This document shows positions 1-33,624 of a stretch of DNA of 33,624 bases, one piece after another. Origin of the DNA: Chloroflexota bacterium. Its GTDB lineage: Bacteria > Chloroflexota > Anaerolineae > Anaerolineales > UBA11858. Below the pieces are notes generated by a model. That model worked only from the letters and a program-made list of their open reading frames with translations. It made no database searches and was not told the origin of the DNA. The position numbers and the translations under genes were made by a program. Positions within the stretch are counted from its first letter, which is position 1; each line of letters starts with the position of its first letter. Where the stretch lies: NCBI GenBank assembly GCA_018648225.1, contig JABGRQ010000067.1, forward strand, positions 1 through 33,624, read 5' to 3'.

Positions 1-65
1 TTCCTTTCGTGACCCCATATTTGCTGTCAACCCCCTGAGTTCCCAAAGAGCCGAATTTTATTATC

Positions 66-134
66 GGTTGAAAATTGAAGGTTGAAAGTTTTTTGCAAAA
101 GCCAACCTTCAACTTGTAACCTGTAACCCGTAAC
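66..134. repeat. Heptad-based inverted repeat, copy 1
   Basis: The left arm is built of 7-base units of the type GTTGAAA/ATTGAAG/GTTGAAA. The right arm, after a short A/T-rich centre, consists of the complementary type (CAACCTT, CAACTTG, TAACCTG, TAACCCG). The arms can fold imperfectly into a hairpin. It lies just upstream of the MoaD-like gene. Related copies lie at 433-502, 1660-1738 and 27440-27516. Confidence 0.8.
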
Positions 135-149
135 ATCAAAGGAGCAAAC

Positions 150-431
150 ATGCCCGTATTACGACTCCCCACCCCCCTGCGTCCCTATGCAGACGGACAA
201 AGCGCAATTGATGTACAAGGCCAGAATGTGGCCGAAGCTTTGAACGATCTGGTTACCCAGCACCCCTCGCTGCAAAAACATCTCTTTTCCGATGCCGGAA
301 CCCTGCGCCCCTTTGTGAATCTGTTCCTGGGCGAAGAAGATGTGCGCCATTTGCAAGGTGTCGAGACCGAACTTAAAGAAGATGATATATTGCGAATCAT
401 ACCCTCCATCGCGGGCGGGAATAATCGTTAA
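150..431 (+). CDS. MoaD/ThiS-family ubiquitin-like sulfur carrier
   Basis: This 93-residue protein has the length and pattern of a beta-grasp sulfur carrier (MoaD/ThiS/CysO type): an N-terminal strand, LNDLVTQHP around residues 31-39, FVNLFLGEEDVRHLQG around 55-70, and a terminal DDILRIIPSIAGG. Such proteins are adenylated and thiocarboxylated on the last Gly of a GG tail, and donate sulfur for molybdopterin, thiamine, cysteine or tRNA thiolation. The E1-like activating enzyme is encoded 75 bases downstream, which supports the role. The odd point is the C-terminus: GG is at residues 89-90 and is followed by Asn-Asn-Arg, so the carrier would need proteolytic trimming before activation, or uses GG differently. 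The start is supported by AAAGGAG 7 bases upstream. Which pathway it serves cannot be told from this window. Confidence 0.85.
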   Translation: MPVLRLPTPLRPYADGQSAIDVQGQNVAEALNDLVTQHPSLQKHLFSDAGTLRPFVNLFLGEEDVRHLQGVETELKEDDILRIIPSIAGGNNR

Positions 432-432
432 A

Positions 433-502
433 GGTTAAAAATTGAAGGGTACAAGTATTTTTTTAACAAACAACCTTCAACTTTTAACTTGCAACTTCAA
501 CC
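433..502. repeat. Heptad-based inverted repeat, copy 2
   Basis: A degenerate copy of the GTTGAAR / YTTCAAC heptad element lies between the sulfur-carrier gene and its E1 enzyme. The left arm is GGTTAAAAATTGAAGGG; the right arm contains CAACCTTCAACTTTTAAC. The centre is T/A-rich. Confidence 0.75.
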
Positions 503-506
503 GATT

Positions 507-1658
507 ATGAAACTTTCACACGACGAAATTTTTCGCTACTCGCGCCACCTGCTGATCCCTGAGGTCGGGCTGGAAGGCCAGGAGAAGCTCAAAGCCGCCG
601 CGGTGCTGGTGATTGGCACCGGCGGGTTGGGTTCGCCCGTGGCTTTATATCTGGCCGCCGCGGGGATCGGGCGTATTGGCCTGGTCGATTATGATGTAGT
701 TGATTTTTCCAATTTGCAGCGCCAGGTGATTCACGGCGAAGCCACGTTGGGTAAACTCAAAGTCGAATCGGCGCGCGCCCGGATGCTGGACATCAACCCC
801 GATATTCAGGTGGATGTCTATAACGAGATGTTTACCTCGGAGAATGCCTTCCGCATTGCTGAGCCGTACGACCTCATCATTGACGGCACCGATAACTTCC
901 CCACGCGCTACCTGACCAACGATCTGTGCGTGCTGACGGGCAAACCCAACGTCTACGGTTCGATCTACCGTTTCGATGGGCAGGCCAGCGTTTTCAACGC
1001 CGATGATGATAGCCCGTGCTATCGCTGCCTGTTCCCGGAGCCGCCGCCCCCCGGTCTGGTTCCGTCCTGCGCCGAGGGAGGCGTGCTGGGTATTTTGCCG
1101 GGCACGATTGGCACGATCCAGGCCACAGAAGCCATCAAACTAATTTTGGGCATCGGCGAAACCCTCAGCGGCAAATTGCTGCTCTATAACGCCCTCGATA
1201 TGAGTTTTGATTTCGTGCGGCTGCGCAAAAATCCCAAATGTAAGGTCTGCGGCGAAAACCCCGATGTCACCGAATTGATTGATTATGAGCAGTTCTGCGG
1301 TATGCCCGCCAACGACCACGATGCCGGTTCCGCGGGCGACGAATGGGATATTTCGGCCCTCGAGTTGAAAGCGCGCCTCGATGCCGGTGAGGCACTGCAT
1401 CTGATTGATGTGCGCGAGCCGCACGAGTTGGCGATTTCACAGCTTCCCAATGCCAATTTGATTCCCCTGGGGCAGTTAGCCGCACGCATGCACGAACTCG
1501 ACAGCGCCGAAGAGATTGTGCTTTTCTGTAAAATTGGCACGCGTTCGGTGCGCGCCCTCGAAGTGCTCGTCAGCGCCGGGTTCCGAAAAATCAAAAATCT
1601 GGATGGCGGCATCAACGCCTGGGCTGAGGAAGTTGATCCGAGTTTACCGATTTATTAA
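507..1658 (+). CDS. moeZ: MoeB/ThiF-type adenylyltransferase with C-terminal rhodanese (MoeZ/MOCS3-like)
   Basis: This is a 383-residue E1-like enzyme that adenylates the C-terminus of a ubiquitin-like sulfur carrier and then passes sulfur from its rhodanese domain. Residues 1-250 are a ThiF/MoeB fold: nucleotide loop GTGGLGS (37-43), Asp62, the NLQRQV segment (69-74), zinc ligands CYRC (171/174) and CKVC (245/248), and VPSCAEGGVLG with the conserved Cys188. Residues about 280-380 are a rhodanese domain with catalytic Cys341 in the loop CKIGTRS. The ATG at 507 is preferred over an in-frame TTG at 489, because family members begin close to the LSHDEIFRYSRHL segment and the upstream bases belong to the repeat. 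It follows its likely substrate protein directly. Family members also serve Moco, cysteine or thiouridine pathways, so the pathway is open. Confidence 0.93.
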   Translation: MKLSHDEIFRYSRHLLIPEVGLEGQEKLKAAAVLVIGTGGLGSPVALYLAAAGIGRIGLVDYDVVDFSNLQRQVIHGEATLGKLKVESARARMLDINPDIQVDVYNEMFTSENAFRIAEPYDLIIDGTDNFPTRYLTNDLCVLTGKPNVYGSIYRFDGQASVFNADDDSPCYRCLFPEPPPPGLVPSCAEGGVLGILPGTIGTIQATEAIKLILGIGETLSGKLLLYNALDMSFDFVRLRKNPKCKVCGENPDVTELIDYEQFCGMPANDHDAGSAGDEWDISALELKARLDAGEALHLIDVREPHELAISQLPNANLIPLGQLAARMHELDSAEEIVLFCKIGTRSVRALEVLVSAGFRKIKNLDGGINAWAEEVDPSLPIY

Positions 1659-1659
1659 C

Positions 1660-1738
1660 GGTTGAAAATTGAAAGTTGAAGGTTGAAAATTCTGCTTGTT
1701 CGCTTAACCTTCAACTTTCAACCTGTAACCTTCAACCC
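1660..1738. repeat. Heptad-based inverted repeat, copy 3
   Basis: This is the clearest copy. The left arm runs GTTGAAA, ATTGAAA, GTTGAAG, GTTGAAA and the right arm has TTCAACT, TTCAACC, TGTAACC, TTCAACC units, separated by about 20 bases. The strict 7-base period is visible by eye on both arms. It fills the gap between the MoeZ-like gene and birA. Confidence 0.85.
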
Positions 1739-1746
1739 GCAGTTCC

Positions 1747-2559
1747 ATGAACCAGACCTCCCTCGAAACTATTCTCGCCGATCTTCCCCTCGGTGGCATT
1801 CGCTATGTTGACTCAATCGGCTCGACGAATGATGAAGCCGCGCGCTGGGCCAGTGAGGGCGCTGCGGATTGTTCGTTGGTCGTTGCCGATGAGCAAACTG
1901 CTGGACGCGGGCGCGGGTCTCGGCGCTGGTTCACCCCGCCGGGCGCGGCGCTGGCCTTCGGCCTGATTCTACGCCCCGATTACCCTGAATTGCGCGATCA
2001 ACTTACGCGGCTCAACGGATTGGGCGCGCTGGCTGTCTGCCAGACCTTGCAGAAAACCTATCAACTTCCTGCGCAGATCAAGTGGCCTAACGATGTTCTG
2101 CTCAACCGGCGCAAGGTGGCCGGTGTGCTGCCTGAATCGAAATGGCTGGGCGATCAACTCTCGACAGTAGTGCTGGGAATAGGTGTCAATATTGCCGCCG
2201 CGGCGATTCCCCCCGCAGATTGGGCCGGGCATCATGCTCATTCCTTCCCGGCAACCAGCGTGGAGACGGTTTTAGGCGCTGCGCCAGAACGGGGTGCATT
2301 TTTAAGCGCGCTTTTACAGAATTTACTGGATTGGTATCCTCGCTTGATGAGCGCGGATTTTCTCCACGCCTGGGGCGCGAACCTGGCTTTTCGGGACGAG
2401 TGGGTGCAGATCATCACCTCGGAGGCGGAAGCGCTGGATGCCCGCCTCATCCACCTGAACCCGGATGGCTCCCTGCGGGTTGAGTTCCGCTCTGGGGAGC
2501 AGGCCAATCTTCGGGCAGGAGAAATCCATCTGCGCCCGGTTGACAGTTCCCTAAAATAG
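1747..2559 (+). CDS. birA: Biotin--[acetyl-CoA-carboxylase] ligase, monofunctional
   Basis: This enzyme activates biotin with ATP and attaches it to the biotin carboxyl carrier protein of carboxylases in the cytoplasm. The 270 residues hold the catalytic domain: SIGSTNDEA (23-31), the biotinyl-AMP loop GRGRGSRRW (53-61), KWPNDVLLN (112-120), RKVAGVLPE (122-130) and GIGVNIA (144-150). The C-terminal SH3-like domain follows, with HLNPDGSLRV near residue 235. There is no N-terminal winged-helix domain, so it should not repress biotin genes as E. coli BirA does. The ATG lies right after repeat copy 3. No Shine-Dalgarno stands out. Confidence 0.92.
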   Translation: MNQTSLETILADLPLGGIRYVDSIGSTNDEAARWASEGAADCSLVVADEQTAGRGRGSRRWFTPPGAALAFGLILRPDYPELRDQLTRLNGLGALAVCQTLQKTYQLPAQIKWPNDVLLNRRKVAGVLPESKWLGDQLSTVVLGIGVNIAAAAIPPADWAGHHAHSFPATSVETVLGAAPERGAFLSALLQNLLDWYPRLMSADFLHAWGANLAFRDEWVQIITSEAEALDARLIHLNPDGSLRVEFRSGEQANLRAGEIHLRPVDSSLK

Positions 2560-2567
2560 GCTACACT
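2540..2567 (+). promoter_or_regulatory. Predicted sigma-70 promoter at the birA stop
   Basis: TTGACA (2540-2545) and TACACT (2562-2567) are separated by 16 bases. The -35 box lies within the last codons of birA. Transcription from here would begin about 20 bases before the long hairpin at 2595-2645 and read the small membrane-protein gene. Confidence 0.5.
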
Positions 2568-2594
2568 TGTTTTAGACTCGTGAACAGAAAAATT

Positions 2595-2645
2595 GAAAAA
2601 TAGGTGTGTATGGAGCGTGAAGCGCTCCATACACACCTATTTTTC
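2595..2645. terminator. 23-bp perfect hairpin with A/T-tract base
   Basis: Arms 2595-2617 and 2623-2645 are exact complements around the loop TGAAG. The base of the stem is GAAAAATA/TATTTTTC, so it resembles a rho-independent terminator readable from both strands. It lies downstream of birA but also downstream of a good promoter, so it could equally be a leader structure of the next gene. Confidence 0.75.
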
Positions 2646-2672
2646 GGCAATTCTTTCTTTGGGAGGCTGGCT

Positions 2673-2888
2673 ATGCTTGATGACCTGCGTGAACAAATCG
2701 GTGATTCGGTTTTTGATGATGAAGAAGATATAGTAGACTCAGAAGAGCCAAAATCGGTACCAGCGATTTTCCTGGGGATGACGCCGGTGCAGCGTTTTGT
2801 TATCGCTGCGATGGTGATGATGATTGTGTGTATTTTGAGTTCATTTTGCCTGTTGGTAACGGAAAGAATTTCTCTACCAGTTTTCTAA
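2673..2888 (+). CDS. Small acidic single-pass membrane protein, unknown function
   Basis: This is a 71-residue protein that I do not recognise. Residues 3-27 are strongly acidic (DDLREQIGDSVFDDEEDIVD, then EE). Residues about 41-62 form one hydrophobic segment (FVIAAMVMMIVCILSSFCLLV), so the N-terminus is probably cytoplasmic with a C-terminal tail of about nine residues. I chose the ATG at 2673 because GGGAGG lies 6 bases upstream; an in-frame extension to 2604 would translate the hairpin and is not credible. It has its own promoter-like sequence at 2540-2567 and ends before a terminator that faces gyrA. Confidence 0.7.
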   Translation: MLDDLREQIGDSVFDDEEDIVDSEEPKSVPAIFLGMTPVQRFVIAAMVMMIVCILSSFCLLVTERISLPVF

Positions 2889-2907
2889 GGCCGGAGGCTT
2901 GGTAGAA

Positions 2908-2945
2908 AAAAAGAGTGTTGGCATCATATCGCCAACACTCTTTTT
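2908..2945. terminator. Bidirectional terminator between convergent genes
   Basis: Perfect 15-bp arms 2908-2922 and 2931-2945 enclose the loop ATCATATC, with A-tract and T-tract at the two edges. It sits between the small membrane-protein gene (+) and gyrA (-), and can end both transcripts. Confidence 0.9.
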
Positions 2946-2968
2946 ATTTACTCCAGCGCTTGCAGTTG

Positions 2969-5434
2969 TTACGCGGCCTCGGCCATAAGTAGATCGGCTT
3001 CGGCGAAGCGCGCCACGGAGACGACGGTGTCATCGGCCTCGAGATTCATAATTTGCACACCGCGCGTGGCGCGTGTGAATTGCGAAATGGCCGCGGCATT
3101 GGTGCGCATCACAATGCCATTCGCCGAGATGAAGGTGAGTTGATCTTCATTGGGCTGCACAACGCGGGCGGCCGCGATCAGGCCGATTATGGAGAGCGCA
3201 TTTTTGTCGATGGTCAAATTTCCCATCGTTGCGCGCCCTTTGGGAGCGTATTCATCGAGCGAGGTGCGTTTGCCATAACCTTTGGTTGTAACTACCAATA
3301 GATCGCCACCCGGCTCAACCACTTCCATGCCGATCACGCGATCTTCACCGCGCAGGTTGATGCCATTTACACCCTGTGCAGGGCGTCCCATGGGGCGCAG
3401 TTCGGTTTCGGCGAAACGCAAGGCTTGTCCGTGCGTGGTGATAATAATGAGTTCTTCGTTGCCGTTGGTCAGACGCACCCAGCCGAGTTCGTCGTCGTCG
3501 GCCAGGCCCATAGCAATAAGCCCGGATGGTCGTACTGAAGCAAATTCGGAGAGCGCCACGCGTTTGATCTTGCCCAGGCGGGTGACCATGGTGCAGTATT
3601 TGGCAACTTCAAAATCGGGCACGGCGACTGCGGCGGTGATGGTTTCGCCAGGGGCAATCGAAAGTACATTGACCATCGAAATCCCTTTGGCGGTACGTCC
3701 GGCGTCGGGAATATCGTAGGTTTTTGCCGCATAGACTTTGCCGCGGTCCGAGAAGAATAAGATCGTTTCCAGTGTGCGCGCCGGGAACATCATCACAACT
3801 TCATCTTCCTCGCGGGTGGTGTGGCCGATAACGCCGCGCCCGCCGCGTTTTTGTGAGCGGTAGGTGATGGCATCGACGCGTTTGACATAACCGCGTTCGG
3901 TGATACTCACCAGCACAGCTTCATCGCCCACCAAATCTTCCATGCTCAGGTCGCCGCTGGCTTCGGGGATGATATTTGTGCGCCGCTCGTCGCGATATTT
4001 TTGGCCGATTTCAGCCAGGTCTTCCTTGATGAGCAGCAGCATCTTTTTGGGGTGAGCCAGTAAATCTTCCAGGTGGGCAATGCGTTCCTGTAAGGCTTTG
4101 TACTCATCTTCAATTTTCTGGCGTTCCAGCGCAGCCAGACGGCGCAATTGCATATCCAGAATAGCCTGTGCCTGCAATGCGCTGAGTTTGAAGCGAGTGA
4201 TCAGGCGTTCTTTGGCAGTTTCCACGTCTTTGGATTCCCGAATGGTTTGGATGACCGCGTCCAGATTTGCCAGTGCAATGGTCAGCCCTTCGAGAATGTG
4301 CGCGCGGGCTTTGGCTTTATTGAGTTCAAATTGCGTGCGGCGCGTGATCACATCCAGGCGGTGTTCGATATAGATGTGCAGCGTCCGTTTGAGCGGCAAC
4401 ATGCGCGGTTCGCCATTGACGAGGGCCAGCATTTGCACGCCAAACGTGGATTGAAGTGGGGTGTACTTATAAAGCTGATTCAATACCTTGCGCGGGTAGG
4501 CGGTGCGTTTTAGCTCGATGACAATGCGCATCCCATTACGGTCGGATTCATCTCGAAGGTCTGAAATTTCGTCGAGTTTGCCTTCGCGGGCCAGGGTGGC
4601 AATGCGCTCGATTAGCGTGGTTTTGTTGAGTTGGTAGGGAATTTCCCCAATGATGATGCGGTGTTTACCGCCGTTCATTTCTTCGATAATGGCTTTGCCG
4701 CGTAAAATGATGCGGCCGCGCCCTGTGCCATAGGCCTGCCGGATGCCCTCATCCCCGACGATGGTGCCGCCGGTGGGGAAATCGGGGCCAGGCATGATGG
4801 TGAGCAAATCTTCAATGGTGACATTATCGAAGTCTTCGTAGTGGTCAATTACGTAGGTAAGGGCTGCAACCAACTCGTTGATATTATGTGGCGGAATATT
4901 GGTTGCCATTCCGACCGCAATCCCCGAAGCGCCGTTGAGGAGCATATTGGGCAGGCGCGCGGGCAAAACACTGGGTTCTTGCAACGAGCCATCAAAATTG
5001 TCTGTGAAGTCAACCGTATCTTTGTCGATATCGGTGAGCAACTCTTCGGCCAGCTTGCCCATACGGGCTTCGGTATAACGCATGGCTGCGGGGGAGTCGC
5101 CATCAATGGAACCAAAGTTGCCTTGGCCATCAACGAGCATATAGCGCAGAGAAAAATCTTGCGCCATACGCGCCATTGAATCATACACAGCCTGGTCGCC
5201 ATGCGGGTGATATTTACCCAACACTTCACCAACAATACGAGCCGATTTTTTATAAGAGCCTGTAGCGCGGATGCCCATATCGTACATGGCATATAAAATG
5301 CGGCGGTGAACGGGCTTCAATCCGTCGCGCGCATCGGGGAGCGCTCTGGCAACGATCACGCTCATGGCGTAATCAAGATAGGCGGAGCGCATTTGTTGGT
5401 TAATATCTACAGAACGAATCGTGCCATAATCCAT
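2969..5434 (-). CDS. gyrA: DNA gyrase subunit A
   Basis: GyrA is the DNA-cleaving and religating subunit of gyrase, which with GyrB introduces negative supercoils. At 821 residues it is full length. The winged-helix cleavage core holds catalytic Tyr120 in AAMRYTEAR and the drug-contact helix [11 protein letters not shown] (76-86). [11 protein letters not shown] (213-223) and a coiled-coil gate follow. The C-terminal beta-pinwheel carries the GyrA box QKRGGRG at 528-534, which separates gyrase from topoisomerase IV. Residue 81, aligned with E. coli Ser83, is Gln, so the usual quinolone water-bridge serine is absent. gyrB is not adjacent. The start ATG has AAGGAT about 10 bases upstream. A terminator-like hairpin and a TATAAT lie in the 5' region. 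Confidence 0.98.
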
Positions 5435-5470
5435 ACAGTAAACATCCTTAGAAACTATCCGGCATCAACG

Positions 5471-5504
5471 AAAAAAACGTGTGCCACCCGAGGGTGGGCA
5501 CACG
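5471..5504 (-). terminator. Terminator of the GltD-like gene, possibly in the gyrA leader
   Basis: Read on the minus strand, a stem of about 12 bp (one bulged G) starting CGTGTGCCC is followed by seven T. It lies 57 bases after the end of the GltD-like gene and 36 bases before gyrA. Confidence 0.8.
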
Positions 5505-5508
5505 CTTA

Positions 5509-5514
5509 ATTATA
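5509..5514 (-). promoter_or_regulatory. Possible -10 box for gyrA
   Basis: The minus strand has TATAAT, 75 bases before the gyrA ATG and just upstream of the hairpin at 5471-5504. No good -35 is seen 16-18 bases further upstream, so the promoter call is weak. Confidence 0.35.
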
Positions 5515-5560
5515 CCGCGACTGCTATTGGATTGCTTTTGTGGTTTAGGCTGAATAGTTT

Positions 5561-6997
5561 TTATTTGTGAGTAAGATACTTATCGATGGCTTCGGCGGCT
5601 TTGCGCCCACCAACCATGGCTGTGACGACCAGATCGGGGCCAGTGGCAGCGTCGCCGCCTGCGAAAACGCCGGGGCGAGATGTTGCGCCAGTTTCGGAAT
5701 CGATTTTGACCAGACCCCAGTTATAGGTTTCCAGATCGGGGGTGGTTTTGCCAATGATCTCATCAGGCCAGTAACCCAACGCAAGCACCGCAGTATCGGC
5801 CTCGATAATGAAGTTCGAGCCTTCAATATTCACGGGGCGGCGGCGGCCTGATTCGTCAGGTTCGCCCAGTTCCATGCGCAAACACTCTACCGCGGCCAGA
5901 TGCCCATCTTCGCCAGCAATGAATTTGATCGGTTGAGTGAGGAATTGGTAAACCGCGCCTTCCTCTCTTGCCATTGTGCGATCTTTAGCACTGCCGGGCA
6001 TTTCATTTTCAGTACGGCGATAAATACAGGTAACTTCTTTGCTGCCCATCCGCAGTGCAGAGCGCAGCGCGTCGGAGGCTGTGTCGCCGCCGCCTACTAC
6101 GATGACTTTTTCGCCAATTTCCAGCGAGTCTTTCAAGTCATCGGGTAGCAATTCTTCTTTCACATTCGCGCGGATGAGAAATTCCGTAGCAAGATAAACC
6201 CCCGGTAGGTCGGCGCCTTCGGCTTTGAGCGGGGCATCAATCTGGCTGCCGATGCCAATAAAGACGGCATCGTAGCCTTCTGCGAAGAGTTCGTCAATTG
6301 TCTTGTCTTTACCAATAAATGTATTGAAAACGAATTCGACTCCGGCTTTTTTAAAATCTTCGATGCGTTCGAAAACAATCTCTTTTGGAATTTTAAAATT
6401 GGGAATGCCATATGTCAGCAATCCGCCAGAAGCTGGTTTGGATTCAAAAATCGTTACGCCATATCCTTGTTGAACCAAATACTCGGCGCATCCCAGCCCG
6501 GCGGGTCCGGCGCCGATAACGGCAACTTTTTTCCCGGTAGGCTCACCGGCAGGCAAAACGACGCCCGCATGTTCGCGGGCATATTCCACCGCAAAAGCTT
6601 CCAGAATGCCTGTTAGCACGGGGTGGTGATCTTTATTTAATACACACGAACCCTCACAAAGTTGTTCGTGAGGGCATACGCGAGAGCAAATTTCGGGCAG
6701 GGCGCTGGTTTTTCGGTAGAGTTCGGCAGCTTTGATAAATTCGCCGTTCTCGATCAACCACATCGCCGAAGGGATGTCGTTATGTGTGGGGCAGGCCACC
6801 ATACAGGGGGCCGGGTCGGGGCAGTGGATACAGCGCGACGCCTCAATCTGGGCGCGTTCTGCGTCAAATGGAATGACAACGTCATTAAAATCAAGTACGC
6901 GGTCTTCGGGTTTTCGTAAACTTAAATGGTAAAAGGGCTTATGCGCACGATCTTTGCGATCAAGCGCCAGAAACTCGCTAGGAATAGCTTGAGTCAT
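5561..6997 (-). CDS. gltD: GltD-like NAD(P)/FAD oxidoreductase with two Fe-S cysteine clusters
   Basis: The protein belongs to the glutamate synthase small-subunit family, flavoproteins that move electrons from NAD(P)H through FAD and 4Fe-4S clusters to a partner. It has 478 residues. Cys56/59/65/69 (CIHCPDPAPCMVAC) and Cys104/108/114/118 form two cluster motifs. The FAD dinucleotide loop is GAGPAG (162-167). The pyridine-nucleotide loop is VVGGGDTASD near residue 290, followed by YRRTENEMPGS. The C-terminal FAD motif is GVFAGGDAATG. No large GltB subunit is adjacent, so it may serve GltB in trans or another acceptor, as in the NfnL, PreT and AegA relatives. GGAGG lies 8 bases before the ATG. 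Two direct repeats further upstream may bind a regulator. Confidence 0.88.
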   Translation of the reverse strand: MTQAIPSEFLALDRKDRAHKPFYHLSLRKPEDRVLDFNDVVIPFDAERAQIEASRCIHCPDPAPCMVACPTHNDIPSAMWLIENGEFIKAAELYRKTSALPEICSRVCPHEQLCEGSCVLNKDHHPVLTGILEAFAVEYAREHAGVVLPAGEPTGKKVAVIGAGPAGLGCAEYLVQQGYGVTIFESKPASGGLLTYGIPNFKIPKEIVFERIEDFKKAGVEFVFNTFIGKDKTIDELFAEGYDAVFIGIGSQIDAPLKAEGADLPGVYLATEFLIRANVKEELLPDDLKDSLEIGEKVIVVGGGDTASDALRSALRMGSKEVTCIYRRTENEMPGSAKDRTMAREEGAVYQFLTQPIKFIAGEDGHLAAVECLRMELGEPDESGRRRPVNIEGSNFIIEADTAVLALGYWPDEIIGKTTPDLETYNWGLVKIDSETGATSRPGVFAGGDAATGPDLVVTAMVGGRKAAEAIDKYLTHK

Positions 6998-7033
6998 AGA
7001 TCAACCTCCGGGGCATGTGTATGAGCGTTAAGG

Positions 7034-7039
7034 ATAATA
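7034..7039 (-). promoter_or_regulatory. Possible -10 box of the GltD-like gene
   Basis: The minus strand has TATTAT 37 bases before the start codon, with no good -35. This fits an activator-dependent promoter, with the direct repeats 7064-7099 placed upstream. Confidence 0.35.
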
Positions 7040-7063
7040 ACGAGTAAGGAAGTTTGATTTCAG

Positions 7064-7099
7064 TTCCAGATGTCATTGATTCTTATTCCGGATGTCACT
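7064..7099 (-). promoter_or_regulatory. Direct repeat, candidate activator sites
   Basis: TTCCAGATGTCATT (7064-7077) and TTCCGGATGTCACT (7086-7099) differ at two of 14 positions and are spaced 22 bases start to start, two helical turns. They lie in the divergent gltD-marR gap, upstream of the weak -10 of the GltD-like gene. Confidence 0.5.
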
Positions 7100-7186
7100 A
7101 ACCCGTATGACGATTTGCGCAGAGCGATATTGGAGCCTGGAATTAATAGAAATTGTCAGAATTTTTGTCGCATTTCACGAAACTTC

Positions 7187-7214
7187 TTGACATGGGCAAG
7201 AAAGCATATATAAT
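7187..7214 (+). promoter_or_regulatory. Sigma-70 promoter of the marR-exporter operon
   Basis: Consensus TTGACA (7187-7192) and consensus TATAAT (7209-7214) are separated by 16 bases. The start point would fall near 7221, immediately before the palindromic operator. Confidence 0.85.
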
Positions 7215-7227
7215 CCCCTAGTCATAT

Positions 7228-7246
7228 TAGTTAGATTAACTAACTA
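7228..7246. promoter_or_regulatory. Palindromic MarR-type operator
   Basis: TAGTTAG (7228-7234) and CTAACTA (7240-7246) are exact inverted repeats separated by ATTAA. The 19-bp site overlaps the likely transcription start and lies 17 bases before marR, a standard place for autorepression by a dimeric MarR protein. Confidence 0.75.
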
Positions 7247-7263
7247 TTCTGAGGTGCTGATTG

Positions 7264-7728
7264 ATGTCTTTAACAAAAACCCATGCCATGCAACTGGGGA
7301 CGCTGATTAAACGTATGCGCTCTTTGCGGCTGATGCGCATACCACCGGAGTGCGAACTCCCCCCCGGGCTGGTGGCCATGCTCGATTGGGTAGCCAACTC
7401 CCCGGGGTGTGGTGTGCTTGAACTGGCCGATGGCCTGGGGGTGACACCCCCCACTGTGAGCGTGGGCGTGCGTCGCCTGATGCGCGATGGCTGGCTGGAA
7501 AGCAGGCAGCACCCTGAAGATCGGCGCGCAAAGCCCCTCTATATCACGCCGAAAAGTGAGACTTTGTTGGAGCACCTGCGTAGATTCCAAAGCAAAGTTA
7601 TGCACCTGTTTTTGGCGCAACTATCTGAAGGGGAGCAGGAGACCTTTCTCAGTCTCTTCGATCAGGCGATTAGCGCCATGGAAGAGCGATTACTTGATAA
7701 TTCATGGAAAGAATCAGAAATCGATTGA
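7264..7728 (+). CDS. MarR-family transcriptional regulator
   Basis: This is a 154-residue winged-helix regulator, probably the local repressor of the exporter operon behind it. The DNA-binding region spans about residues 50-98: LADGLGVTPPTVSVGVRRL (helix-turn-helix) followed by the wing SRQHPEDRRAKPLYIT with the typical D-x-R. Terminal helices would form the dimer interface. The ATG at 7264, preceded by GAGGTG, is preferred to the TTG at 7261. Its last 25 bases overlap the first adaptor gene in another frame, so the two are translationally coupled. A consensus promoter and a perfect 19-bp palindrome lie just upstream. In this family, binding of an aromatic or toxic ligand usually releases DNA; the ligand here is unknown. 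Confidence 0.9.
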   Translation: MSLTKTHAMQLGTLIKRMRSLRLMRIPPECELPPGLVAMLDWVANSPGCGVLELADGLGVTPPTVSVGVRRLMRDGWLESRQHPEDRRAKPLYITPKSETLLEHLRRFQSKVMHLFLAQLSEGEQETFLSLFDQAISAMEERLLDNSWKESEID

Positions 7729-9347
7729 ACCGTAAATGGCTTTTTATAATTCTTGGTGTGGTTGTGCTGGTCGCGGCGGTTTTTTTTTGGCTGCGTCAGG
7801 CTGGCCTTCGCCAGCAAGCAACGCTGTTCGATAGCCTGACGACAGAGCCAATTAGCCGCGGCGAGCTGGTCGCATCTATCGAAGCTGATGGCGTGGTGCG
7901 CTCGGAGCAGAGCGCTGAACTCGTCTGGTCGATTGCGGGCGAAGTTGCCGAAGTTCTCCGGCAGGTTGGCGATGAAGTTAAGGTGGGAGATGTGCTGGCC
8001 GTTCTGGATGAAACCTCGCTGCCGCAGAATATTATTCTGGCACAGGCCGATTTAATTGCAGCGCAGCAAGCCCTCGACGACCTGCTTAATACGCAAACGC
8101 AACAAGCTCAGGCTCTGAAAGTCATCCAGGATGCCGAAGATGCCCTTGAAGATGCACACAATCCTGCAATGGTGCAGGCCCAGGCACAGGCTATAATAGC
8201 TGTCGCAGAGCGCCAACTTGAGAGTATCCAATTGCAATATGATATTCTCATGACGCCGCCCTCCCAGAGTAGTATTCAGCAAGTCTATGACAATATTCTC
8301 CTGACGCAAGAAATGATTAAAGATTTGGAAGATCAGGTCGCGGATCTGGAAAAAACCTTGCAGCGGGCGGTTTTTCATCCCTTTGAGAGTCTAATAGCCT
8401 ATAAGCAGGCTTATGCCAGCGCCAGCGCCGAATTGGCGCGCCAGCAAGCGCGCCTGCTAAACTTGCAATATCGTTACGAAGAATTGCATTTACCGCCCGA
8501 TCTGAGTGATGTGGCGACCGCCGAAGCTGCTCTCGCGGCAGCCCAGGCGCAATTGGCTGACGCTCAGCGCCAGTGGGCACGCGTGAAAGATGGCGCTACA
8601 CCCGGAGAAATTGCCGTGCTCGAAGCGCAGCTTGCCGACGCACAGCGCGAATATGAGCGCGTGAAAGATGGCCCCACTGCCGATGATATTGCCGCGGCTG
8701 AAGCGCGCGTTGCCGCGGCTCAGGCGATTATTGGCAAAAGCCAGTTACGAACGCCCATCGACGGTGTGATCACACAGGTTGAGATTCGGCCCGGCGATCA
8801 GGTCAATAATGGCACGCTGGCCTTTCGTATTGACAAACTCGCCCATCTGCTGGTCGATGTGCAGGTCTCCGAGTTGGATATCAACCGCACAGTCATCGGG
8901 CAAAGTGTTTTGCTTACCTTCGATGCCATTTTTGCAGCCGAATATCACGGTGTGGTGATGGCGATCTCCCCTGTGGGTAATATTGAGGCTGGTCTGGTAA
9001 GTTTTGATGTGACAATTGAAGTGGTTGATCCGGATGCTGCTGTGCGCCCGGGGATGAGCACGACAGCGAAAATTGAAGTCAGCCGGGTAGCCGATGCGCT
9101 GCTGGTGCCGAATGCAGCATTGCGCACGCTGGACGGTCAGCGCGTGGTTTATGTGTTTGGGGGCGATACCAGCCTCGAAGATACCGGGAACCTCACCGGC
9201 CCAGCCCCGTCGATTCCTGGGGCGCAGCCCGTTCCCATCACAATTGGACAAAGTTCCGGGACGTATAGTGAAATCGTCGCCGGTGATCTCAAAGAAAATG
9301 ATCTGGTTGTTCTCAATCCCCCCAGTGAATGGTTGTTAAACCCTTAA
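7704..9347 (+). CDS. HlyD/MacA-type membrane-fusion adaptor, first copy
   Basis: This 547-residue adaptor belongs to an ABC exporter. Residues about 11-30 are a membrane anchor (WLFIILGVVVLVAAVFFWL). A barrel strand and a split lipoyl half-domain follow (ISRGELVASIEADG; VKVGDVLAVLDETSL). A very long alpha-helical hairpin spans about 110-350, with a repeated [19 protein letters not shown] unit near its end. The second lipoyl half follows (LRTPIDGVITQVEIRPGDQV), then the barrel and membrane-proximal domains. There is no lipobox. The ATG lies inside marR. The downstream gene is a paralogue with the same closing pattern ([23 protein letters not shown]), so the pair arose by duplication. In a cell without an outer membrane it would reach into the wall space rather than dock to a TolC channel. 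Confidence 0.9.
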   Translation: MERIRNRLNRKWLFIILGVVVLVAAVFFWLRQAGLRQQATLFDSLTTEPISRGELVASIEADGVVRSEQSAELVWSIAGEVAEVLRQVGDEVKVGDVLAVLDETSLPQNIILAQADLIAAQQALDDLLNTQTQQAQALKVIQDAEDALEDAHNPAMVQAQAQAIIAVAERQLESIQLQYDILMTPPSQSSIQQVYDNILLTQEMIKDLEDQVADLEKTLQRAVFHPFESLIAYKQAYASASAELARQQARLLNLQYRYEELHLPPDLSDVATAEAALAAAQAQLADAQRQWARVKDGATPGEIAVLEAQLADAQREYERVKDGPTADDIAAAEARVAAAQAIIGKSQLRTPIDGVITQVEIRPGDQVNNGTLAFRIDKLAHLLVDVQVSELDINRTVIGQSVLLTFDAIFAAEYHGVVMAISPVGNIEAGLVSFDVTIEVVDPDAAVRPGMSTTAKIEVSRVADALLVPNAALRTLDGQRVVYVFGGDTSLEDTGNLTGPAPSIPGAQPVPITIGQSSGTYSEIVAGDLKENDLVVLNPPSEWLLNP

Positions 9348-9358
9348 TGATGTAATTG

Positions 9359-9427
9359 CCCTCACCCCAACCCCTCTCCCACTGGGAGAGGGGCAGACCG
9401 TAGCATAGCGAAGGTCAGGGTGAGGGG
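9359..9427. repeat. REP-like GC-rich inverted repeat between the adaptor genes
   Basis: The outer arms CCCTCACCC (9359-9367) and GGGTGAGGG (9418-9426) and the inner hairpin arms CCCCTCTCCC (9371-9380) and GGGAGAGGGG (9384-9393) form two nested stems. This CCCTCACCCCAACCCCTCTC type is a widely dispersed bacterial intergenic repeat. It lies inside the operon and may modulate downstream expression. Confidence 0.75.
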
Positions 9428-9444
9428 AGGAGTACAAAATCACA

Positions 9445-11025
9445 ATGAAGCGAATCATAATTATCGTTGTAGTCGTGGCTGTTTTGGTTGGCGGTGTTAT
9501 TGGTTGGCAAACCTATAGCCGGAATAAACAACAACAAGAACTGCTGGCGAGTTTGGAGACTATGCCGCTCGAAGAAGGCACCCTGGTTGCCTCAATCGGG
9601 GCGACAGGGCAGGTGCGCTCGAATCAGAGCGCGCTATTGGCCTGGAAAACATCGGGCACGGTTGATAGTGTGGCTGTGAAAGTCGGCGACGCGGTTACGG
9701 TGGATACCGAATTGGCCGCGCTGGAGCAGACTTCGCTCTCGCAGAGTGTAATTCTGGCGCAGGCGGATTTGGTCAGCGCGCAGCGGGCGTTGGATGATTT
9801 GATGTATTCTGATGTGCAGCGTTCTCAGGCTTTGCAAGCGGTAGAAGATGCCGAGCAAGCCCTGGAAGATTTGCTCAACCCCGAGTTGCAGCAAGCCCAG
9901 GCTTTGCAAGCGATTGCCGACGCCGATCAGGCGGTTGAAAATGCTGAACGTGCCTTGAGCAATGTGCAAAATACGGCCAGCCAGGCCGACATTGACGAGG
10001 CCCATGCCGATTTGGTGCTGGTGCAAGACCGGTTGGAAAAAGCCCAGGAAGATTTTGCGCCTTATGCTGGCCGCCCCGAAGATGATTTGGAGCGCGCCAA
10101 TCGTCAGAGCGCGCTGTCTGCTGCACAGCAAAACTATGATGCCGCGGCGCGGAAATATAACGCGCTATCTAGCATTGGCAGCGAGATTGATATTGCCGAA
10201 GCGCAGGCTAATTTGGCGGTTGCCCAAGCGCAGCTAACCGAAGCGCAGCGCGAATATGAGCGGGTAAAAGATGGCCCCACCGCGGCCGATATGGCCTTGC
10301 TTGAAGCGCAGTTGGCCGACGCACAACGCGAGTGGGAACGGCTTATAAACGGCCCGCCCGCCGATGATATTGCCGCAGCCGAAGCGCGTGTTGCCGCGGC
10401 GCAGGCGACGATTGACATGGCGCATATTGTCGCCCCCTTTGATGGCGTTATAACCCGCGTGGAGAGCAAACTCGGCGATCTGGTTGATCCTGGTACGCTG
10501 GCTTTCCGTGTGGATGATTATTCGCGATTATTGGTTGATCTGGATGTCTCCGAAGTGGATATTAACAAGATTGCCGTGGGGCAGCAGGTAACAATGAATT
10601 TTGATGCTGTGCTGGCGAAAGAGTATTTCGGCGATGTGGTTGAAGTGGCTCTGGTAGGCACCGAAGTGCAGGGCGTGGTCAATTTTACTGTAACTGTGGA
10701 ATTGCAAAATATCGATGAAGATATTCGCCCCGGTATGACTTCGGCGGTCAATATCGTTATTCGCCAACTCGAAGAGACCTTGCTGATCCCCAATCGTTCC
10801 GTGCGGGTGGTGGAGGGCGAGCGCGTGGTCTATGTACTACGCAATGATGGCAGCATCGATAAAATTGTTATCACACTGGGTTCATCTTCCGATATGTACA
10901 GCGAAATTGTTGCCGGTGATCTAAAAGTTGGCGATGAAATTATTATCAATCCGCCGCGCGAACTTACCGAAAGTGGCTCTACTTTTGGAGGGCCTGGTGG
11001 CCCTCCAGGGATGCGGCCGCACTAA
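9445..11025 (+). CDS. HlyD/MacA-type membrane-fusion adaptor, second copy
   Basis: This is a 526-residue paralogue of the preceding gene. A membrane anchor lies at about residues 3-22 ([18 protein letters not shown]), followed by the first lipoyl half ([19 protein letters not shown]). A long helical hairpin follows, rich in [15 protein letters not shown] units. Near its end are two turns of [17 protein letters not shown] and [17 protein letters not shown]. The second lipoyl half is [20 protein letters not shown], and the C-terminus is Gly/Pro-rich (GGPGGPPGM). The hairpin differs in length and sequence from the first copy, while both lipoyl halves and the tail are close. The ABC ATPase follows after 10 bases. 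The last codons also encode an 8-bp perfect stem at 10987-11006. Confidence 0.9.
10987..11006 (+). other. Small perfect stem-loop before the ABC ATPase start
   Basis: GGAGGGCC (10987-10994) and GGCCCTCC (10999-11006) pair exactly around TGGT, inside the Gly/Pro-coding tail of the second adaptor and 30 bases before the ATPase ATG. There is no T-run. It could affect mRNA stability or translation, or simply reflect GGN/CCN codons. Confidence 0.45.
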
Positions 11026-11035
11026 AGAGGCGAGC

Positions 11036-11719
11036 ATGATGACTAATAATTGGGTAGTTGAAGCCAATCAGGTTACCAAAGTTTATACGATGGGCGATGT
11101 CGAAGTACATGCTTTGCGCGGGCTTTCGTTGAAAATTGGGCGCGGCGAAGTCGTCTCGATCATGGGGCCTTCGGGTTCGGGCAAATCGACGCTAATGAAT
11201 ATTCTCGGCTGCTTGGATCGTCCGACGGCTGGCGATTATCATCTGGATAGCGAGAGCGTCGCGCAGTTGGATGACGATCAACTGGCCGACATCCGAAACC
11301 GGAAGGTGGGATTTGTTTTTCAGAGTTTTAACCTGCTCCCCAGGGCAACAGCTCTGGCCAATGTGGAACTGCCCCTGCGTTACGCGCGGGATCGCAGCAA
11401 TCGCCGCCAACGGGCGCGCGAATCCCTCGAGCTGGTAGGTCTCGCCGACCGCATCACTCACCGCCCCAACGAACTCTCTGGCGGCCAGCAGCAGCGTGTG
11501 GCAATTGCGCGGGCGATTGTCAACAACCCGTCCATTGTGATGGCCGACGAACCCACCGGGAATCTGGATAGCAAATCGGGCGAGCAGATCATGGAGTTGT
11601 TGCTGAACTTGAACAAGGAGCGCGGCACCACCCTGATTATCGTCACTCACGATCCTGAAATTGCGGCGCTAACTGAGCGCGTGATTCAGATACGTGATGG
11701 CGTGGTGGAGAAAATATGA
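11036..11719 (+). CDS. ABC transporter ATPase, MacB/LolD/FtsE type
   Basis: This 227-residue nucleotide-binding subunit drives the permease encoded next. Walker A is GPSGSGKST (44-52), the Q-loop is in [10 protein letters not shown] (93-102), the signature is LSGGQQQR (147-154), and Walker B is [13 protein letters not shown] (167-179). The switch His lies in IIVTHDPE near residue 206. The Y-loop-type segment VHALRGLSL and the DEPTGNLD signature are typical of the LolD/MacB/FtsE group. ATG 11036 has AAAGAGG just upstream; a longer in-frame start would run through the adaptor gene and is rejected. The stop overlaps the permease start by 4 bases (ATGA), so translation is coupled. Confidence 0.95.
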
Positions 11720-12942
11720 ACTTTTGGCAATCTTTTGTTGAAGCCCTGGAGAGTCTTACCTCCAATAAGCTGCGTTCCGGCCTGACGATTTTGGGCATTG
11801 TGATCGGTGTAGGCGCGGTGATCGCCATGCTGGCAATTGGCGCCGGTGCGCAGAACTCAATCACCGGCGAAATTCAGGGCATTGGCACCAACTTGCTCTT
11901 CGTGTTCCGCGGTGGCGCTGAAGATGTGCGCAACCCCGAACCGCTGACTCTGGGTGATGCCGAAGCCATCGCCGATCCTTTTGCAGCGCCCTCTGTAGCC
12001 GGAGTTGCCCCCATTTTGCAAGGCAATGCGGAAGTGAGCTTTTCGGGTGAGAGTCAGGTGACCACACTCAATGGCGTCACACCGGATTATGAAGTTGTGC
12101 GCAATTACCGCGTCACTGAAGGCGAATTTATCTCCGAGACGCACATGCTGGGCCGTTCTGCTGTGGTGATTTTGGGCGTAGATGTGGCTGATAAGCTCTT
12201 TGGGCGTAAATCGGGCGTGGTCGGTGAGACCGTGCGTATCGAAGGCCAACCTTTCCGGGTGATTGGCGTACTCGAAGAAAAAGGCGGCGGCTCTTTCGGC
12301 AGCGAGGACGATCAGATGATTGTGCCCCTGACCACGGCGCAAGCGCGCCTGATCCGCCGCTCAACCAGCGACCGTGTAGATGTGATTTTCGTCGGGGCGG
12401 TCAGCGCGGAGGCGGTGCCGGACGCGGTGGATGAGATTTCCCAAATTTTGCGCATGCGCCATCGCACCGAAATCGCTCAGGATGATTTTACAATCTTCTC
12501 GCAGCAAGATTTCCTTGATGTAGCCTCCTCGATCACCGGTATTCTGACCATCTTTTTGGGCGGCATCGCGGGCATCTCGTTGTTGGTGGGCGGCATCGGG
12601 ATTATGAATATCATGCTGGTATCCGTTGTGGAGCGCACCCGTGAGATCGGTTTGCGCAAGGCAATGGGCGCGCGCAAAATGGATATTCTTGTGCAGTTTC
12701 TCACCGAGTCGGCGTTGCTGAGTTTGTTCGGCGGCCTGATTGGTATTGGCCTGGGCTGGCTGATCTCCTTCATCGTTGGGCAGATTGCTGCAGCCAGTGA
12801 TGCCAATATTGACCCGGTGATTGGCATGGACGCGGTGCTGCTGGCGACGCTCTTCTCGGCAGCGGTGGGTGTGTTCTTTGGCCTATATCCGGCTAATCGC
12901 GCTGCAAGCCTTGAACCCGTCGAAGCGTTGCGCTATGAGTGA
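11716..12942 (+). CDS. ABC transporter permease, MacB/FtsX type
   Basis: This 408-residue permease has a MacB architecture. An N-terminal transmembrane helix (about 17-40, [21 protein letters not shown]) is followed by an extracytoplasmic MacB_PCD domain (about 45-265). Three C-terminal helices (about 275-300, 330-352, 372-393) form an FtsX domain with [19 protein letters not shown] between them. Such proteins act as mechanotransmitters that push substrates (macrolides, peptides, lipopeptides, lipoproteins) from the outer face of the membrane rather than through a channel. It closes the MarR-adaptor-adaptor-ATPase-permease operon and is followed by a 26-bp perfect hairpin. The substrate cannot be deduced. 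Confidence 0.95.
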
Positions 12943-12958
12943 TCAATAAGAGAGAATT

Positions 12959-13013
12959 CCGAAAAAAGGGTGTGCATGGGGTGCTACGCACCCCATGCAC
13001 ACCCTTTTTTCGG
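12959..13013. terminator. 26-bp perfect hairpin after the exporter operon
   Basis: Arms 12959-12984 and 12988-13013 are exact complements around TAC. The outer part is CCGAAAAAA/TTTTTTCGG. The AhpD-like gene starts 30 bases later on the same strand, so this either ends the exporter transcript or separates expression of the two units. Confidence 0.8.
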
Positions 13014-13043
13014 CCCCCTTTGGTTCGAGCTTGTGTGGTGACT

Positions 13044-13568
13044 ATGGAACGTAGAATGGTGAATAGTGTGTTTGGAAAGCATTTATATCAAGGATGGGGC
13101 GAATTTATGGCCGATCTTCGCTATATCATGGCGCGCCGCCCGTTGATGCGCGCGACGATGCGCGGCGGTTTGGTTTCGTTTGCTTTTCGGGAGCGCCTGA
13201 TGATGACAGTCACGCAGGTGAATGGCTGTCGTTATTGCAGTTATTTCCATGCTAAAGAGGCTGCCAAAGCAGGCATCCCCGCGGAGGAACTGCGCACCCT
13301 GCTGGAGGGCCAGGTTCCGGCAGATTCGCCCGCCGATGAACTCCCCGCAATCGTTTATGCCCAACATTGGGCCGAGAGCAATGCCCAGCCCGCAGCGCAG
13401 GCTTTGGCACAGCTTGAGCAGGTTTATGGGATAGAGCGGGCCGAAGCAATCCACTTGGTGCTGCGCGTGATACGGGTGGGGAATCTCCTCGGGAATACCT
13501 GGGATTATGTGCTCTTTCGTTTGGGGCTGTTGAAGGTAGATACCGGCCTGGGCGCAGGATCAGCCTAG
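13044..13568 (+). CDS. AhpD-like carboxymuconolactone decarboxylase-family protein
   Basis: This 174-residue protein belongs to the AhpD/CMD family, all-helical thiol enzymes that reduce peroxides or the AhpC/lipoamide system. The catalytic set is visible: Cys62 and Cys65 in GCRYCSYFH, His69 at the expected C-X2-C-X3-H spacing, and Glu50 twelve residues before Cys62, as in AhpD. AhpC is not adjacent. A longer reading to 12939 would translate the hairpin and is rejected; ATG 13044 is chosen, but 13056 is possible, as neither has a strong Shine-Dalgarno. It may respond to redox stress linked to the exporter substrate, but the hairpin between them weakens that link. Confidence 0.85.
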   Translation: MERRMVNSVFGKHLYQGWGEFMADLRYIMARRPLMRATMRGGLVSFAFRERLMMTVTQVNGCRYCSYFHAKEAAKAGIPAEELRTLLEGQVPADSPADELPAIVYAQHWAESNAQPAAQALAQLEQVYGIERAEAIHLVLRVIRVGNLLGNTWDYVLFRLGLLKVDTGLGAGSA

Positions 13569-13613
13569 AGCGAGTCCCGCTGCGCCCGTTGGGGGCGCGT
13601 TTCATCCAATAAT

Positions 13614-13645
13614 AAAGCGATCTGGAAACAGGTCGCTTTTTTTAT
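13614..13645 (+). terminator. Intrinsic terminator of the AhpD-like gene
   Basis: A stem AAAGCGATCT / AGGTCGCTTT (10 bp with one G-U) with loop GGAAAC is followed by a run of seven T. It lies about 50 bases after the stop codon. Coordinates are accurate to about 2 bases. Confidence 0.85.
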
Positions 13646-13653
13646 TTAGCGGG

Positions 13654-13682
13654 TTGCTTTTGCCCGCAACCTTTACTATACT
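13654..13682 (+). promoter_or_regulatory. Predicted promoter of the 178-residue membrane protein
   Basis: TTGCTT (13654-13659) and TATACT (13677-13682) are 17 bases apart. They lie right after a terminator and 40 bases before the start codon. Confidence 0.55.
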
Positions 13683-13721
13683 TGGATGCAGGAGCAGCGT
13701 GGTTATGGGAGGCAAACGGTA

Positions 13722-14258
13722 ATGAGTGAAATTAGAATTTGCGTATCTGGACTTGGCATCATTGTGCTTATTTTCCTGGTGCTGGTTGCGCTATCGTTTT
13801 TGCGCTGGAAAGCTACATTGAATTCGCGGGATCGTTTGCGCTGGCAATTTAAAACGCGTCATGAAGTCGAGAAAGCGCTTGAAAACGGTATGATTAGCGA
13901 AGAAGCCGCCCGCCAAATTATTTCCGTTCCTGAGTATGGTGCGGAATGGGAGCATCATCCTGATAAGTCTCGGCCAACTCGCGAAGACCGCACCTGGGAA
14001 GGGCGCAAAAAGGCACGCCTCGGCTGGGAAGCGGTTGCGCTGATTATGTTCTTGGCAATAGGTATTTTTCTGGTTGGCGTGTTCGTGGCGGTTGCAATTA
14101 TTAGCGGAGTTGGCTTGTTGGGCGTTCTGGAACGCTCCTGGCCGATGATCTATGTTTTTGCTTGTCTCATCATAACTGCCTTGGCTAGTCTGGTGCTGTT
14201 TTTGTGGTTTACCTGGCGTGTGCTGGGCACAACAAGGCAGATGATGAAATATAATTAG
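13722..14258 (+). CDS. Membrane protein of unknown function, about three helices
   Basis: This is a 178-residue protein that I do not recognise. The N-terminal hydrophobic segment (about residues 9-28, GLGIIVLIFLVLVALSFL) is followed by a charged region of about 85 residues with TRHEVEKALENGMISEEAARQI. This resembles the short helical SHOCT-type motif (an ENGMISEEA-like turn) but is too brief to call. Two further helices lie at about 105-130 and 140-163. ATG 13722 is chosen because GGGAGG stands 9 bases upstream; an in-frame ATG at 13686 lacks this. It has its own promoter and terminator context, so it is likely a single-gene unit. Confidence 0.75.
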   Translation: MSEIRICVSGLGIIVLIFLVLVALSFLRWKATLNSRDRLRWQFKTRHEVEKALENGMISEEAARQIISVPEYGAEWEHHPDKSRPTREDRTWEGRKKARLGWEAVALIMFLAIGIFLVGVFVAVAIISGVGLLGVLERSWPMIYVFACLIITALASLVLFLWFTWRVLGTTRQMMKYN

Positions 14259-14375
14259 ATTGATGATTCTTAACTGTTCAGGCTAACGCCTTCGCAAAAA
14301 AATCGGCCTCTTTCTGTTCGAGGCTGAGTAGTCACGATGTCTCTACTATTCCGGTGGAATCTTTAGGAGAAATGT

Positions 14376-14753
14376 ATGCAAACAAAATTTGTAGACGGCG
14401 CACCCGCCGCGATTGGCCCTTACTGTCACGCCATGCAATCCGGCAATCTAATCTTTTGCTCCGGGCAGACGCCTCTGGACCCCGCGACAATGCAACTCGT
14501 AGGCGATGAAATTGGCGCGCAGACGCGGCAGGCGTTGACGAATCTGGATACGGTACTCAAAGGGCTGGGGCTTTCACTTCAGCATATTGTCAAAACTACC
14601 GTCTTTCTTAAAGATATGGCTGATTTTCAGGGCATGAACGCAGTATATGCTGAAATGTTCGGCGAACATCGCCCGGCGCGCACCACGATTGCGGTGCGAC
14701 AAAATCCACTCGATGCATTGGTCGAGATTGAGTGTATTGCAGAACTGGCCTGA
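14376..14753 (+). CDS. ridA: RidA (YjgF/UK114) reactive enamine/imine deaminase
   Basis: RidA hydrolyses reactive enamine and imine intermediates such as 2-aminoacrylate made by PLP enzymes, protecting other PLP enzymes from damage. It forms a trimer in the cytoplasm. The 125 residues match the family in length and motifs: AIGPYCHAMQSGNLIFCSGQ (11-30), TRQALTNLDTVLKGLGLS (50-67), the catalytic Arg in PARTTIAV and ALVEIECIAELA at the end. AGGAGA lies 7 bases before the ATG. The stop overlaps the next start (TGATG). A threonine aldolase, also PLP-dependent, lies elsewhere in the window but is not linked. It heads a tight five-gene cluster. Confidence 0.95.
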   Translation: MQTKFVDGAPAAIGPYCHAMQSGNLIFCSGQTPLDPATMQLVGDEIGAQTRQALTNLDTVLKGLGLSLQHIVKTTVFLKDMADFQGMNAVYAEMFGEHRPARTTIAVRQNPLDALVEIECIAELA

Positions 14754-15331
14754 TGGTTTATTCTTATCAGATCGATGGAATCCCCATACAAACCGGTGAC
14801 ATCATTGGCACGACCGATATTGAGCTTGAAATCCAGGCCGGGGAGTTTTGGCGTTTGCTGGGGCGGTTGATGCCCGGCCCGGTGGATCATATTGCCATCT
14901 ATATTGGCCCCGGCGGGCGTTGCATCGAATCGGGGGGACGGGGCGTGATCGCTTTTGAAATTGATGAGGGAGGCTGGCTCTCAGGGAAAATGAGCAAGCA
15001 TCGCGGGCGCTTTTTGGATCAGTTCTATGGGGTAGCCTATCCGCTGGCCGGGCGAGGTTTATCTGATGATGAAGAAATCTACATCCGAGAATCCGTTGCG
15101 GCCTATTGCCTGGAACAGGCTCAGGGGCGCAAGCGTTATAATCTCAACTTTCTCGATTCTGAAACCGATGAGAGTTTTTATTGCAGCCAACTGGCTTATA
15201 AAGCTTATATTCGGCACGGCATCAACCTGAATACTGGCGTCGGCGTTCCCAACTTGCCTGGAACGAGCAGTGTTGTTTTTCCACAAGAGATTTGGAATGC
15301 ATGTTTGGACACAAAAATAGCCCAAAAATGA
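14753..15331 (+). CDS. YiiX/YebB-like permuted NlpC/P60 (papain-fold) hydrolase
   Basis: This 192-residue protein matches the circularly permuted papain-like NlpC/P60 group (YiiX/YebB/LRAT-like). The opening strand is QTGDIIGT, the catalytic His46 lies in VDHIAIYIG, Glu59 follows in CIESGGRGV, and the nucleophile Cys144 lies in ESFYCSQLAYKAY; this His-before-Cys order is the permuted arrangement. Members cleave amide, thioester or lipid ester bonds, and the real substrate is often unknown. No signal peptide is seen, so it is probably cytoplasmic. The ATG overlaps the ridA stop, and the next gene begins 10 bases after its own stop. Confidence 0.85.
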   Translation: MVYSYQIDGIPIQTGDIIGTTDIELEIQAGEFWRLLGRLMPGPVDHIAIYIGPGGRCIESGGRGVIAFEIDEGGWLSGKMSKHRGRFLDQFYGVAYPLAGRGLSDDEEIYIRESVAAYCLEQAQGRKRYNLNFLDSETDESFYCSQLAYKAYIRHGINLNTGVGVPNLPGTSSVVFPQEIWNACLDTKIAQK

Positions 15332-15341
15332 GGAGAGCCAA

Positions 15342-15977
15342 ATGCCAACTGAAGCTGCTGCACAAGCCTTGAGTATTTTACGCGATGGAAGCCAGTACCA
15401 ATGGTATGTCATCACCCTGTTTGCCTTTGTAGTTTATGCTTACGCGGTGGAGATTGAGCGCCGCAACTGGAATCTGGTCTTTGCCGGGCTGGCCTTCTGG
15501 GGCATGGACTGGTTCAACGAAATCTGGAATTCGCTGTTCTTTCACTTCAACGGCCACGCGCCCGTTTGGGGAGCGCCCGGTCAGACTGCGTATCTTATTT
15601 TTGTCGGGTTGAATATCGAGATCAGTTTTATGTTCGCCGTTGCCGGAATCGCCTTTGGAAAAATGTTGCTTCCCGATAAACGCACCAAAATTTTGGGCAT
15701 CCCCAATCGACTCTTTATGGCGATTGTTAACGCGGCTTTCTGCGTGTTTGTGGAAGTGCTGCTCAATCAGATTGGCGCACTGACCTGGGATTATCCCTGG
15801 TGGAGTGCTTCGTCTCCCTGGTTGATCTTCCTGTTTGGCTATTTCCACTTTTTCCTGGTTTCATATTGGGTACACGATATGGATACGCTTAAGAAGAAAA
15901 TCATCACGGTGGGCGTGATTTACGGGATGGTGCTGGTTGAAATTCTTGTTTTTGGTGTTGTCCTGAAATGGATTTAA
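15342..15977 (+). CDS. Multi-pass integral membrane protein, unknown family
   Basis: This 211-residue protein has about six predicted helices (roughly 20-38, 44-63, 80-103, 124-145, 155-175, 186-208). It carries polar and aromatic residues next to the membrane (FWGMDWFNEIWNSLFFHFNG at 52-71 and ALTWDYPWW at 145-153). His, Asp, Asn, Glu and Trp inside or next to helix 2 look like a functional site rather than a plain anchor. I do not recognise the family. GAGGAG precedes the ATG, and the next gene begins 6 bases after the stop, so it is part of the ridA cluster. Confidence 0.75.
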   Translation: MPTEAAAQALSILRDGSQYQWYVITLFAFVVYAYAVEIERRNWNLVFAGLAFWGMDWFNEIWNSLFFHFNGHAPVWGAPGQTAYLIFVGLNIEISFMFAVAGIAFGKMLLPDKRTKILGIPNRLFMAIVNAAFCVFVEVLLNQIGALTWDYPWWSASSPWLIFLFGYFHFFLVSYWVHDMDTLKKKIITVGVIYGMVLVEILVFGVVLKWI

Positions 15978-15983
15978 TGTTCT

Positions 15984-16700
15984 ATGACCACAGAATTTGA
16001 TTTTGAACGCTATTGGCAGGGCAAATTTGAGCGCGCTCTGGATGAGATTGCTGGTGAAGATGTCCGCATAGCGGTGTTGCAGAGTGGTGAAACTCTTTCT
16101 GACCAAAGCCCGCGCGCCGAGGTGGTTGCCTGGTCTCGTCAGGCTATGCAACGTATGGAAGCGCGGGTCGATGAAGGTGCTTGCCGCGTAATTATGACCG
16201 CCTGCGCTTGCCATTATCCGCCAGATGGCCTGCAAGAAATCAAGGCGGCCTATGCTGCTTCCCAAAATGTGGATGAAGCGCTGGCGATGCTACAAGCGAA
16301 GTTCGAGATATTTTTGCGGCAAGAATTGAATCTGGATAAAGGAGAAATCGCGGCGATTACGGCGCGCGGCTGGGGGTTGGCCGGAGTTCATCGGGGGGAT
16401 ACAATTCTCGCGACAAAGATCCCGAAAAGTGGCAACCTGAAGGAATATCTCGCCGAGAACGACCCCGAAAAAAAGCGCCAATTGTATTGCCACTGCCCGC
16501 GCGTGCGCACAGCCCTTAGCATCAACGAAAATCTACCCCCAACTTATTGTTATTGTGGCGCCGGATTCTACCAGGGCATTTGGCAGGAAATCTTGCAGCG
16601 GCCTGTCGAAGTTGAAGTAATGGAAAGTGTGCTGATGGGCGGCGACGTTTGTACGATTGCTATCCATCTGAACCCCCTTGAGAACTATGCCCAAGAATAA
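15984..16700 (+). CDS. Cys-pair protein with C-terminal V4R-like domain
   Basis: This is a 238-residue soluble protein. Its end, PVEVEVMESVLMGGDVCTIAIHL (about 207-229), follows the pattern of V4R-type (4-vinyl reductase/hydrocarbon-binding) domains, as in some uncharacterised DUF proteins. The cysteines are arranged as Cys67 plus three CxC pairs: CAC (74/76), CHC (169/171) and CYC (189/191), with Cys223 in addition. Such spacing suggests a metal or Fe-S site, but no known cluster motif fits. It lies 6 bases after the membrane-protein gene and overlaps ybaK by 14 bases. The function is unknown; the V4R assignment is from pattern memory only. Confidence 0.7.
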   Translation: MTTEFDFERYWQGKFERALDEIAGEDVRIAVLQSGETLSDQSPRAEVVAWSRQAMQRMEARVDEGACRVIMTACACHYPPDGLQEIKAAYAASQNVDEALAMLQAKFEIFLRQELNLDKGEIAAITARGWGLAGVHRGDTILATKIPKSGNLKEYLAENDPEKKRQLYCHCPRVRTALSINENLPPTYCYCGAGFYQGIWQEILQRPVEVEVMESVLMGGDVCTIAIHLNPLENYAQE

Positions 16701-17157
16701 TGTTACCCGCTTGCTTGATCAGCGTAAAATTGGCTACACAATATTTGAATTGCCTGAAGAAAAACTGGGCGCGCTGAAAACGGCCGAAATATTGGATGTG
16801 AATCTGGAGATTGTCTTTAAAACGATCGTGGCTGCCCGGCTGGAGCGCGGCAAACCTATTTTGGCTGTCATTCCTGGCAACACCGAAGTGGATTTGAAAT
16901 TGCTGGCGAAATCATTGGGTGAGAAAAAAATAAGGCTGACCACCCAGCAAGAAGCCGAAGAACTCACCGGCTTGCAGGCTGGGGGAATTTCCCCGTTGGC
17001 GTTAATGAATCGTGGTTTTCAAGTGGTGATTGATAGCACGGCGAAAAATTTCAATGAAATCCATGTTTCCGGCGGGCAGCGCGGGTTGAATATCCGCCTG
17101 CCGGTCAAAGAGCTGGCAAAATTGACCAATGCCCGTTTTGCCCCCATTGGCAAGTAA
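16687..17157 (+). CDS. ybaK: YbaK/EbsC-family aminoacyl-tRNA deacylase
   Basis: YbaK-type proteins hydrolyse mischarged tRNA, typically Cys-tRNA(Pro), preventing mistranslation. The 156 residues carry the conserved Lys in EIVFKTIVA (about 43-51), VIPGNTEVDLKLLAKSLG (63-80), the GGISPLALM loop (101-109) and the C-terminal ISPL/NIRLPVKEL pattern. ATG 16687 is preferred over the upstream in-frame TTG at 16678. It overlaps the previous gene by 14 bases and is followed by a 22-bp terminator hairpin, ending the cluster. It and RidA are both quality-control enzymes, one for amino-acid intermediates and one for aminoacyl-tRNA. Confidence 0.93.
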   Translation: MPKNNVTRLLDQRKIGYTIFELPEEKLGALKTAEILDVNLEIVFKTIVAARLERGKPILAVIPGNTEVDLKLLAKSLGEKKIRLTTQQEAEELTGLQAGGISPLALMNRGFQVVIDSTAKNFNEIHVSGGQRGLNIRLPVKELAKLTNARFAPIGK

Positions 17158-17179
17158 ATACCCCTACGCCAGAAATTGC

Positions 17180-17226
17180 CGCAAAAAGGAGGGTTGAGTG
17201 CTTCGCACTCAACCCTCCTTTTTGCG
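17180..17226. terminator. 22-bp perfect hairpin between convergent units
   Basis: Arms 17180-17201 and 17205-17226 are exact complements around TTC, with the base CGCAAAAAGG/CCTTTTTGCG. It separates the plus-strand ybaK cluster from pspC on the minus strand and can stop both. It marks the switch to an all-minus gene block. Confidence 0.9.
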
Positions 17227-17227
17227 A

Positions 17228-17470
17228 TTACTCCACATCTTCAACGGGAGCGCTGACCACAGCTTCCGAAGCGGGAACAGCCTCGGGGACGACGAGCATC
17301 ATGACGATATAAGCCCAGAACAAGGCGCTGCCAGTAATCAGGCTGCCAAAAACAAAGATCAGGCGCATCAAAGTGGGGTCAATATTGAAGTATTCGCCTA
17401 ATCCGGCGCAAACACCGGCGACCATGCGATCATCTTGTGAGCGATAAAGGGTTTTATAGGTTTCAGACAT
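17228..17470 (-). CDS. PspC-domain membrane protein
   Basis: This is an 80-residue PspC-domain protein. LYRSQDDRMVAGVCAGLGEY is followed by FNIDPTLMRLIFVFGSLITG and a second hydrophobic stretch (FWAYIVMMLVVPEA), giving one or two membrane helices and an acidic tail. PspC proteins respond to envelope stress or help membrane integrity; in many bacteria they are small stand-alone units, as here. No pspA is adjacent. A 96-base gap separates it from the cyclase gene. Confidence 0.9.
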   Translation of the reverse strand: MSETYKTLYRSQDDRMVAGVCAGLGEYFNIDPTLMRLIFVFGSLITGSALFWAYIVMMLVVPEAVPASEAVVSAPVEDVE

Positions 17471-17566
17471 TTAAATTTCTCCTGATTGTTAAATTATTGT
17501 CACCCCCATATACGCAGATTCTTTCTGCAAGTTGCGTACCGCCCCCATTTTTGCAATTTGCTGAAA

Positions 17567-20338
17567 TTACTTTAACCCGCGTAAGGCGTAAACCACGGCT
17601 GGTTCCGCCTTGCCTTTAACTTTGATCGGAGGTAATTGGTCGGCGATCACTTGTCTGGCAATGGTCCAGTAGGCCATCTCGGAGAGCAGGATTTGCCCTG
17701 GCTCAGCAATCGACTCCAGGCGTTGGGTGTAGTTGACTGTGTCGCCGATAACGGTGTAGTTGAACAGATCGCTGGTGCCGACATTGCCGACCATGGCTTC
17801 GCCGGTGTTGATGCCGATGCTGAAATACAACTGGTGTGACTGCGTGATTTCAGCACGCAGTTTGCGGATAGCCTCATCCATTGCCAACGCGGCGCGGGCA
17901 GCGCGCAGCACATGATCTTGCTGGGGATCGGGGGCATTCCAAAAAGCCATCACCGCATCGCCCATGAATTTATCCAGCGTGCCTTCCTCCGTGAGAACGG
18001 CCTGGGCGGCCACAGAAAGATACGCATTCAGCACGCCGAAGAGCATTTCGGGTCTTGTGCGCTCACTGAAGGGCGTGAAATTATGGATATCGGCAAAGAG
18101 CACTGTCAGCGGCTGGCGGATGCCATCCAGGCGCAGATTGCTGGGATCAGCCAGCAGGCGGTCACGCACGCGCGGGGCGACCACGCGCCCAAAGGTCTGC
18201 CGGATGCGCTCTTGTTCGGCCTCCAGCGTGCGCTGTTTGGTGAGGTCGTCAATCACGATGGTGGCCCCTTTGGTATTTTGTTGCGCATCACGCAATGGGG
18301 TACTGGAGAGGCGTAAGAATAACGGCCCGCGGTCCAACATCACCGGGTTGAATTCTTCGCCCACAATTGCCGAGTCATCGCTCAGCGTGGAAGCGGCCAT
18401 TAGCAAGAAGTGCGGTCCCAGGTCGGGCAGGGCTTCGCCTAGGGTGCGCCCAACTGCCTGTTCGACAGGGATACCCAAAATCTTTACCGCGGCCTGATTG
18501 AAGAGCGTGATTTTGCGTTTCAGGTCGGTAGTGATTACGCCCGATGACATGGATGCAAAAATATTATCCATCAGGTTTTTCATTTCCAGTGTTTGGTTAA
18601 GGGTATCTTGCAGGTTGGCGAACAGGCGCACATTTTCCAGCGCCAGGGAGGATTGCCCGGCGACGGCTTCGAGAAATTCAAGATCGTCGCTGGTGTAGGG
18701 TTCGCCGGAGCGCCGCGCCCCTAGAGCCAGAAAGCCGATCATTTGGCCTTCATAGTGCAAGGGTGTGAAAACGCGGCCCCCGATATTTTCGAGGGTCGCA
18801 GTTTCGTTGGACAAAGCCTCGGGGAGTGAGCGTCCCGGCGGGAACCAGATACCACCCTGGCCCTGATTCAGAATTTCCACCAGGGGGTGTTCGACGGGCA
18901 GCGCCGCGGCGCGCACTTCATCCGGGCTTTGCGGACGGTACACCGCATCGTTATCATCATACAAATAAATCTGCACCTTTTCTGGGGCCAGCGCGGCGTG
19001 AAGTTCTTGTTCCAACATAGTCAGCGTATGTGCCATTTCTGGCGAAACGCTAAGATGCCGCGAGAGATGGGAGAGTACGCGGCGATAGTCGGCGCGCGTG
19101 CGGTAGAACAAACGGTCAATGGCGCGCTGCATCAGCCTGCGTAACGGGTTGAGGCCGACCACCAAAACAAGCAGATAGAGCGCCACGAGCACCGGATCGT
19201 TGGGCGTGATTTCTGCAGGGACCAAAAATGAAATTAGCGTGATGAGCAGGTAAAAGACTCCCACCGCGCCGGTAGCTGTCAGCACATAGGTGAGCGTGGC
19301 GCCCATAATGCGGTCTACATCCAGCAGGCGGTAGCGCACCAACGCATAGGCTACAGAAAGCGGGAAAGCGATCAGCGCCGGAAAGGCAATATTGACCTGA
19401 AAACGCACCAACTGTCCAAACGCAGATGGCAGCAAAAATGTGACCATAATTGGGCCAAAAGCCAGCGCCGAGCCAAACACAATAATGCGGCTTTGCTGGC
19501 GAATCATGGCCGAGTGGCTGCGTGCCACGCGGTAGACCAACGCGCCCAGAAAAACCAGAATTCCCAGGCTGATGGCGGCATAGCTCCACAGCCAGGTGTT
19601 AATATAGCCCCAGGGATGCGAGGGCGCCAGAATTTCGCGCCCCACGGGAATTGCCAGCGCAACCGTCAGCAGCCAGGGCAGCCATTGCAAGCCCGGATAG
19701 CGTTCTACAAAGCTCATCTTTTTAGGGAAATCCATTGCCAGATGCAGCAACGCGCCTCCGGCCACGGGCAGGCTCAAGGCCCATAGCAGCACCAGCGCCT
19801 GGGTGGTGTTCATATCGAAATACGCCGCTGTGATCGTGCTGGCTGAAGATGTGAACGCTAAAAATGCCAGCGACGAGCGTTTATCGCTGCTAAGGCGGTA
19901 TGCCCAAATACCAATGAACCAGAATGCCATCCCCACAATATACGGAATTCCGAACCAGACCACCAATTCTGCGCGGGTAAAAGGCCGCGGCTCGACGCGC
20001 ACCTGATAGGGCTGCCCCTGCTGATTTGTGAGGCCTAACGAAACAGTAGCTCCCGCATTCGCCAGCGCTGCTCGTAAATCGGTGTTATTGGTAATGGATT
20101 TGTCGTTTACGGTGATAAGCTGATCGTAATTTTGCACCCCGTTCTTTTTCGCGGCCCAATTCTCGCGCGCCAATTGACTGACCACGCCATGTGGCTCCAG
20201 AAACAAGCCCAAAAATGGCTGTTGCATCCAGCGAAAAGCCATGAATGGCGATAGCAGCAATACCAAAAGCGAAACCCCCGCGAAGCCCAACGGGAGCGTC
20301 TGCATAATTTGGTTACGCAATTTACGAAAAGATGTCAT
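17567..20338 (-). CDS. Membrane adenylate cyclase with PDZ-like, GAF and PAS domains
   Basis: This 923-residue class III nucleotidyl cyclase is predicted to make cAMP. The order is: helix 1 (15-35); a PDZ-like extracytoplasmic region (50-118, with NYDQLITVNDKSITNNTDLR); about nine further helices (125-400); GAF (about 430-575); PAS (about 585-700); and the cyclase domain (740-918). All catalytic positions are present: metal ligands Asp750 (LFADIHNFT) and Asp794 (GDAVMAFW), Lys790, Thr862 in NYTVIGDTVN, Asn869 and Arg873. Thr at the base-specifying site resembles CyaB1-type cyanobacterial enzymes and favours ATP. comEA ends 10 bases upstream, so they form one transcription unit. The sensed signal is unknown. 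Confidence 0.92.
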   Translation of the reverse strand: MTSFRKLRNQIMQTLPLGFAGVSLLVLLLSPFMAFRWMQQPFLGLFLEPHGVVSQLARENWAAKKNGVQNYDQLITVNDKSITNNTDLRAALANAGATVSLGLTNQQGQPYQVRVEPRPFTRAELVVWFGIPYIVGMAFWFIGIWAYRLSSDKRSSLAFLAFTSSASTITAAYFDMNTTQALVLLWALSLPVAGGALLHLAMDFPKKMSFVERYPGLQWLPWLLTVALAIPVGREILAPSHPWGYINTWLWSYAAISLGILVFLGALVYRVARSHSAMIRQQSRIIVFGSALAFGPIMVTFLLPSAFGQLVRFQVNIAFPALIAFPLSVAYALVRYRLLDVDRIMGATLTYVLTATGAVGVFYLLITLISFLVPAEITPNDPVLVALYLLVLVVGLNPLRRLMQRAIDRLFYRTRADYRRVLSHLSRHLSVSPEMAHTLTMLEQELHAALAPEKVQIYLYDDNDAVYRPQSPDEVRAAALPVEHPLVEILNQGQGGIWFPPGRSLPEALSNETATLENIGGRVFTPLHYEGQMIGFLALGARRSGEPYTSDDLEFLEAVAGQSSLALENVRLFANLQDTLNQTLEMKNLMDNIFASMSSGVITTDLKRKITLFNQAAVKILGIPVEQAVGRTLGEALPDLGPHFLLMAASTLSDDSAIVGEEFNPVMLDRGPLFLRLSSTPLRDAQQNTKGATIVIDDLTKQRTLEAEQERIRQTFGRVVAPRVRDRLLADPSNLRLDGIRQPLTVLFADIHNFTPFSERTRPEMLFGVLNAYLSVAAQAVLTEEGTLDKFMGDAVMAFWNAPDPQQDHVLRAARAALAMDEAIRKLRAEITQSHQLYFSIGINTGEAMVGNVGTSDLFNYTVIGDTVNYTQRLESIAEPGQILLSEMAYWTIARQVIADQLPPIKVKGKAEPAVVYALRGLK

Positions 20339-20348
20339 TCTGCAAACT

Positions 20349-20930
20349 CTAGGGGTCTACGGTGATAAGTGGCTTCATTTTCTCAAATGTTGCTGGCCCA
20401 ATCCCTGAGACATTTTGAATTTCTTCGATGATGGAAAAAGCCCCGTTTTCCTGGCGATAGGCAATAATTTTTTCGGCGGTCACAGGGCCAACGCCGGGCA
20501 GGGTTTCCAGTTCAGCCTGGGAAGCAGTGTTGATATTGACGATTTGCGCAACGGACTCCCCCTGAGGTGGATCGGCGATTATCGGGCTGGATTCTGCCAC
20601 TGCTGGGGTGTTATTTGCACTCGCAACGATCGGCACAATTACCTGGCTGCCATCTTCGAGCAGCGCGGCCAGATTTAAATTTTCGGTCTGAGCGTCTTCG
20701 CTGAAGCCGCCCGCTGCCGCAATCGCGTCTTGCACACGGCTTTCAGGAGGCAGCGCTACTACCCCGGGTTGAGCCACCGCTCCGCTGATATGCACTCGTA
20801 TTGGCACAGGTGTGGGCGGTGGTAAAAGATCAATGGGTATGCCGCGTGGCGGGCTGCTGGCAATCAGCACGGCTCCCGCTCCAAGTAATCCGAACAAAAC
20901 GCCTATGGCGATCAGCCCCCAATTTTTCAC
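20349..20930 (-). CDS. comEA: ComEA-like DNA-binding competence protein
   Basis: ComEA binds incoming double-stranded DNA outside the membrane during natural transformation. The 193 residues follow the Gram-positive layout: membrane anchor (about 5-25), SLBB domain (43-100, with HISGAVAQPGVVALPPESRV), a linker rich in Ala/Ser/Pro, and a helix-hairpin-helix pair (131-190) with VNINTASQAELETLPGVGP and IQNVSGIGPATFEKM. ComEC is not in the window. The adenylate cyclase gene follows after 10 bases. AAGGAGAAG lies just before the ATG. HhH proteins of this type also exist in bacteria not known to be transformable, so competence is inference. Confidence 0.92.
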   Translation of the reverse strand: MKNWGLIAIGVLFGLLGAGAVLIASSPPRGIPIDLLPPPTPVPIRVHISGAVAQPGVVALPPESRVQDAIAAAGGFSEDAQTENLNLAALLEDGSQVIVPIVASANNTPAVAESSPIIADPPQGESVAQIVNINTASQAELETLPGVGPVTAEKIIAYRQENGAFSIIEEIQNVSGIGPATFEKMKPLITVDP

Positions 20931-21000
20931 ATCACTTCTCCTTTTTCACTTGCAGATATTTTATGGCTTGATGCTGTTTTGTGTGGACAAAAAGCAAATT

Positions 21001-21030
21001 GGACACAGATAAACACGGATTTCAACGATC
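21001..21030. repeat. Degenerate ACAGATAAACACGGAT-type repeat, copy 1
   Basis: The segment contains GGACACAGATAAACACGGAT. A related inverted copy is at 26247-26276. This word resembles intergenic repeats seen in many bacterial genomes. It is followed by a small stem (CGTGC/GCACG) at about 21039-21053. Confidence 0.55.
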
Positions 21031-21077
21031 TCGCACCGACGTGCTCGCGGCACGAACGGTGTGTTTTTGTGGTGAGA

Positions 21078-22013
21078 TTAAAGTGAGTGCAACCGTAAAC
21101 CCAACTGCTGGCGTTCGGTGTCAATATGCAAGATTGAAACCTGTATCTTCTGGCCCTCGCTAAAAATCTCGGAAGGTTTTCCGGCATTATCACCCATCTC
21201 TGAGACGTGGATCAGGCCATCAAGCCCCTCGCTCAGGCGGGCGAAAGCCCCGTAGGGCACTATGTTGGTAATTACCGCCTGGGCAATATCGCCGGGCTGG
21301 TAACGCTGGGAGGCTTCTGCCCAGGGGTTGGGGTGTAGGCGTTTGAGACTCAAGGCCACCCGGCAACGTTCCTGATCGAGGTTGAGCACATGGACTTCAA
21401 TATCCTGATCGGGTGAGAGCACTTCTGATGGATGGCTGACACGCCCCCAGGAGAGTTCAGAGATATGGATCAACCCTTCAACACCGCCCAAATCGATGAA
21501 GACGCCAAAATTTGTAATTGTGGTCACGCGCCCCGAGACGCGCGCCCCGGGGAGCAGCGTTTTTAACAATTCAATGCGTCGTCCTGGCGCGGCCAGAGCT
21601 GCGCGCTCCGAGAGTACCACGCGCTCGCGTTTGGGGCTACATTCAATCACTTTTAGTTTTAATGTACGGTCCACGTAAGCGACTAAAATTTCTTTGCGCT
21701 GTTCTTCGTTGGTTTCTTCGGTGATTTCGATAATATGTGAAATGGGCACAAAACCCTGAATACGTTCATCTTCCACCAGCAAACCCCCGCGATTATATCC
21801 GGTGACAATCAGCGTGATAATTTCATCGTTTTTGTAAAGCGCCTCAGCCCATTTCCAGTCAATTGGGGTGTCATCATCCAATGGAGGGGCGACGGCCTCC
21901 TCGGGGATGGTTTCCAACCGATCCTGCGCCTCCGCGTCTATGAGGATCGCGGCCCACCAGGCTTCGTCGGGAGGAGTTTCAGCAGTAGAGAGGGTGATTT
22001 CTTTTTCTAACAT
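21078..22013 (-). CDS. S1-domain RNA-binding protein (three S1 repeats)
   Basis: This 311-residue protein resembles a short ribosomal protein S1. An acidic N-terminus (about 1-55) is followed by three OB-fold S1 domains at about 61-137, 154-225 and 238-309. The second and third carry the full pattern (GARVSGRVTTITNFGVFIDL, GLIHISELSWG; AVITNIVPYGAFARL, GLIHVSEMG), while the first is divergent (VTGYNRGGLLVEDERIQGFV), as is usual for domains that bind ribosome partners. It probably aids translation initiation or RNA handling. E. coli S1 has six domains; low-GC Gram-positive-type proteins have three or four. Confidence 0.9.
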   Translation of the reverse strand: MLEKEITLSTAETPPDEAWWAAILIDAEAQDRLETIPEEAVAPPLDDDTPIDWKWAEALYKNDEIITLIVTGYNRGGLLVEDERIQGFVPISHIIEITEETNEEQRKEILVAYVDRTLKLKVIECSPKRERVVLSERAALAAPGRRIELLKTLLPGARVSGRVTTITNFGVFIDLGGVEGLIHISELSWGRVSHPSEVLSPDQDIEVHVLNLDQERCRVALSLKRLHPNPWAEASQRYQPGDIAQAVITNIVPYGAFARLSEGLDGLIHVSEMGDNAGKPSEIFSEGQKIQVSILHIDTERQQLGLRLHSL

Positions 22014-22073
22014 GGTTTCCTTTGCCTGTAAAAATTGATATTTTGCTTCTCCATTATGTTGTGAAGTTTACCA

Positions 22074-24005
22074 CTATTTCTCTTGACGATTCCCGGAACG
22101 GACTTCTTGTTCCATCTCAATAATTGCTTGAGCAACTTCTTCTACGGCCACGCGTTGTTTGCGATAAAGATCGGCCTCCGACATTGCCAGACGGGTGGCA
22201 ACATCGCGCACTCTGCGGCCCTCCATAAATTTCATCTCCAGAATATTATACAAAATCCATTCGGTGGTGAAATGTCTCTGGCCTTCGGGTTTGACTTGTT
22301 CAATTCCCTGGCGTAAGATTGCCCGGAGCGCGTTGACCGAGCCGTCGTGTTCGCTGATGGCCTGCTGTACAACCTGCAAGCGCAGTAATGGACTTTTTGA
22401 GAGTTTCGGGCCGCCCCAGTAATGGCTGAGGGCATCTTTCACCCAGCGGGAAATATTGGCATCTTTCAGATCTTCATCGGGTGTTGCCAACAAGTCGCTG
22501 CTGTCGTAGCGTGAAGTCGCGCGCAGGCGTTGTATCCAGTCTACCTGAGGGGTGAGGGTTTCGAGTGAATTGAAAACCTGCTGTTGTTTCACGCGGTCGA
22601 TCAGAGCCAGCGCGGCACGGTCGCTGAGTGTGTTTAAGGCGGCGTGTTGCTCTTCGTCGAGGGATTGTTGAGCAGTACGTTCTGCACCCATTAAACCCAG
22701 CAGCGGGAGTTTTTCTCCCTCGAGGGCAGGTTGATCTCCAAACAACGGAACCAGCCAAAAGTCCCCCCACGTGAACAGCCGCAAATTGGCGGAGCTGTCT
22801 TCATTTTCGTCATTGCCGCGTGTGACGACTTCCACTAATTCTTCCGTGAGAATTTCTTTTTGAAGTTGTTTTACTGCGCCGACGGTAATAATCATCTCCG
22901 AGCCGGGTGGCACCAGAACGACCACGAAGGCATTTTTAATTTGCAAGTGATCGCATACTGCAGTGAGGATGGTTTCTAAAAATTGCCCCAGGTCGCCAGA
23001 AGTGAGCAAGCGTTCTTCGAGCGTTTGTACCAATCGCAGGCTGTTTTCGGCGTTGCCGTAGAAGAGTACGCGCTCCCAGATGGGGGCCAGCATGGTGATG
23101 GTGTATTGCATCAGCAAGAGCGTGCCGACCATAGCGATGGGCACCGCGGTTGAGTAGACAGCCCCGAACGATTCTCCCGCGCGGCGCACCAGGGTGGTGA
23201 CGGCCAAGACGGTGGATGCAGTTACTGGCCCGCGCATAACCCATTTAAAGAGACGCCGTTTGACCACGCGGTCGGGCCAGGAGACGCCAAAAAAGGCCAC
23301 CGCGTAGGCCATTAGCACGATGAGTACGGAGGTGATGATATTAACCAGATCGGCAGTGAACCAGAAAAGCAGCGAGTGCGCGCTGGCGATTGTGGTGGTA
23401 TAGGTTAAAAAGGGAAACGCGCTCAACGCGGGAGCGGTGGCTCCGGCGATCAGATAGCTCATGCGCCGCTGGCTGGTGCGCGTGATCGTGCGACGATAGG
23501 CGCGGCCAAAATTGATCCATGCCCAGATCATGCTAACGGTGTAATAGGCGAAAAATCCCCAGTTCAGCGGAGTGGCAGCCAGCGAGTTAGTTGCTTCGGT
23601 GGTGATGACCGTGCCCATCCACTCGGAGGAGGGTAATGCCAAAAGGAAAGCGGCTGAAATCAGGTAAGTGAGGCGTACCAAGAGCCGCCGCCGCCCGCGC
23701 GATGGGCGGCCTGTGGTTGCCAGGAGTGCGTCTGAAAAATGCAGATAGCTGGGCGGCAAGAAAATTGCGCCCACCCATTGCACCCGCACCCAGATATTAA
23801 GTAAACTAGGTTCCTGAACGACGCTGGCAATCGATTCCCCCACAAATACAACCACGACGCTAAAGAAGATGATCGCAACCGAACGTGCTACGCGGTCGCG
23901 CAGATTGAAAGAGAGGGCATATAACAGCAATGAAAAAGCTGTAATGGCGATCCCCGCTGTGAGCAGTTGATTGAGGGTTTGTAGACTACCGATCAGGGAA
24001 GGCAT
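22074..24005 (-). CDS. 7TM-GAF membrane protein with C-terminal HTH-like region, no kinase
   Basis: This 643-residue protein begins like a sensor histidine kinase. Seven or so helices lie in residues 12-300 (histidine-kinase 7TM style, with WVGAIFLPPSYLHF), followed by a GAF-like region (about 325-472). There is no H-box and no ATPase domain. The C-terminal 170 residues are helical. Residues 580-632 read TEWILYNILEMKFMEGRRVR then DVATRLAMSEADLYRKQRVA, which looks like a helix-turn-helix used by regulators. It could be a membrane-bound one-component regulator. ATG 24005 follows the GNAT gene by 16 bases. The HTH call is from pattern only; the ligand and target are unknown. Confidence 0.75.
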   Translation of the reverse strand: MPSLIGSLQTLNQLLTAGIAITAFSLLLYALSFNLRDRVARSVAIIFFSVVVVFVGESIASVVQEPSLLNIWVRVQWVGAIFLPPSYLHFSDALLATTGRPSRGRRRLLVRLTYLISAAFLLALPSSEWMGTVITTEATNSLAATPLNWGFFAYYTVSMIWAWINFGRAYRRTITRTSQRRMSYLIAGATAPALSAFPFLTYTTTIASAHSLLFWFTADLVNIITSVLIVLMAYAVAFFGVSWPDRVVKRRLFKWVMRGPVTASTVLAVTTLVRRAGESFGAVYSTAVPIAMVGTLLLMQYTITMLAPIWERVLFYGNAENSLRLVQTLEERLLTSGDLGQFLETILTAVCDHLQIKNAFVVVLVPPGSEMIITVGAVKQLQKEILTEELVEVVTRGNDENEDSSANLRLFTWGDFWLVPLFGDQPALEGEKLPLLGLMGAERTAQQSLDEEQHAALNTLSDRAALALIDRVKQQQVFNSLETLTPQVDWIQRLRATSRYDSSDLLATPDEDLKDANISRWVKDALSHYWGGPKLSKSPLLRLQVVQQAISEHDGSVNALRAILRQGIEQVKPEGQRHFTTEWILYNILEMKFMEGRRVRDVATRLAMSEADLYRKQRVAVEEVAQAIIEMEQEVRSGNRQEK

Positions 24006-24021
24006 AGCTGTGAATTGGCTT

Positions 24022-24561
24022 TTATTTCATCCATTTTGAGAAGAATAAAGCAATATCATGATTGGCAAAGTAATGATCATTGTACCCGCAAAGCTCAAAA
24101 CCCAGTTTTTTTGCCATCTGGATCGCCGGGTAATTCTTAGGCTGGACTTCCAGCAGCAGGCGCTGCATTTCGTGGTACATGGCCCAATCTTGTCCGGCCA
24201 GTATTAGCGAGCTACCAATTTTCTGCCGCCGCAATCGCCGAGCGACAGCTAGATCGGTAATGCGAACCGCGCCGAGTAGCGAGTTCAATGTCAGGCTGAT
24301 ATAGCCAACCGGTTGACTATCCAATTCGGCAACCAATAGTCCGTCCAGCAGAGGCCAATCGGTGAGCAATCTCTGCGGATTATTGGGGTATTGCACCTGC
24401 ACCGAGCGGGGTAAACGCGCTTCACGAAAAGTGATCTCAACCGTATGGCCTTCACTGCGAAAATTCATCTGCCAGACATGGTCGCTGGAATAACTATGTT
24501 CCAGTGCGGACAACGTCTCAATGTCTGTCGCAATCGCGGGGCGGATATTGATCTCAGGCAT
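24022..24561 (-). CDS. GNAT-family N-acetyltransferase
   Basis: This 179-residue acetyltransferase of the GNAT fold moves acetyl from acetyl-CoA to an amine. The acetyl-CoA loop is RRLRRQKIGSSL (about 108-119, R-x-x-R-x-x-x-G), preceded by the strand VRITDLAVA and followed by ENL-like helix MYHEMQRLLLEVQPKNYPA and KKLGFELCGYNDHYF. The substrate cannot be predicted. It starts 3 bases after the stop of the upstream Ig-like gene and ends 16 bases before the 7TM-GAF gene, so the three are probably cotranscribed. Confidence 0.9.
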   Translation of the reverse strand: MPEINIRPAIATDIETLSALEHSYSSDHVWQMNFRSEGHTVEITFREARLPRSVQVQYPNNPQRLLTDWPLLDGLLVAELDSQPVGYISLTLNSLLGAVRITDLAVARRLRRQKIGSSLILAGQDWAMYHEMQRLLLEVQPKNYPAIQMAKKLGFELCGYNDHYFANHDIALFFSKWMK

Positions 24562-24564
24562 GGT

Positions 24565-25260
24565 TCACTCGCTGGGGGTTTCCACGCGTACCTGGATGGC
24601 GCATGGCGTGGATGCTATGCCCTGGTTATCCGTCACGATCAGGCGCAGCAAATAATCGCCTGTTGCCAAGCGCGAAGTATCCCAATAACCCAGTAGGTTT
24701 TCTCTGGCGGCTGTATCTCCGGCCTGAATGGTCAGCCAGGCTAGCGTGTTGACATCCGCCATTTCAAATTTATAAAATCCAAAATTGGGAATGTCAGCAG
24801 AACCATAGATTTCAACCACTCCCTGGATGGTTTCACCAGCTTCAGGGGAAGTGATTTCGAGCTGGGCGGGGATGCAGAGATTATCCTCTAAATTGGCAGC
24901 GAGTAAGGGAACGGGCGTGGGGGGGGCTGCTTCTGCTTCTGCGGGGGAAGATTCCAGCGTGGTGGTAGGCGTGGCCAATAAATCTATCGTTGGGGTGAGT
25001 AGCGGTGACGCCTCGGGGATACCCGGCAAAACAAAATACACCAGACTGAACTCGGATACACCGAGCAAGAAAATCAACACCAGCATACTGGCGGCCAGGT
25101 TTACGCGCCCGCGGGCGCTTTCTTGTTCCAACCCAAATGCCGCGCTGCGCAGACTATCCCACGCCAATGTGAACTTGCGCAACTGCCAGACGGCCAGTAT
25201 GCCCAAGATCAGGTAAACAAAGACCTGGTTATTGTAGAAAAATTGCAGCGCTTCGGCCAT
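24565..25260 (-). CDS. Membrane protein with extracytoplasmic Ig-like domain
   Basis: This is a 231-residue protein of no recognised family. Two hydrophobic segments lie at about 10-25 and 56-75 (MLVLIFLLGVSEFSLVYFVL). A low-complexity linker rich in Pro/Thr/Ala/Ser (about 80-118) is followed by a beta-rich C-terminal domain (about 120-228) with ITSPEAGETIQGVVEIYGSA and YLLRLIVTDNQG. Such Ig-like (Bacterial Ig or fibronectin-type) ends with TPTP linkers are common in exported Chloroflexota proteins. It is probably a cell-surface factor. A 20-bp perfect hairpin separates it from the PNP gene upstream. Confidence 0.75.
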   Translation of the reverse strand: MAEALQFFYNNQVFVYLILGILAVWQLRKFTLAWDSLRSAAFGLEQESARGRVNLAASMLVLIFLLGVSEFSLVYFVLPGIPEASPLLTPTIDLLATPTTTLESSPAEAEAAPPTPVPLLAANLEDNLCIPAQLEITSPEAGETIQGVVEIYGSADIPNFGFYKFEMADVNTLAWLTIQAGDTAARENLLGYWDTSRLATGDYLLRLIVTDNQGIASTPCAIQVRVETPSE

Positions 25261-25272
25261 AGAAGGATTCCA

Positions 25273-25318
25273 AAAAATAAACGTATATCGGGCAAAGTCC
25301 CGATATACGTTTATTTTT
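25273..25318. terminator. 20-bp perfect hairpin after the PNP gene
   Basis: Arms 25273-25292 and 25299-25318 are exact complements around CAAAGT, with the base AAAAATAA/TTATTTTT. It lies downstream of the PNP gene and just before the Ig-like gene, both on the minus strand. Confidence 0.85.
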
Positions 25319-25323
25319 CGTGC

Positions 25324-26163
25324 TTATGCAAGGGTCTGTAATACGCCGCGCAGCAAGCTAACCAGTTTCGGAACCATCACCTGCCCGGCTTCGAGTACTT
25401 CTTCATGGGTGGTGATCGTGCTGCCATCGAGATTGGCCTTGTTGCTGATGCCCGAAACACCCATCACGCGCAGATTGCCGTGGCGGGCAATTGTTACCTC
25501 AGGTACGGTAGACATGCCAACCGCATCCACGCCCATTGCCCGCAGGAAGCGCAAATCGGCAGGGGTTTCAAAAGATGGCCCGGCCAGACCGACATAGACG
25601 CCCTCGTGCAGCTTGATGGCGGCTTTTTGCGCCGAATTGCGCGCCAACTCGATCAGGCCTGCATCGTAGGCGCGGCTCATATCGGGGAAGCGCGGGCCAA
25701 ATTCGTCCAGGTTGGGGCCGCGCAGCGGATTCACGCCCGCCATCCCCAGCAAATTCAGATGATCGGTAATCAACATTAAATCGCCAGGTTCAAAATTGGG
25801 GTTCACGGCTCCGGCGGCGTTGGTCACGACAAGCATTTCGATGCCCAGACGCTGCATCACACGGATCGGCAATGTGACGCGATCAATGCTGTAGCCTTCA
25901 TAGTAGTGCGTGCGCCCCTGCATAACGAGCACATCTTGCCCTTCGAGTTGGCCTACCACCAGACGGCCTGAATGACCAATCACAGTAGAAACCGGCCAGT
26001 TGGGGATGTCATCATAAGAGACAATTTCGGGATTTTCAACCGTATCGGCAAGCGGCCCAAGCCCCGAACCGAGGATCAGCCCGATTTTGGGTTGGGTAGT
26101 GATTTTCTCGCGCACGGCCTGCGCAGTGGCATCAATTTCGGCAAGGGTGACAAAGGGCTCCAT
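25324..26163 (-). CDS. punA: Purine nucleoside phosphorylase, trimeric type
   Basis: The enzyme phosphorolyses inosine and guanosine in purine salvage. The 279 residues show the type-I trimeric PNP motifs: GSGLG (32-36), the phosphate His in GRTHYYEG, VTNAAG, the purine-binding Glu in LAGPSFETPAD, VGMSTVPEVTIARH, and the Asn of SGISNKAN, which favours 6-oxopurines. I place the start at ATG 26163, where AGGAG stands 7 bases upstream, rather than at 26184. It ends in a 20-bp hairpin. The 188-base upstream gap holds a degenerate repeat and an inverted repeat but no gene. Confidence 0.95.
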   Translation of the reverse strand: MEPFVTLAEIDATAQAVREKITTQPKIGLILGSGLGPLADTVENPEIVSYDDIPNWPVSTVIGHSGRLVVGQLEGQDVLVMQGRTHYYEGYSIDRVTLPIRVMQRLGIEMLVVTNAAGAVNPNFEPGDLMLITDHLNLLGMAGVNPLRGPNLDEFGPRFPDMSRAYDAGLIELARNSAQKAAIKLHEGVYVGLAGPSFETPADLRFLRAMGVDAVGMSTVPEVTIARHGNLRVMGVSGISNKANLDGSTITTHEEVLEAGQVMVPKLVSLLRGVLQTLA

Positions 26164-26246
26164 AGATAGCTCCTGGTATAGCATGGCTTTGAACGGGGGA
26201 TTTTGTTTCGTCTTCGAAAAAAACTGCTACAGATTTTGGCTTATGA

Positions 26247-26276
26247 GCCGTGTGCATCTGCGTTGATCTGTGGCTA
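26247..26276. repeat. Degenerate ACAGATNAACRCRGAT-type repeat, copy 2
   Basis: On the minus strand it reads CCACAGATCAACGCAGATGC, related to the plus-strand copy at 21001-21030. It lies in the 188-base gap between the PNP and threonine aldolase genes. Confidence 0.5.
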
Positions 26277-26309
26277 CCTGCCAATCAGTGGGAAAAGATT
26301 AGACAGTAA

Positions 26310-26338
26310 CAGGGTGGCAGTAAAATCCACCACCCTGC
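26310..26338 (-). terminator. Inverted repeat after the threonine aldolase gene
   Basis: CAGGGTGG and CCACCCTG pair (8 bp) with a 12-base spacer, about 35 bases beyond the stop codon. No clear T-run follows on the minus strand, so termination is uncertain. Confidence 0.45.
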
Positions 26339-26372
26339 ATGATTTCATTAAGGATACTGCGCGGGAATTATA

Positions 26373-27419
26373 TCACGAATAGACCCTGAGTACTTCTGCG
26401 AAGGCTCCCACCGCATTTTGGACAGCCTGATCGTCTACCCAGTAGTGGGTGACCAAACGGAAACGGCGTTTCCCGGTTTTTCCAACCAGCACCTGTTGTT
26501 CTTTGAGCCGGGCGACGATTTCAGTAGCATCCACGGGGATGGTATCGGCCAGACTCAGATAGACCATATTCGAGGGCGGCTGGGTGGTATCTACACTCAG
26601 CCCGGGGAGGGCGGCCAACCCCTGGGCCAGTTTTGCCGCCCGTAGATGATCTTCTTTCAGACGCGGCACTACTTCTTCGAGGCCCACGATCCCGGCGGCG
26701 GCCAGTATTCCGGCCTGACGCATCCCTCCGCCCAGTTGCTTGCGAATGCGATGTGCCCGGCGGATGAAATCGTGGCTGCCACATAATACCGAGCCAACCG
26801 GCGCACACAAGCCTTTGCTCAGGCAAAATGTAACCGAATCGACCGGGGCGGTGAGTTCGGCGGCATCCACGCCCAGGGCCGCGGCCGCGTTGAAGATGCG
26901 CGCCCCATCCAGGTGCAGGATCAACCCGCGGGCGTGAGCCAGTTCGCCCACCTTTTGAGTGTAATCCACACTCAGGGCCGCGCCTCCGCAGCGGTTATGC
27001 GTATTTTCCAGCGCAATCAAACGCGTAATCGGATGATGAACATCATCGGGGCGGATGGCAGCTTCAATATTTTCCAGCAGCAACGTACCATCGGGTTGGT
27101 TCGGCAGCGTGTGCGGATGAACCCCACCGAGCGCCGAGATACCCCCGGCTTCGTAGCGAAAGGTGTGCGCCTGATCGCCCATGATGACTTCGTCGCCGCG
27201 TCCGCAATGCGCCAAAACTGCGGCCAGGTTGCCCATTGTTCCCGATGGGATGAATAAACCGGCCTCTTTGCCCAGCATGGCGGCAGCCTTCGCTTGCAGT
27301 TGGTTGATGGTGGGGTCTTCGCCGTAGACATCATCGCCCAGCGGGGCTTTTGCCATAGCTTCGCGCATGGCCGGGGTGGGCTGGCTGACGGTGTCGGAAC
27401 GCAGATCGATGATTTTCAT
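26373..27419 (-). CDS. ltaE: Low-specificity L-threonine aldolase (PLP-dependent)
   Basis: It cleaves threonine or allo-threonine to glycine and acetaldehyde. The 348 residues show a fold-type I aldolase: LRSDTVSQPTPAMREAM (6-22), GDDVYGEDPT (28-37), LFIPSGTMGN (55-64), ENTHNRCGG (138-146), HLDGARIFNA (169-178), and the PLP Lys202 in FCLSKGLCAPVGS. The length matches the family. It follows rluD in the minus-strand series, separated by heptad repeat copy 4. No substrate-specifying residue was checked beyond these. Confidence 0.95.
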   Translation of the reverse strand: MKIIDLRSDTVSQPTPAMREAMAKAPLGDDVYGEDPTINQLQAKAAAMLGKEAGLFIPSGTMGNLAAVLAHCGRGDEVIMGDQAHTFRYEAGGISALGGVHPHTLPNQPDGTLLLENIEAAIRPDDVHHPITRLIALENTHNRCGGAALSVDYTQKVGELAHARGLILHLDGARIFNAAAALGVDAAELTAPVDSVTFCLSKGLCAPVGSVLCGSHDFIRRAHRIRKQLGGGMRQAGILAAAGIVGLEEVVPRLKEDHLRAAKLAQGLAALPGLSVDTTQPPSNMVYLSLADTIPVDATEIVARLKEQQVLVGKTGKRRFRLVTHYWVDDQAVQNAVGAFAEVLRVYS

Positions 27420-27439
27420 GATGATACTCCAGTATGAGC

Positions 27440-27516
27440 GTTGAAGGTTGCTGGTTGAATGTTACAGGTTGTGGGTTAGCGATGTAACTTTCAACCTTCA
27501 ACCTGTAATTTTCAAT
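27440..27516. repeat. Heptad-based inverted repeat, copy 4
   Basis: GTTGAAG, GTTGCTG, GTTGAAT, GTTACAG and GTTGTGG follow one another as 7-base units, then the complementary type (TTTCAAC, CTTCAAC, CTGTAAT). It lies about 26 kb from copies 1-3 and overlaps the rluD stop by a few bases. Confidence 0.8.
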
Positions 27517-28432
27517 CGGCCTTTAATTGTTCTAAAATTTGCGTTAAATCATCGGGCAATGGCGCTTCAAACGTGTGCGCTTTGGCCTCGCCAGGGATGA
27601 CAATGGAAAGCCGTTGGGCGTGCAAGAATTGACGTTGCAGCGGCAGGCTGGGGGTATTGCGGCCATAAACGGTATCGCCAACGACCGGGCATTCAAGAAA
27701 GGCCAGATGCAGGCGAATTTGGTGCGTGCGCCCGGTATGGATGTGAACTTCGAGCAGGGTGTGTTTGTCGAAATTCTCCAGCGTGAAGAATTCGCTGATG
27801 GCTTCGCGTCCCCTGTTCGCGGTGGTAACTGCCATGCGTTGACGCTGGGAAGGGTCGCGCCCGATGGGGGCTTCCACGCGTCCGGTGGGGGTGGGCGGTT
27901 GGCCGTCTACCAGCGCCAAATAGCTTTTACCCACCTGTCGATCTTGAAATTGCTGGCTCAACCAGTGCTGGGCTCGGTCATTTTTCGCCATAATAATCGC
28001 GCCGGAGGTGTTTTTATCCAGGCGATGCACCAACCCCGGGCGTTTTTCGCCGCCTACACCTTCAATTTCGGGAGCGTGCGCCAAAGCGGCGTGGATCAGC
28101 GTACCGCTGGCGTGTCCCGCGGCGGGGTGTACCACCATCCCGGCGGGTTTGTTGATGACGAGGACATCGTCATTTTCAAAGAGAATATCCAGCGGAATGG
28201 CTTCGGGGATGAGTTGGCTGGGCGCTGCCGGAGGAATGTGGACTTCGATTTGGTCACCGGTAGCTAACGCAAACCCCGATTTGTGGGGAATGTCATCATT
28301 GACGGTGATATGCCCGGCGGTGATGAGCGCCTGGATGCGGGCGCGGGATAGTTCCGGGATGCGCGTGACGAGAAATTTATCGAGGCGTTCTGGCGAAGTT
28401 TCTTTAAAAATATAGTGTAGTGAGCTGGTCAT
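27512..28432 (-). CDS. rluD: RluD-family 23S rRNA pseudouridine synthase
   Basis: This enzyme isomerises uridines in 23S rRNA (in E. coli at 1911, 1915, 1917). The 306 residues have an S4 RNA-binding domain (about 15-62, RLDKFLVTRIPELSRARIQA) and the RluA/RluD catalytic domain with HRLDKNTSG, where Asp139 is the catalytic residue, NKPAGMVVHPA (94-104) and GRTHQIRLHL. The lspA-rluD order resembles Bacillus lspA-ylyB. GGAGG stands 8 bases before the ATG but lies inside one arm of a 14-bp inverted repeat, so translation may be gated (see 28440-28533). I cannot tell which exact uridine it modifies. Confidence 0.93.
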   Translation of the reverse strand: MTSSLHYIFKETSPERLDKFLVTRIPELSRARIQALITAGHITVNDDIPHKSGFALATGDQIEVHIPPAAPSQLIPEAIPLDILFENDDVLVINKPAGMVVHPAAGHASGTLIHAALAHAPEIEGVGGEKRPGLVHRLDKNTSGAIIMAKNDRAQHWLSQQFQDRQVGKSYLALVDGQPPTPTGRVEAPIGRDPSQRQRMAVTTANRGREAISEFFTLENFDKHTLLEVHIHTGRTHQIRLHLAFLECPVVGDTVYGRNTPSLPLQRQFLHAQRLSIVIPGEAKAHTFEAPLPDDLTQILEQLKAD

Positions 28433-28439
28433 GCTTCAA

Positions 28440-28533
28440 ACCTCCGAGATTTTCCAATCTCGATTTACTATAACGTTCGTTCGCGAGAATAGATTGATGT
28501 GCCAATACCGATTTTGGCAAAAATCTCGGAGGT
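28440..28533 (-). promoter_or_regulatory. Candidate RNA switch hiding the rluD ribosome binding site
   Basis: Read on the minus strand, the arm at 28533-28520 (starts ACCTCCGAG) is an exact 14-base complement of the arm at 28453-28440, which contains the GGAGG of rluD. The same 3' arm can instead form a local 7-bp hairpin (28462-28445) with the loop GGAA, a GNRA type, leaving GAGG free. A third stem, GCCAA/TTGGC, lies at 28518-28501. The two folds are mutually exclusive. Confidence 0.5.
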
Positions 28534-28537
28534 CTCG

Positions 28538-29101
28538 TTAAGATAGCTGTCCATCCTCAAGGGGATTTTCTATTCCCTCAGCGGGTTGCTCAGAATCTTG
28601 TTCGGCGGCTTTTGTTTTGCGTTCTTGCATCCACATCCCGATGATGAGTACAGCGACACCAATTGAGATGCTTGAATCGGCGACATTGAAAACCGGGAAA
28701 GAGCCTACAGAGATAAAATCGGTCACATAGCCGCGGGCGATACGATCAATCAGATTGCCAAGCGCGCCAGAAATCTGCAATCCCAATGCCAAACGCAGCG
28801 GCCAATCTGTGTGCGGAATTTGTGGATAGTAGTACAGGATCATCACGATGACGATGACCGCCAGAATCATCAGCGGGGTGTTCGGGTTCAGGCTTTGCCC
28901 CAAACCAAAGGCCGCGCCGGTATTTTTCCAGTTGACGATCCGCGCATAAGGCGCCAGCCAATCCCAGGGTACCCAAGTATAGCTTAATTGCAAATTGTTA
29001 CGCACCAGGGCTTTGGTCCATTGGTCGAGGCTGACAACGATACCAACCAGTAAAGCCAGCCACGCATAATCTTTCAGATACTTACTCAAGAGAGCCTCCA
29101 A
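28538..29101 (-). CDS. lspA: Signal peptidase II (prolipoprotein)
   Basis: LspA cleaves the signal peptide of diacylglyceryl-prolipoproteins in the membrane. The 187 residues have four predicted helices and the family motifs: DQWTKALVRNNL (26-37), NWKNTGAAFG (57-66), SGALGNLIDRIARGYVTDF (111-129) and FNVADSSI (138-145). The aspartyl dyad is Asp128 and Asp142. A longer acidic C-terminal tail (about 167-187, EQDSEQPAEGIENPLEDGQL) extends the usual length. It precedes rluD on the minus strand. Confidence 0.96.
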   Translation of the reverse strand: MEALLSKYLKDYAWLALLVGIVVSLDQWTKALVRNNLQLSYTWVPWDWLAPYARIVNWKNTGAAFGLGQSLNPNTPLMILAVIVIVMILYYYPQIPHTDWPLRLALGLQISGALGNLIDRIARGYVTDFISVGSFPVFNVADSSISIGVAVLIIGMWMQERKTKAAEQDSEQPAEGIENPLEDGQLS

Positions 29102-29138
29102 CGAATATTATCAGGCTTTCGCCGCGCCGTAAAAATTT

Positions 29139-29189
29139 CCGAAAAATAGGGGTGTAGGGCGAATATCACCCTACACCCCTATTTTTCGG
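29139..29189. terminator. 21-bp perfect hairpin after the hydrolase gene
   Basis: Arms 29139-29159 and 29169-29189 are exact complements around a 9-base loop, with the base CCGAAAAATA/TATTTTTCGG. It lies between the alpha/beta hydrolase and lspA genes, both on the minus strand. Confidence 0.85.
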
Positions 29190-29223
29190 TTTTTTGCTTT
29201 TGTGAAATCTTATTGTACCGCGC

Positions 29224-29988
29224 TTAGTGGGGAATTTTTTCTAAAAAATCGCTTAATGCTTGGGCAACGGCCGCAGGTTCTTCAATTTGAAGCATGTGCC
29301 CGGCCTGTGGAAAGATTTGAAGTTCGGCGTGGGGGAGTTGATCGCTCAGGTATTGGGCGCGGCGGGGCGGGGTGAGTTGGTCGTTTTCGCCGCAGAGTAC
29401 CAAACAGGGCGTCTGAATTTGATTCAGGGAATCCATAATGTCGAAGGTGTTGCAGGCGAGGAAGTCGCTGTGCAGCACTACCGGGCGTGTCTCGGCCATG
29501 CGTTTGGCGCCCAGTTTTTTGAGCCGCTCTGGCGTCTTTGGGCCGAAAGCTCTTTCGGTCATGGCCGCGATGACGGAGGGGAAGGTCTCGGGGCGGCTGG
29601 CATTCTCTATTAGAACGGGATCAACCCGCAGCCGCGCGCCCGTTCCCACCAGCCCGAGGGCCAGGACTCGCTCGGGGTGGTGAAGCCCCATTGTTAGGGC
29701 GATTGCTCCCCCCATAGAGTGTCCCACAAAAACGGCCTGGTGGATTTTTTGTGCGTCCAGCCATGCCAGCACGCTCTCACAATAAGCGGCGATGTTTTGC
29801 CGCCCGCGGCCTTCGGATTTGCCGTGACCGGGCAAGTCGATGGCGTGTACATGAGCATTGGGCAATCGGCGAATTTGCGGCGGCCAGTGCAGATGGGTAC
29901 CGCCAGCGCCATGAATGAGAATTACACTGGGGCTTCCAATGGTGCGAGTTGCGTGTTCAAAAGCATAGATGCTGGCATTTATAGGCAT
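29224..29988 (-). CDS. Alpha/beta-fold hydrolase
   Basis: This 254-residue alpha/beta hydrolase has a clear triad: Ser91 in VGHSMGG, Asp203 in CGENDQLTPP and His231 in AGHMLQIEEP. The oxyanion segment is LIHGAGGTHLHW (24-35), and DLPGHGKS (51-58) is typical. The substrate (ester, lactone, acyl or C-C) cannot be predicted. The ATG 29988 has AAAGGA 6 bases upstream and is preferred to an in-frame start at 30057 that would overlap the preceding gene by 59 bases. It follows the small membrane protein gene by 10 bases and is likely cotranscribed with it and the kinase. Confidence 0.9.
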   Translation of the reverse strand: MPINASIYAFEHATRTIGSPSVILIHGAGGTHLHWPPQIRRLPNAHVHAIDLPGHGKSEGRGRQNIAAYCESVLAWLDAQKIHQAVFVGHSMGGAIALTMGLHHPERVLALGLVGTGARLRVDPVLIENASRPETFPSVIAAMTERAFGPKTPERLKKLGAKRMAETRPVVLHSDFLACNTFDIMDSLNQIQTPCLVLCGENDQLTPPRRAQYLSDQLPHAELQIFPQAGHMLQIEEPAAVAQALSDFLEKIPH

Positions 29989-29998
29989 AAGCTTTCCT

Positions 29999-30409
29999 TT
30001 AGCGATTGTCGCGATTATACATCCATACGGCGCAGCCGAGGGCGACCAGCAACCCACCGATGGCGAAATAGGGCGTGCGTTGGATGAGCGTGGTAATTTG
30101 GGTGAGCGTGAAATCGGGGGCGCCGTGGCTATGGAGGCCGGTTTTTAGGGCGATGAGCAGCAGCGCAATGAGGGTGGCGCTGGCCCCGGCGAGCAGGCCG
30201 ATCAGAGCGGCGCGTGGCACCCCGTGGAATTTTGGCGCACGGCGCTTGTATGCGGTGTGGGCTGCACCAAACGCGGCGATGAATAGCGCCAGAAGAGTGA
30301 CGATATTGATTTGGGTATCTTCAATGGGTAGCCAGAACAGAGTTACGATCCCCGCTCCGATCGCTGCGAAACGCAGCCATAACGGTGAACGGGCAGGGGT
30401 CTCAGACAC
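29999..30409 (-). CDS. Small membrane protein of unknown function
   Basis: This is a 136-residue protein that I do not recognise. Four hydrophobic segments are visible (about 12-27, 34-51, 67-87, 112-129). The start overlaps the end of the histidine kinase gene by 8 bases, so the two are translationally coupled, and the hydrolase follows closely. It could be a membrane partner of the kinase, but nothing in its sequence proves that. Confidence 0.7.
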   Translation of the reverse strand: MSETPARSPLWLRFAAIGAGIVTLFWLPIEDTQINIVTLLALFIAAFGAAHTAYKRRAPKFHGVPRAALIGLLAGASATLIALLLIALKTGLHSHGAPDFTLTQITTLIQRTPYFAIGGLLVALGCAVWMYNRDNR

Positions 30410-31814
30410 TATGGCGGATGCGGTCTACAGCTTCTTCAGTGAGCGGAATCGCCACCTGTATTTGGGTGCCAACCCCGGGGGTTGAGTCGATATTGATGAC
30501 GCCGTTCACCAGTTCGGTGCGCTCGCGCAGGTTGAGCATCCCCAGGCTGCCGCGATGCTCGTAAGAAGCTGTCACCGACTTGACATCAAAGCCCTGACCA
30601 TCGTCCTGAATTTCAAGCAGCGCCAGGTCTTCCTGAATTGGGCGCAGGCGCACGTAGATATGCTCTGCTTCGGCGTGTTTGCGGGCGTTGTTGACTGCTT
30701 CTTCAATAATGTAGAAGATGATGCCCTGTTTGTCCATCTCAAACTGGTCGACGATTTCAGGGTCAAGTTTGGGAATGACGGTTTGTTTGTAGCTTTCGTA
30801 CATTTTCTCGGCCATAGCGTCGACGGCTGCGCTCAGGCCTTGTGTTTCAAGCACCAGCGGGCGCAGGGTAAAGAGCATGTGGCGGATCTCTTTGGTGGTG
30901 CGCCGGGCCAGGTCTTCAATTTTGAAGAGTTCATCGGCTGCAGCGCCCTGGTCGCGTTCCATCAGACGGCGTGCGAAGTTGACGCGCATGGCAATGGCTG
31001 CAATCGATTGGGTTGGCCCATCGTGCAAATCGCGGGCGAGTTTTTTGCGCCCTTCTTCCTGAATTTCTGTCATGCGCTCTTTTTCCAAGGATAAGTCCTG
31101 ATATAGACGCGCGTTTTGTATCGAGATCACAGCTTGTTTGGCGATGATATTGAGGACTTCACGATGCGTGGGATGGAAAAAATCGGCCTGGGGGTGAGCA
31201 AAGAACATGACTCCGTACGTATCTATCCCCTGGCGCAATGGAATACAGTAGAGCGAAGCGCAACCCTGCAAAGCCATGATGCGTCCCAATTCGGGGTCTT
31301 GGGACGGGTTTTGGGCAAAAATTGCCCCACCCTCATCCACGACTTCCTTGAGAATACCGCGTTGCGCAGGAAAAGTTTGTTTTAGATCGGCAGGGGTTAG
31401 CCGGCGTGATGCGCCAAAATAAAGATCGGGATCTCCATCATTCCCGCTAGAGAATAAAAGTACGGAGCCGACGAGACGGTCTTCTGGGATATTGCTGGTC
31501 GCCAGCGCTTTCAGTCCCATATCCAGCGCGGCTTCGAGTACGCGCTGGTAATTGAGCGTTGAGGTGAGGTTGCTGAGTAGCTGGTAGACCTCGCGCATGC
31601 GGTTGGCATCCAGTTGTTGGGCTTTTACTTTGGCGATAGTCTGGCGCCTGCGGGCTTCTTCGCGCTGTTTGCCCTTGCTACTGGACGAACGCGCTCGATT
31701 GCGTTGCGACCAGATGAAATTAACTACACCGCCACCGAGCAGAAAAGCAGCCAGGCTCACGATGCCCGCCAGGTATGCTGGATTGATGTTTGAAAGGAGA
31801 TCGGGTATGCTCAT
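30402..31814 (-). CDS. NarL-type sensor histidine kinase with GAF domain
   Basis: This 470-residue kinase has one N-terminal helix (about 13-35), a GAF domain (about 85-235), a HisKA_3 dimerisation region and a HATPase_c domain. The phospho-acceptor is His264 in ARDLHDGPTQS; the N-box is EEAVNNARKHA (371-381); G-boxes are DDGQGF (404-409) and RGSLGMLNLRER (421-432). This group normally phosphorylates NarL/FixJ-type DNA-binding regulators, yet no response regulator gene is in the window, so the partner must lie elsewhere. A good promoter lies upstream at 31908-31936. Confidence 0.95.
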   Translation of the reverse strand: MSIPDLLSNINPAYLAGIVSLAAFLLGGGVVNFIWSQRNRARSSSSKGKQREEARRRQTIAKVKAQQLDANRMREVYQLLSNLTSTLNYQRVLEAALDMGLKALATSNIPEDRLVGSVLLFSSGNDGDPDLYFGASRRLTPADLKQTFPAQRGILKEVVDEGGAIFAQNPSQDPELGRIMALQGCASLYCIPLRQGIDTYGVMFFAHPQADFFHPTHREVLNIIAKQAVISIQNARLYQDLSLEKERMTEIQEEGRKKLARDLHDGPTQSIAAIAMRVNFARRLMERDQGAAADELFKIEDLARRTTKEIRHMLFTLRPLVLETQGLSAAVDAMAEKMYESYKQTVIPKLDPEIVDQFEMDKQGIIFYIIEEAVNNARKHAEAEHIYVRLRPIQEDLALLEIQDDGQGFDVKSVTASYEHRGSLGMLNLRERTELVNGVINIDSTPGVGTQIQVAIPLTEEAVDRIRHSV

Positions 31815-31907
31815 TGGGTTGATCTGAGAAAATCAAGTTTGAAAGCGTATTCGGGATTAACCCCGTATTGTTGATATACCAGGACGACAGGGTGAATTGC
31901 GACGTTA

Positions 31908-31936
31908 ATCATACCCCAAAAGCAGCGAAATGGCAA
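31908..31936 (-). promoter_or_regulatory. Predicted sigma-70 promoter of the histidine kinase gene
   Basis: On the minus strand TTGCCA (31936-31931) and TATGAT (31913-31908) are 17 bases apart. The leader to the kinase ATG would be about 85-90 bases and contains no further hairpin that I can see. Confidence 0.6.
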
Positions 31937-31973
31937 AAAAAGCTAGTACCGAAGTTCTAAAAATATAACAGGG

Positions 31974-32025
31974 GATGGGAGATAGAAGACGGAGCAAAAT
32001 ATTACTCCGTCTTCTATCTCCCATC
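31974..32025. terminator. 21-bp perfect hairpin after icd, without T-tract
   Basis: Arms 31974-31994 and 32005-32025 are exact complements around CAAAATATTA. One arm is almost all purine. It lies 11 bases after the icd stop but lacks the A/T tracts of the other hairpins in the window. It could protect the icd 3' end or terminate by another route. Confidence 0.6.
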
Positions 32026-32036
32026 TTCCGTACTTC

Positions 32037-33443
32037 TTAGTCATCCATGTGCTCGATGATGGCATCACCGAATTCGGAGCATTTCAATTTGGTCGCGCCT
32101 TCCATCAAACGGTGGAAATCATACGTCACGGTTTTGGCTTTGACAGCTTCACGCATACCCTTGATGATGAGATCGGCGGCTTCGTGCCAGCCCATATATC
32201 GGAACATCATTTCACCAGAGAGAATCACCGAGCCAGGGTTGACCTGATCTTTATCGGCGTATTTGGGAGCCGTACCGTGCGTGGCCTCGAAGATGGCCGC
32301 GCCGGTCTCGTAGTTGATATTGGCCCCGGGGGCAATGCCCATGCCGCCGATCTGCGCGGCCAGCGCGTCGGAGAGATAATCGCCGTTCAGGTTCATCGTG
32401 GCAAGCACATCAAATTCTTTGGCGCGCGTGATCGTCTGCTGGAAGACAATATCGGCAATCGTATCTTTGATGCGCAATTTACTCTTCCACTGCCCGTTGC
32501 CGTGGGTATCCCACAATTCAAGCGCGGCCTCTACCTCATCCAGAATTTCTTGTTGCTTGTCAGGGGCCATCATCTCGAAGCCGGGGTCAATCATGCGGGC
32601 GTTTTTTTCCACGGTCAAATCTGGATTGGCTTCCTTGTTACCTAAAATCCAGGTTTCGCGCTCGGTGACAATTTCATCACGGAATTCACGCGTGGCGAGT
32701 TCGTAGCCCCAGTTACGGAAGGCGCCTTCGGTGAACTTCATGATGTTGCCCTTGTGTACCAGGCTGACACCTTTACGTCCATTATCCAGCGCCCAACGGA
32801 TGGCGGCGCGCACCAGGCGTTCGGTGCCTTCCACAGAGACCGGCTTGATGCTGATGCCAGCCGTATCCGGGAAGCGGAACTTGGCGTATTGCTCAGGGAA
32901 TTGTTCTTTGAGTGCGGTGATGAAAGCCGCATTTTCTTCGGTGCCATATTCAAACTCCGCGCCGGTGTAAATATCTTCGGTGTTCTCGCGGAAGATGACC
33001 ATATCTACATCTTGGGGGCGTTTCACTGGTGAAGGCACACCTTCCAGGTATTGCACCGGGCGCAGGCAGACATATAAATCCAGGGCTTTGCGTAAAGCTA
33101 CATTCAGCGAGCGGATACCGCCGCCGATGGGTGTGGTCAGCGGGCCTTTAATCCCGACCAGAAATTCTGTAAATGCTTCAATGGTTTCATCGGGCAGCCA
33201 GGAACCGAAATTCTCAAAGGCTTTCTCACCGGCGTATACTTCCATCCAATGAATTTTGCGCTTCCCGCCATAGGCTTTTTTAACCGCGGCATCAAACACA
33301 CGCACGGAGGCGCGCCAGATATCGCGTCCGGTGCCATCGCCCTCGATAAAGGGCATAATGGGCTGATCTGGAACCTGTAATTCTCCATTTTGAATGCTAA
33401 TTTTTTTGCCCTCAGCGGGGACATTGATCGTAGAATACGACAT
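32037..33443 (-). CDS. icd: NADP-dependent isocitrate dehydrogenase
   Basis: This enzyme of the citric acid cycle converts isocitrate to 2-oxoglutarate with NADP+. The 468 residues match the E. coli-type family. The substrate set lies in IRSLNVALR (110-118: Ser112, Asn114, Arg118) and [10 protein letters not shown] (Arg128). The metal Asp residues are in [20 protein letters not shown]. The coenzyme motif [19 protein letters not shown] carries the Lys-Tyr pair that marks NADP use. It is longer than the E. coli enzyme (416 residues), with an extra segment of about 50 residues near [26 protein letters not shown] stands 9 bases before the ATG. A weak TTGTCA ... TAAATT lies upstream at about 33455-33495. 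Confidence 0.96.
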
Positions 33444-33624
33444 ACCGAAATTCTCCTTAAAATTTATGATGCTTATTTAGATGACAACTGCTCTGTCTGC
33501 AGTGGAGATAAGCTTGAATAATGGCTTAGGACTTACGCATTTGTGATCGAATTGCGCAAACTCCAACCTTTAGATGCAAGAAATACTTTTAGGTTTCAAG
33601 TTTGGCCTGACGGTTGTGTTGCAA
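33444..33624. other. Upstream region of icd, no gene seen
   Basis: The last 181 bases hold the ribosome binding site of icd and a possible weak promoter (minus strand TTGTCA with TAAATT 15 bases on). I see no further gene, repeat or RNA. The window ends here. Confidence 0.6.

Follow-up and report, generated by a model that had tools for sequence, protein, structure and literature searches.

The palindromic feature in the gap between lspA and rluD is, with a probability of about 80%, a 96-bp member of a REPIN-like palindrome family dispersed in Anaerolineales genomes. The window, by which we mean the whole 33,624-nt stretch of DNA that was analyzed, belongs to a 4.0-Mb draft assembly of 226 contigs (genome G000). 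An earlier interpretation made from the sequence alone, in which the gap encodes a dedicated two-state translational switch for rluD, is partly supported but mostly fails.

All features of the locus lie on the minus strand. The lspA gene (28538..29101), which encodes signal peptidase II (Pfam PF01252, E 6e-35), carries the element at its 3′ end and is followed by a gene for an rluD-type pseudouridine synthase (27512..28432; Pfam PF00849 (PseudoU_synth_2) and PF01479 (S4)), whose ATG at 28432 is conserved in the same-genus genomes G004 and G005. As the sequence-only reading had noted, the gap contains an exact 14-bp pairing between 28533-28520 and 28453-28440, with 66 nt between the arms and the rluD GGAGG in the 3′ arm. 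One extra base on each side extends this inverted repeat to a complete element of 96 bp (28439..28534), the arms of which are those of the ~32 paired copies found in G000; the 96-bp length recurs in the f1 and f7 genomes. The 5′ arm, GACCTCCGAGATTTT (28520..28534), begins 3 nt past the lspA stop codon (28540-28538). The 3′ arm, AAAATCTCGGAGGTT (28439..28453), is identical at 14 of 15 bases in the G004 ortholog and contains GGAGG (28441..28445), the probable Shine-Dalgarno (SD) sequence of rluD, 8 nt ahead of the ATG. When the RNA of 28432-28540 was folded, it reached -37.0 kcal/mol (z = -4.5), a stability equaled by none of 200 shuffled sequences. The 14-bp inverted repeat is thus far above chance, yet this locus is not the only one to have it.

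Pattern searches of the genome, from which all copy counts are taken, revealed the arms at many other places. There are 24 matches to ACCTCNGAGATTTT in the 4.0 Mb and none to the reversed control, while allowing at most three mismatches to the 16-mer AGACCTCCGAGATTTT gives 134 matches versus 20 for its control. These matches pair head-to-head into elements bounded by the family consensus arms GACCTCCGAGATTTT...AAAATCTCGGAGGTC, with middles that are unlike one another, and 32 such paired copies were extracted from G000. Only ~15 nt at each end are repeated. Alignment of the middles of the G000 96-mers found no common sequence, except for a TTTTGGCAAAAATCTCGG-like edge in some of them. The sequence-only reading had itself named recurrence of the 94 bases at unrelated loci as evidence against a switch; as far as the arms go, which are dispersed genome-wide, it is contradicted on its own terms, whereas the middle is not repeated. 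The lengths of the 32 copies fall into classes of 31-39, 60-64, and 92-96 bp, plus one copy of 139 bp, with none at 40-59 or 65-91 bp and a best period of ~31 bp. Across the family, the arms show 19 changes on both sides of a pair (shuffle mean 3.8, maximum 12 in 5000), 17 of which fall in the short length class, and the stem is maintained.

The distribution of the family across the class is patchy. The exact 14-mer arm is present in 14 of 61 relatives, and within the class 15 of 396 genomes contain GACCTCCGAGATTT. Two genomes from another family of the order, G051 and G026, harbor a homogeneous 96-bp subfamily that folds as one long hairpin, which suggests a recent spread there. The 96-bp copies in G051 (L034, L143-L151) sit within an outer second palindrome, GTGAAATAGTGGGGT / ACCCCACTAATTCACGAAGAGC, as if palindromes were nested. 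In the titles and abstracts searched, we found no described palindrome family of Anaerolineae.

The window contains further repeats. Near-perfect long palindromes are found at 12959-13013, 29139-29189, 2595-2645, and 17180-17226, several of which have TACACCCCTATTTTT-like arms (14 genome matches with up to one mismatch versus 1 for the control). The palindrome at 29139-29189, with a T-rich tail and located ~35 nt past a hydrolase stop codon at 29224, resembles an intrinsic terminator. Repeats of the TTGAAGGTTGAAAATTGAA / AACCTTCAACCTGTAACC type, which are imperfect palindromes, occur at 61-126, 1655-1735, and 27450-27520, the last of these being at the 3′ end of rluD.

Copies of the family lie mainly after stop codons and not ahead of starts. 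In G000, 24 of the 32 copies follow the stop codon of an ORF (80 aa or longer) at a distance of no more than 25 nt, as compared to 12.5% of random window positions, with ORFs called heuristically by length and a background of random rather than intergenic positions. The gaps that hold them are convergent (6), divergent (2), or codirectional (17), and 12 of the 17 codirectional copies are closer to the upstream stop than to the downstream start, a modest bias. Since it begins 3 nt past the lspA stop, the copy under study is first of all a palindrome of the lspA 3′ end, in the slot that is usual for such families. The GGAGG is suitably spaced from a start codon in few copies: L001 (8 nt), L067 (7 nt), and perhaps L012 and L063.

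These properties are reminiscent of REPINs, the REP doublets associated with RAYT transposases (PMC3116915). As in REPINs, two short inverted ends (about 16 nt in REPINs) are conserved and dispersed as extragenic doublets (32 copies here, with the exact arm found 24 times versus 0), the spacer is kept by length and not by sequence, and the element forms a single long hairpin with compensatory changes. The location at gene 3′ ends, in unidirectional and convergent gaps and close to the upstream stop, is also that of REP elements found less than 20 nt from stop codons (PMC3733652, PMC12306157). However, the sequence is unrelated to those REPs, and in the lspA-rluD copy one arm also carries the SD of the next gene. 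Moreover, in contrast to REPINs, the ends lack a terminal GTAG or CGTC tag, the extracted copies ending in AGACCTCC / GGAGGTCT, and the lengths come in ~31-bp steps that differ even between orthologous sites. Nor is there a linked RAYT. The draft G000 genome has two Y1_Tnp genes, and their loci of about 3.3 kb contain no arm-like sequence at fewer than four mismatches; neither gene being near an arm, a Y1 transposase was rejected as the mobilizer. Because the tag and the linked RAYT are missing, we call the family REPIN-like rather than REPIN.

In most junctions examined, lspA and rluD overlap or are a few bases apart, leaving no room for a leader, and the gap is present in three same-genus genomes, G000, G004, and G005. 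G004, whose LspA is 78% identical, is the only genome with an ortholog of this exact element, and the two align over 96 nt with no gap. In the middle, 31 of 65 positions match G000 (shuffle p = 3e-4), while other 92-96-bp copies score 6-23, and the GGAGG of the ortholog is likewise 8 nt ahead of the ATG. On the repeat reading, an ancestor shared by G000 and G004 already carried the element at this junction. In G005 (LspA about 92%), the same post-stop slot is occupied by an unrelated palindrome, CCACAGAGAG... (z -5.4). Elsewhere, orthologous sites shift between size classes from G000 to G005, from 92 to about 31, from 95 to about 50, and from 60 to about 94 bp. A different palindrome family is found at the L011 and L065 sites in G005 and at the L004 and L009 sites in G004; three of these were folded. 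Some palindrome thus seems to be maintained in the post-stop slots, with turnover in the family that occupies them. The orthologous sites at which a switch of size class or palindrome family was noted include L004, L009, L018, and L063 and the G005/G004 orthologs L160-L179. In G004, a single intergenic gap at C105 (L177) stacks several palindrome families, one of them being the family of the lspA-rluD repeat with a GTGAAGCAC-type middle.

Could the element instead be a MITE of the classical type, bounded by terminal inverted repeats, mobilized by a DDE transposase, and devoid of any RNA role? Like MITEs as outlined for MITEAba12 (PMC6382973), it is a short noncoding element with terminal inverted repeats, its middles are variable, the homogeneous copies of G051 and G026 suggest recent spread, and the exact arm has a patchy distribution in the class (15 of 396 genomes). 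Unlike in that outline, we recognized no target-site duplication at the orthologous sites compared, the one apparent empty site (L022 versus G004) being too diverged for calling one. No parent transposase bearing the family ends came to light either; the transposase genes inspected were the two Y1_Tnp genes, neither of which is near an arm. The bias toward gene 3′ ends and the covariation of the arms fit REP/REPIN behavior better, and a MITE is unlikely.

That the element is the intrinsic, Rho-independent terminator of lspA, in which case rluD would need its own promoter, is improbable. The family does reside at the 3′ ends of genes, several other copies have a T tract after the arm, and another copy has a G005 ortholog that resembles the hairpin of a classical terminator. 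At lspA-rluD, however, the loop is 66 nt long, the stem is followed by just TTT and then GAAGC (tail TTTGAAGC), no promoter was found for rluD, and a terminator scan of the minus strand at the element detected no GC-rich short-loop stem with a T tract. A terminator at this copy was rejected for want of a T tract.

We then come to the switch itself, in which a long fold would hide the rluD ribosome site and a local hairpin would show it, under the control of a ligand, an RNA or protein factor, or an internal promoter. Its structural parts are in place. The 7-bp local hairpin with a GGAA loop, CGAGATT-GGAA-AATCTCG, is present at 28445..28462, and the third small stem, TGCCAA-(8)-TTGGCA, lies between the arms at 28500..28519. 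The predicted fold is strong, and in the full lspA-rluD transcript the SD is predicted to be fully paired (unpaired probability 0.00), which agrees with the masking that had been proposed. The complementary claim, that the local fold exposes the site, holds partly in prediction (0.02-0.62 unpaired per base in a short transcript beginning after TATAGT) but finds its hairpin broken in G004. In that ortholog, 12 of the 14 pairs of the long stem persist (two of them as G-U) and two are broken, and the position of the SD is retained, whereas 5 of 7 pairs remain in the GGAA hairpin, the two disrupted ones being internal, and 3 of 6 in the small stem. In G004, the sole ortholog, two mutually exclusive folds are thus not both conserved: the long-stem state receives weak support and the second state no comparative support. 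The TATAGT, which had been considered a possible -10 of an internal promoter, is indeed on the minus strand, at 28472-28467 (two bases from where it had been placed), but it lacks a -35 and is not conserved in G004, and we found no sigma-70-like promoter on the minus strand near the element. The internal promoter was rejected on these grounds. The absence of any known riboswitch family was borne out by an Rfam search of the element, which gave no match at the gathering threshold or at E up to 1. With no Rfam match, no promoter, and no conserved alternative fold, a ligand switch for rluD is unlikely. Considering in addition that the arms are dispersed genome-wide, that copies are located mainly after stop codons, and that the leader is missing or replaced in relatives, a dedicated cis-acting switch of whatever kind is very improbable.

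For this copy of the REPIN-like family, the default reading is a passive 3′-end palindrome with an incidental ribosome site. The element may influence rluD, but not as a dedicated riboswitch. At most, and tentatively, it might couple rluD to the translation of lspA by ribosome unmasking, as our fold modeling would allow. In the best reading, the repeat copy supplied the SD of rluD, its 3′ arm (GGAGGT) being at SD distance. The transcript would form a long hairpin starting 3 nt past the lspA stop and hiding this SD, and a ribosome finishing lspA would cover or melt the 5′ arm and so free it. When the first 15 nt past the stop were removed from the fold, mimicking a terminating ribosome, the predicted unpaired probability of the SD rose to 0.03-0.79 per base. 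Translation of rluD would then be tied to that of lspA with neither a ligand nor an alternative promoter, and coupling by hairpin would stand in for the coupling by overlap that relatives probably use. This resembles the RNA-unfolding model of translational coupling described in a review (PMC12548453), where the downstream ribosome site likewise lies in a hairpin with a 5′ arm starting at the upstream stop codon. The difference is that the lspA-rluD hairpin derives from a dispersed repeat, with a coupling that we infer. An effect on the upstream gene is also conceivable by analogy: REPs less than 16 nt from a stop codon reduce translation in Escherichia coli, as cited in PMC12306157, and the lspA-rluD hairpin, 3 nt from the stop, would be within the range in which E. 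coli REPs are cited there as lowering translation of the upstream gene.

Taken as a whole, the fuller scenario is doubtful. It holds that a RAYT-less REPIN-like family, with copies in ~31-bp steps (three helical turns), changes size class or is swapped for other palindrome families at one post-stop slot between sister species, and that one copy was recruited as a ribosome-binding and translation-coupling element for rluD, replacing the gene overlap of relatives.

A first implication is one of caution, since what looks like a strong RNA switch, plausible at its own locus, can prove to be a repeat copy. Beyond this, a dispersed palindrome after a stop codon can both give the next gene its SD and hide that SD in one hairpin. 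Palindromes of this kind would turn repeats into operon wiring, an idea that the swapped palindromes at orthologous slots in three sister genomes make testable.
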